Shown here: in pieces, positions 1 to 41,311 of the stretch
How the letters are laid out: every line of letters begins with the position of its first letter
How positions within the stretch are numbered: the first letter of the stretch is position 1
Assembly: GCA_002894665.1 (NCBI GenBank)
Contig: NCRB01000031.1
Coordinates: 1 to 41,311, forward strand
DNA: 41,311 nt
From: Salinivenus iranica
GTDB lineage: Bacteria > Bacteroidota > Rhodothermia > Rhodothermales > Salinibacteraceae
Reading direction: 5' to 3'
Translations under genes and position numbers: made by a program
Notes under the pieces: generated by a model
The model's input: the letters and a program-made list of their open reading frames with translations, nothing else
Database searches by the model: none
What the model was told of the DNA's origin: nothing

Positions 1-25
1 GGGTGGGGACGGGCGAGGGACGGCG

Positions 26-1558
26 CTACGCGTTCACGTAGTCGAGCCAGGCGCTGCCCTCCACGTAATCGTCGATCACGGAGGGGGTGCGTTCGCGGCG
101 GTACGAGGCGAGCAGCCCGTCGACCTTTTCCTGGAAGGCCTGCAGGCAGTTGGAGATGAGGTCGCTCCGGAAGCCGCGGTCGCCCAGCTCAATGACGAGC
201 TCCATCGTGACGACCCGGCCCAGGACTCGGCCCAGATCCACCAGCTTGCGCTGCGAGAGGGACTGGTCGACCTCGAAGTCGAGCGTGTCGGAGAAGTAGT
301 CCGCGGCACGGTGCGTCAGCTCGTGGTCTTCGAGGAAGGAGAGCAGGTTGCGCTCCTTCGTCGTGCGCATCGACTTGAGCACCGACTCCGAAATTTGCTG
401 GTAGAGGACATCGTTCGAGCCCTCGAAAATCTGGAATGGGCGACTGTCGACGACCGAGCGGCCCGCCACATGATCGAGGCGGTATCCCATGCCGCCCGTC
501 AGCTGCAGGAGCGACTGTGCGGCGTCCTGCATCAGGTCGGTCACCACCGTCTTCACGGCATTGGCCGAGAGGGCCTCGCCCGCCAGGTTGTTCGACGGGT
601 CGGCGTGCTCGCTGGTGTGGAGGCACATGGCCGAGCAGGCCGTAAAGGCCGCCTGGATGTCCGCGATGCGGCGCTGCACCTGGTCGTAGTTGATCAGGGC
701 CTGTCCGCCCACCGAGCGCTCCTTGCAGTGGGCGAGGGCCTCGTCGAGCAGGCGCTTCAGAAAGCCCATCCCCATGCCGGGAAATTCAATGCGGCTGCGG
801 TGTAGGGTGTCCAGCATCATTTTGATGCCGGTGCTCTCGGGCTGGAGGCGATGGGTCTCGGGCACCCGAATGTCGACGTGGTTCCGGCCGTACGGGATCA
901 TGTAGAGGCCGAGGTTTTCGTAGAACTCCTCCACCTCCACCATCTGTTCGGGCCGGTTCATGTCGGCCACGAAGAAGTCGATGTCACGGCCCAGGTCGCC
1001 GTTTTTGCCCTGGCGACGGGCCGTGATGAGCCAGAAATCGGCCCAGCCCGTGAGGCCGGCCCAGTGCTTCGTGCCTTGTACGTGGTAGTGGTCGTCCTCC
1101 TGCGTGTAGGAGGTTTTCATGTTCAGGGCATCGGTGCCGTAGTCGGGCTCGGTAATCATGAGCCCGCCCATGTTCTTGTCCTGCACGAACCGCTCGAAGA
1201 TTGGGGCCTTGATTTCCTCGTGGCCGTACTTTGAAAGCGGCTGGAGGAAGAGGGCGCCATTGATGCCCAGCGTGAGGGACAGGGCCAGGGACTCGTACGA
1301 GGCCGTGGCGAGGATGGCCTGGCACTCGTGCACGTGGCCGCCGCGCCCGCCATACTCCTCGGGGATGAAGACCGAGAGGGGGGTGAGCGACTGGATCTCC
1401 CGCATCATAAAGGGCGGGAGGCCTCGCTGCGTGCTCACCTGGTCAAAGTCCGCCCGCTTGTTGAACACCTTTCGGAGCTTTTTCCGGAACGACGCCCGGA
1501 AGGTGCTGAATTCGACCGACGAGCCGATGTCTTCGGAGAGGTATGAGGCAATGCTCAT
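26..1558 (-). CDS. acyl-CoA dehydrogenase family protein (long form)
   Basis: Predicted FAD-dependent alpha,beta-dehydrogenation of an acyl-CoA in beta-oxidation, cytoplasmic. The 510-residue product starts at MSIASYLSED. The reading frame stays open upstream to 1933, but that part looks like non-coding DNA because it runs through a perfect hairpin. Family features seen: an 'IPEEYGG' N-terminal helical domain motif, a central beta domain with 'MITEPDYGTDA', and 'IFEGSNDVLYQQ', in which Glu ~379 falls at the catalytic base position of the medium-chain enzyme (the YEGT motif). About 110 extra residues follow the catalytic domain, as in long ACADs of the VLCAD/ACAD9 type, so the substrate is probably a longer chain, but this is inference. 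No electron-transfer flavoprotein genes are nearby. The stop codon lies 26 bases from the window edge, so any downstream partner is unseen. Confidence 0.93.
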   Translation of the reverse strand: MSIASYLSEDIGSSVEFSTFRASFRKKLRKVFNKRADFDQVSTQRGLPPFMMREIQSLTPLSVFIPEEYGGRGGHVHECQAILATASYESLALSLTLGINGALFLQPLSKYGHEEIKAPIFERFVQDKNMGGLMITEPDYGTDALNMKTSYTQEDDHYHVQGTKHWAGLTGWADFWLITARRQGKNGDLGRDIDFFVADMNRPEQMVEVEEFYENLGLYMIPYGRNHVDIRVPETHRLQPESTGIKMMLDTLHRSRIEFPGMGMGFLKRLLDEALAHCKERSVGGQALINYDQVQRRIADIQAAFTACSAMCLHTSEHADPSNNLAGEALSANAVKTVVTDLMQDAAQSLLQLTGGMGYRLDHVAGRSVVDSRPFQIFEGSNDVLYQQISESVLKSMRTTKERNLLSFLEDHELTHRAADYFSDTLDFEVDQSLSQRKLVDLGRVLGRVVTMELVIELGDRGFRSDLISNCLQAFQEKVDGLLASYRRERTPSVIDDYVEGSAWLDYVNA

Positions 1559-1930
1559 GGGACAGCGGAACTTTCGAGACGACAGAACCGGGCCGGTGTG
1601 GAATGTGCCCGTCAGAGTACACGCGTCCAACAGTGCTTGGACGAAAAAGATCGTTTGCAGGCGCCTCATCTGCAAACGAAACTGAAACGAATGAGGGAAT
1701 CCGCGTCCCAAACACAGAATGGGCCGCCGGCGACCGGTGCGTCCCGGTCGCCGGCGGCCCACGGTGTAGAGTGCAGGATCGACGTACAGTGTGCCGAGGA
1801 TCCCCGCCGGCGCTCCCTTCGCCGCTCCCCGCCCGGGACTGAACTGGAGTCCAAGCGACGGGGCGGGAGAGCAGTGCCTGTGAAGTAGGGTGGGAGCGCG
1901 TATAGTCCGTTCAGTTGTGGTGTCAATGCA
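1559..1930. other. non-coding spacer between the acyl-CoA dehydrogenase and the intron
   Basis: About 370 bases with no credible gene. It contains a perfect 17-bp hairpin (described separately) and a small inverted repeat near 1843-1856. It should hold the promoter of the acyl-CoA dehydrogenase and the sequence that originally lay downstream of ssb before the intron arrived. Confidence 0.6.
1720..1761 (-). terminator. perfect 17-bp hairpin, likely the original ssb terminator
   Basis: The arms at 1720-1736 and 1745-1761 are exact reverse complements around an 8-base loop. Read on the reverse strand the stem is followed by TTCTGTGTTTG, a broken T tract. It lies downstream of ssb in ssb's orientation, but the group II intron now separates the two by about 2.5 kb. 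Confidence 0.6.
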
Positions 1931-1982
1931 CAATCACCGGATTTCCTCTAATTTCGAGGCCGTTTCTCCCAGCCCTCTTCCC

Positions 1983-2017
1983 AAACCGGGCGTACAGATT
2001 TCTCCGTACCTCGGCTC
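1983..2017 (-). ncRNA. group II intron domain V
   Basis: On the reverse strand a 35-nt hairpin begins GAGCCG and ends CGGUUU. The lower helix has 6 pairs and contains the AGC catalytic triad. The upper helix GUACGGA/UCUGUAC has 7 pairs and is capped by a GAAA tetraloop, with an internal bulge between the two helices. This is the catalytic core hairpin of group II introns. A further imperfect hairpin just downstream (about 1945-1980) is a reasonable domain VI. Confidence 0.9.
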
Positions 2018-2029
2018 TCTGCAAGACGG

Positions 2030-3667
2030 TCATACGGCGAGTGTCCGTTTTGACTCAACCTCCTGGTGGCAACCCACACACAGGCTCACCAGATTTTCCA
2101 GGCTGTTGGCCTTCTCTGGGTTCTCATATCCTGCGTATGGTCTGTGGTGGTGGACCTCGGCTATCTCCCTGTTCAGGTCCTTGCCGCACTTCTGGCAAGT
2201 CCACTCATCCCTGTTCAGGGCTTTCCATCGTTGATCCATCCAACCTGTTCTTTCTTCCTGGAAAGCCAACCAAGTGGCCTCCTCTGGAAGTATGTCCTCT
2301 GTTGATCTATCACCATCCAGGTACGGGTGCGGTTTGTCCGTTCGCGGCTCCATGTATCGCGTGGACATATCCGCTATGTAGGCCAACTCTTTCCCCTCAA
2401 CCTTCAGGGGATCAGTATGCTCCAGGATATTCTCCACAAGGTACTTCCGTGAGCATTCGTGCTTCCCCGCCAGCCAGTGGGTCAACCTGTGCCAAGCGAA
2501 GGACTGCACTTCTGGTAGTACCTTTGCGGCGTCTTCCGCATACTTGTAGTAGTTCGCCCATCCTCTGAGGACGTAGTTAAGAGCCATGACTTTTGCCCTT
2601 GAGGACACTTGATTGTCCCCATCAGTCACTGCCTTGATCTTGTCCCTCACGTCCTTTTTGGCCTCCTTGGGTACGTGCTTCCTCACTCCCCCTGTCTCTT
2701 TATCTCGTTCCAGATAGAAGCCGAGGAAGTGGAAGCCGTCATTTGCGTGGACAATCTCCGTCTTTTTCTCGGAGAGGGTGAGGTGGAGTTCTTCTTCCAC
2801 GAAGTCCTCCAGCCTCCCGAGCATCTTCTCCGCACGGTCCTTTGTCCCACTTGTTTGGAGCAGGAAGTCATCGGCGTATCTGGCGTAATGCCAAGCACCT
2901 TTACCGTGCGCTCTGCGCAGGTCATGTTCTCTGCGTGTTAGCTCTGTCCACTTCTTGACCCATTGGTCCAGTTCATTCAGATATATGTTCGCCAATACTG
3001 GGGAGACGATTCCTCCCTGTGGCGTCCCTATTGCAGACTTATGGAACTCTCCTTCTTCCATGACACCTGCCTTCAGGAATTTCCAGACCAAGGACAGGAG
3101 TTTCTCGTCCGTGATCCGGTTCTTCATGATCTGGATTAGGCGTCGGTGATCCACGTTGTCAAAGAACCCTTTGATGTCCGCATCAATCACCCACATCATG
3201 TTCGACTGCACCACCTTCCCCTGCACAAGTCTCACAGCGTCCAGGGTGCAGCGATTGGGTCTAAACCCAAAGGAGCGGTCACTAAAGACCGATTCATAGA
3301 TCGATTCGAGGACCATCCTGAGCGCCTCCTGCACAATCCTATCACGAATGGTCGGGATTCCCAGAGGGCGTTCCCTGCCATCCCCTTTCGGAATATACGT
3401 TCGGCGCACAGGCTCAGGGGTATAGGACTCCGATTTTAGACTTTGCCGGAGGTCATTCAGGTTCTCACCCAGATTCTCCTCAAAGTCTTCCATCTCTTGT
3501 CCATCTACCCCTGGTGTGTTTGCACCTGAGTTGGACTTCACTTCGCCGTATGCCCGACGCAGGAAGTCTTCGTCATAAACCAGGTTGTACACGTCGTTGG
3601 TACGGAACTCTGGGTCCTTAGCCCAGGTCGCCAACTTCGATTGCATTTCGTCTACATCCATCGGCAT
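2030..3667 (-). CDS. ltrA: group II intron reverse transcriptase/maturase with HNH endonuclease
   Basis: A 545-residue intron-encoded protein that helps splice the intron RNA and copies it into DNA at new sites. Domains in order: RT fingers/palm with the catalytic YADDF at about 264-268, the maturase (X/thumb) region containing GWANYYKYA, and a C-terminal HNH endonuclease with CQKCGKD, EVHHHRP and NLVSLCVGCH, where two Cys pairs would bind zinc. All expected domains are present and the frame is unbroken, so the element may still be mobile. An HNH domain argues against class IIC, whose proteins lack it, and fits a chloroplast-like or bacterial B-type intron; the exact class is inference. The start is ATG at 3667; a second Met two codons later is possible. 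Confidence 0.95.
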   Translation of the reverse strand: MPMDVDEMQSKLATWAKDPEFRTNDVYNLVYDEDFLRRAYGEVKSNSGANTPGVDGQEMEDFEENLGENLNDLRQSLKSESYTPEPVRRTYIPKGDGRERPLGIPTIRDRIVQEALRMVLESIYESVFSDRSFGFRPNRCTLDAVRLVQGKVVQSNMMWVIDADIKGFFDNVDHRRLIQIMKNRITDEKLLSLVWKFLKAGVMEEGEFHKSAIGTPQGGIVSPVLANIYLNELDQWVKKWTELTRREHDLRRAHGKGAWHYARYADDFLLQTSGTKDRAEKMLGRLEDFVEEELHLTLSEKKTEIVHANDGFHFLGFYLERDKETGGVRKHVPKEAKKDVRDKIKAVTDGDNQVSSRAKVMALNYVLRGWANYYKYAEDAAKVLPEVQSFAWHRLTHWLAGKHECSRKYLVENILEHTDPLKVEGKELAYIADMSTRYMEPRTDKPHPYLDGDRSTEDILPEEATWLAFQEERTGWMDQRWKALNRDEWTCQKCGKDLNREIAEVHHHRPYAGYENPEKANSLENLVSLCVGCHQEVESKRTLAV

Positions 3668-4415
3668 TCACCGCTGGGTGATTTCGACTACGTCTGCGTT
3701 ATTGAAGTTATCGTCTTGCTACCTGTCTTCGTCATGGTCGACCATTTCAGGCCGCTCAGACTACTATACAGACTCCGCCCCATCATCGAAGCATCGGTCG
3801 ATCTGGGTACCTTAACATCTTCCATGATGGTTCCCGCTTTTAATGGCTCGTTGGTCTTCCTTCAACGTAGGTGCCGCATATCCCTTTGCCCCTTGTACCC
3901 TCGCTCTGAGGGCTGTCCCGAGTCCACCTCGTAAGCAGGATGGGAGGTGATTCCTGTCATTTTAGTCCAGGTCTACCGCCACGTCATTCTAGGCCGTCGC
4001 GGATCTCGGGCTCACCAACGATGCAGTTCCCAATTGGGCCTTCGCCCACTCCAGCCATTGACAGTCTCCGGTTGGTGCCGGTGTCTGTTTCCTTGGAAGC
4101 TCCAGGTCCCGAAGCTATCTGTCTTCATTCCGTTATGCCTTCCTGGGAAATATCCCCCTGCATCGCTTCTTTGTTTTCCTCTTGTAGGTAGCGTTGGTGA
4201 GGGAGAACTTTATCCGATGGAGCATAAAGCGGTTTGTCGGACTCTCACCTTGTTGAAGCATCGCCAAGGGAAGCTCCTTAGACCCTGCTACCTGGGTCCG
4301 TCTCCCCCTTCCTGGGACAGATTTCTCACCAACGCAGCCCATACTCCGCTGGCTTCGTCCCGTAGGGCGATCCAGGCCGTCCTGTCGGCCCGGTGTATTC
4401 GTTGTAACATCATGC

Positions 4416-4436
4416 GAGCCATTAATTTAGCGGCTC
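4416..4436 (-). repeat. short inverted repeat just after the ssb stop codon
   Basis: GAGCC (4416-4420) and GGCTC (4432-4436) flank an AT-rich loop immediately after the ssb stop. No T tract follows, so it is a weak terminator candidate. It may mark the 5' exon side of the intron insertion. Confidence 0.35.
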
Positions 4437-4982
4437 TCAGAACGGAAGCTCGTCGTCGGGCTCAAACGTTTCCTCATCGCCGGAGCCGCCGCCGGACGCG
4501 CCGCCGCCGGATTGGCCGCCGCCGGATTGGCCGCCGCCGGACGGGCCGCCCCCGGACTGCGAGGCGGGCTGCTGCTGGGGCGGGCGCTGGTCGAAGTTGT
4601 CGCTCTCCTGCGCCTGGTTGAAGTCGCCATCCATGCCGCCCCCCTGCCGATTGCTGTCGAGGAAGGTCATGTCGCGCGCCTTCACCTCCGTGGTGTACCG
4701 CGTGTTGCCGTCGCGGTCCTCCCAGGAGCGGGTCTGCAGCGATCCCTCAAAGTAGACCTGCGACCCCTTCGAGAGGTACTCGTTGCAGACCTCGCCGAGC
4801 CGGCCCCAGGCGACCACGTTGTGCCACTCGGTGTCCTGGACCTCCTCCCCGTCCCGGTTGGTGTAGGTGTTGGTGGTCGCCAGCCGCATGTTGCAGACGG
4901 CCGTGCCGCTTCCGGTGTACCGAAGTTCGGGGTCCTGCCCCAAATTGCCAATGAGAATAACCTTGTTGACTCCACGTGCCAT
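4437..4982 (-). CDS. ssb: single-stranded DNA-binding protein
   Basis: Coats single-stranded DNA in replication, repair and recombination, and recruits partners through its acidic tip. The product has 181 residues from [15 protein letters not shown], the canonical SSB start; the frame extends upstream to 5033 but those codons do not resemble SSB. The OB fold covers roughly residues 1-110 (motifs [19 protein letters not shown], and a [10 protein letters not shown]-type strand). A Gly/Ser/Gln-rich linker of repeated SGGGQ units follows, then the acidic tail ending DDELPF, which matches the conserved C-terminal tip. Downstream in its own orientation lies the group II intron. No SD sequence is obvious, as is common in Bacteroidota. 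Confidence 0.97.
4486..4560 (-). repeat. 15-bp tandem repeat in the ssb linker
   Basis: Five consecutive 15-bp units, two of them (4501-4515 and 4516-4530) identical, encode repeated SGGGQ-like pentapeptides in the SSB linker. Slippage here would change linker length in whole pentapeptides without touching the OB fold or the tip. Confidence 0.8.
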
Positions 4983-5479
4983 GGGTCGAAAGAGCGTGCT
5001 GTTCGAAGAGTGACGAGGTCCGACGCCCCGCATGCGGTTCGTATACGCCCCGCGCCCCAGGAGTGTCCCCGGACGACGGCACGGAGGGAAGAACGGGAGA
5101 GGACGGAAGAAGCAGAGTGTATTCGTATAGACAGGTGCCCGACGAGATCATAACGTTCGGGAGCGTGCTCGTCGGGGGGCCGGCTTCCCGACGAGCGGCC
5201 CGGGGAGACGGCACAGTTGGCCAAAAGAAGAAGCCGGGCAGGCACGCTCACCCAGAGACGCGCCTGCCCGGCCTGTACGGAGGCCCCCGGACGCTACAGA
5301 GATCCGAGGGAACGATGCTGAACCGCCCGAGAGCGAGACAACATCGCATAAACACAGACGGCAACCTACGTGCCAGGCGGTGGACGGGCGTCTGAGACGA
5401 CCGTATTCGGGGCCAGGGGGGCCGAGGGCGTGCGCTCTGCCACACAGCTTGTCCGCGCGACTGGACAAGGAGAGGGCGG
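4983..5479. other. intergenic region between ssb and the hydrolase
   Basis: About 500 bases with no supported gene. It holds the hydrolase terminator at 5233-5272 and, nearer ssb, its presumed promoter and leader. No promoter box is clear enough to call. Confidence 0.5.
5233..5272 (-). terminator. intrinsic terminator of the hydrolase gene
   Basis: A perfect 11-bp inverted repeat, GCCGGGCAGGC (5233-5243) and GCCTGCCCGGC (5262-5272). On the reverse strand it is followed by TTCTTCTTTTGG. It lies about 200 bases past the hydrolase stop codon. Confidence 0.75.
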
Positions 5480-6295
5480 TCAGGGCTGGGAGGCCGACGG
5501 CGCGTGTGTCGTCGCGGCCAGCTCGCCGAGGAAGTCGAGCGTCAGCTGGTTGAACTGTTCCGGATGCTCGATCATCGGGGCGTGGCCACACTTGTCGATA
5601 AAGTGGAGCCGCGCCTCGGGAATGCGGTCGCGGAACTCTTCGGCGACCTCCGGCGGGGTAATCACGTCGTCCTGGCCCCAGATGAGCAGCGTCGGCATGT
5701 GGAGTTGCGACAGCTCCTCGGCGACGGTCTCATCGTCGGCCGAGCGGGCGATTTGCAGGAGCCGAAGGGCGCGGGGCCGATCGTTGACGATCTCGAACAT
5801 TTCGTTCACCAGCTCCTCCGTGGCGTGGGCCGGATCGTAGAACGTCATCTCGGTGCGCTCCTTGATGAACTCGCGATCCTGCCGCTTGAAAAAGGTGGTG
5901 CCCATCGTTGCCTCGTAGATGCCGGAGGAGCCCGAGAGGACGAGCGCCTCCACCCGATCGGTGTGGTCGAGGGCGAAGAGGAGGGCGATGTGTCCCCCCA
6001 GCGAGTTGCCCACGAGGATGCTGGGGCCGAGCTCCAGGGCGTCCACGAAGCGGGCGACGTGCTCCGTGAGGCGGGGCACGCCTGTTTCGGAGAGGGGGAA
6101 ATCGTAGACCGGGAGGATGGGGGCGAGCACCCGGTAGCCGTTTTCCGAAAGGGTATGGATGGTATCGACCCAGTTGCTCAGGTCGCCGAGCATGCCGTGC
6201 AGGAGTACAATCGGGGGGGCCGGCGAGTCGGCCGGGCCTTCGTCGTTATACCGAAAGTCTCCCGTTTCGTGGACGGGAAAGGGGGTGTCGTGCAT
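5480..6295 (-). CDS. alpha/beta-fold hydrolase (MhpC-like)
   Basis: A soluble serine hydrolase of 271 residues; the substrate is unknown. The catalytic apparatus is complete: an HGMLG oxyanion motif near residue 34, nucleophile Ser98 in GNSLGGH, acid Asp ~209 in WGQDDVITP, and His238 in CGHAPMIEHP. The C-terminal Glu/His-Pro pattern 'EHPEQFN' is typical of the MhpC/BioH/haloperoxidase branch. There is no signal peptide. It stands alone, divergent from the YtxH-like gene and ending at its own terminator. Possible roles are an esterase, a lipase or a C-C bond hydrolase; sequence alone does not decide between them. Confidence 0.9.
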   Translation of the reverse strand: MHDTPFPVHETGDFRYNDEGPADSPAPPIVLLHGMLGDLSNWVDTIHTLSENGYRVLAPILPVYDFPLSETGVPRLTEHVARFVDALELGPSILVGNSLGGHIALLFALDHTDRVEALVLSGSSGIYEATMGTTFFKRQDREFIKERTEMTFYDPAHATEELVNEMFEIVNDRPRALRLLQIARSADDETVAEELSQLHMPTLLIWGQDDVITPPEVAEEFRDRIPEARLHFIDKCGHAPMIEHPEQFNQLTLDFLGELAATTHAPSASQP

Positions 6296-6623
6296 GAGCG
6301 AGGGAGCTCGTCAGCGGGGCGGGCGAGGACCCTCCGAAGGACAGTGGTGAACATGCCGGATTCGGAAAGGCCGCGAAGATTTCGTATTCGCCTGTTGCAA
6401 GAAACGTACGAGGTCGATAACATTCAAAGCAAAATGGCTCGGGTTGTTTGCGGCGCCGTCCCGCACGATCGGGGGAGAGGCCTCTTCGGGCAGAAAACGG
6501 CCTCCTTCTGCCGCCCGTCCTGTGCCGTCGGGCGGACGTGGCGGCGAGAAACTGGACTTCGCGCACCCGGTACACTTTCGAGTACGCCGTACGGGCTTCT
6601 TTCGTCCAAGGACCACGCTGCTC
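6296..6623. other. divergent intergenic region upstream of the hydrolase and YtxH-like genes
   Basis: About 330 bases between divergent starts, with no gene. It should hold both promoters. One reverse-strand Bacteroidota-type candidate is listed separately. Confidence 0.5.
6401..6427 (-). promoter_or_regulatory. possible Bacteroidota-type promoter for the hydrolase
   Basis: On the reverse strand TTG (6427-6425) is followed after 16 bases by TACGTTTC (6408-6401), one mismatch from the TAnnTTTG element of Bacteroidota sigma factors. It lies about 105 bases before the hydrolase start. This is a pattern match only. Confidence 0.3.
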
Positions 6624-6962
6624 ATGGAGAAGAACACACGAAATCGCACCACACGGGTCGGCATCTGGAGCGCGCTTGCGGGGGGCGCCCTCGGATTTGC
6701 GCTCGGAATGCTCTTTGCCCCGAAGCGAGGACCGGATGCCCGGCGACGCCTTACGTACCAGGTGGAGCACCTTGCGGCACAGGCGGGCGACACGCTCCGC
6801 AACCTCCTTCGCCGCCGCCTGAGCGAAGGCCCGCACCGCACGGGAGACGAACTCGTGGCCGATGCCGAGGCCCGTGCCGATCACATCCGAAGCGACATCG
6901 ACGCCCTGCTCGAAGAGCTTCGTCGCCAGCGCGAAGCCGACTCGTCGGACGAGGAGGGTTAA
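6624..6962 (+). CDS. YtxH-domain membrane-associated protein
   Basis: A 112-residue protein. After a short basic N-terminus, residues ~12-30 form a Gly/Ala-rich hydrophobic segment (WSALAGGALGFALGML) followed at once by FAPKRG, the signature of YtxH/gas-vesicle-accessory-like small proteins. The rest is a charged helix rich in Arg, Glu and Ala, probably amphipathic or coiled. The frame extends upstream, but MEKNTRN is the start that puts the hydrophobic segment in the right place. The role is unknown; family members are linked to general stress. The gene precedes yaaA and udk on the same strand with an 80-base gap. Confidence 0.75.
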   Translation: MEKNTRNRTTRVGIWSALAGGALGFALGMLFAPKRGPDARRRLTYQVEHLAAQAGDTLRNLLRRRLSEGPHRTGDELVADAEARADHIRSDIDALLEELRRQREADSSDEEG

Positions 6963-7042
6963 GTTCTGCCTCTATCGGCCCGCCCGACGTTCGTGGGGCC
7001 CCGCGCCGTTCTTCTCGCATCTGTTGATCGATCCCCTCCTAC

Positions 7043-7867
7043 ATGCCAAACCTGACTGTCCTTCTGGCTCCCGCCGATCGAAAGCAACCCGGCGGCAATC
7101 CGTTTGCGCCCGACATGTTCGACTACCGGACCTCGGGCACGTTCAACTACTTTGATGATCTCAACCCCGAGCGTCGCACCCTGATCGACACGTTGCAGGA
7201 CGTGGTCGAAGAGGAGGACGACGAGACCCTTGCGGACATCTTTGGGCTGGAGGGGTACGAACTCGAAGAAGCCGTTCGGGTCAACTCGGAAATCTACGAC
7301 GCGCCCCTCATGTCGGCCCTCGACCGGTTCAGCCCCGGCGTGATGTACGCCGCCATGGACTTTGCCAATCTGCCCACCGGGGCCCAGCGCCGCCTGCTCG
7401 AAAATGGGGTCATCCTGTCCGGGCTCTTTGGCCTCCTGCGCCCCGACGACCTCATCCCGAATTACCAGCTCGGCATGGAGGCCCACCTGCCGGACGTTGG
7501 GTCCGTGGCCGACTACTGGCGGCCCATCATTAGCCCGCTTCTCAACGACAGCCTGGAGGGACGATGGGTGTGGGACCTGATGCCCGAGGACCATCATACG
7601 GCCTGGACCGACGAGCACACCTATGAGGCGCGGGTGCAGGTCCGCTTTATGGAAGAAAAGGACGGGGAGCGCGTGCCCGTGACCGGCGAAGAGCTCGAGG
7701 TGCAGCGCGGCCAGTTCGTGAATTACGTCGTTCAGGAGACGGCCGAGGACCTCGAAGAGCTGCACGAGTGGGAGGAGCACCCCGACGACTTTGTGTTCGA
7801 CGAGGACGCGTCGACCTACGACGAGGAAACCAAGACCTGGACGATCGAAATGGTGCAACACGAATAA
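7043..7867 (+). CDS. yaaA: peroxide stress protein YaaA (DUF328 family)
   Basis: A cytoplasmic protein whose E. coli relative limits intracellular iron and DNA damage during peroxide stress. The 274-residue product shows the family pattern: an N-terminal 'LLAPADRKQPGG', 'MYAAMDFANLP' in the middle, and the diagnostic ILSGLFGLLRPDDLIPNYQLGM followed by a YWRPIISPLLND-type segment. The C-terminal half is very acidic (EELHEWEEHPDDF), in keeping with a halophilic proteome. It lies between the YtxH-like gene and udk (54-base gap), and co-transcription is plausible. The ATG at 7043 gives a full-length protein. Confidence 0.9.
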   Translation: MPNLTVLLAPADRKQPGGNPFAPDMFDYRTSGTFNYFDDLNPERRTLIDTLQDVVEEEDDETLADIFGLEGYELEEAVRVNSEIYDAPLMSALDRFSPGVMYAAMDFANLPTGAQRRLLENGVILSGLFGLLRPDDLIPNYQLGMEAHLPDVGSVADYWRPIISPLLNDSLEGRWVWDLMPEDHHTAWTDEHTYEARVQVRFMEEKDGERVPVTGEELEVQRGQFVNYVVQETAEDLEELHEWEEHPDDFVFDEDASTYDEETKTWTIEMVQHE

Positions 7868-7921
7868 GCGAGGCGTCTCCTCCTCGCTGTCTCTGCTTCC
7901 TGCGCTTCCTCCGTTCTTCCT

Positions 7922-8575
7922 ATGTCCTCAGGCAAGCCGGTGGTCATCGGCATCGCGGGTGGGTCGGGCTCCGGAAAAACGACGGTCCTCCGTCGCATTA
8001 TCCGTACCTTTGGGGCGGATCCCATTGCCATCCTCGATCACGACGCCTACTACCGCGACCTCTCGCACCTCTCGCCGGAACGACGGGCGCAGTTCAACTT
8101 CGACCATCCGGACGCGCTGGAAACGGACCTGATGCGCGATCACCTCGACTGTCTCGTTGAGGGAGAGCCGATCGAAAAGCCGGTCTACGACTTTACGACC
8201 CATACGCGCCGAGAAAAAACCGAGACCGTGGAGCCCCGGCCCGTCATTCTGATCGAGGGCATTCTGGTGCTCGCCGAGCCGGCCCTGCGGGAGCAGATGG
8301 ACATCAAAATCTATGTGGACGCGCCGGACGACATTCGGCTCATGCGACGCATCCGGCGGGACATGGAGGAGCGCGACCGGTCGATCGAGGGCATCCTGCG
8401 GCAGTACGAGCGGACGGTGCGTCCGATGCACCTGGAGTTCGTGGAGCCGTCGAAGCGGGAGGCCGACATTATCATTCCACGGGGCGGGCACAATCACGTG
8501 GCCATCCAGATGCTCATGTCGCGCATTCAGGACCTGCTGCCCGGCGTGGACGAAGTGAAGGTGGAGGTGCCCTAA
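7922..8575 (+). CDS. udk: uridine kinase
   Basis: Phosphorylates uridine (and cytidine) to the monophosphate in pyrimidine salvage. The 217-residue product is full length. It has the P-loop GGSGSGKTT at residues 13-21, the 'DHDAYYRD' base/substrate segment that follows it, 'NFDHPDALE', '[10 protein letters not shown]' and the 'ILIEGILVL' strand, all typical of uridine kinases. The lid region carries '[12 protein letters not shown]'. The stop codon overlaps the stop of the opposite-strand coaX by 4 bases. The NupC-type nucleoside carrier elsewhere in the window could supply its substrate. Confidence 0.96.
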
Positions 8576-9342
8576 GGGGCGGTCGTCGTCAGCCGGCGTG
8601 CGCCCTCCAGCACGAGGTGGGGCGCATGCACGTCCACCCGGTCCACATGCTCGGCCAACAGGGCGCTCCACCCGCCCGTAAGGACGAGGCGTGGGGCGTC
8701 GGGCAGCCGGGCCGCAAGGCGATCCGTCATGCCGCGGACGCTGTCGATGAGGCTCCACATGATGCCGCTCTGAAGGGCGCCGGCGGTGGACCGGCCCACC
8801 GGGTCCGGGGGCAGGGTGAGCGACACGTCGGGAAGCTGCGCCGTTCCGGCTTGGAGGGCGTTGCGCATAAGGGCCGGCCCGGCCCCGATCGCCCCACCTT
8901 CGTACACCCCGTCGCGGTGAATCACCTCGTACGTGACGGCGGTGCCGGTATCTACGACGAGCACGCTTCGGCCGGTGGGGCGTCCGTACTGCACCCAGCC
9001 GGCCGCGGCGGCCACCAGCCGATCCACCCCCAGCGTGCCGGGCGTCTCGTAGGCGAGGGCGAACGGCAGGTCCATGTCGACCCGGAGGCGCGTGAGGGGC
9101 GCATCGGTGAGGGCCGACAGCGCCTCCGTCACGGCGGCGGTGGCGGCGGGCACGACCGACACGAGGCCGATCCGGTCGACGGCGTGTCCCTCGAGGTGGG
9201 GCGCAAGCGCCTCGGCCCACGCCGGGGCCTCGGTGTCTGCGATGCCGGGGGGCGGCGCTACGGAGAAGACCTCGACGAGGGCGTCGCCGTCGAACAGGCC
9301 GCCCTTCACGGCACTGTTTCCGATGTCGAGAGCGAGAAACAT
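8572..9342 (-). CDS. coaX: type III pantothenate kinase
   Basis: First committed step of CoA synthesis: ATP-dependent phosphorylation of pantothenate. The 256-residue protein is of the ASKHA fold. It has the phosphate-1 loop '[12 protein letters not shown]' with Asp6, the type III signature '[13 protein letters not shown]', and '[13 protein letters not shown]' for phosphate-2. [10 protein letters not shown] is chosen as the start because CoaX proteins begin there; the frame extends to 9705 through unrelated sequence. It follows birA by 79 bases on the same strand, a pairing common in Bacteroidota and other phyla. Type III enzymes usually require a monovalent cation, which fits a potassium-rich cytoplasm (inference). 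Confidence 0.96.
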
Positions 9343-9421
9343 GGGGGGCGGGACGATCTGCAGAAGGCCGAAGGGGAGTGCAGGGCGCGGACGGGGCCCG
9401 GCGATCTCCGCGCGCGGCGAC

Positions 9422-10216
9422 TTAGCGTCGGGTGGTGACTTCGCCGGCGTGCACCGTTTCCGGCCCGTCGTCGGTGTCGAGCCGGAGGGCCCCCGTCTCG
9501 GTAAGGCCCTGAATGGTGCCGGAGACGGTGCGGTCCGTGCCGGTAAAGCGGAGCGTAATGGGCTCCTGGACGGACGGGAGCCGCTCCGTGAACGCGGCCC
9601 GGACCGCGGCGGCGTCGCCCGACTGTACGGCGTCGGTCCGCTGCTCCAGTGCACGCAGCAGGCGGGCCAGCAGGGGCGCACGCGGCACCGGGCGGCCCGT
9701 GGCAAGCCGGAGGGAGGTGGCCGTGTCGGCCAGCGCGGGGGGGAAGTCGGTCTGGTTCACGTTGAGCCCGATGCCCAGGACGACAGCCTCGGCGGCCGCG
9801 GACCCCGAGATCGACGATTCGAGGAGCATCCCGCACGTTTTGCGTCCCTCCAGCAGCACGTCGTTGGGCCACTTCAGGGCGGTGCGGTGCGGGGACACGA
9901 AGGCGTCGACGGCCTCGGCCACGGCGACGCTCGCCGCAATGGTGAGGAGGCCGAGGCGGTCGGGGAAGAGGCGGGGGCGCAGGACGACGGAAAACATGAG
10001 GTTCTGCCCTTTCTGGGCCGTCCAGGAGCGTCCGTGGCGCCCGCGGCCCTCGGACTGGTACTCGGTGAGCACCACGGCCCCCTCCGGCGCTCCCTCGCGG
10101 GCCCAATCGATGGCCTCGGCGTTGGTCGAGCCGACGGTCTCAAACCCGCGGAGGGCCTGGCCGAAGCGGTCGGTGTCGAGCCGGTCGCGGACGTCGTCGA
10201 CGAGGGGGCGCGTCAT
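9422..10216 (-). CDS. birA: biotin--[acetyl-CoA-carboxylase] ligase, no HTH domain
   Basis: Activates biotin as biotinyl-AMP and attaches it to the lysine of biotin carrier proteins. The 264-residue product has the catalytic-domain motifs in order: 'STNAEAIDW', '[13 protein letters not shown]' (the GRGRxGR biotin/ATP loop), '[18 protein letters not shown]' and 'GIGLNVNQ', then a C-terminal SH3-like domain ('[12 protein letters not shown]'). There is no N-terminal helix-turn-helix, so this is a monofunctional ligase and not a biotin-operon repressor. The start is MTRPLVDD, 4 bases past the stop of the upstream lipoprotein gene, implying translational coupling. The carboxylase beta subunit elsewhere in the window implies a biotinylated partner for it. 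Confidence 0.96.
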
Positions 10217-10220
10217 GACG

Positions 10221-11060
10221 CTAGCGGGCGTACTCGGTGTATTGGGACACGGTGTGGAACTGGCGCGGTGCCCGGAACGGCACATCGACGCGTGCCCGAA
10301 AGCGGACGCGGGCGGGGAGCCAGGCCGGGGCGTCGGGCGCCGGGCGCAGCCGGACGGTCAGCCGACTGTCCTCCCAGAACAGAAGGGACCGTTCCGCCCG
10401 CACCACGGTGAGGGCGATCAGCTCGTGGGTGTCGCGCAGCAGGGTGAGGCGGGCGAACCGGATGCCCTGGTCGCGCCCCGGCCCGTTGGCGCGGGCCTGC
10501 ACGCGCACCACCTGCACCGGCCGGCCGTCGGGGCCCGTGTCGGGGGCGAGGGCGTAGCGGAAGGCCTCGCGGGTCCGCGGGGCCACGTACGCCGGCGGGT
10601 CGGACAGGGCCTGCGGCGCCACGTTGTTCGGCCGCGCCGTGGGCTTCTCGGGGGACGCCAGGCTGGACAGGAGGCCCCCCGCCCGGAACGTGCCACTGGA
10701 GTCGCGGGCCTGGATCGTGCCCTGCGCCGGGGCCGGCGGGTAGCGCACCGTGTGGGTCTGCGTCGCGGAGACCGAGCCGTCGGGCGTGAGCTGTTCGGTG
10801 CGGAGCTGACGGGTCGTCGTGTAGGCGTCCAGCGCCGCGAAGGCCGAGTCGAAGGCCGTGCGGTCCATGCTTGTGAGCACGGCCAGGGCCGAGTCCCGGT
10901 TCGTTTCGGCGGCCGCAATGGTGTCCGACGGGAGGAAGGGCGCGGCCGGGCCGTCGGACGACGAGGCGCACCCCCCGAGGCCGAGCCCCAGGCTCAACAG
11001 GAGCGTCCCCAGCAGGAGGGCGTGTAAAGAACGGGCACGTTCAGGGAACGCTGGCTGCAT
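10221..11060 (-). CDS. predicted lipoprotein of unknown function (possibly LolA-like)
   Basis: A 279-residue protein. MQPAFPERARSLHALLLGTLL leads into LGLGGC, a good lipobox, so the mature protein would be lipid-anchored at Cys ~30. This start is preferred to upstream in-frame codons because it places a standard signal peptide. The rest is beta-rich, with alternating strands such as LTVRLRPAPDA and VRFRARVDVPF, reminiscent of the LolA/LppX-type lipoprotein-localisation fold, but no decisive motif is visible. It is the first gene of a tight lipoprotein-birA-coaX cluster (4-base gap to birA). The functional link is not obvious. Confidence 0.7.
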   Translation of the reverse strand: MQPAFPERARSLHALLLGTLLLSLGLGLGGCASSSDGPAAPFLPSDTIAAAETNRDSALAVLTSMDRTAFDSAFAALDAYTTTRQLRTEQLTPDGSVSATQTHTVRYPPAPAQGTIQARDSSGTFRAGGLLSSLASPEKPTARPNNVAPQALSDPPAYVAPRTREAFRYALAPDTGPDGRPVQVVRVQARANGPGRDQGIRFARLTLLRDTHELIALTVVRAERSLLFWEDSRLTVRLRPAPDAPAWLPARVRFRARVDVPFRAPRQFHTVSQYTEYAR

Positions 11061-11220
11061 CACTGGCCGTCGGTTTATACGTTTGTGCGTAGCCCGATAC
11101 CGCAAGCCCGACGGGCGCCGAAAGTTTCGGGGCGGCGCACCGGCTTCGCAGAGTCTTCGGTCTCGTGGGTGACAGCGCCTCGCGGCGCGCTCGTTTCGTT
11201 CGACGGATCTGCTCCTGCAC

Positions 11221-12060
11221 ATGAACGACCTTCCGTCTCACCATTCGCCGTACGACGCGGCCCTGACCGTGGCTGTGCGGGCGGCCCGTCGCGGAGCGGA
11301 GTGCATCCGCGATCATACCCACCGGCGGAACGGGGTTCGGGCGAAGGGGCGCAACGACTTTGTGACCGAGGCGGACGAGGCCGCGCAGGCGGCGATCGTG
11401 GAGATGCTTCACGACGCCATGCCCGACGTGCCGGTGATGGCCGAGGAGGGGCCCGCCGCCGACGACCAATCCGCAACGATTGCGGGGCGGCGGTGGATCG
11501 TGGACCCGATCGACGGCACCACGAATTTCATCCACCGGGTGCCGCCCTACGCCGTAAGCATTGCGCTACAGGAAGACGACGCGATCGTGGTCGGCGTGGT
11601 GCTCAACGTCCCGCACGGGGAGCTCTTTACAGCCGTCGCCGACCACGGGCTGCAGCTGAACGGGGAGCCGACAGGCGTGTCGGACACCGAGGGCTTTTCG
11701 GAGGCCTTCCTGGCGACCGGCTTTCCGTACCGCCGCTTCGAACACACCGAGCAGTACCTCGAGGTGCTCGGCACGATCCTGCGGGATGCGCGAAGCGTGC
11801 GGCGGCACGGGGCGGCCTCGGTCGATCTGGCGTGGCTGGCCGCCGGCCGCTTCGACGGCTTCTTCGAGACGGGGCTGTCGCCGTGGGACGTGGCGGCGGG
11901 CACGCTCCTCGTGCGCGAAGGCGGCGGACGGGTGACCGACTACCGCGGGGCCAACGGCGAGCTTACGCCCCTCTTCGACCAACAAGTCTGCGCCACCAAC
12001 GGCTCCGTGCACGCGGCCCTCCTGCAACACCTGAGCTCCATGCAGGACGTCCGGCTGTAA
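11221..12060 (+). CDS. suhB: inositol monophosphatase family protein
   Basis: A Mg-dependent phosphatase of 279 residues; expected substrates are inositol 1-phosphate or related sugar phosphates. Metal and catalytic motifs are intact: 'DFVTEADEAAQ', 'AEEGP', 'WIVDPIDGTTNFIH' at about residues 92-105 with the paired Asp, and 'SPWDVAAGTLLVREGGG' near the C-terminus. In halophiles, inositol derivatives can be osmolytes or lipid head groups, but a housekeeping SuhB role is equally likely. The gene starts 160 bases from the divergent lipoprotein gene and precedes fabI by 87 bases. Confidence 0.93.
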   Translation: MNDLPSHHSPYDAALTVAVRAARRGAECIRDHTHRRNGVRAKGRNDFVTEADEAAQAAIVEMLHDAMPDVPVMAEEGPAADDQSATIAGRRWIVDPIDGTTNFIHRVPPYAVSIALQEDDAIVVGVVLNVPHGELFTAVADHGLQLNGEPTGVSDTEGFSEAFLATGFPYRRFEHTEQYLEVLGTILRDARSVRRHGAASVDLAWLAAGRFDGFFETGLSPWDVAAGTLLVREGGGRVTDYRGANGELTPLFDQQVCATNGSVHAALLQHLSSMQDVRL

Positions 12061-12147
12061 CGCCCCGCTCGAAATTCTCACGTGCATTTGGCATTCTTGC
12101 TCGCCCGGAGCTTCCTTACTCACTTCTGACACACCCCCCTCACTGCC

Positions 12148-12981
12148 ATGGACGGACACGACCTGATCGACGGAAAAACCGGCATCATCTTCGGCCCCTT
12201 GAATGAGGACAGCATTGCCTGGTCCATCGCCCAGGCCTGTCACCGCGAGGGCGCCGAGTTTGTGCTCTCCAACGCCCCGGTGGCCCGCCGCCTCGGCTCC
12301 CTCGACGAGCTGGCCGACGAGACGGACAGCGACATCATCTGGGCGGACGCCACCGACGATGAGGACCTTGAGGAGCTGTTTGAGGAGGTGAAGGACGCGT
12401 ACGGGAAAATTGACTTCATCGTCCACTCCATCGGGATGGGCGTGAATGTCCGGAAGGACGTGCCGTACGAGGACCTCAACTACAACTGGTACGAGCAGAC
12501 GCTCGACGTGTCGGCCGTGAGCCTGCACCGCATCGTCAAGCACGCCCTCGACACCGAGGCGATCGACGACGGCGGATCCATCCTCGCCATGAGCTACATC
12601 GGCGCGCAGCGCATCTTTTCGAAGTACTCGGAGATGGGCGACGCGAAGGCGCTCCTCGAAAGCATCGTCCGTTCGTTCGGCTACCGGCTCGGCAAGCGCG
12701 ACATCCGCATCAACGCCATCTCGCAGAGCCCCACCAAAACGACCGCCGGCTCGGGCATCGAGGGCTTCGACGCCATGTACGAGTTTGCCGAGCGCGTGTC
12801 GCCCCTCGGCAATGCCAGCGCCGACAGCTGCGCCGACTATGCCACGACGCTCCTCAGCGACTACGCGCGGATGGTCACCATGCAGACGCTCTACCACGAC
12901 GGCGGCTTCTCCAGCATGGGCATCTCGGATCAGATCGTGGAGGCGATGGAGGATTCGTTTGCGGACGAGGATGAAAGTTGA
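12148..12981 (+). CDS. fabI: enoyl-[acyl-carrier-protein] reductase (NADH)
   Basis: Last reductive step of each fatty-acid elongation cycle. The 277-residue protein belongs to the short-chain dehydrogenase superfamily. The nucleotide-binding N-terminus (IIFGPLNEDSIAWSIAQA) is FabI type. The catalytic pair is Tyr160-x6-Lys167 in SKYSEMGDAKALLE. The following 'RINAISQSPTKTTAGSG' is the Bacteroidota variant of the substrate loop. The C-terminal tail is acidic (SFADEDES). The stop codon TGA falls inside the first word of the heptamer array that fills the next gap. Confidence 0.95.
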   Translation: MDGHDLIDGKTGIIFGPLNEDSIAWSIAQACHREGAEFVLSNAPVARRLGSLDELADETDSDIIWADATDDEDLEELFEEVKDAYGKIDFIVHSIGMGVNVRKDVPYEDLNYNWYEQTLDVSAVSLHRIVKHALDTEAIDDGGSILAMSYIGAQRIFSKYSEMGDAKALLESIVRSFGYRLGKRDIRINAISQSPTKTTAGSGIEGFDAMYEFAERVSPLGNASADSCADYATTLLSDYARMVTMQTLYHDGGFSSMGISDQIVEAMEDSFADEDES

Positions 12982-13217
12982 AGGTGGGAAAGTGGAAGGT
13001 GAGGAAATTTAAGATTGGAAAATGGGTCTGCTAATCTGAATGTCAAGTCAGAAAAAAGTGGTTCGGGGAGGGTATTATGGTCATGATTTGGTCGAAACGA
13101 AGAAATCATGATTCGGGCAGATCTCCAACCTTGAATCTCTGACTGAAACTTTCCATCTGATAATATTCAATCTTTTAATCTTCAACCTTCCAGCCTTAAA
13201 ACCTTTGACCTTAAACA
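12977..13217. repeat. inverted heptamer-type array, fabI-HAD gap
   Basis: An AT-richer gap in GC-rich surroundings. On the left (12977-13024) purine-rich words of alternating 7 and 8 bases follow one another (TTGAAGG, TGGGAAAG, TGGAAGG, TGAGGAAA, TTTAAGA). On the right (about 13124-13217) the same word type appears in reverse complement (read on the other strand: TTTAAGG, TCAAAGG, TTTTAAGG, CTGGAAGG, TTGAAGA). A separate 9-bp perfect inverted repeat, TCATGATTT/AAATCATGA (13081-13089, 13103-13111), sits in the middle. The array begins at the fabI stop codon and ends about 10 bases before the next start. Confidence 0.7.
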
Positions 13218-13227
13218 CGAACGAACA

Positions 13228-13965
13228 GTGACCAAACTCTTCGTCACCGACATCGACGGGTGCCTGGCCGAGCCGTACACGGCGTTCGACCTGGAGGGGA
13301 TGGCGACGCTGGGGCAGTACGCCGCCGCGGACGACCCGGCAAGCCCCCCGCTCTCCATCTGCTCGGGGCGCTCGTACCCGTACGTCGAGGCCCTCACCCA
13401 GGCGCTCGGCCTCACGGTGCCGGTGCTGTTCGAGAGCGGCGGCGGGCGGTTCGATCCCGTTTCGGCCCAGACCACCTGGTCTCCGGCGCTGACGGACGCG
13501 ATCGAGGCCGAGCTGGAGGAGGTCCGGCACTGGTTTGTCACCGACTGTGTGCCGGGCACGAGCCTGTCGCTCGACCATGCGAAGCGGACCCAGGCGGGGG
13601 TGGTGTCCCCGAATCCGGACGAGATCCTTGATCTTCGTCCGCGCACCGAGCAGTTTGTAGAAGAGCGTGTCCCGGATCTCCGCGTGTTTTCGACCGCCGT
13701 GTCGATTGACGTGGTGCCGCCGGGGATTACCAAGCGGACCGGGCTGGAATGGCTCACGGACCACCTGGAGGTGCCCATGGACGACGTGGCCTACATTGGC
13801 GATGCCGAGTCGGACCTGGAGGCCCTCGACGCGGTGGGCCACTCGTTTGCGCCGGCCAACGCCGACCCCGAGGTGCGCCGGCGCGTCGACCACGTCACCG
13901 AGGGGAGGGTCCTCGATGGGACCCTCGAGGCCTATCGGACGTGTCGAGCCCTCCATGATGCATAA
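13228..13965 (+). CDS. HAD-superfamily phosphatase (Cof/IIB type)
   Basis: A 245-residue hydrolase acting on an unknown, probably sugar, phosphate. Motif I is 'VTDIDGC' with Asp8 as nucleophile and Asp10 as general acid. Motif II is 'SICSGRS'. Lys in 'ITKRTGLEWL' fits motif III, and 'YIGDAESDLEAL' is motif IV. The cap between motifs II and III resembles the IIB cap of Cof/sucrose-phosphatase/mannosyl-3-phosphoglycerate-phosphatase proteins. The start is GTG at 13228, directly before MTKLFVTDIDG. It follows the heptamer array after fabI; whether it is co-transcribed is unclear. Confidence 0.85.
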   Translation: MTKLFVTDIDGCLAEPYTAFDLEGMATLGQYAAADDPASPPLSICSGRSYPYVEALTQALGLTVPVLFESGGGRFDPVSAQTTWSPALTDAIEAELEEVRHWFVTDCVPGTSLSLDHAKRTQAGVVSPNPDEILDLRPRTEQFVEERVPDLRVFSTAVSIDVVPPGITKRTGLEWLTDHLEVPMDDVAYIGDAESDLEALDAVGHSFAPANADPEVRRRVDHVTEGRVLDGTLEAYRTCRALHDA

Positions 13966-14047
13966 CTTGCTTCCACACGGACTTTGCCACGGACGGGCGA
14001 GCAGGGACGGCGCTGCCCGCGCCCCGTGGCCTGCATTGCGTTCCCCC

Positions 14048-14866
14048 ATGCGAAAGATTCTCGCTGTTGCTCTTGTTGGGCTGCTGGGGCTTGCGGGGCC
14101 GGTGGCGGCTCAGCAGTCGACCCCGCCCGCGGTCCCCTCCACGGCCCTGTCGGACGTGGAGGAGACGACCACCGCGAGGGCCCTGCCTACGCACCGGCCC
14201 GCCGACGCCGCGCTGTCGCACGTTGTGGGGGACGCCACGCTCCTCTACAACCGCCCCGACTCGACCGCCCCCGTGCGGCGCCTGCCCGTGCGCACCCCGC
14301 TCCAGCGACAGGAGTGCGAGCAGGGGTGGTGCCGGGTGCGCACCGACGAGGGGCGAACGGGCCACGTCCCCGAGGCCGCGATCTCCAACGTGTGGATTCG
14401 GGTCTCGAAGGCCGAGCGCCGCGTCTACCTCTACCGCGGCCCCGAGCTTGCGGCCACCTTCAAGGCCGACGTGGGATACAACACGTTCTCGGACAAAAAG
14501 CGGCAGGGGTCCGAGACCCTTCGGGACCACTGGCGCACCCCGGAAGGGACCTTCTACGTCATTCGGAAAAACCCCTCCAGCTCCTTCTACAAGGCCCTCG
14601 TCCTCAACTACCCGACCATCGACGACGCCGAGCGCGGCCTGCGACAGGACCTCATTTCGGAGGCCCAGTACGAGGCCATCGTCGAGGCGCAGCGCGACTT
14701 CCGCCTGCCGCCGATGGGCACGGACCTGGGGGGCTGGATCGAAATCCACGGCGAGGGCACCGGAGCCGCCACGACCTGGACCCAAGGGTGCGTGGCCGTG
14801 CAAAATGAAGATATGAACCGGCTCTGGCCGACCGTAAAGGTGGGCACGCCCGTCCTCGTCGAATAA
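14048..14866 (+). CDS. L,D-transpeptidase (YkuD domain) with SH3-like domain
   Basis: A 272-residue exported enzyme. MRKILAVALVGLLGLAGPVAAQQ is a clear signal peptide cleaved after AQA/AAQ, so it acts in the periplasm on peptidoglycan stem peptides (3-3 cross-links or lipoprotein attachment). Residues ~60-115 form a bacterial SH3-like module ('TLLYNRPDSTAPVRRLPV ... GWCRVRTDEGRTGHVPE'). The catalytic domain starts near 'IRVSKAERRVYLYRG' and contains His ~232 (IEIHGEGTG) and the nucleophilic Cys ~247 in TQGCVAV. It ends 'VGTPVLVE' as in other YkuD proteins. A short hairpin follows the stop. Confidence 0.93.
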   Translation: MRKILAVALVGLLGLAGPVAAQQSTPPAVPSTALSDVEETTTARALPTHRPADAALSHVVGDATLLYNRPDSTAPVRRLPVRTPLQRQECEQGWCRVRTDEGRTGHVPEAAISNVWIRVSKAERRVYLYRGPELAATFKADVGYNTFSDKKRQGSETLRDHWRTPEGTFYVIRKNPSSSFYKALVLNYPTIDDAERGLRQDLISEAQYEAIVEAQRDFRLPPMGTDLGGWIEIHGEGTGAATTWTQGCVAVQNEDMNRLWPTVKVGTPVLVE

Positions 14867-14870
14867 TCCA

Positions 14871-14885
14871 CGGGCCGCCGGCCCG
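14871..14885 (+). terminator. weak hairpin after the L,D-transpeptidase
   Basis: CGGGCC and GGCCCG separated by 3 bases, followed by a short CTTTCG stretch. Only 5 bases past the stop codon. The T tract is poor. Confidence 0.35.
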
Positions 14886-14957
14886 CCGACTTTCGTCGCG
14901 CCCGTCGCGCCGATCGCCAACGTGCTTTCCTCTTCTTTCTCACCGATCCCCAACACC

Positions 14958-15677
14958 ATGACTCTTTCCCGCTGGATTCCTGCGATTCTTGCGTCCGCCC
15001 TCTTGCTCGTCGGTTGCTCCGGCGGGGAGGACCCCGCGGCGCCGCCCTCAGGCTGGCAGGCGACCGAGACGCGCATGTGGGCCGAGGACCTCGACACCAC
15101 ACGGGTCTTTCGCAATCTTGAGGACCTGACCACGATGGGCATCGCCGAGGACGAGCTCTCGCTCAGCCCCGGCGAACTGTCCCAGGAGCAGTTCCAGGAC
15201 GCCATCAAGCGAAGCCTCGTGCGCCTGTACCGCAACAACCCCGAGGTGGTCGACTCGCTCTTTGAGGCCCACGCGGTGGACTCCCTCGCGCAGGCCGACC
15301 TGGGCGGCGACGCGGTGCAGGAGGGCGGCCAGCTTCAGCCGAAGCTCCTGCAGACCTACAAGAAGAAGGCGTACGAGTCCATCACCGAGCACTTCCGCGA
15401 GCCGCAGCGCGAGGAGGGCGCCGACCTCGTGTACCCGGACTCGCTCCGTCAGAGCGAGGAGGCGAGTGGCAGCGTGGAGCTGCAGGTGCACATCGACACC
15501 TCCGGGGCCGTCAATGCGGTCGAGGCAATCCAGACCGCCCACCCCACGCTCGACGCGATCGCCATGAGGGCCGCGACGCAAACCAGGTGGGAGCCGGCCT
15601 ACGTGATGCGGGAGGGGGAGTGGGTGCCGGAGACCTCGTGGGCGCGCTTCTCGGTTAACTTCCCGGCGCCGCGCTAA
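14958..15677 (+). CDS. lipoprotein with TonB C-terminal domain
   Basis: A 239-residue protein. MTLSRWIPAILASALLLVGC has an LVGC lipobox, so the mature protein is lipid-anchored at Cys ~20. The upstream Met at 14922 is less likely because it would push the lipobox too far in. A helical middle region (residues ~50-150, acidic, with many Glu/Gln) is followed by a TonB_C-like domain: 'GSVELQVHIDTSGAVNAVEAIQT' and 'AIMRAATQTRWEPAYV...SWARFSVNFPAPR'. TonB domains normally hang from an inner-membrane helix; here the anchor is a lipid. It may be an energy-transducer relative or a structural homologue reused in the envelope. Confidence 0.75.
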   Translation: MTLSRWIPAILASALLLVGCSGGEDPAAPPSGWQATETRMWAEDLDTTRVFRNLEDLTTMGIAEDELSLSPGELSQEQFQDAIKRSLVRLYRNNPEVVDSLFEAHAVDSLAQADLGGDAVQEGGQLQPKLLQTYKKKAYESITEHFREPQREEGADLVYPDSLRQSEEASGSVELQVHIDTSGAVNAVEAIQTAHPTLDAIAMRAATQTRWEPAYVMREGEWVPETSWARFSVNFPAPR

Positions 15678-15703
15678 GCGAGTCCGTCAGTGGGAAACGT
15701 TCG

Positions 15704-15740
15704 ACGGGCCGGTCGCCGCACGAGACGGGGGCCGGCCCGT
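15704..15740. terminator. bidirectional terminator between the TonB-domain lipoprotein and nupC
   Basis: ACGGGCCGG (15704-15712) and CCGGCCCGT (15732-15740) are exact reverse complements. T-containing sequence follows on both strands. It lies between convergent genes. Confidence 0.6.
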
Positions 15741-15780
15741 TCTGCGTGTGTCCCGGGCGGAGCCGTTCGGCGGGCCCTGC

Positions 15781-17091
15781 TTATCCGACGAGCACGCCGG
15801 CCACCGTCGCCGTCATCCACGACGCAAGGGCGCCCCCCAGCACCGCCCGCAGGCCCAACGCCGCGATCTCGCTTTTCCGGGACGGGGCAATGCCCCCGAT
15901 GCCCCCGATCTGGATGGCGATGGACGAGAAGTTGGCGAAGCCACAGAGCGCGTACGTGCCGATGATGATGGAGCGCTCGTTCATGACGCCGCGCAGGTCG
16001 CGGAGCGAGGCATAGGCGACGAACTCGTTCACGGCGACCTTCTCCCCGAGCAGCGTGCCGAACTGCAAGATGTCGACCGCCTGCACGCCCATGGCCCAGG
16101 CCAGGGGGGCAAAGAGGAACCCGAAGACGGCCTCCAGCGACAGCGCCTCGAAGCGCCCGCCCGAGGCCTGGGCGACGAGCTCGTTCACGTTGTAGAGCTC
16201 CACCCCGTACACCGTCGGCGCCCCGATCCACTCGAAGCCGGCATTGATGGCGCCGATGAGGGCGATGAAGGCCAGAAGCATGGCGCCCACGTTGAGGGCC
16301 AGGCGCAGCCCGTCCGAGGCCCCGTTGGCGGCTGCCTCAATCACGTTGTCCGCCTCCTCCGTGTCCTGGATTTCGGCCCCGCCGCTCGTGTCGGGCGTCC
16401 CCGTTTCCGGCACCAGGATCTTGGCCATTACGATGGCGGCCGGCGCGCTCATGACCGAGGCTGAGAGCAGGTGCTTCGCAAACAGCTGACGCGATTCCGG
16501 CGAGTCGCCGCCCAGGAAGCCGATGTAGGCCGCCAGCACGCCCCCCGCGATGGTGGCCATGCCGCCCGTCATGAGCGTCATGATTTCGCTGCGCGTCATG
16601 TCCTCCACGTAGGGCTTTACCGCCAGCGGCGCCTCGGTCTGCCCGATGAACACGTTGGCCGAGGCCGCCAGCGACTCGGCGCCCGAGATGCGGAGGGTCT
16701 TCTGCATGATCCACCCCATGCCGTTCACCAGCGGCTGTACGATCTTCAGGTGGTAGAGCACCCCCATCAGCGAGGCAAAGAAGATGATGGTGGGCAGCAC
16801 CTGAAAGGCAAAGTTGTTGCCCTCGTCGGGGTTGCCCAGCTGGCCGAAGATGAATTCCGATCCCTCGTACGTGAACGACAGCAGCGTGTCGAAGAACGTG
16901 GCGAGGGTGTCGAAGAACATCTCTCCGGGCGCCGTCTTCAGGACCAGGACGGCAAACACGAGCTGCAACCCAATGCCCGCGGCCACGAGCCGCCAGTTGA
17001 TGGCCTTTCGATTGGTGGAAAAGAGAGTGGCGATCCCAACGAAAACAACGAGGCCAATGAGGCCCCGGAGGACGGCGACGGGGAGCGACAT
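15781..17091 (-). CDS. concentrative nucleoside transporter (NupC/CNT family)
   Basis: An inner-membrane symporter of 436 residues importing nucleosides with H+ or Na+. The N-terminus (LRGLIGLVVFVGIATLFSTNRKAINWR) is typical of CNT proteins. The core motifs 'ANVFIGQTEAPLAVKPY' and 'MTLMTGGMATIAGGVLAAYIGFLG', and the C-terminal 'CGFANFSSIAIQIGGIGGIAPSRKSEIAALGLRA', are the family signatures that line the nucleoside site. In a halophile Na+ coupling is plausible but not proven. The start MSLPVAVL is chosen because upstream frame extensions are not hydrophobic and have no CNT similarity. It faces the TonB-domain lipoprotein across a terminator. Confidence 0.93.
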   Translation of the reverse strand: MSLPVAVLRGLIGLVVFVGIATLFSTNRKAINWRLVAAGIGLQLVFAVLVLKTAPGEMFFDTLATFFDTLLSFTYEGSEFIFGQLGNPDEGNNFAFQVLPTIIFFASLMGVLYHLKIVQPLVNGMGWIMQKTLRISGAESLAASANVFIGQTEAPLAVKPYVEDMTRSEIMTLMTGGMATIAGGVLAAYIGFLGGDSPESRQLFAKHLLSASVMSAPAAIVMAKILVPETGTPDTSGGAEIQDTEEADNVIEAAANGASDGLRLALNVGAMLLAFIALIGAINAGFEWIGAPTVYGVELYNVNELVAQASGGRFEALSLEAVFGFLFAPLAWAMGVQAVDILQFGTLLGEKVAVNEFVAYASLRDLRGVMNERSIIIGTYALCGFANFSSIAIQIGGIGGIAPSRKSEIAALGLRAVLGGALASWMTATVAGVLVG

Positions 17092-17278
17092 AGAGCGTGT
17101 ATGGCGTGCGTAGACGAACGACGGACGCCCGCGGCCTCCCCCGTCCACGCGCCCCCTCTGCTCTCCCCGGCGCGTCGCACCGGTGGGGCGGGCGTGGATC
17201 CGCTGGACAGAGCGTAAGATAACGACTGCGAGGACGAACACAAGCCGAGCCTGGGTATGGCCCTCCGGCCCCGATACA

Positions 17279-17314
17279 GACGAGGGGCCGAGCCCCAGGG
17301 CCGGCCCCCTCGTC
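17279..17314 (-). terminator. hairpin after the M1 peptidase gene
   Basis: GACGAGGGG (17279-17287) pairs with CCCCCTCGTC (17305-17314) with one bulged base, and further CC/GG pairs inside. It lies about 20 bases past the M1 peptidase stop on the reverse strand. The T tract is weak. Confidence 0.5.
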
Positions 17315-17332
17315 GTCGGTAGCAGGATCGGA

Positions 17333-19333
17333 TTACCGTCCGGAGGGGGACGTGTCGGTGGTGTCCGAGGCCGACCAGGTGTTGTTCTCCCGGTTGGCGT
17401 CCGGCAGGAGCTGGTTCGGGTCGATCGTGACCGACTGCACAGCCGCGTCGGGCACCCGCAGCGTGTGGGTGTCGTTCGTGTAGAACGCCTCACTCGGCAC
17501 GCGACGCTGCTGGGTGGAGCCGTCCTCAAAGGCGAGCTGCACCGTCATCGGAAGCATGAGGTCCGCCCGCTGCTCCACGGTGACCGATGTCGTGTCGCCG
17601 GGCGACACCGACGCGACGGCCTGGTCGAGCGTGTCGGTTTCGTAGAACCAGCTGCGCCAGAACCAGTCGAGGTCCTCCCCGGCCACGTCCTCCATGGTGC
17701 GGAAGAAGTCCGCGGGCTTGGGGTGCTTGTAGGCCCAGCGGTCGAAGTAGGCCTTGAACGCCGCGTCGAAGCGCTCGGGGCCGATCACGTAGTCGCGCAG
17801 GAGCATCAGTCCGTTGGCGGGCTTCAGGTAGGCGAGGGCGCCGAGGGCGCGGTCGCGGATGCGGTCGGCGTACGTCATGATCGGCTGGTCGCCGAAGGGA
17901 GAGGGCATGAACCGCTGCCCGATGAGCTGCGAATTCTCCTGGAGGCTCTGCGTGTTGTTCTCGCCGTAGAAGGCGTCCTCGGAGTACTGGTTCATGAACG
18001 TGTTGAGGCCCTCGTCCATCCAGGCCCAGCGGCGCTCGTCCGAGCCCACGACCATCGGAAACCAGGTGTGGCCGAACTCGTGGTCGGTGACGCCGAAGAG
18101 GCTGCGGCCCCGCGACTCGACGTCGCAGAACATGATCTGCGGGTACTCCATGCCGGCCACGCGCCCCGCCACGTTAATGGCGTTGGGGTAGGGGTACGGG
18201 GCCAGGAAGTCGGAGTAGAACTCGACCGAGTGCTGCACAAACTCCGTCGAGCGCTCCCACCCGTCCTCCTCGCCATCGCTGCTGATGCCCTCAACCGGGT
18301 AGAACGACTGCGCGAGCACCGATCGGTCGCCGGCCTCGGCGGTGGCGGCGTCCCAGAGGAACGACTGCGAGGTGGCCCAGGCGAAGTCGCGGACCTGATC
18401 GGCCGTGTACCGCCAGGTGAGGGGGCCGGTGCCGTCGGGGCGCGTGGCGTCGGTGCCCACCTCGTCCTCGCTGATGATCATCACCGTCTCGCGGCTCTCG
18501 CGCGCCTCGTCCAGGCGATTGCGTTGCATTTGGGTGAGCACCTCGCCGGGATTTTGGAGGCGGCCCGTGGCGGCCACAATCATGTCGCGCGGCACGGTGA
18601 TGTTGACGTTGAAGGTGCCGTATTCCAGGTAGTACTCGCCCTGGCCCAGGTACGGGAGGTGGTTCCAGCCGTGCACGTCGTCGTACACGTACATGCGGGG
18701 GTACCACTGCGCAAACTGGTAGACGGTGCCGTCCTCCACTTGCAGGTAGCCGTGGCGGTCGGCCCCGTACTGAGGAAGGGTGAACGCGAAGTCGAACGAG
18801 AGCTGGAGGCTGTCGCCCGAGGCGAGGGCCTCGTCCAGCGACACCTTGAGCCGGGTGCCGGCCACCAGGGTGTCCGGCGTGGTGGTTTCGCCGTTGTGGT
18901 GCAGGCGGAGGTTGGAGAGGTCGTAGCCGGCGCCCTCAAAGAAGCCGCTGAAGCGGGCGTCCGCGGGCACGGCGGCGGCCCCGCGACTGCCGGGCTTAAA
19001 GTAGTTCTGCTCCAGCTGCACCCAGAGGCGCTCCAGGTCTTCCGGGGCGTTGTTGGTGTAGGTGATGGTTTCGGTGCCGGTCACGCGGTTGCTCGCCGTG
19101 TCGAGCGACACGTCGATCTGGTAGTCGACGGTTTGCTGCCAGTAGTCCGCGCCCGGGCTGCCATCTGCGTCCCGGTAGTCGTTGGGGTCGGGAAAGTCGA
19201 TCGGCTCAAAGGCGTCGAGGTTATGGTCCGGCACCTGTTGGGTCGGCTGGGCCGGGGCGGCCACCGGAAGCAACAGAAAGACGCCGAGGAGGAGGTATAC
19301 CGGACCACACGCAGTGCGCAGAAAAGATCGCAT
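17333..19333 (-). CDS. secreted M1-family aminopeptidase
   Basis: A 666-residue zinc peptidase. The start MRSFLRTACGPVYLLLG gives a signal peptide ending 'APAQP', so it is exported. The catalytic HEFGH (His418, Glu419, His422) is followed exactly 18 residues later by the third zinc ligand Glu441 in 'WAWMDEGLNTF', the M1 HExxH-x18-E spacing. 'GRVAGMEYPQI' stands in for the GxMEN substrate motif. The N-terminal beta-saddle domain (residues ~60-290) contains 'SLDTASNRVTGTETITYTN', typical of M1 proteins. The C-terminus is a beta-rich domain with no T9SS tail. The nupC gene follows on the same strand after about 240 bases. Confidence 0.94.
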   Translation of the reverse strand: MRSFLRTACGPVYLLLGVFLLLPVAAPAQPTQQVPDHNLDAFEPIDFPDPNDYRDADGSPGADYWQQTVDYQIDVSLDTASNRVTGTETITYTNNAPEDLERLWVQLEQNYFKPGSRGAAAVPADARFSGFFEGAGYDLSNLRLHHNGETTTPDTLVAGTRLKVSLDEALASGDSLQLSFDFAFTLPQYGADRHGYLQVEDGTVYQFAQWYPRMYVYDDVHGWNHLPYLGQGEYYLEYGTFNVNITVPRDMIVAATGRLQNPGEVLTQMQRNRLDEARESRETVMIISEDEVGTDATRPDGTGPLTWRYTADQVRDFAWATSQSFLWDAATAEAGDRSVLAQSFYPVEGISSDGEEDGWERSTEFVQHSVEFYSDFLAPYPYPNAINVAGRVAGMEYPQIMFCDVESRGRSLFGVTDHEFGHTWFPMVVGSDERRWAWMDEGLNTFMNQYSEDAFYGENNTQSLQENSQLIGQRFMPSPFGDQPIMTYADRIRDRALGALAYLKPANGLMLLRDYVIGPERFDAAFKAYFDRWAYKHPKPADFFRTMEDVAGEDLDWFWRSWFYETDTLDQAVASVSPGDTTSVTVEQRADLMLPMTVQLAFEDGSTQQRRVPSEAFYTNDTHTLRVPDAAVQSVTIDPNQLLPDANRENNTWSASDTTDTSPSGR

Positions 19334-19692
19334 GACGGACGACAGGTCATTAAGAAAGGGGAAGCGACACCTGCAATCTAACTTCCTCATCACCGAATTG
19401 GAAAAAAGAACGGGTTAAAGGGCGGTCGCGTCCGGGCGGCAGGGGCGCCTTGGGCCCGGCGGGGCGGGGAGCGAAAGCGCAGGGCACATGCGCAGAAAGA
19501 GGACCGGGGGGATTCCCGGAGAACCGATATTTCGAAGTCCGGTCCGGCGCACGCACCTGGACAAATCACAGTCGGAAGGGGAAACCAAGACCCTCGATTC
19601 GGCGTCCACCGCGCGCCCTGCGTCGCCCCCCCACATTTTCTCTCCTCACTCGGCGCTTCCGTGCAAGCGGATCGCCCTCGCTCCGCCCGCTC
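19334..19692. other. divergent intergenic region, M1 peptidase / barrel protein
   Basis: About 360 bases between divergent starts. AT-rich stretches near 19340-19420 probably hold the M1 peptidase promoter. The ORF leading into the barrel gene is open here but does not look coding. No clear promoter box or RNA is seen. Confidence 0.45.
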
Positions 19693-22600
19693 ATGTCGTC
19701 CGTCCTCGTCCGCGCGCTCGTTCTGATTCTCGTCGCCACGCTGGGGCCCCTCCCCGACGCCGCGGCGCAGTACTTCGGGCGCAACAAGGTGCAGTACGAC
19801 CAATTCCGCTTCGACATCCTGCCGACGGACTACTTCGACATCTACTTTTACGACGAAACGGAGACGGCCATCCGCGACGTGGCCCGCATGGCCGACCGCT
19901 GGCACGTGCGGCACAGCACGGTGTTTGCCCACGACCTCACGGCGCGGCGCCCGCTCATTTTCTACGCCAACGACGCCGATTTCCAGCAGACCAACGTCAT
20001 TGGGGGCGAGATTAGCCAGGGGGTGGGCGGCGTCACGGAGGGCCTGAAGCAGCGGGTGGTCATGCCGCTCACGGGCCTGTACGCCGACACCGATCACGTG
20101 CTGGGGCACGAGCTGGTGCACTCGTTTCAGTTCGACCTGGCCCTGTCGACGGGGCGGGGGATTCAGCTGCGGCGGTTGCCGCTGTGGATGATGGAGGGGA
20201 TGGCCGAGTACCTGTCGCTCGGCGCCAACGACCCCCACACCGCCATGTGGCTCCGCGACGCGCTCGTGCGCGACGACCTCCCGACGATCCGGGACCTGGG
20301 CACGGGGCGCTACTTTCCCTACCGGTTCGGGCAGGCGTACATGGCCTACATCGGGCAGACCTACGGCGACGGGGCCGTCACCAGTTTGTACCAGGTGGCG
20401 GGGCAGGCCGGTGTGGAGCAGGGCGTGGTGCTCGTGACGGGCATGACGTCCGATTCGCTGTCGGCAGACTGGATTCGGACGGTCCAGCGCTCGTACGGGC
20501 CGCTCGTGGAGGGGCGCACCCCGGCGGCGGAGGGGGGACGTCGCGTGCTTGCGCCGGAGGCAGGATCGGGACGCATCAACGTATCGCCGGCCCTGAGTCC
20601 GGATGGGCGCTACGTGGCGTTCCTGTCGAGTCGCGACCTGTTTACGATGGACCTCTACGTGGCGGACGCCGAGACGGGCGCGATTGTGAAGCGGCTCGGG
20701 TTCTCAACCCGCGACGCCCACTTCGACGCGATCCGGTTCCTAAACTCGGCCGGCACCTGGTCGCCCGACGGGCGTCGGTTTGCGTTTGTGGCGTTTGCGG
20801 AGGGCGACAACGAACTCGCCATCTGGAACGTGCAGTCGGGCCGCCTCGAGCGGCGCTTCTCCGTGCAGGGCGTTACGGCCCTCGCCCAGCCGGCCTGGTC
20901 GCCCGATGGGGAGACAATCGCGGTGTCGGGGATGGACGGCGGCATCAGCGACCTCTACCTGGTGGACGTGGCCTCGGGCACGGCGCGCCAGCTCACCGAC
21001 GACCGCTACGGCGACCTCCAGCCCACGTGGTCGCCCGACGGCACGCAGATCGCCTTCGTGACCGACCGTGGCCCCAGCGGCACGGACTTCGCCACCCTTG
21101 ACTTTGGGAAGCCGCGCCTCGCCCTCCTGGAGGTGGCGAGCGGGGCCATCACGCCGCTCCGCCCCGTCGAGGGCGGCCTGCAGCACAATCCGCAGTTCGC
21201 GCCCGATGGGCGGGGCCTCTACTTCATTAGCGACCACGACGGCTTCAAGGACGTGCACTACCTGGTCCTGGAGACGGGTCGCACGACGCCCATCACCCAC
21301 CTGCAAACCGGGGCGAGTGGCTTTACGCCCCTGTCGCCCGCCATGACGGTGGCCGCACAGAGCGGGCGCATGATGTTCTCGGTGTTCTCGGACAACGGGT
21401 ACGCCGTCGTGGAATTGGGCCCCGACGCGTTGGCTGCGCGCCAGGCCGGAGCGCCGACGGCCGACCCGACGGCCCCGCCGCGTTCGACGGTGCCGGACTC
21501 GCTCGTCCTGGAGGCCCCGGCGGCCGATACGACGGAGATCGACACGACCCTCCAGGACACGACGAGCCTCGGGGCCGCGGCGGCTCCGCGTCCGGCCCTG
21601 GCCGGGGTGCTGCCACCGTGGACGGGCCCCGGGGTGGTGGGGCAAGCCCTCGCCGACCCGACGGCCGGCCTGCCGACCGATCCGCCCGGCGCGGTGACGG
21701 CCTACCGCCCGCGCCTTCAGCTCGACGCCATTGCGCCCCCCTCAATTGGGGTCGGCGTAGGCGGGGGCTTCGGCACGCGGCTTGGGGGAAGCGTGGGCTT
21801 CTACTTTAGCGACATGCTGGGCGAGCACAATCTGTCGATCGAGGCGCTGGCCAATGGCACGCTGCAGGACCTGGGCGGCCAATTCACGTACATCAACCGG
21901 GCGCAGCGGCTCAACTACGGCGCGCAGCTGTCCCATATTCCGTTCCGCTCCGTCAGCGGCTTTAGCGCACGGGTCCAGGACCCCGCCACGGGCCTCACGA
22001 CCCTGCGCTTCCGCGAGATTGAACAGCGCGTCTTTGCCAGTCAGTTCAGCCTTCTGGGCGCCTATCCGCTCCGGAACACCCGTCGATTTGAGGTGCAGGC
22101 CGGCCTGACGCGCTACGGCTTCAGCGGAACGGTGCGCGACTTCTTCCAGACCCCGGTCGGCTTCCGCCGCGATACGTTCTCGCTCGACGCCCCCGACCCG
22201 TTGTATCTGTCCCAGTCGTCCGCCGCGTACGTTGTGGACTTCTCAACCTTTGGGTTTACCTCGCCGGTGCAGGGCGGGCGCTACCGACTGCAGGGGGGCA
22301 GCACGCTGGGCAGCACGCAGTACGCCACGGTGCTGGCGGACCTGCGCCGCTACCTCCGCACGGGTGCCGTCACGTTTGCTGGACGGGCCATTCACATTGG
22401 CAACTACGGGGCGCAGGACGGCGATCTGTTCTCCTCGGAGTACCTGGGGGACTCGTTTACGCCGACGTACCTCCGCGGCTACAGCTTCAACTCCTTCGAG
22501 CCGCAGGAATGCTTCTCGGAAACGGGCACGTGTGCGTCGCTGGAGCGCCTGATCGGGACCCGCGTGGCGGTCGCCAGTGCGGAGGTGCGGGTGCCGGTCC

Positions 22601-22872
22601 TGGGCACCGAGCAGTTCGGGCTCCTCAACTTCCCGTACCTGCCCACCGAACTGTCCCTCTTTGTGGACGCGGGGGTGGCCTGGACCGCCGATGAGCCCCC
22701 GGTGTGGCGATGGGATCGCGATACCGACGAGCGGGTGCCGGTGGTGAGCACGGGCATCAGCGCGCGGATGAACGTGCTCGGGTCGCTGATCCTGGAGGTG
22801 TTCTACGCGCAGCCGTACCAGCGCCCGGAGAAGGGCGGGTTCATGGGCGTGAACATCCTGCCGGGGTGGTAG
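19693..22872 (+). CDS. outer-membrane protein: gluzincin-like domain + TolB-type propeller + BamA-like barrel
   Basis: A 1059-residue exported protein. MSSVLVRALVLILVATLGPL...AAA is a signal peptide. Residues ~20-290 resemble a metallopeptidase: His139-ELV-His143 and, 24 residues on, Glu168 in WMMEGMAEYLS, an HExxH...E gluzincin pattern. Residues ~295-560 contain at least five PD40/TolB propeller repeats (ALSPDGRYVAF, TWSPDGRRFAF, AWSPDGETIAV, TWSPDGTQIAF, QFAPDGRGLYF). A Pro/Thr/Ala-rich linker follows. Residues ~690-1059 alternate hydrophobic and polar as in a BamA/surface-antigen barrel, starting GVGVGGGFGTRLGGSVGFYF and ending MGVNILPGW. The MacAB-like genes follow after 60 bases. Proteolysis is inferred from the motif only; a secretion or assembly role is also possible. 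Confidence 0.85.
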   Translation: MSSVLVRALVLILVATLGPLPDAAAQYFGRNKVQYDQFRFDILPTDYFDIYFYDETETAIRDVARMADRWHVRHSTVFAHDLTARRPLIFYANDADFQQTNVIGGEISQGVGGVTEGLKQRVVMPLTGLYADTDHVLGHELVHSFQFDLALSTGRGIQLRRLPLWMMEGMAEYLSLGANDPHTAMWLRDALVRDDLPTIRDLGTGRYFPYRFGQAYMAYIGQTYGDGAVTSLYQVAGQAGVEQGVVLVTGMTSDSLSADWIRTVQRSYGPLVEGRTPAAEGGRRVLAPEAGSGRINVSPALSPDGRYVAFLSSRDLFTMDLYVADAETGAIVKRLGFSTRDAHFDAIRFLNSAGTWSPDGRRFAFVAFAEGDNELAIWNVQSGRLERRFSVQGVTALAQPAWSPDGETIAVSGMDGGISDLYLVDVASGTARQLTDDRYGDLQPTWSPDGTQIAFVTDRGPSGTDFATLDFGKPRLALLEVASGAITPLRPVEGGLQHNPQFAPDGRGLYFISDHDGFKDVHYLVLETGRTTPITHLQTGASGFTPLSPAMTVAAQSGRMMFSVFSDNGYAVVELGPDALAARQAGAPTADPTAPPRSTVPDSLVLEAPAADTTEIDTTLQDTTSLGAAAAPRPALAGVLPPWTGPGVVGQALADPTAGLPTDPPGAVTAYRPRLQLDAIAPPSIGVGVGGGFGTRLGGSVGFYFSDMLGEHNLSIEALANGTLQDLGGQFTYINRAQRLNYGAQLSHIPFRSVSGFSARVQDPATGLTTLRFREIEQRVFASQFSLLGAYPLRNTRRFEVQAGLTRYGFSGTVRDFFQTPVGFRRDTFSLDAPDPLYLSQSSAAYVVDFSTFGFTSPVQGGRYRLQGGSTLGSTQYATVLADLRRYLRTGAVTFAGRAIHIGNYGAQDGDLFSSEYLGDSFTPTYLRGYSFNSFEPQECFSETGTCASLERLIGTRVAVASAEVRVPVLGTEQFGLLNFPYLPTELSLFVDAGVAWTADEPPVWRWDRDTDERVPVVSTGISARMNVLGSLILEVFYAQPYQRPEKGGFMGVNILPGW

Positions 22873-22931
22873 GACCGGGCGGGCAGGCCAACTTCGTTTT
22901 CAGTTCTCTCTTCTGATTCAATCGACGCCCG

Positions 22932-24161
22932 ATGGATACACCGACGACCGCATCGCCCGCCCCGGCGGAGGCCCCTCCGGCCCCGGACGGGGTCCGGCCG
23001 TCCGATCTGGAGTCCACGCTGAGCCTGAAGTCGAGACGGTGGGGGCGGTGGGTCGGCCTTGCGGTCCTGCTGGGGGCCGTGGCCGTGGCGGTGTGGTGGG
23101 GCGTGCAGCCCGCCGCGCCGGTGGCGTACGAGACCCAGGAGGCGCGACGGGGCACGCTCACGCTGTCGGTGACGGCCACCGGGGCGCTGGCGGCCGTGAC
23201 GACGGTGGAGGTGGGCAGTGAAATCTCGGGCCTGGTGGACGCCGTGGCGGTCGAGGCCAACGATCGGGTGCAGCGGGGGCAGGTGCTGGCGACCCTCGAC
23301 ACGGAGCGGCTCCGGGCCGAGGTGACGCAGGCGGAGGCCACCCTGACGGCGGCCCGTGCGGACCGGGCCCAGGCGGAGGCGACGCGGGAGGAGCAGCGCC
23401 TTCGGACGGTCCGCACCGAGCGGCTGGCCGCCCAGGAGTACGTGGCGCCGCAGGACCTGGAGGCGGCCCGTGCCGCGCTCGACCGTGCCGAGGCGGCGGT
23501 GACCAGCAGCGAGTCGCAGATTGCGGTCGCGGAGGCGGCGCTCGCTGTGGCCCGCACCACGCTCCGCAAGGCCTCCATCCGGGCCCCGATCGATGGACTG
23601 GTGCTCTCGCGCAACGTGGACCCGGGCCAGGCCGTCGCCGCCTCGTTTCAGACGCCGGTTCTCTTTACGCTCGCTGAGGATTTGGCGCGCATGGAGCTGC
23701 GGGTGGATGTGGACGAGGCGGACGTGGGACAGGTGGCGGCGCGTCAGCCGGCCACCTTCACCGTGGATGCCTACCCCGGTCGCACCTTCCCGGCGTCCGT
23801 GGTAAAGGTGCACTACGCCCCGAAGACCGTCTCCGGCGTCGTGACCTACGAGGCGGTGGTGACGGTCGACAACAGCGACGGCCTGCTCCGCCCCGGCATG
23901 ACGGCCACCGCCGACATCACGACCGACACGGTGGCCGATGTCCTCCTCGTCCCCAACAGTGCCCTTCGCTTCACGCCTCCGAATGCCGATCGGCCCGAGC
24001 GGGCGGAAGGGAGGGAGGTCGTGTGGACGCTGGAAAACGACACGCCGAGGGCCATTCCCGTGACCCTGGGCCGCACCGACGGGCAGTGGACGGAGGTGCG
24101 GGCCGGAGACATTGCGCCCGGACGCGAGCTCTTGACCAACATCGACTCGCCGGACGCATGA
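22932..24161 (+). CDS. macA: MacA/HlyD-type periplasmic adaptor of an ABC exporter
   Basis: A membrane-fusion protein of 409 residues linking an inner-membrane ABC exporter to an outer-membrane channel. It has a Pro/Ala-rich cytoplasmic N-terminus, one membrane helix at about residues 40-58 (WVGLAVLLGAVAVAVWWGV), then a lipoyl half-motif 'VEVGSEISGLVDAVAVEANDRVQRGQVLATLD', a long alpha-hairpin rich in Ala/Glu/Arg (residues ~120-210), and the second lipoyl half 'ASIRAPIDGLVLSRNVDPGQ'. A beta-barrel and membrane-proximal domain follow. The stop codon overlaps the start of the next gene (ATGA), indicating translational coupling with the ATPase and permease. Confidence 0.92.
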   Translation: MDTPTTASPAPAEAPPAPDGVRPSDLESTLSLKSRRWGRWVGLAVLLGAVAVAVWWGVQPAAPVAYETQEARRGTLTLSVTATGALAAVTTVEVGSEISGLVDAVAVEANDRVQRGQVLATLDTERLRAEVTQAEATLTAARADRAQAEATREEQRLRTVRTERLAAQEYVAPQDLEAARAALDRAEAAVTSSESQIAVAEAALAVARTTLRKASIRAPIDGLVLSRNVDPGQAVAASFQTPVLFTLAEDLARMELRVDVDEADVGQVAARQPATFTVDAYPGRTFPASVVKVHYAPKTVSGVVTYEAVVTVDNSDGLLRPGMTATADITTDTVADVLLVPNSALRFTPPNADRPERAEGREVVWTLENDTPRAIPVTLGRTDGQWTEVRAGDIAPGRELLTNIDSPDA

Positions 24162-24946
24162 GCCCACCGATCGCCGACCGGACCGAGCGCCCGCGTGCCG
24201 AGGGAGAGGGGGCGGCACCTCCCGCCCTCGTGGCCTTCCGGGGCATCACCAAAATCTACGGCACGGGCATGGCCGAGGTGCGCGCCCTCGACGGCGTCGA
24301 CCTTACGATCGGGGCCGGGGAGTTTGTGGCGATCATGGGACCGAGCGGGTCCGGCAAGTCCACCTGCCTCAACATGATCGGGTGCCTCGACACCTCCACG
24401 TCCGGCTCGTATCGCTTTGCGGGCGTGGAGGTGGGCACGCTCAGCCGGAACCAGCGGGCCCTGTTGCGGAGGCACTACCTCGGCTTTGTTTTCCAGGGAT
24501 ACAACCTGCTGAAGCGCACCTCCGCCCTCGAAAACGTGGAGATGCCGCTCGTGTACCGGCGCGTCCCGGGCCGCGAGCGCCGGCGGCGCGCGCACGAGGC
24601 GCTGGCGGCCGTGGGGCTGCAGGGGCGCGAGCACCACACCCCCGCGGAGCTATCGGGCGGGCAGCAGCAGCGTGTGGCCGTGGCGCGGGCCATCGTTACC
24701 GCGCCGGCGCTCCTCCTGGCCGACGAGCCCACGGGCAACCTCGACTCCACCACGAGCCGCGAAATCATGGACTTGCTGACGGAGCTCAACGTGGAGCGTG
24801 GCATCACCATCGCCATGGTGACGCACGAGGAGGAAATGGCCACGTATGCCCGCCGCATCGTCCGCTTTCTCGACGGCCGCATCGTGGTGGACCGGGAACG
24901 ACCGGCCGACCGGGTGCCCGGCGGCGGGGGAGGGCTGGCGGTATGA
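24158..24946 (+). CDS. MacB-type ABC transporter ATP-binding protein
   Basis: The 262-residue nucleotide-binding subunit of a MacB/LolD-type mechanotransmission ABC system. Walker A is GPSGSGKST (residues ~61-69), the Q-loop is near 'LGFVFQGYNLL', the signature LSGGQQQRVAVARA is at ~164, Walker B is LLLADEPTGNLDS, and the switch His is in 'AMVTHEEEM'. The FQxYNLL and PTGNLDS motifs are typical of the MacB/LolD branch. The ATG at 24158 overlaps the macA stop and the gene's own stop overlaps the permease ATG, so the three genes form one coupled unit. In E. coli these two domains are one MacB polypeptide; here they are separate. Confidence 0.95.
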   Translation: MSPPIADRTERPRAEGEGAAPPALVAFRGITKIYGTGMAEVRALDGVDLTIGAGEFVAIMGPSGSGKSTCLNMIGCLDTSTSGSYRFAGVEVGTLSRNQRALLRRHYLGFVFQGYNLLKRTSALENVEMPLVYRRVPGRERRRRAHEALAAVGLQGREHHTPAELSGGQQQRVAVARAIVTAPALLLADEPTGNLDSTTSREIMDLLTELNVERGITIAMVTHEEEMATYARRIVRFLDGRIVVDRERPADRVPGGGGGLAV

Positions 24947-26151
24947 TCTGGAGCACCATCCGGCTGGCGCTGCGCGAGCTGGGACGCAACGCGATGCGCT
25001 CGTCGCTCACCATTCTGGGCATCGTCATCGGCGTGGGCGCCGTCATTAGCATGGTGACGCTCGGGGGCGGGGCGACCTCACAGATTACCGGCGAGATTTC
25101 GAGTCTGGGGAGCAACCTCATCATCGTGCGCCCCGGCACCCAGCCGCAGCACGGCGGCATTCAGGTGCAGGCCGCCCCCTTCGACCGGGCCGATGTGGAG
25201 GCCATCGTCCGCGAGGTGCCGAACACCGAGGCCGTGGCCCCGATGACCTCCGCCCCCACGGTTGCGGTCTTCGGCAATGCGAACTGGTCGACCACGGTCA
25301 ACGGGACCCTGAGTGCGTACCTCGCCGCGCGCGACTGGCCGTTGGCGAGGGGGCGCGCGTTCACCGAGGGTGAAGAGCAGGCCGGGGCGATGGTGTGCCT
25401 GCTGGGGGCGACGGTGCAGGACGAGCTGTTTGGGCGGCAGGACCCGCTTGGGGCGTCGATCCGGCTGGGCTCGGCCGCCTGCCGCGTCGTCGGCGTGCTG
25501 GAGGCGCGTGGCGAGTCGACCTTCGGCATGGACCAGGACGACTTCATCCTGGCGCCCCTCCGCGCCGTCCAGCGTCGACTGGTGGGCGACGACGACGTGG
25601 ACCTGATGTTTGTCTCCGCGCAGAGCGAGGCCGCGACCGCCCAGGTGCAGGGCGACCTGGAGCGACTGCTGCGGCAGCGGCGTCGCATCGGGGCGGGCCA
25701 GGAGGACGACTTTACGGTGCAGGACATGGCCGAAATCGCGACCATCGTGGAGAGCACGACCGGCGTCCTGACCACCTTCCTTGGGGCCATCGCCGCCATC
25801 AGCCTGCTGGTGGGGGGCATCGGCATCATGAACATCATGCTGGTGTCGGTGACGGAGCGGACGCGCGAGATCGGCATTCGCCTCGCCCTTGGGGCGCAGG
25901 GGCACGAAGTGCTGCTGCAGTTCCTGCTCGAATCGACCCTGCTGTCGCTGGTTGGGGGACTCGTGGGCATCGCGTTGGGGTTGGGCCTCGCCGCCGTGGC
26001 GGCACCCTGGCTGGGCGTGCCGTTCGTGCTCGACCCCACGATCATCGTCATTGCCTTTCTCTTCTCCGGCGCCGTCGGCATCCTCTTCGGCTACGTGCCG
26101 GCGCGCCGGGCCGCCCGCCTCGACCCCATCGACGCGCTGCGGTACGAATGA
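24943..26151 (+). CDS. MacB-type ABC transporter permease (FtsX family)
   Basis: A 402-residue inner-membrane subunit. MIWSTIRLALRELGRNAMRSS is the usual cytoplasmic lead of MacB permeases, followed by the first membrane helix (LTILGIVIGVGAVISMVTLG). Residues ~45-270 form the MacB periplasmic core domain ('SSLGSNLIIVRPG'). Three more helices lie in the C-terminal 130 residues ('IAAISLLVGGIGIMNIMLVSVTERTREIGIR...ALGA', the FtsX signature). It ends 'YVPARRAARLDPIDALRYE', as most members do. Likely substrates are a lipoprotein, peptide or small molecule; the protease/barrel gene upstream may be a partner (inference). Confidence 0.95.
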   Translation: MIWSTIRLALRELGRNAMRSSLTILGIVIGVGAVISMVTLGGGATSQITGEISSLGSNLIIVRPGTQPQHGGIQVQAAPFDRADVEAIVREVPNTEAVAPMTSAPTVAVFGNANWSTTVNGTLSAYLAARDWPLARGRAFTEGEEQAGAMVCLLGATVQDELFGRQDPLGASIRLGSAACRVVGVLEARGESTFGMDQDDFILAPLRAVQRRLVGDDDVDLMFVSAQSEAATAQVQGDLERLLRQRRRIGAGQEDDFTVQDMAEIATIVESTTGVLTTFLGAIAAISLLVGGIGIMNIMLVSVTERTREIGIRLALGAQGHEVLLQFLLESTLLSLVGGLVGIALGLGLAAVAAPWLGVPFVLDPTIIVIAFLFSGAVGILFGYVPARRAARLDPIDALRYE

Positions 26152-26257
26152 GCGCGGATCGGGTCCGTGAAGTCAGCGGACAGCCTGAACGCCACGGGGC
26201 CCCGAGCGTACGTCCACACGCCGCCACTATTCTCGATGACTGTTGCCTGCCCGACGC

Positions 26258-28606
26258 ATGCGCCGCATCTCGCTTACCCCCGACGACACGACGACCGTTG
26301 ACCCCGACCCCGAGGCCAAAAAGCGCATCCTCGACGGGCTCAACGAGAAGCAGCGCGAGGCGGTCACCACGACCGAGGGCCCCGTCATGATCATCGCCGG
26401 GCCGGGCTCCGGCAAGACGCGCGCCCTCACGCACCGCATCGCCTACCTGCTGGCCGCCGGCAAGGCACAGCCGCGCGACATCCTCGCGCTGACGTTCACC
26501 AACAAGGCGGCCAACGAGATGAAGGAGCGCGTCGAGCGCCTCGTGGGCGACGACGCCCGCGGCATGTGGGTGGGCACGTTCCACTCCTCCTTTGCCCGCC
26601 TGCTCCGCATGGAGGGCGACAAGATCGGCTACACCCCGGACTTTTCGATCTACGACACCACCGACTCGAAGCGGCTCATCAAGCAGCAGATGCAGGGCCG
26701 CGGCCTGGACACCGACCTTGTGAAGCCGCGCTCGGCGCAGCGCATGATCTCCAGCGCCAAGAATCAGATGATCGGGCCGGAGGAGTACGCGAGCCTCGCC
26801 CGCGGGGACCAGCAGGAGGAGGTCGCCAAGGTGTACCCCGCCTACGAGCAGGCCCTCCGGCAGGCCAACGCGCTCGACTTCGACGACCTGCTCCTCAAGC
26901 CGATCGAGCTGTTTGAGGAGCACGAGGACGTGCTGGAGAAGTATCAGCGGCGCTGGCAGTACGTCCACATCGACGAGTACCAGGACACGAACCAGGCGCA
27001 GTACGTCCTCGCCCGCAAGCTGGCCGGCCGCCACAAGAACCTCTGCGTGGTGGGCGACGACGCGCAGAGCATCTATGCCTTCCGCGGGGCCGACATTACC
27101 AACATCCTCAACTTCGAGGACGACTACCCGGACGCCACCACGATTCGGCTGGAGCGCAACTACCGCTCCACCCAGAACATCCTCCGCCTGGCCGACTCGA
27201 TCATCGAGGAGAACGACGACCAGATCGACAAGAGCCTGTGGACGGATAACGCCGAGGGCGAGTACGTGGCGCTCATGGAGGCGCTCAGCGAGAAGGACGA
27301 GGCGCAGAAGATCGAGCGCCGCATCCGCGACCTCAACCTGCGGGAGGGGATGGAGTACGGCGACTTTGCGGTGCTCTACCGCACCAACGCGCAGAGCCGT
27401 GCCATTGAGGAGGCGCTGCGCAAGGAGAACGTGCCGTACCGCGTGATCGGCGGCACCTCCTTCTACGAGCGGAAGGAGATCAAGGACGTGCTGGCGTACC
27501 TGAAGCTGCTGGTGAACCCGAACGACACGGCCAGCCTGCAGCGCGTCATCAACTACCCCACGCGTGGGATCGGCGACAAGACGCAAGAGCGGCTGCTTCG
27601 CTACGCCCAGCAGCACAACCTCTCGCTGTGGCAGGCGGTGGAGCGAGTGGAAGAGATTGAGACGCTGGGCACCCGCGCCGAGCGGTCCGTCGGCTCCTTC
27701 CGCGACCTCATGGCCCGCTACATCTCGAAGGTCGGCACCGAGCCGGCCGACGAACTGGCCCGCGACCTGATCCAGGACGCGGGTGTCCTTAGCGACCTGC
27801 GCGAGGAGCACACCCGCGAAAACCTGCGTCGCTGGGAAAATGTGCAGGAGCTCATCAGCGCGCTGGCGGAGTACGTGGAGTCGACCGAGGACGCTACCAT
27901 CAGCACCTTCCTGCAGCAGGTGGCCCTCATGACCGACGAGGATGAGTCGGACGACGACGGCGACAAGGTGACGCTCATGACGCTCCACGCGGCCAAGGGC
28001 ACCGAATTCCCAGTCGTGTTCGTCGCCGGGCTGGAGGAGGGGCTCTTTCCGCTGGAGCAGGCCACGCAGGAGAAGGCGGAGCTGGAGGAGGAGCGACGCC
28101 TCTTCTACGTCGGGGCCACGCGGGCCGAGGCGCGCCTCTACCTCAGCTGGGCCCGCAGTCGCTACCGCTACGGCGAGCAGACCTCCAACACGCGCAGCCG
28201 CTTCCTGGAGGAGGTGGACTCGGACGTGGTGCGCACCGAGGCGGGCGGGGAGCTGGAGCAGGAGACCGACCGCTTCACGGCTGAGGAGGGAGGCACGGAC
28301 GACTACGACGAGATGGACCCGCACTACTACCGGGAGGACCTGAGCGGGACCCGCCCCAAAGGCTCATCGGACGGGCTGCGACGCATTGAGTCGACGAGCA
28401 GTGGCAACGGCCGCCGCGTCGTCTACGATGAGGGGCACGGCGAGATCGTGCCGGGGGTTCGCGTGGAGCACAAGACCTTTGGCGAGGGCAAGGTGCAGAG
28501 CGTGGAGGGGGAGGGGGAGAAGGCCAGCGCGGTCGTCTACTTTGGGTCGGACGTGGGCAACAAGAAACTGAAGCTCAAATACGCGAAGCTGCGGGTGATT
28601 GGATAG
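26258..28606 (+). CDS. ATP-dependent DNA helicase, UvrD/PcrA type
   Basis: A 3'-5' superfamily 1A helicase for repair and displacement of proteins from DNA. The 782-residue product has the full motif set: Walker A GPGSGKT (~50), 'LTFTNKAANEMKERV' (Ia), 'VGTFHSSFARLLR', 'FDDLL', Walker B 'HIDEYQDTNQAQY' (~238), 'VVGDDAQSIYAFRGAD' (III), 'LERNYRS' (IV), 'LMTLHAAKGTEFPVVF' (V) and 'RRLFYVGATRAE' (VI). The last ~60 residues (PGVRVEHKTFGEGKVQSV ... KLKLKYAKLRVIG) match the Tudor-like C-terminal domain that binds RNA polymerase in PcrA. ATG at 26258 is preferred over an in-frame TTG five codons earlier. Confidence 0.95.
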   Translation: MRRISLTPDDTTTVDPDPEAKKRILDGLNEKQREAVTTTEGPVMIIAGPGSGKTRALTHRIAYLLAAGKAQPRDILALTFTNKAANEMKERVERLVGDDARGMWVGTFHSSFARLLRMEGDKIGYTPDFSIYDTTDSKRLIKQQMQGRGLDTDLVKPRSAQRMISSAKNQMIGPEEYASLARGDQQEEVAKVYPAYEQALRQANALDFDDLLLKPIELFEEHEDVLEKYQRRWQYVHIDEYQDTNQAQYVLARKLAGRHKNLCVVGDDAQSIYAFRGADITNILNFEDDYPDATTIRLERNYRSTQNILRLADSIIEENDDQIDKSLWTDNAEGEYVALMEALSEKDEAQKIERRIRDLNLREGMEYGDFAVLYRTNAQSRAIEEALRKENVPYRVIGGTSFYERKEIKDVLAYLKLLVNPNDTASLQRVINYPTRGIGDKTQERLLRYAQQHNLSLWQAVERVEEIETLGTRAERSVGSFRDLMARYISKVGTEPADELARDLIQDAGVLSDLREEHTRENLRRWENVQELISALAEYVESTEDATISTFLQQVALMTDEDESDDDGDKVTLMTLHAAKGTEFPVVFVAGLEEGLFPLEQATQEKAELEEERRLFYVGATRAEARLYLSWARSRYRYGEQTSNTRSRFLEEVDSDVVRTEAGGELEQETDRFTAEEGGTDDYDEMDPHYYREDLSGTRPKGSSDGLRRIESTSSGNGRRVVYDEGHGEIVPGVRVEHKTFGEGKVQSVEGEGEKASAVVYFGSDVGNKKLKLKYAKLRVIG

Positions 28607-28652
28607 GAGTGCCCGGTCGAGGGGCGGTCGAGGGGGAAGATAGAAATGCCAA

Positions 28653-28680
28653 GCGCCCGCGGAGCGGACTCCGTGGGCGC
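28653..28680. terminator. hairpin between convergent uvrD-type and small secreted-protein genes
   Basis: GCGCCCGCGGAG and CTCCGTGGGCGC pair over 12 bases with one G-U, with a 4-base loop. It lies about 50 bases past the helicase stop. On the reverse strand TTGGCATTTCTATC follows. Confidence 0.55.
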
Positions 28681-28714
28681 CGGGGAAACAGCGTAGACTC
28701 GGAAAAAAGGGCGG

Positions 28715-29335
28715 CTACATCCGCTGAGCCGTGCGACGAATGCTCCGTTCGTGGTCTTTGCGGGCCCGTTCCACATCGTCCAGCGTGAAGGTGCCACGTC
28801 GGAGCGCTCGTGTTTTGAGGGTGGGGTACTTGTCCATGAAGTAGCGCGCCACGCCTCGCTGGGTCATTTCTTGCACGTGGGCCGAACTCCTGGCGGGGGT
28901 CGCGATGAGTCGTTCGAGGCTCGGCTCGTTGCCAATGCTCAGCAGCGCGTCGAGCGCCTGGAGACGACGTTCGTCGCTCCGGTCGGTGAGGTAAATCCGC
29001 TCCACGTCGGGGATCAGCGTCGTCAGGTCAACGACGGGGCCAATGCCCGTCTCGTTCTCAATCCGAATCTTCTTGCCCGGGAGCGAGCGGAGCGAAATCG
29101 TGCAGGAGGCCGCACAGGAGGCCAGGGCCACCACGTCGTCAAGGGCGTTTTGGCGCCGGAGGGCGTCCTTTGAGCGGAGCTCCGTGTGTAGGTGGTCGAC
29201 GAGGGAGACGGCGGTGAGGGCGTCGTGTGGGAGGGGGTAGGGGACAGGCGGGGCGGAGGCGTTCGCGGGCAGAATACCGGCCAATAGCAAGGCCAGGGCA
29301 CAGACCACGAACTGCCGGGTCGGTTTCACTTTCAT
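28715..29335 (-). CDS. small secreted protein of unknown function
   Basis: A 206-residue protein. MKVKPTRQFVVCALALLLAG...ANASA is a clean signal peptide with an Ala-x-Ala cleavage site, so it is exported. The mature part is helical. 'LRRQNALDDVVALASCAASCTI' and 'DERRLQALDALLSIGNEPSLERLI' look like single HEAT-like helix pairs, and two Cys lie four residues apart (CAASC). The C-terminus is strongly basic (RKDHERSIRRTAQRM), unusual among the acidic proteins of this window. I do not recognise a family. It is convergent with the helicase gene and shares a terminator with it. Confidence 0.7.
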   Translation of the reverse strand: MKVKPTRQFVVCALALLLAGILPANASAPPVPYPLPHDALTAVSLVDHLHTELRSKDALRRQNALDDVVALASCAASCTISLRSLPGKKIRIENETGIGPVVDLTTLIPDVERIYLTDRSDERRLQALDALLSIGNEPSLERLIATPARSSAHVQEMTQRGVARYFMDKYPTLKTRALRRGTFTLDDVERARKDHERSIRRTAQRM

Positions 29336-29384
29336 GGTAGGTCACGTCTTGGGAAGACAGACGACCGCGGGCGGTCGGTGAAGG

Positions 29385-29710
29385 CTACGACTGAAGTGTA
29401 CATCGCGGCGTCTGAAGGGGCCCGGTCAGTTTGGGGCGAGACGTGGGGCACCCGTGGTGTTTTGTGCGTGGCGTGTGGTGCAAGCCACTGACGGGGGCGG
29501 GCCGCGATAGGAGATCGGGCCGGTACTCCTGGAGGCGACGCCGGAGGTGCGTTCGGGCACGGACGATGTGGTGGTTGACCGTGCGGGGGGAGGGGTCCGT
29601 ACGGGCGGCAACCGCGTCGGGACGACACGCGCCACTGCTCCGATCCCCAGGCCAGGCCGAAACAAACGTGTCGCGGATCGGAGAGAAGGCACATCGCCGA
29701 CGAGGAGTAA
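29385..29710 (-). pseudogene. possible remnant of an ECF sigma factor (region 4)
   Basis: An open reverse-strand frame with no ATG, GTG or TTG start, ending at a TAG at 29385-29387. Around 29508-29612 it reads AARTDPSPRTVNHHIVRARTHL followed by basic residues and LQEY, which resembles the DNA-binding helix-turn-helix of sigma-70 region 4 (the SPRTVENHI..AR..LR pattern). Sequence on both sides is not sigma-like, and regions 2 and 3 are absent. It would be a decayed fragment if real; a chance match in Arg-rich GC DNA is a serious alternative. Confidence 0.3.
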
Positions 29711-29715
29711 ATCAG

Positions 29716-29734
29716 ACTTGACATATTGACAAGT
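29716..29734. promoter_or_regulatory. near-palindrome overlapping the -35 box, candidate XRE operator
   Basis: ACTTGACA-TAT-TGACAAGT is symmetric except for one pair in each 8-base arm. It covers the -35 box of the promoter below. An XRE-type regulator is encoded two genes downstream in the same unit, so autorepression is a natural inference. Confidence 0.5.
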
Positions 29735-29746
29735 ATGGTTTACATA
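29718..29746 (+). promoter_or_regulatory. sigma70-like promoter of the membrane protein/XRE operon
   Basis: TTGACA (29718-29723), a 17-base spacer and TACATA (29741-29746). This is close to the classical consensus in a local AT-rich stretch, about 38 bases before the first ATG. The Bacteroidota TAnnTTTG form is not matched exactly (TTTG follows directly). Confidence 0.6.
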
Positions 29747-29783
29747 TTTGGATGCGTATGGTCGAGCAACGTCTCAACAAGCC

Positions 29784-30221
29784 ATGAGCACGCGCAGCAG
29801 CTACGAGATTCTTGACGAGGTCGGGCGACCGGTGGCGCTCCTGCCGCCGTCTTTTCGGTGGGGCGGAGGGGCCGTGGCCGTCGTGGGTGCCGGAATCTTT
29901 CTCGCGCTGGCGGCGCGTGGATCGGTGGTGCTGGGGACCTTTGTCGGCGGCACGGCCACGATGGTCGGACTGGCGGGGGCCGCGTTTTCGCGGGAACCGG
30001 TGGAGGACGAACTCACCCGCAAGCTTCGACTGGAATCGGCCTACTGGGCCCTCATGGTGGCCGTTAGCATGCTGGTGGGAGCCAATACGATTGCGTTCTT
30101 CGTGGACGGGCAGGCCGACGTCTACACCGGCACGGGGGGGATGTGTGCGGTGCTGGCGTTCTATCTGGTCCGGTTTCACTCGGCACTGCGCTCGCTTCGA
30201 ACCGATGGCCCTGAGGCATGA
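29784..30221 (+). CDS. small integral membrane protein paired with an XRE regulator
   Basis: A 145-residue protein. A short soluble lead ([16 protein letters not shown]) is followed by four hydrophobic segments: roughly residues 26-43 ([18 protein letters not shown]), 46-66, 86-106 ([20 protein letters not shown]) and 112-132. A charged loop '[16 protein letters not shown]' lies between the second and third, as in DUF2178-like membrane proteins found beside small XRE regulators. The start is chosen at the Met after the promoter. Its stop overlaps the regulator's ATG (ATGA). The function is unknown; such pairs may sense membrane state or quorum-type signals, but nothing here shows it. Confidence 0.75.
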
Positions 30222-30418
30222 CGAACCGCGTTCGCGTGGAGCGGGCCCGTCACGATCTCACGCAGGCGGAGTTGGCCGAGCGGGTCGGCGTGTCGCGCCA
30301 GACCATCTATGCGCTGGAGACGCAGGATTACGTGCCCTCGACGGCCCTTGCGCTTAAGCTGGCCCGCGTCTTCGAGACGTCGGTCGAGGAGTTGTTTGCG
30401 CTGGAGGAGGAGGACTGA
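30218..30418 (+). CDS. XRE-family HTH transcriptional regulator (minimal)
   Basis: A 66-residue Cro/C1-type DNA-binding protein, essentially one HTH domain. '[26 protein letters not shown]' is the classical helix-turn-helix, followed by '[27 protein letters not shown]', the typical ending of the YgzD/YozG-like short regulators. It has no sensor domain, so its signal may come through the membrane protein whose gene overlaps it by 4 bases. The near-palindrome over the shared promoter is a candidate operator. Confidence 0.92.
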
Positions 30419-30491
30419 GGAGCGTTGACGGAGGTCAGCCTGCCCCCTACCTTTCGACCGGCGGGGGCCCGCGTCCTTGCTTTTAGTCACG

Positions 30492-32090
30492 ATGCCTATT
30501 CCTATGAGTAGTTCTGACGACCTGGTGCCCAACGACTCGTCCCACAAGGCACTGTACGACGATCTGGAGCGACGCCGCGAGGAAGCGGCGACGGGCGGCG
30601 GAGAGGAGCGCATCGAGCGTCAGCACGAGAAGGATAAGCTGACGGCCCGCGAGCGCCTCGACATCCTGCTCGACGACGGGTCGTTCGAGGAGCTGGGCAC
30701 GTTCGTGCGGCACCAGGAGACGGACTTCGGCCTCGACGACCACCGGCCCTACGGCGACGGCGTGGTGACGGGCTACGGCACCATCCACGGCCGCCTCGTC
30801 TACGTCTTCAGTCAGGACTTTACCGTCTACGGCGGATCGCTGGGCCGGGCCCACGCCGACAAAATTGTGAACGTGATGGAGAAGGCGTTGGAGAACGGGG
30901 CGCCCGTCATTGGCCTCAACGACTCGGGCGGGGCGCGCATCCAGGAGGGCGTGAAGAGCCTCGGGGGCTACGCCGACATCTTTAAGCTCAACACCGACGC
31001 CTCGGGCGTCATCCCGCAGATTTCGGCGATCATGGGCCCGTGCGCCGGGGGCGCCGTTTACAGCCCGGCCATCACCGACTTCACCTTCATGGTGGAGGAT
31101 TCGAGCTACATGTTCGTCACGGGACCGAACGTGGTGAAGACCGTGACGCAGGAGGACGTGACGGCGGAGGAGCTGGGCGGGGCGCGCACCCACGCCACCA
31201 AGAGCGGCGTGAGCCACGTCACCTGCTCGAACGACGTGGACTGCCTCCACCGCATCCGCGAGTTGATGCGCTACCTCCCGCAGAACTGCGAGGAGGACCC
31301 GCCCGCCGTGCCCCGGGAGGAAGTGGAAAGCAATCTCGATCCCGACCGGCTGGACACGCTGGTGCCGGATGAGCCGAACCAGCCCTATGACATGCGCGAC
31401 GTGATTGAGCAGATTGCGGACGCGGGCGACTTCTTCGAGATCCAGCCCGACTTTGGCGAGAACCTGCTCACGGGCTTCTCCCGCGTCGGCGGCCGGCCCG
31501 TGGGCATTGTGGCGAACCAGCCGGCGGTGCTGGCCGGGGTGCTCGACATTGACTCGTCGATCAAGGGCGCGCGGTTTGTCCGCTTCTGCGACGCGTTCAA
31601 CATCCCGCTGCTGGTGTTTGAGGACGTCCCCGGATTTCTGCCCGGCACCGACCAGGAGTGGAACGGCGTCATCAAGCACGGGGCGAAGCTGCTCTACGCG
31701 TTCTGCGAGGCCACTGTCCCGCGCATCACCGTCATCACGCGCAAGGCGTACGGCGGGGCCTACGACGTGATGAACTCCAAGCACATCGGCGGCGATCTCA
31801 ACTTTGCCTGGCCCACGGCCGAGGTGGCCGTGATGGGGCCCAAGAGCGCGGTGGAGATCATCTACCGCGACGAGCTGAACGAGGCGGAGGACCCGGAGGC
31901 GGCGAAGGACGACTTTGTGGAGCAGTACCGCAACAAGTTTGCGACGCCCTACGTGGCGGCGGAGTACGGCTACGTCGACGACGTCATCAAGCCGAGTGAG
32001 ACGCGCAAGCGCCTCATCCGCGGCTTCGACATGCTGGAGGACAAGGTGGTCAACAATCCGCCGAAGAAGCACGGCAACCTGCCGCTGTAA
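30492..32090 (+). CDS. pccB: acyl-CoA carboxylase beta subunit (carboxyltransferase; propionyl-CoA carboxylase type)
   Basis: Transfers the carboxyl group from carboxybiotin to an acyl-CoA, most likely propionyl-CoA to methylmalonyl-CoA. The 532-residue product is full length for PccB/AccD5. The N-half contains '[20 protein letters not shown]', '[14 protein letters not shown]' and the oxyanion loop '[17 protein letters not shown]'. The C-half contains '[19 protein letters not shown]', '[14 protein letters not shown]' and '[11 protein letters not shown]'. It ends 'KKHGNLPL', the typical PccB C-terminus. Start codons at 30492 and 30504 (both ATG) are both possible. The biotinylated alpha subunit is not in the window. 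It is convergent with sdhB. Confidence 0.92.
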
Positions 32091-32125
32091 GCGGGCCGGG
32101 CGAGCGAGGGCCTCCCCAAAGAAAA

Positions 32126-32161
32126 AACCGCCCTGCCCCGGCGGGCCGGAGCAGGGCGGTT
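32126..32161. terminator. bidirectional terminator between pccB and the sdh cluster
   Basis: AACCGCCCTGC (32126-32136) and GCAGGGCGGTT (32151-32161) are exact reverse complements. On the reverse strand the stem is followed by TTTTTTCTTT, a strong terminator for the sdh genes. On the forward strand the T tract is short. Confidence 0.85.
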
Positions 32162-32183
32162 GTGCGGGGCGGGCGGGAGCGCG

Positions 32184-32915
32184 TTAGGCGTTCGTAGACG
32201 CCTGCGAGGTGGCCGCGCGGCGCTTGAGGGCCGAGAGCCAGCGCGTGATGTCGATGTCCTTGGGGCAGGCCTCGTTGCAGTTGAAGATGGTGTAGCACTT
32301 CCAGAGGCCGTCCGGGGAGTCGACCACGTCGAGGCGCTCCTCCGCTCCGTCGTCGCGCGTGTCGAAGGTATAGCGGTAGGCCTTGAGCATGGCCGCGGGG
32401 CCGAGGTAGTCGGGGTCGGCCCAGGTGGAGGGACAGGCGTGCGTGCAGGCGCCACACATGATGCACTTGGTGGCGTCCTCGATCATGGCGTGCTCCTCCG
32501 GGCTCTGCTCGCGCTCGCGTTCCGGGGCGGGCCCGTCGGTGATCAGCCAGGGCTTCACGTCGCGGTACTTCTCGAAGAAGCGGCTCTGGTCGATGATGAG
32601 GTCCTTGATGACGGGGGCCGAGGGGAGCGGCTCAAACGTAATGGTCGACCCATCCTCCGCGTCTTCGCCCACCAGGTCCTGGACGAGCACGGAGCAGGCG
32701 AGCTTGTTCTCGCCGTTGATCTGCATGGCGTCGGAGCCGCAGATGCCGTGGGCGCAGCTCTTGCGGAAGGAGAGGGTCCCGTCCTCGTGCCACTTCACGT
32801 GCAGCAGCAGGGACAGGGCACTGTCGAGCGGCTCGGCCGGCACCTCGTACGACTCCCAGTGCGGCTCCTCATCCTCGTCGGGATTGTAGCGCTTGATTTC
32901 GACGGTAAGATCCAT
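32184..32915 (-). CDS. sdhB: succinate dehydrogenase iron-sulfur subunit
   Basis: Carries electrons from the SdhA flavin to the membrane quinone site. The 243-residue product has the three cluster motifs: 2Fe-2S in 'CAHGICGSDAMQINGENKLAC', 4Fe-4S in 'CIMCGACTHACP' and 3Fe-4S in 'CYTIFNCNEACPKDI'. The N-terminus MDLTVEIKRYNPDEDEEPHW is typical. The C-terminus is complete. It is the last gene of the sdhCDAB cluster, separated from sdhA by about 310 bases of palindromic and heptamer repeats, an unusually large gap for this operon. Confidence 0.96.
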   Translation of the reverse strand: MDLTVEIKRYNPDEDEEPHWESYEVPAEPLDSALSLLLHVKWHEDGTLSFRKSCAHGICGSDAMQINGENKLACSVLVQDLVGEDAEDGSTITFEPLPSAPVIKDLIIDQSRFFEKYRDVKPWLITDGPAPEREREQSPEEHAMIEDATKCIMCGACTHACPSTWADPDYLGPAAMLKAYRYTFDTRDDGAEERLDVVDSPDGLWKCYTIFNCNEACPKDIDITRWLSALKRRAATSQASTNA

Positions 32916-32964
32916 GTGCGACTCCGATCGTCAATGCTGAATTAGAACGTGGTGCTCGTCCCAA

Positions 32965-33057
32965 GCGTAGAATAGGAAATCGAGGATAGAGAATCGACAC
33001 GCGTTTGTTTCCCCACACAATCCTCGATTCTCGTCCTTAGTACTTCGTCAAGTTAAT
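32965..33057. repeat. inverted heptamer array, sdhA-sdhB gap
   Basis: On the forward strand consecutive 7-base words TAGGAAA, TCGAGGA, TAGAGAA, TCGACAC lie at about 32971-33000. After a spacer, the same word type in reverse complement (TCCTCGA, TTCTCGT, CCTTAGT) occupies about 33023-33043. The architecture matches the gaps after fabI and before sdhA, but the words differ. Confidence 0.65.
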
Positions 33058-33101
33058 TCTTTGGGGGCCGAATCGAACTCAAAATCCCGAACATCCAGCA
33101 C

Positions 33102-33290
33102 GTCATGTCGAGCACGGTTGAGACATCTTCCTGGCGAAGCCCCCGCCTTCGGGGAGGCTTCTCGACTGTGCTGAGAGCGAAGCGCCCTGAGCGTAAGCGA
33201 AGAAGTGCTCGTGGAGTGCGACCGAATAGTCACCGGGCTGCGCTGGGAGCGGAGCGACCGAGTGCTCTCCGGGTTTCGGTTCGCTGGCGG
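33102..33290. repeat. palindromic repeat cluster at the 3' end of sdhA
   Basis: At 33102 it begins GTCATGTCGAGCACGG, the look of the 'GTCATxTCGAGCGAAG' interspersed palindromes known from Bacteroidota. A hairpin GAAGCC...GGCTTC spans 33136-33161. The flanks TCGAGCACGGTTGAGA and TCTCGACTGTGCTGA pair imperfectly around it. Two further related units (GAGCGTAAGCGA...AGTGCTC at 33189 and GAGCGGAGCGACCGAGTGCTC at 33247) follow. The last ~13 codons of sdhA are made of this repeat. Confidence 0.7.
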
Positions 33291-34858
33291 GCGCAGGCGG
33301 CGATGGCCTCGGCGTAGTCGACCATGTAGCCAATCTCCACGGCGTCCATCAGGTCGGTGTTGAAGCGCTTGCCCTTGTCGTCCACCACCACATTCTGAGC
33401 GCGGGCCCGGTACTCTTCGATGCGGTCGAGGGCCGTGGAGAGGGTATTTTCGTTGCGGAAGACGCTGACGTTCTCCATCATCGTCTCCTGCAGATCGGTG
33501 CGCACGTTCACGGTGGGCTCGCCCTCGTCGCGCGTGTTCGAGAGGAGGTTGTCGAGCATGTCCCGCGTGTCCTTCTCCGGATTCTCGGGCAGCGGCGTGT
33601 AGTCCTTTCCTTGCTTGACCTCCTTGGCCATCTGCATGCCGGCCCGGCGGCCAAACACCACCAGCTCCAGCAGGGCATTGGTGCCCAGCCGGTTGGCGCC
33701 GTGGATGCTCACGCAGGCGCACTCGCCCACCGCGTAGAGGCCCGGCACGGTGGTGCCGCGCTCGCCGATCTCCACGTGCCCCTTCTCATCGGTGGGAATG
33801 CCGCCCATGGCGTAGTGGCAGGTGGGGACCACCGGAATGGGCTCCTCCTTCGGATTGACGCCCATGTAGGTACGCGAGAACTCCGAAATCTCCGGCAGTT
33901 TCTCGTCGAGGATCTTCTCGTCGAGGTGGGTAAGGTCGAGGTGGACGTAGTTTTTGCCCTGCACGCCGCGCCCCTCCCGAATTTCCTTGTAGATGCACTG
34001 GCTTACCATGTCGCGCGGGGCGAGGTCCTTCACCGTGGGCGCGTAGCGTTCCATGAAGCGTTCGCCCTCGCTGTTGCGCAGGATGCCGCCCTCTCCGCGG
34101 GCGCCCTCCGTGATGAGGATGCCGAGGCGGTAGAGCCCGGTCGGGTGGAACTGCACGAACTCCATGTCCTCCAGCGGGATGCCGTTGCGCAGCATGATGC
34201 CCATGCCGTCGCCCGTGCTGGCGTGTGCGTTGGAGGTGGTCTCGAAGGCGCGGCCGTACCCGCCGGTGGCGAAGCAGACCTGCTTGGCGTGGAACGTGTG
34301 GATTTCGCCGGTCAGGATCTCGTAGGCCACCACGCCGGCGCACTCCCCGTCCTGCATGATGAGGTCGAGCACCTGAAACTCGTCGTAGAACCGGACGCCC
34401 TGCTTCGTGCACTGGTCGTAGAGCGTGTGCAGGATGGTGTGCCCGGTGCGGTCGGCGGCGTGGCAGGAGCGCTTGACGGGCGCTTCGCCGAAGTTGCGCG
34501 TGTGGCCTCCGAAGCGCCGCTGCGAGATCTTGCCCTCCTCGTTGCGGCTAAAGGGCACGCCGTAGTGCTCCAGCTCCACGATGGTCCGCGGGGCGTCCTT
34601 GCAGAGCGCCTCGATGGCGTCCTGGTCGCCCACATAGTCGCTGCCTTTGACGGTGTCGAAGGCGTGCCAGAGCCAGTGGTCCTCTTCCTCGTTGCCGAGG
34701 GCCGCGGCGATGCCGCCCTGTGCGGCGCCGGTGTGCGAGCGGAGGGGGTGCAGCTTGGAAACGACGCCCACGTCGGCCCCGCCTTCACGGGCGTACAGCG
34801 CGGCCATCAGCCCCGAACCGCCCGCTCCAACAACGACGACATCGTGCTCAAAAGTCAT
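33230..34858 (-). CDS. sdhA: succinate dehydrogenase flavoprotein subunit, C-terminally shortened
   Basis: Oxidises succinate to fumarate on covalent FAD. The 542-residue product has the FAD motif VVVGAGGSG, the flavin-linked His42 in '[13 protein letters not shown]', '[26 protein letters not shown]', '[14 protein letters not shown]', '[12 protein letters not shown]' and '[24 protein letters not shown]'. All recognised catalytic regions are present. Homologues continue past the conserved RTESRG for about 45-50 residues (the AHxRxDxPxRDDENWLKHT region). Here the frame reads RTETR, then residues encoded by palindromic repeat DNA, then stop. I found no continuation of the motif in any downstream frame. 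The start is MTFEHDVVV; the frame upstream is open through a heptamer array to a TTG at 34945. Confidence 0.93.
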
Positions 34859-34926
34859 GGTGCGTATTGCGTGTTGCGTATGGCGTATTGCGTAGTGCGT
34901 ATTGACGTATTGCGCATCCGGATCAT
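34855..34926 (-). CDS. possible 23-codon leader ORF overlapping the sdhA start
   Basis: On the reverse strand ATG (34926-34924) follows GGAGG (34933-34929) closely. Its frame ([19 protein letters not shown]...) ends in a TGA that overlaps the sdhA ATG as ATGA. A second Met three codons in has a more usual spacing (11 bases) from GGAGG. Because the DNA repeats every 7 bases, the peptide repeats every 7 residues. It may serve translational coupling of sdhA, or be an accident of the repeat. No homology is expected or seen. Confidence 0.35.
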
Positions 34927-34960
34927 TTCCTCCGTAGATACGCAAGACGAAATACGCAAT
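34859..34960. repeat. inverted heptamer array filling the sdhD-sdhA gap
   Basis: The forward strand shows eight consecutive units of TGCGTAT or close variants (34861-34918; one unit has an extra base), a 20-base spacer containing TCCTCC, then ATACGCA-AGACGAA-ATACGCA (34939-34959), the reverse complement of the unit. The element occupies the gap exactly, from the base next to the sdhA ATG to the base next to the sdhD stop. As RNA it can fold into an imperfect hairpin whose loop carries GGAGG. Confidence 0.85.
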
Positions 34961-35422
34961 TTATCCCCACCCGGCCGTAATCACCGAGTACATTCCGATG
35001 ATGAGCAGGCCGAGGGCCACGGTCCACGAGAGCGACCGGGCGATGAGGCGCCCCATGGGGTCGCGGATGTAGTCGGTCATCACGTTGTTCAGGCCGTAGA
35101 AGCCGTGGTGGAGGGCGACGATGAGAAACAGGATGTTAAAGCCCTTCCACAGCACGGCGTAGACCGGGTCGGCCAGGCGCTGCATCACCACCTGGTAGGG
35201 CGTCGCCTCCGCGTCGGGGCCGAAGCGGGCCCGTACCCCTTCCTTGGCCTCCTCCGGGTAGTCCGGCATGGCCCCCTGCTCGGTCACCACCTCGTGGGTC
35301 ACCGACGCGGCCTGGTGGTCGTAGTGCTGCACCCAAAAGTGGGTGATCAGCATAAAGATGAGGAAGGTGCCTGTGATGCGGTGCAGAAACCAGTTGAGCG
35401 CGTTCGACGTGGAGGCAGCCAT
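34961..35422 (-). CDS. sdhD: succinate dehydrogenase membrane anchor subunit
   Basis: A 153-residue inner-membrane protein with three predicted helices: residues ~10-32 (WFLHRITGTFLIFMLITHFW), ~88-110 (VLWKGFNILFLIVALHHGFY) and ~125-148 (SLSWTVALGLLIIGMYSVI). 'HRITG' near the N-terminus and 'ALHHGFYGLNNVMTDY' in helix 2 are the SdhD-like quinone/heme region. With SdhC it forms the b-type anchor for SdhAB. The loop between helices 1 and 2 is long and acidic (EEAKEGVRARFGPDAEA). It is 51 bases downstream of sdhC. Confidence 0.9.
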   Translation of the reverse strand: MAASTSNALNWFLHRITGTFLIFMLITHFWVQHYDHQAASVTHEVVTEQGAMPDYPEEAKEGVRARFGPDAEATPYQVVMQRLADPVYAVLWKGFNILFLIVALHHGFYGLNNVMTDYIRDPMGRLIARSLSWTVALGLLIIGMYSVITAGWG

Positions 35423-35473
35423 GGGAGCGACGGGGCAGATCGAGAGGGAGGGGCGAGCGGTGCGGCCTCAGGG

Positions 35474-35938
35474 TTAGAGGAAGAGGGTGGGCATTGAGCC
35501 CGGCCCGAGAATCCACTCTCCCAGGGAATAAATTGAGGGCCAGCCGCCCACGAGGATGATGACGGCCGTCACGGCCCCGAGGGTCCAGAACAGCTTCTTC
35601 TGGTTCGGGCTCCAGCCGAGAAAGTCGATGAGTACGATGCGCAGTCCGTTCATTGCGTGGTAGGCCACGGCCACTAGAAGGGCAAACTCACCGACCTTGA
35701 AGATGGGGCTGTGGTACTTGGCAATCAGCGCGTTAAAGGTCTCGGGGTCGGTGAGTGCCGTAAGGCCCCAGATGTGAATGATGAGGTACACCACGAGTCC
35801 GACCCCCGTGAGTCGGTGCATCATCCACGCAAACATCCCGGTGCGGATCCGGTAGCGCTGAAAGCGACTGTCTTGCTCGGCGGTCGCCCCCTCTTTCGAG
35901 GCAGTGGGCGCGGGGCGCTCTTGGGTGTCGACGGCCAT
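35474..35938 (-). CDS. sdhC: succinate dehydrogenase cytochrome b subunit
   Basis: A 154-residue inner-membrane subunit. MAVDTQERPAPTASKEGATA is a soluble lead, then three helices: ~37-57 (MMHRLTGVGLVVYLIIHIWG), ~83-105 (EFALLVAVAYHAMNGLRIVLID) and ~117-140 (KLFWTLGAVTAVIILVGGWPS). 'HRLTGVGL' and 'AYHAMNGLRIV' match the SdhC quinone/heme motif (H..NG.RH type), and the histidines are candidate heme ligands. The start is placed at MAVDTQERP; upstream in-frame sequence is not membrane-like. It follows citrate synthase by 164 bases on the same strand. Confidence 0.92.
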   Translation of the reverse strand: MAVDTQERPAPTASKEGATAEQDSRFQRYRIRTGMFAWMMHRLTGVGLVVYLIIHIWGLTALTDPETFNALIAKYHSPIFKVGEFALLVAVAYHAMNGLRIVLIDFLGWSPNQKKLFWTLGAVTAVIILVGGWPSIYSLGEWILGPGSMPTLFL

Positions 35939-36102
35939 GATGGGGAGGGCGTTGTGACGCGAATGGAGGACTGAGGGAGGAGGGAACGGCCCCGAGTCTC
36001 CGCTCCCGTCCTTGTCCGTCAGCGACGTGTGTGCGGAATGTGGAGGGCGCCCGAAAGTTTCCGGGCGGTGGGCGGGCGGTCCGGGGGAAAAGGGCCGTGG
36101 GC

Positions 36103-37266
36103 CTACCGTTCCTGAAGCGGTACGAAGGACCGATTCCGGTCCCCGACGTACTGGGCGCGCGGCCGGATCAGCCGATTGTCGGCCCACTGCTCCAGCAGGT
36201 GCGAGGTCCAGCCCGCGGTGCGGCTCAGGGCGAAGATGGGCGTGAAGAGGTCGGGGTCGAGGCCGAGCTGGTAGTAGGTCGAGGCGCTGAAGAAGTCGAC
36301 GTTCGGGTCGATGCCCTTCTCGTCGCGCATCGTGTCCAGGATGGCCATGCTGTACTCGTACCATTTCATCTCGCCGGCCTCTTCGCTGAGCTCCTTCACC
36401 AGGTCGCGAAGGATGGCGGCGCGGGGGTCCATCGTCTTGTAGACGCGGTGGCCAAAGCCCATCACGCGCTCGCCCTGGGCCAGGCGCTCCTTCACGTATT
36501 CGGCGGGGTCGGCGCCCTGCTCGTCAATTTCGAGGAGCATGCGCATGACCTCGCGGTTGGCGCCCCCGTGAAGCGGCCCCTTCAGTGCGCCGATGGCGCC
36601 GGGGATGGCGGAGTACATGTCGGAGAGCGTGGAGCCGATGACGCGGCTCGTGAACGTCGAGGCGTTCAGGCCGTGGTCGGCGTGGAGGACGAGGCACACG
36701 TCGAAGATGCGCTCGGCCGCCTCGCCCGGTTCCTCCCCGTTCAGCATGTAGAGGAAGTTGTGGGCCATCGTGCCCTCGTCGAGCGGCGCCACGGGATCGA
36801 GCCCCTTGCGGATCCGGTCGAAGGAGGCGATGATGGTCGGGATCTGGGCCAGGATGCGCACGGCCTTGCGTCGATTGGCGGCCTCCTCCATCACGTCGGC
36901 CTCGTCGTCGTAGAGCCCGAGGGCGGAAACCGCTGTGCGGAGCACCGCCATGGGGTGGGCGTCGTCGGGCGCGTTGCGGAGAAGGTCGAGCACCGGATCG
37001 GGGAGCGTCCGCTCGCTACGGAGTTCCTGGCGCAGGCCGGCCAACTCGTCCTCGGTCGGGAGCGACCCGTTGGCCAGGAGGTACACGACCTCTTCGAACG
37101 AGGCGCCCTCAGCGAGGTCGTGAATGTCGTACCCGCGGTAGATGAGTTCTCCCTTCTGCCCGTCGATGAAGGAAAGCGACGACTCAAGGGCCACAACGCC
37201 TTCGAGGCCACGGGCCTTCACGGGCGGGTCGTCGGAGGTAAGTTCGCGTACGTCTTGGTCAGCCAT
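36103..37266 (-). CDS. gltA: citrate synthase
   Basis: Condenses oxaloacetate and acetyl-CoA, entry to the TCA cycle. The 387-residue length is that of the short, dimeric (archaeal/Thermus/Bacillus) type. The catalytic triad is intact: His233 in GPLHGGAN, His273 in GFGHRVYK and Asp324 in NVDFFSA; His198 in 'LHADHGLNAS' is also conserved. The N-terminus 'GLEGVVALESSLSFIDGQKG' and 'LIYRGYDIHDLAE' are typical. A methylcitrate synthase role cannot be excluded by sequence, and the nearby propionyl-CoA-type carboxylase makes it a fair question, but linkage to sdh favours citrate synthase. A weak hairpin (36048-36067) lies before sdhC. Confidence 0.94.
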   Translation of the reverse strand: MADQDVRELTSDDPPVKARGLEGVVALESSLSFIDGQKGELIYRGYDIHDLAEGASFEEVVYLLANGSLPTEDELAGLRQELRSERTLPDPVLDLLRNAPDDAHPMAVLRTAVSALGLYDDEADVMEEAANRRKAVRILAQIPTIIASFDRIRKGLDPVAPLDEGTMAHNFLYMLNGEEPGEAAERIFDVCLVLHADHGLNASTFTSRVIGSTLSDMYSAIPGAIGALKGPLHGGANREVMRMLLEIDEQGADPAEYVKERLAQGERVMGFGHRVYKTMDPRAAILRDLVKELSEEAGEMKWYEYSMAILDTMRDEKGIDPNVDFFSASTYYQLGLDPDLFTPIFALSRTAGWTSHLLEQWADNRLIRPRAQYVGDRNRSFVPLQER

Positions 37267-38143
37267 GTCTGGTCGGATCGTTGGATGTCGGAAGTGGATG
37301 AGAAACGTCCAGGCGAGGGGCCTCCGAGGGACGGAAGGGCGCAGGCGCCTGGGAGCGGGCGGCGCGGCGCTGGTCGGGAGCGGAACGACCGCACGACGCG
37401 CGGAGAGGACGCGCCCTTTGCGTAAAGTCTTGTGCAGGGATGGGTTTCGCAGTCTGTCCCCTTACAGGCGCGGAAGCAAGGCCGCACCAACACATAGGCG
37501 CTGGTAAGGGAAAAATCAGGATACGAAACAGGCAGGACGAACCCAGCGAATTTTGTTCTAAGGCCTCCTGGAAACGCGCCCCGCCGGCGGCCCGTCCGGG
37601 GGCCCGGGATCATTTTCGACACGCCAGCAATACCCATGACGACATGTATTGCGTGAGTCTTCGAACTCATGCCGATGGAACCGGCCACGCGTACCGAGCG
37701 GCCGGCGCGACTGTGCGATTTCTCCTTTCGGCCGCCCGCAACAATGCGGGGCGGCGCCCCGAGACGAAGAGACCGGTGTCGGGATGGAAGGGCCGCACGC
37801 CCCGTCGCGCAGCGAATGGTGCCGCCTCGTAGAGGGTACACAGTACCCGGTACGCCGTCCGTCGGTCCCCGCTGGTCGTCCGGAGACGACCCTTCATTCG
37901 CACCTATGCTCATGAGTTTACCCGCGCCTCCCGCGGCTTCGGGCCTGGAGCTGAATGCTGGTCGGTGCGCCGCACGGCGGCGCGTTGGCCCGGCCAGTGC
38001 TCCGTCGCGTGCTGGACCGGACGGTTGCGCTCCGCATGGGTCCTCGCTGGATCCTTGTCGACCCATCCGACGACCTGTGTGGAACCGCTTTGACCGGTCC
38101 TGGACGTGCCCCGACGGTTGCGTAGGCGTGTCCTCCCTCCTTT
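37267..38143. other. long non-coding region between gltA and the RNase E/G gene
   Basis: About 880 bases between divergent genes with no supported coding frame; the open frames are rich in Arg, Pro and Gly and resemble nothing. Small inverted repeats occur (GGGTAC-ACA-GTACCC near 37837; TGAGT-CTTCGA-ACTCA near 37650). It must hold both promoters and a long leader for the RNase gene. RNase E mRNAs in other bacteria have long structured leaders used for autoregulation, so a structured 5' UTR is plausible, but I cannot show one. Confidence 0.5.
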
Positions 38144-39976
38144 ATGTCTAAAGAAATTGTCGTCAACGTTGGCGAGAGCCAAACCCGCATCGCCATCGTC
38201 GAAGATGGCAAGCTTGTCGAACTCTACATCGAGAACGCCGAGAACAAGCGCACGATTGGCAACCTGTACCTCGGCCGCATCCGCAAGGTGATGCCGAGCA
38301 TCCAGGCCGCCTTCGTGGACATCGGCCAGGAGCAGGACGCCTTCCTCCACTTCTCGGACCTCTCGGACAACCTGCCCTACCTCCTCAAGTACCTGGACCT
38401 TCAGACCCCGAAGGTGAAAGGGATCACTGTGCCGCCGGGAGAAAAGGACTGGGACAAGCGCCCGTCCGACATCCTAAACCGCGGCCAGGAGATTCTCGTC
38501 CAGATCACGAAGGAGCCGATCTCGAACAAGGGCAGCCGCATCTCCACGGACCTGTCGTTGGCCGGCCGGTTCCTGGTGCTGGTGCCGCTCCAGAACTACG
38601 TCGCCGTCTCGCGCAAGATTACCGACGACAAGGAGCGCCGCCGCCTGAAGGCCCTCGCCAGCAGCCTGGTGCCCGACAACTACGGGGTCATCGTGCGCAC
38701 CGTGGCCGAGGATCGTGACGCCAAGTCGCTCGATAAGGACCTGAAGCTGCTGAAGGAGCGCTGGCGCCGCGTCGAAAACCGCCTGCAGGAGAAGCCGGAC
38801 CCGCCGGCCCTGGTGCACGAAGACGTGGACATGGCCTCCTCCATCATCCGCGACCAGTTCTCGGAGGAGTACGACCGCATCCTCGTCGACCACGAGGCGC
38901 TCTACCACAGCATTCGGAGCTACGTGAAGGCCGTGGCGCCGAAAATGGTGGATCGCATCGATCTGCACACGGGGGGGCAACCGGTGTTCGAGGCGGCCGG
39001 AATCCAGCAGGGGGCCGACCGCGCGTTCAAGGACCGGGTGGAGCTGCCCTCCGGCGGCTACCTCTTCATCGAGCAGACCGAGGCGATGCACGTCGTCGAT
39101 GTGAACTCGGGACGCTCGGGGAAGGGCAAGTCCCAGTCCCAGAACTCACTCGACGTGAACCTGGAGGCCGCCCGCGTCATTGCCCGCCAGATCCGACTGC
39201 GCGACCTGGGCGGCATCATCGTGGTCGACTTCATCGACCTGCGCGACGACAAGGACAAGAAGAAGGTCTACGACGAGCTCAAGAAGGGCTTCAGCGAGGA
39301 CCGCGCCGTCACCAAGGTGCTGCCCATGAGCGACTTCGGCCTCGTGGAAATTACGCGGCAGCGCCTCCGGCCCAGCATTACCACCACGTTTTCCTCGTCC
39401 AACGGGGACCCGTCGGGAGAGGACGACGAGAGCACCGACGAGCTGCGCCGCGCCGAGCGCAAGATCCAGCGCCTGCAGAAGAAGGTGGAGGCGCGCGAGC
39501 GAGAGATGAAGCGGCTCCGGGAAGAGAACGAGGACCAGGACGGGGAGGAGGTCGACCGGCTCCGCAGTCAGATCCAGAGCCTGGAGGAGGAGGTACACGA
39601 GGCCCGCGAGGAGGCGCGCCGGTATCGTGAAGAGGCCAAGCGCTACGAGGAACAGGTGCAGCGGGCCCCCGCCCCGTCCGGCGACGGCGAGGTGGCCGAA
39701 ACCTCGGCGGAGGACGCGGAGGCGGCGACCTCCCCGGACGCGTTCGTCGATCGGCTGGAGCAGTGGATCGTCGATCACCGCGACCAGCACCGCGCCGTCA
39801 CGGTGCGCGTGCATCCGTTCACGGCCGCCTTCCTGCGCCGCCCCGTGCCGGCCTACCCCACGCGCTGGTTCATGGATCATCTCGTTCGAGTCCATCTGGA
39901 GGCCGACGACCGCGTGCCGCCCCTCTCATTCGAGATCGAACACACCCGCTCGGGAGAGACCCTGGCGACCTCGTAG
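38144..39976 (+). CDS. rng: ribonuclease E/G family protein, cysteine-free, with coiled-coil insert
   Basis: An endoribonuclease for rRNA and tRNA maturation and mRNA decay. The 610-residue product begins MSKEIVVNVGESQTRIAIVEDG. An S1 domain spans ~37-130 ('GNLYLGRIRKVMPSIQAAFVDIG'), followed by the 5'-sensor/RNase H region. The DNase I-like catalytic site has both Asp motifs, 'VVDVNSGR' (~317) and 'VVDFIDL' (~361), then 'EITRQRLRPSI' (~403). Family members normally continue with a CPxCxG zinc-link that holds the dimer. Here there is no cysteine anywhere. Instead residues ~430-507 form an Arg/Glu-rich heptad-type helix. The small C-terminal domain follows ('VTVRVHPFTAAFLRR', ~552). The 97-residue gene follows after 47 bases. 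Confidence 0.93.
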   Translation: MSKEIVVNVGESQTRIAIVEDGKLVELYIENAENKRTIGNLYLGRIRKVMPSIQAAFVDIGQEQDAFLHFSDLSDNLPYLLKYLDLQTPKVKGITVPPGEKDWDKRPSDILNRGQEILVQITKEPISNKGSRISTDLSLAGRFLVLVPLQNYVAVSRKITDDKERRRLKALASSLVPDNYGVIVRTVAEDRDAKSLDKDLKLLKERWRRVENRLQEKPDPPALVHEDVDMASSIIRDQFSEEYDRILVDHEALYHSIRSYVKAVAPKMVDRIDLHTGGQPVFEAAGIQQGADRAFKDRVELPSGGYLFIEQTEAMHVVDVNSGRSGKGKSQSQNSLDVNLEAARVIARQIRLRDLGGIIVVDFIDLRDDKDKKKVYDELKKGFSEDRAVTKVLPMSDFGLVEITRQRLRPSITTTFSSSNGDPSGEDDESTDELRRAERKIQRLQKKVEAREREMKRLREENEDQDGEEVDRLRSQIQSLEEEVHEAREEARRYREEAKRYEEQVQRAPAPSGDGEVAETSAEDAEAATSPDAFVDRLEQWIVDHRDQHRAVTVRVHPFTAAFLRRPVPAYPTRWFMDHLVRVHLEADDRVPPLSFEIEHTRSGETLATS

Positions 39977-40023
39977 CCCCCGCCGCGCCCGCCGATCTGT
40001 TGCCGAGACGCCCGTGATTTGCC

Positions 40024-40317
40024 ATGGAGACGACCACCATCATTGAGGAGCTGGAGGACGTGGCCGAGCGCCTGGGCCTGGCCGTGCGCGCCGAGAAGGG
40101 CAACTTCCGCGGCGGCCGCTGCGTCGTGGGGGAGCAGGAGATCATCATGCTCAACAAAAATCACCTCCCCGAAACCCAGCTCGTCGTGTTTGCGAACGCG
40201 CTGCGGGAGGCGCCGCTCGACACCATCTATCTGAAGCCGGCGGTGCGCACGGCCCTGGAAGAGGCCTGGGCCCTGGACGACGCCCCGTCGGAGGAGGCCC
40301 CGCATGTCCACGAATAA
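40024..40317 (+). CDS. small conserved-looking protein of unknown function
   Basis: A 97-residue soluble protein, METTTIIEELEDVAERLGLAV. It reads as an alpha/beta fold: an N-terminal helix, then strands 'RCVVGEQEIIMLNK', a helix 'PETQLVVFANALRE' and 'TIYLKPAVRTALEEAW'. The tail is acidic and ends HVHE. I do not recognise the family. It starts 47 bases after the RNase E/G gene and its end overlaps the metallo-hydrolase gene by 14 bases, so the three are probably co-transcribed. There are no Cys or metal motifs except the terminal His pair. Confidence 0.75.
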   Translation: METTTIIEELEDVAERLGLAVRAEKGNFRGGRCVVGEQEIIMLNKNHLPETQLVVFANALREAPLDTIYLKPAVRTALEEAWALDDAPSEEAPHVHE

Positions 40318-41209
40318 CGCCCCCGACGGTCGCACCGGGCCCACGGCGGCCGACGTGGTGGCGGAGACAGACCCCGACCGCCACGCCGATACGCCCCCGC
40401 TCACCGTCACCCTGCTCGGCACCGGCACCTCCACCGGCGTGCCCGTCCTGGGCTGCGACTGTGCGGTGTGCACCTCCGACGACCCGCACGACACCCGCAC
40501 CCGCTGCGCCTGCTACGTCCGCGCCGGCGATCTGGGCCTGCTCATCGACACGGGGCCCGACTTCCGCCAGCAGGCCCTCCGCGAGGCCATCGAGCGCATC
40601 GATGCGGTCTGCTACACCCACCACCACTTCGACCACGTGGTGGGCCTCGACGACCTGCGGCCCTTCTTCTTCGACAACCCGGCGACGATGCCGTGCTACG
40701 CGCACCCCGACACGGCCAGCGTCCTGGCCCGCACCTACGACTACATCTTTGGCGCAGACCCGTACCCCGGCGCGGCCAACGTGCGGCTGGAGACAGTCGA
40801 CGGCCCGTTCACGGTCCCCAGCCGGTACGGGGACGAGGCCGCGCTCCCGGTCGACCCGGTGTTGCTCGACCACGGCGGCACGCCGGTCTACGGCTACCGG
40901 ATGGGCCGCTTCGCCTACCTCACGGACGTGAGTCGCATTCCGGAGCCGAGCTACGACGCGCTCGACGGCATCGACGTGCTCGTGCTCGACGCCCTGCGCC
41001 CCAAACCTCATCGGACGCACTTCTCGTTTGAACAGGCCGTCGCCGTGGCCCGGCGCATCGGCGCGCGGCAGACCTACTTCGTGCACATGACCCACAACGT
41101 ACGCCACGCCGAGGCCAACGCCGCCCTCCCCGACGGCATCCAGCTCGCCTACGACGGCCTGACGGTGGAGGTGCCGGCGGTGGAGACGGCTACGGGCTCC
41201 GGACAGTAA
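40304..41209 (+). CDS. PhnP-like metallo-beta-lactamase-fold hydrolase
   Basis: A 301-residue cytoplasmic phosphodiesterase-type enzyme. After a ~30-residue Thr/Pro/Asp-rich lead, 'TVTLLGTGTSTGVPVLGCDCAVC' is the PhnP/RNase Z-like start; the Cys cluster may bind the structural zinc seen in PhnP. The metal motif is 'YTHHHFDHVVGLDDLRPF' (HxHxDH), with 'YLTDVSRIPE' (metal Asp), 'LVLDALRPKPHRTHFSFEQAV' and 'TYFVHMTHNVRHAE' (last metal His). The closest families are PhnP (cyclic ribose phosphodiesterase) and related Bacteroidota MBL proteins. There is no phn gene nearby, so a role in phosphonate use is not implied. It overlaps the upstream gene by 14 bases. Confidence 0.9.
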   Translation: MSTNNAPDGRTGPTAADVVAETDPDRHADTPPLTVTLLGTGTSTGVPVLGCDCAVCTSDDPHDTRTRCACYVRAGDLGLLIDTGPDFRQQALREAIERIDAVCYTHHHFDHVVGLDDLRPFFFDNPATMPCYAHPDTASVLARTYDYIFGADPYPGAANVRLETVDGPFTVPSRYGDEAALPVDPVLLDHGGTPVYGYRMGRFAYLTDVSRIPEPSYDALDGIDVLVLDALRPKPHRTHFSFEQAVAVARRIGARQTYFVHMTHNVRHAEANAALPDGIQLAYDGLTVEVPAVETATGSGQ

Positions 41210-41213
41210 CAAT

Positions 41214-41240
41214 CCCCGCCCGGCACGAGGCCGGACGGGG
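41214..41240. terminator. terminator between the MBL gene and the right-edge gene
   Basis: CCCCGCCCGGC (41214-41224) and GCCGGACGGGG (41230-41240) pair with one mismatch around a 5-base loop, 5 bases past the stop. It lies between convergent genes; on the reverse strand ATTGTTACTG follows. Confidence 0.6.
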
Positions 41241-41273
41241 ACGTGTTCGGAACTGGAAAACGACGGCCCGGGC

Positions 41274-41311
41274 CTACCGCACGACGGTCAGGCGCTTCGT
41301 GGCGGCAACGT
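41274..41311 (-). CDS. C-terminal end of a secreted protein, likely T9SS sorting domain (partial)
   Basis: The reverse strand encodes VAATKRLTVVR followed by TAG. The pattern K/R-R-L-T-V-V-R at the very end is typical of type A sorting domains of the type IX secretion system in Rhodothermota/Bacteroidota. Only 11 codons are in the window, so the protein itself is unseen. The convergent terminator next to it supports a real gene end here. Confidence 0.5.
   Translation of the reverse strand, partial: VAATKRLTVVR

Follow-up and report, generated by a model that had tools for sequence, protein, structure and literature searches.

Convergent arrays of seven- and eight-base words behind fabI and in other intergenic gaps of a Salinibacteraceae genome

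The gap between fabI and a HAD-type phosphatase gene of Salinivenus iranica holds two facing arrays of 7- and 8-base words. It is not a lone feature; the array belongs to a genome-wide class that has many word families. With moderate confidence, we read it as a convergent heptad/octad array pair that grew in place by word-sized slippage at a tolerated 3' gap, one of a genome-wide population. Arrays of this population gain and lose DNA by 7 nt or small multiples of it, are placed just behind stop codons while promoter-only (divergent) gaps are avoided, and can switch the word family of a given gap between near relatives. Slippage alone does not explain the origin of the words or their fixed polarity.

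The window, that is, the whole stretch of 41,311 nucleotides that was analysed, has a GC content of 66.0%, against 38.8% for positions 12973-13217; the AT-rich character of the 246-nt fabI-to-HAD gap had also been noted in the sequence-only reading. The left arm contains 1 C and 23 G in 58 nt, and the right arm 27 C and 6 G in 97 nt. The left arm, on its C-poor strand, reads TTGAAGG-TGGGAAAG-TGGAAGG-TGAGGAAA-TTTAAGA-TTGGAAAA, alternately 7 and 8 bases, and words of this kind also make up the right arm on the opposite strand. The first word makes the fabI stop codon, just as the sequence-only reading had it: the TGA at 12979-12981 lies inside TTGAAGG at 12978-12984. Features are collected in Table 1.

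Table 1. Features in and around the two arrays of the window (positions of the window)
Feature	Position	Strand	Evidence and remarks
fabI (enoyl-ACP reductase)	12148..12981	+	ORF; Pfam adh_short_C2 'Enoyl-(Acyl carrier protein) reductase', 1.2e-65
Left arm of 7- and 8-base words poor in C (TTGAAGG, TGGAAGG, TTTAAGA, TTGGAAAA)	12973..13030	+	Autocorrelation z 4.9, 0/2000 shuffles; tandem period 15
Non-repetitive core separating the arms	13031..13120	.	Periodicity absent
Central hairpin, arms 13081-13094 and 13098-13111	13081..13111	+	Inverted repeat, 86% over 14 nt; paired in the minimum free energy fold
Right arm, like words read on minus, the plus strand being G-poor	13121..13217	-	Autocorrelation z 6.8, 0/2000 shuffles; top score of the periodicity scan across the ~673 kb sampled
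HAD-type phosphatase gene, downstream	13228..13965	+	ORF; Pfam Hydrolase_3, 1.1e-18
Second array, TTGCGTA words	34857..34960	.	G-arm 34857-34917, C-arm about 34937-34960; adjoins an ORF stop at 34961 and precedes sdhA; conserved in G001

Both arms repeat at 7/8, 15, 23 and 30 bases in autocorrelation. Mean self-match was calculated over lags 7, 8, 15, 22, 23, 30, 37 and 38, a set that extends the proposed periods of 7, 7.5 and 8 to their multiples and was chosen after the autocorrelation had been viewed. It was 0.466 in the left arm (0.322 shuffled) and 0.418 in the right arm (0.292 shuffled), and none of 2000 dinucleotide shuffles reached the score of either arm. The proposed alternation of 7- and 8-base words is thereby borne out, and the autocorrelation is higher than in shuffled sequence; a value no higher than in composition-matched random sequence would have refuted the sequence-only reading. 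The periodicity signal is absent from the core (0.248 against 0.266 in 2000 shuffles). Aligned with the reverse complement of the right arm, the left arm gave a local score of 16 against 10.1, and 7 of 500 shuffles reached it. The arms are thus inverted relatives, as had been claimed, yet they are not word-for-word mirror images. Folding of the transcript, which had been suggested as a check, predicts a nested hairpin for 12970-13225 (z −2.63, reached by 3 of 200 shuffles), with z only −1.64 for the strict gap. Rfam covariance models gave no matches up to E 1 for 12800-13400. A further claim, that a similar array abuts the sdhD stop, held for the array itself (Table 1) but not for the gene name, since the adjoining ORF is without a Pfam hit and its identity as sdhD is unconfirmed.

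The fabI 3' flank was compared in 12 genomes, own included, with the word families assigned by eye; automatic delimiting of the gap worked in 8 of the 12. The TTGAAGG array was seen in the source genome (G000) and is absent or replaced in the relatives. G001, G002 and G006 carry a GTGCGTGA/CACGCATC array and G003 and G012 a CGTTCCAA-type array; small hairpins or little else occupy the gap in G004, G005, G008, G009 and G010, and nothing clear was seen in G018. Between G000 and G001 the gap was replaced outright by the different word family, with flanks 98% identical on both sides and with the final codons of fabI changed along with it. Strong simple hairpins occur in two of the five array-free relatives tested (G008, z −3.3; G009, z −3.7; the others being G010, −0.9; G005, −1.2; and G018, 1.5), and the array of G003 has a strict-gap fold z of 0.1. 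In a search of 41 genomes for orthologues of the array, only its own genome, as one assembly, matched over the whole query. The relatives offered no clean empty site for the fabI-gap array, and inspection of empty slots in G003 did not find an obvious ancestral core.

The wider population was sampled in 673,650 bases, made up of the window, 232 kb more of G000 and 400 kb of the congener G003. Genes (601) were called with a simple custom dicodon caller and left unannotated, and 461 gaps of 40-1500 nt were tested for local self-similarity. Segments scoring at least 12 numbered 35 at lag 15 (3.0 in shuffles) and 18 at lag 7/8 (1.0 in shuffles), against 2-11 at control lags (0.7-2.3 in shuffles). 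The word families found include TTGAAGG/TTGGAAGG, TTGCGTA/TTTCGTA, GTGATGC, GAGTCAT, GGGAGCAC, TTTTGGA and others. Perfect 15-mers of the TTGAAGG family, each an 8+7 pair of words, occur elsewhere in G000 and confirm the 7/8 alternation in a cleaner case; the TTGCGTA arrays, unlike these, are mostly strict 7. The periodicity-only scan and the listing of arms at score 11 are leads only, as true arrays are mixed there with coding and GC-rich false positives. G000 is a draft of 133 contigs, but like arrays are also present in G003, on a sampled contig of 3.55 Mb, and the class is therefore not accounted for by errors of assembly.

A census was made with the TTGCGTA-family 12-mer GCGTATTKCGTA, which is present in all 13 genomes of the genus, while its reversed control occurs in one genome, once. 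All its places in G000, G001 and G003 gave 58 arrays. Among the 54 with both neighbouring genes called, 46 lie between co-directional, 7 between convergent and 1 between divergent genes; the 461 background gaps divide into 337, 44 and 80 (Fisher p 0.0012; 1.0e-5 for gaps of at least 100 nt). In the co-directional arrays the median distance from the upstream stop was 14.5 nt, against 48.5 nt to the next start (Wilcoxon p 0.014), and half of them (23/46) begin within 15 nt of the stop. Pfam hits place arrays between carA and carB, between genes that we take to be rmlB and rmlA, between a response regulator and the next gene, and before sdhA. Both arms were recognised in 35 arrays, the G-arm only in 7 and the C-arm only in 16. 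All 35 two-armed arrays have the G-strand arm first and the C-strand arm second, so that the G-strands face each other; the reverse order was not seen in any of them. A word-agnostic search for partner arms returned 8 convergent and 1 divergent pair with 18 unpartnered arms in our own samples, and 23, 3 and 74, respectively, in 52 stretches from other groups and phyla.

Twelve loci shared by G000 and G001, with flanks 89-98% (mostly 93-98%) identical, show how the arrays change. Four are unchanged or nearly so (L066/L102, L067/L094, L072/L099 and the window array at 34.9 kb/L095), and two differ by one 7-nt word (L061/L093 and L070/L079). Large differences in arm length or words were found at L071/L075, L058/L073 and L014/L074, the first two with longer expansions in word steps. 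At L064/L077 words were added, with a longer expansion, and the 24-nt core is inverted between flanks of unchanged order, an orientation confirmed in two separate comparisons; recombination between the arms, or processing of a cruciform there, may have turned it. At L062/L096 the word family changed inside a retained older outer arm, and the twelfth locus is the fabI gap with its outright replacement. Word insertions and deletions in this comparison fall within arms or at outer ends, not at inner ends.

In contig C15 of G001, about 23.5 kb separate L075 and L076 (at about 37.7 and 60.9 kb), two copies, in direct orientation, of a single array and its flank. At the locus of L071, the two flanking genes are adjacent in G000, G003 and G011, without the 23.5 kb of G001; this segment may be an island that either inserted at an array or was duplicated together with one.

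Cores were compared in 595 pairs and are alike only among orthologous loci; z exceeded 4 within one genome just twice, each time on a 9-nt match. Whole elements are therefore not copied about: words are common to loci and cores are locus-specific. Copying of one arm from the other, or base-by-base selection for pairing, should make the two arms of an element each other's best partners. At the 15 loci where both arms carry a seed, which we rely on here, pairing within elements is no better than between elements (P=0.956). Over all 35 two-armed arrays the arms pair worse than random (P 0.9998), but this set is biased by selection, because a seed in one arm was enough for a locus to enter it.

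If the arrays arose by slippage, slipped-strand synthesis would lengthen the arms where they stand, in steps the size of a word, and the arms would be tolerated where neither a promoter nor coding sequence is harmed. Where arrays are co-transcribed, the RNA may then fold into a loose hairpin between the cistrons that affects the mRNA modestly at most. Slippage does not, however, predict that the G-strands face each other in every two-armed array, that one word family occupies both arms, or that several phyla share identical 7-8-7 words. The whole swap of the fabI gap between G000 and G001 also speaks against stepwise growth.

How far might the arrays instead be selected as RNA hairpins? REP, BIME and REPIN elements are often found downstream of genes, and a similar 3'-end or intercistronic hairpin could protect the upstream cistron against 3'-to-5' decay and make for differential expression. 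We regard this as a tentative second choice, clearly behind slippage. The frequent abutment of stop codons, the location between partner genes (carA-carB, rmlB-rmlA) and before sdhA, the nested hairpin predicted for the fabI gap and the strong simple hairpins of G008 and G009 are all consistent with it. However, arms within an element are no more complementary than arms across elements (the biased set of 35 shows the reverse), 23 of the 58 arrays have one recognised arm only, and the strict-gap folds of the fabI gap in G000 and of the G003 array are weak. A REP/BIME-like role is possible, and arm pairing lends it no support.

A bidirectional transcription terminator would fit the location in 3' gaps and the avoidance of divergent ones, and the fabI gap does have a predicted hairpin. 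We nevertheless think it improbable. No U-tract was seen at the fabI-gap array, the sequence after its right arm lacking a T run, and gaps of this kind are of the operon type: carA-carB, rmlB-rmlA, a response regulator with its next gene, and sdhA with the gene before it are usually co-transcribed. A general strong terminator role of the arrays is thus unlikely, co-transcription being judged here from the gene pairs. Loading of Rho, with a C-rich arm last in both directions, was considered as a separate role; single arms in the transcript sense are C in 11 cases and G in 6, which is not a decisive excess, and TACGCAA words are without YC steps.

Equally doubtful, in our judgement, is growth by end-addition, in which a break or hairpin tip would have G-strand words attached to both of its 3' ends before these are joined. 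Such a process would yield convergent polarity, one family on both arms, an independent word order and a locus-specific junction. Several observations match it: the uniform polarity, the mutual independence of arms, the unrelated cores, the new family inside the older outer arm at L062/L096, the core inverted between relatives at L064/L077, and the exchange of the fabI gap, where the flanks are 98% identical and the final fabI codons differ. Against it, the word indels observed fall inside arms or at their outer rather than inner ends, the 23 arrays with one recognised arm do not fit, and a candidate enzyme was not found: RVT_1 was matched in 4 and Y1 transposase in 6 of 13 genomes, neither of them in the array-rich G001, G010 and G012 (G012 being 83% complete). 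Reverse transcriptase and Y1 transposase were rejected as generators, since their distribution does not track array number. A broader form of the idea, which we hold to be a long shot, is that a pan-bacterial process at DNA ends left the arrays behind as scars, through a telomere-like addition of G-strand words from a small shared lexicon that leaves convergent arms around a chance junction. If true, it would explain together the polarity, the independent arms, the unrelated cores and the identical 7-8-7 words in about six phyla.

A mobile MITE- or REPIN-like element copied by a transposase is the least credible reading and very hard to sustain: copies are dispersed and Y1 transposases are present in the genus, but the terminal inverted repeats of a MITE enclose a shared core and a REP/REPIN is a conserved tagged palindrome with a RAYT-type Y1 transposase, whereas here cores differ between loci, arm length varies freely, and Y1_Tnp is missing from more than half of the genomes, the array-rich ones above included. 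A 19-mer was also used to look for a dispersed element whose inner arm end is fixed; most genomes gave few matches, and such an element was unsupported.

The class of heptameric repeats is itself already known. STRR heptanucleotide repeats of heterocystous cyanobacteria were reportedly described by Mazel in 1990. These repeats resemble ours as tandem heptanucleotide families within one genome, while in the sources consulted the inverted, stop-abutting layout seen here is not reported for them. The arrays share with intergenic heptameric tandem repeats a unit of about 7 nt and their occurrence between genes at many loci; the unit is not a constant 7 nt, in that the TTGAAGG family alternates 8+7 (though TTGCGTA is mostly strict 7), which makes it a variant rather than a plain member of the STRR/heptamer SSR class. 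Two Xanthomonas genomes have 186 and 183 GGGAATC repeats, nearer to the upstream gene (mean 28 nt), few in divergent gaps, and with 70 and 75 convergent pairs; the same paper also mentions Calothrix heptanucleotides (Rehm et al. 2015, PMC4692102). Our arrays are like these GGGAATC and GGGGA(T/C)T repeats of Xanthomonas and Nostoc, as there described, in being intergenic, in the 7-nt unit, in the bias to the upstream gene, in being scarce in divergent gaps and in convergent pairs, and the facing G-rich strands of all 35 two-armed TTGCGTA arrays agree with that polarity. They differ from that one G4-forming family in having many families per genome, in the 7/8 (15-nt) register of the TTGAAGG family and in the replacement of families in one gap; G3 tracts for a G-quadruplex are not seen in the consensus words TTGAAGG and TTGCGTA, which are without GGG. 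TAACTGA repeats of Beggiatoaceae, Cyanobacteria and Bacteroidetes are likewise intergenic heptamers common to distant phyla, but they are reported to be direct, only one being inverted, and mostly upstream of start codons; a proposal cited there is that 7 nt may be the length with which a polymerase interacts (MacGregor 2015, PMC4679880). REP, BIME and REPIN elements are also extragenic and palindromic; they are of a fixed tagged sequence, unlike these variable word arrays with locus-specific cores (PMC3733652, PMC3116915). In the open-licence literature, we found neither a description of arrays in Salinibacter nor a joint description of the 7/8 register, many families per genome, gap-by-gap replacement and words shared across phyla.

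Sharing of words across phyla is well shown for the TTGAAGG family only. In a species-representative collection the exact 7-8-7 22-mer TTGAAGGTTKGAAGGTTGAAGG was found in 56 stretches from about 34 genomes, as counted by record title, and about six phyla, labelled as Chloroflexi (Anaerolineales, Roseiflexus), Acidobacteria, the cyanobacteria Moorena and Coleofasciculus, Phycisphaerales, Verrucomicrobia/Kiritimatiellae and Bacteroidetes. The chance expectation is about 0.06, by arithmetic that assumes uniform composition and has no reversed-pattern control there. Several of these stretches lie, by eye, directly behind stop codons with the C-strand arm downstream. By comparison the TTGCGTA 19-mer is scarce outside the order, with matches in 6 of 296 genomes of the phylum, one of them outside the order. 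The TTGCGTA 12-mer occurs in 8 of 15 genomes of other groups that had been picked for TTGAAGG words, clearly over the reversed control only in Pedobacter (10 vs 1); the reversed pattern is a poor control in array-rich other phyla, as it is itself array-like there.

Repeats of seven bases have long been on record in bacteria, for decades by now, and no cause is generally accepted. This genus offers a study system with many families per genome, near-identical relatives whose gaps were switched, grown by words or inverted in the core, an apparently strict polarity rule, and words identical to those of distant phyla. If polarity and lexicon share one mechanism, a cultivable strain could reveal it directly on resequencing. 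Otherwise the arrays are still fast-changing segments amid core genes, as between carA and carB and next to sdhA.

Other repeats were observed in passing. In the window, an AT-rich gap at about 32985-33075 has inverted word-like runs (AGAATAGGAAATCGAGGATAGAGAATCGA / TCCTCGATTCTC) and is possibly a degenerate array, and 4478-4589 is a GC-rich 15-nt minisatellite, GCCGCCGCCGGACGG, of about five copies. Nested beside or inside the arrays studied are an array of other words (GGATGCCT type) at 330-510 of L073 and an ACCGCGG-type word array in the core of L061. In the carA-carB gap of G000 (L014, 2466-2670), a TTGAAGG G-arm faces a TTGCGTA C-arm as a mixed pair. On the minus strand of the window, at 2030-3667, an ORF of 545 aa has a reverse transcriptase domain (RVT_1 at 2714-3394) and is presumably a group II intron protein.

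Follow-up and report, generated by a model that had tools for sequence, protein, structure and literature searches.

The 102 bp between sdhD and sdhA in this genome hold an inverted array of heptamers that is probably a gene-less member of a class of S23-linked intergenic hairpins, similar to the intervening sequences (IVSs) of 23S rRNA and defined by design, not by sequence. This design consists of tandem 7-bp (rarely 8-bp) units, a spacer and reverse-complement units, with the G-rich arm first, and the gene-bearing members of the class carry an S23-type four-helix-bundle gene (PF05635/TIGR02436) between the two arms. The evidence, all of it observed directly in the genomes, comes from the physical association of arrays with S23 genes, their co-occurrence, the matching words of paired arms, gaps found both empty and filled, length changes in unit steps, inversion of a spacer and joint switching of words. 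To our knowledge, the S23/IVP family, which has a solved pentameric structure and a wide distribution, has no known function, and few simple repeats in bacteria are as poorly explained as heptamer arrays. With the two linked, the repeats have a candidate agent and S23 has a candidate substrate, and both can be put to the test. The link would also help explain the complete rewriting of operon intercistronic gaps between close relatives, and suggests that the intervening sequences of rRNA belong, as one branch, to a larger class of elements.

The sdhD-sdhA repeat

The repeat fills positions 34859-34960 of the window, the whole stretch of 41,311 nucleotides that was analysed. Both neighbouring genes are on the minus strand: upstream of the gap is the gene for an sdhD-type membrane subunit (34961..35422, 153 aa), with its stop codon at 34961, and downstream is sdhA (33230..34858, 542 aa), with its ATG at 34858. 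Read on the plus strand, the gap begins with GG, followed by the 5′ arm (34861..34917), which is formed by eight TGCGTAT-type units, one of which has a 1-nt insertion. A 20-nt spacer, the loop region of the hairpin (34918..34937, CCGGATCATTTCCTCCGTAG), separates this arm from the opposite, minus-strand arm (34938..34958), which is made up of three reverse-complement units, ATACGCA-AGACGAA-ATACGCA. The sequence-only reading of the gap is exact in the number of units in both arms and in the length of the spacer. On the sdh mRNA strand, the arm at 34861..34917 is the 3′ arm and reaches the sdhA start codon.

The repeat is not due to chance. TRF reports period 7 at 34861-34914 (score 78), the 7-bp autocorrelation score of the gap is 21.4 compared to a maximum of 12 among 5000 shuffles, and the inverted-arm score is 17 compared to a maximum of 14 among 200 shuffles. 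With tandem 7-bp units and reverse-complement units nearby in an intergenic gap, the sdh copy has the design of the class. There is no S23 gene inside it, the gap being 102 bp long and its contig (C58) having no PF05635 match, and its word, TGCGTAT, flanks an S23 gene on both sides elsewhere in the same genome (C88:18110-18580).

The same design had also been proposed for two other gaps in the window, and here the support is uneven: strong at sdhD-sdhA, weak after the fabI-like gene and absent at sdhA-sdhB. The gap following the fabI-like gene (12982..13227) has weak inverted arms (AGGTGGGAAAGTGGAAGG.. / ..CTTCAACCTTCCAGCCT, p = 0.025), with values for period 7/8 of just 0.46-0.53. Its orthologues in two relatives, G003 (offset 146622) and G011 (158161), contain heptamer repeats with other words, arranged as an inverted heptamer pair in G011 and as a shorter one in G003. 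The sdhA-sdhB gap (32978..33029) contains a single 10-nt inverted repeat (AATCGAGGAT/ATCCTCGATT) that is not significant (p = 0.105). A different feature recorded for the sdhA-sdhB gap, at 33100-33229 of the window (CACGTCATGTCGAGCACGGTTGAGACATCTTCC...GAGGCTTCTCGACTGTGCTGAGAGCGAAGCG), resembles an imperfect inverted repeat of a further intergenic type.

Heptamer arrays across the genome

The sequence-only reading had proposed a scan for a genome-wide excess of 7-bp arrays, and such an excess was found. Allowing one mismatch, TGCGTATTGCGTAT matches 67 times in the genome and 0 times in a reversed control. In 1.39 Mb of the genome, split into intergenic and coding DNA with a simple home-made gene predictor, intergenic DNA contains 14 strong arrays of period 7 and 15 of period 14, while every other period from 3 to 16 is represented by zero or one array, with the exception of period 15 (six), and coding sequence contains no period-7 array. 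Seven is the sole basic period in excess in the intergenic DNA of this genome. Because part of the 1.39 Mb had been picked for its matches, array densities (see below) were taken from contigs not picked in this way. Heptamers in the arrays are frequently arranged as alternating pairs (TGCGTAT TTCGTAT) with a super-period of 14 nt, and one array in G011 (C1:2453993-2454088) repeats a heptamer pair many times.

Several words coexist in the genome, including TGCGTAT/TTCGTAT, GTGATGC, TTGGATT, TTTCGAA and GAAGGTT, and on this ground we rejected a single conserved sequence underlying all of the arrays. For 33 of 74 arrays, and for none of the random flanks, a reverse-complement partner (score at least 12) lies within 200 bp. 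The G-richer arm is the 5′ arm in 25 of 26 distinct pairs and, since an inverted repeat is identical from either strand, the order of the arms belongs to the element itself. Arrays are depleted in divergent (promoter) gaps, occurring in 1 of 152, compared to 26 of 528 gaps between co-directional genes and 4 of 56 between convergent genes (30 of 584 non-divergent gaps).

S23 genes between matching arms

The first S23 case came from a variable gap in G003, in which an ORF resembling the S23/23S rRNA intervening sequence protein lies between matching arrays; PF05635 is matched in this genome at C1:643939-644250. The family is present in 32 of 41 relatives, with seven copies in the genome of the window. 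The protein was identified through TIGR02436 (four helix bundle protein) and PDB 2gsc (XCC0516, E = 6e-23), a solved structure from Xanthomonas.

We surveyed the surroundings of 57 PF05635 genes, 30 of them in Rhodothermales and relatives and 27 in other phyla, which by record title include Desulfobacterota, Ignavibacteria, Marinimicrobia and Calditrichota. A 7- or 8-bp array lies within 150 bp of the gene in 26/30 and 24/27 cases, respectively (87-89%), compared to 25/260 and 67/689 control genes with such an array beside them (10%). The upstream and downstream flanks share an inverted match of at least 15 at 18/30 and 23/27 PF05635 genes and at 6% and 4% of controls (Mann-Whitney p = 1.5e-10 for the Rhodothermales set and 7e-14 for the other phyla). 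The flank words vary from locus to locus, while the two arms of one gene match each other. The best-matching flank of the row was the gene's own partner in 20 of 26 cases from other phyla and in 8 of 30 in the Rhodothermales set, the latter number being low because words are common to several loci. The polarity seen in the genome of the window recurs here, with the G-richer arm upstream in 37 of 41 strong S23-flanking pairs. Approximately 12% of PF05635 genes have no array nearby.

Examples in the genome of the window are C65, C70 and the C88 locus with TGCGTAT arrays on both sides, and the S23 loci that were read in detail adjoin protein genes such as der, purA and leuCD. Taken together, these loci bear on the earlier claim that the arrays are not copies of one mobile sequence, which proved half right. 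The words do differ between gaps, but TGCGTAT forms one dispersed family of fixed polarity, and the arrays are tied to S23/PF05635 genes that lie between matching arms.

Two side observations were made at these loci. Distant lineages have S23 genes upstream of the same housekeeping gene (L282, L284, L289, L292, L302, L304 and C70 of G000; L295, L342, L355), namely der, encoding the EngA GTPase, in different families of the order, and purA in one Rhodothermales and two delta-type genomes. Because several S23 sites (upstream of der) are common to genera of the order, the gene is often vertically inherited and not freely mobile, which counts against our reading. The arrays flanking S23 at L308, L335 and L294 apparently have an 8-nt and not a 7-nt period (e.g. 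GAATGGGT / ACCCATTC).

Co-occurrence of arrays and S23 genes

Arrays and S23 genes also occur together across genomes. In a sample of 50 diverse genomes, reached via their SdhA loci and not chosen for repeats, 22 contain PF05635; 7-bp arrays were found at 12 of the 22 loci from these genomes and at 0 of the 28 loci from genomes without the family (p = 5e-6). Periods 8 and 14 likewise follow the presence of PF05635, and periods 5, 6 and 9-13 are not associated with it. This co-occurrence is partly confounded by phylogeny, and the comparison within the order is cleaner. Five relatives without PF05635, most of similar GC, contain zero genuine 7-bp arrays in 388 kb, two period-7 matches in G028 having been discounted as homopolymer runs. 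Genomes with the family contain 17 in 784 kb (the genome of the window, on contigs not picked for matches) and 10 in 200 kb each (G003 and G011, where the stretches were partly placed around known loci).

These absences weigh on a simpler explanation, namely that plain polymerase slippage, for which units of about 7 nt are easiest, generated the arrays, that template switching or fold-back copying generated the arms, and that S23 genes are tolerant passengers. Among repeats of 5-11 nt, heptanucleotides are reported to be the most frequent in many bacteria, and polymerase slippage has been proposed as their origin (cited in PMC4679880); the 7- and 14-nt unit changes and exact spacer inversion that we describe below between 97%-identical relatives fit this explanation. 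Nevertheless, we consider it rather unlikely, as slippage does not predict the lack of arrays in the five PF05635-negative relatives and in the 28 other PF05635-negative genomes, or the fixed G-first polarity, and local fold-back alone would have difficulty producing matching arms on either side of a gene of ∼400 bp.

A different agent could be a Y1 transposase or a DGR-like reverse transcriptase, mobilizing a family of the REP/RAYT or reverse-transcriptase-driven type. Dispersed intergenic palindromes with fixed polarity are in keeping with such a family, and PF05635 is homologous to Avd, a reverse transcriptase accessory protein (PMC10053308). However, both enzymes are missing from array-bearing genomes, which largely refutes them as agents and leaves this explanation with very little probability. 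There is no PF00078 in array-rich G001, G003, G006, G009, G010 and G012, and no PF01797 in array-bearing G001, G010, G011 and G012, of which G001, G010 and G012 are without PF00078 as well. The window itself encodes a 545-aa ORF with a reverse transcriptase domain (2030-3667, minus strand; PF00078, E = 7.7e-40), which is the sole RVT_1 match in its genome and is absent from most of the genus.

Variation of the same gaps between relatives

We compared the sdhD-sdhA gap in 12 genomes of the genus, including the genome of the window (G000). The TGCGTAT word is found in G000, G001, G003, G007 and G008, and a GTGANNC/TCACGC word in G002, G006, G009, G010 and G012; G004 has degenerate remains and G011 has no array. 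In G023, from another genus, the word is of an AAAACTG type. The inverted design is mostly kept across the 12 genomes while the word changes. The earlier proposal of different words with one design is therefore borne out in a stronger form, with different words occupying one orthologous gap in different species. The word classes interleave on the sdh gene tree, and G003 and G011, neighbors on this tree, have completely different sdh gaps. The best pairing of 5′ arms is with 3′ parts of the same word class (mean on the diagonal 14.9 vs. 10.2; permutation p = 5e-5), and both arms of the gap change together.

Changes at other gaps are equally informative. G003 and G011 (∼95% identical) have TGCGTAT and GTGATGC hairpins, respectively, at G003 offset 90444, one of several such gaps. 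Between G000 and G001 (∼97% identical), the 23-nt spacer at C84 is exactly reverse-complemented relative to its flanks, and C36 and C113 switch words. The switch at C36 is partial, with GTGA in the loop-side units and TGCGTAT still in the outer units. At C130, C57 and C1 the length differences correspond to array units, and gains and losses of units between relatives come in steps of 7 or 14 nt, while C36:21309, C92 and the sdh gap are nearly unchanged between G000 and G001. The unit steps, the spacer inversion and the joint change of arms support the process that creates or maintains inverted 7-mer arrays, as had been suggested from the sequence alone. The C65 gap contains an S23 gene with TTTCGAA arrays in G000 and a gene-less TGCGTAT hairpin in G001, and a single gap can thus be filled by a hairpin either with or without the gene. 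The C88 site of G000 (matched by L255, G001 C6) is occupied in G001 by a long TGCGTAT-type array and in G000 by ∼150 bp of unrelated palindromic sequence between array remnants.

Selection by the host is another way to keep hairpins between cistrons, for example as terminators, attenuators or mRNA processing and stability elements. The distribution over gaps (26 co-directional, four convergent and one divergent) and the arms of the sdh gap, which stay complementary through changes of word, would be expected from such regulatory hairpins. What makes them improbable is that the array is replaced or absent in the same operon gap of sister species (the sdh gap of G011, the leuC-leuD gap of G004 and G005) and that words and lengths are unconstrained. 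A terminator in the sdh gap was rejected, as relatives have a different sequence, or none of the array, in the corresponding gap of the operon. The RNA folding (MFE) z-scores of sdh gaps across the genus are also modest (-0.0 to -2.0); folding energy was therefore left out of our argument, and no case is made for selection on a stable RNA hairpin.

Cassette exchange between leuC and leuD

An S23 gene lies between leuC and leuD in nine of 13 genomes of the genus. G004 and G005 have a short gap with neither array nor S23 cassette, and the LeuD search gave distant matches alone in G007 and G002. No target-site duplication was seen by eye at the empty and filled gaps that were compared, and no transposition with target-site duplication was seen otherwise. 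The nine S23 proteins form two clades (support 100/100). All four members of one clade (G000, G008, G009 and G010) have TGCGTAT flanks, and all five members of the other (G001, G003, G006, G011 and G012) have GTGA flanks, an exact split with a probability by chance of 1/126 if the nine genomes are independent. On the sdh tree, G000 and G001 are sister genomes (branch lengths <0.01), yet their leuC-leuD S23 proteins belong to different clades with ∼63% identity. This exact match of clade and word, together with the split between sister genomes, indicates that protein and word were exchanged together. The counts of TGCGTAT and GTGA arrays per genome, compared by eye, follow the S23 clade weakly.

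Incongruence of this kind, seen for both the word classes and the S23 clades relative to the sdh gene tree, could also arise if homologous recombination imported whole gap alleles between species and the elements themselves were inactive. Import of a whole gap needs no S23 activity to switch words, and can explain the joint change of arms as well. We nonetheless find it doubtful as the full account, since the partial switch inside the C36 array and the spacer inversion at C84 are not whole-gap imports, and the diversity of alleles would itself still need a source.

Proposed mechanism

We infer an active role for S23 and a mechanism at the RNA or DNA level. The S23 protein would act in trans on an RNA or DNA form of the hairpin and promote the copying, matching or spread of its arms. 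The elements would behave selfishly, residing in intercistronic gaps where an RNA hairpin, folded or cut, does little harm, and cutting would resemble the cleavage of IVS stems by RNase III. Slippage and the switching of strands between arms may cause words to drift, and exchange of a whole cassette may swap them. Slippage combined with homologous import is the main rival to this active role of S23, and the two may act together.

A broader proposal, which we put forward tentatively, is that these elements form a new selfish class in several phyla, in which an S23/Avd-type four-helix-bundle protein maintains and spreads hairpins of a heptamer word specific to its own S23 lineage. Gene-less hairpins would then be non-autonomous copies, rRNA IVSs would be an rRNA-inserted branch, and many unexplained heptamer repeats of bacteria would be included.

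Comparison with known systems

REP/RAYT systems comprise many non-autonomous intergenic palindromes and few gene-bearing copies, with a conserved REP sequence and a Y1 transposase as companion. The elements described here similarly have many gene-less and few gene-bearing copies, but conserve the design and not the word, and the Y1 transposase is dispensable; its absence from the four array-bearing genomes named above argues against REP/RAYT membership. A DGR or retrohoming system was likewise rejected on the absence of PF00078 from the six array-bearing genomes listed above, and a classical IS-element MITE was rejected as the arm sequence at one site varies between species. Heptanucleotide repeats are also present in the P6b stem of the cyanobacterial tRNA-Leu(UAA) intron, where heptamers pair with their complements in one stem. 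These differ in being confined to a single locus in a group I intron.

The closest likeness is to the IVSs of 23S rRNA. In IVSs with an S23p ORF, such as those of Coxiella burnetii and Leptospira, the ORF is enclosed by terminal inverted repeats whose pairing gives a stem, of 28 bp in Coxiella; IVSs have been called selfish, and the stem is cut by RNase III in vitro (PMC4990558). PF05635 has in turn been recognized as a homologue of Avd (PMC10053308). Both systems have pairing arms with or without an S23 gene between them, at sites where interruption does little harm, and the gene-bearing members share with IVSs an S23p-family ORF between the arms, which the sdh copy is without. IVSs are located in 23S rRNA helices, whereas the elements here occupy gaps in protein-gene operons, as in the sdh copy between sdhD and sdhA. 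Their stems are arrays of 7-bp words that differ between sites, and gene-less copies are abundant. The sdh repeat is not classed as an IVS because it lies outside 23S rRNA, the defining site.

Heptamer arrays have been described in other bacteria. Rehm et al. (2015) reported GGGAATC repeats in Xanthomonas and GGGGA(C/T)T repeats in Nostoc, with 70-75 paired, oppositely oriented GGGAATC arrays per genome in two Xanthomonas genomes (PMC4692102). The inverted heptamer layout, which in the sequence-only reading had no known named precedent, thus has one in these Xanthomonas pairs. Like the arrays here, the Xanthomonas and Nostoc repeats are intergenic, and those of Xanthomonas share the inverted pairing and a G-rich word; that paper differs in describing one word per genome, read as G-quadruplex-forming, with no companion gene noted (PMC4692102). 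TAACTGA repeats in marine Beggiatoaceae, cyanobacteria and some Bacteroidetes (MacGregor, 2015; PMC4679880) likewise form intergenic arrays of 7-bp units, often located immediately upstream of start codons. They differ in being almost all direct, with one inverted case in the main genome and related words rare, and were read as binding sites for a translation regulator (PMC4679880).

Heptamer arrays (PMC4679880; PMC4692102) and IVSs with S23p (PMC4990558) are therefore already known. The open-licence papers to which the literature search was limited include none found to join S23 genes to heptamer arrays, and the link is new as far as that literature goes. It suggests that these hairpin elements are a class that has been overlooked and that has a companion gene of its own.
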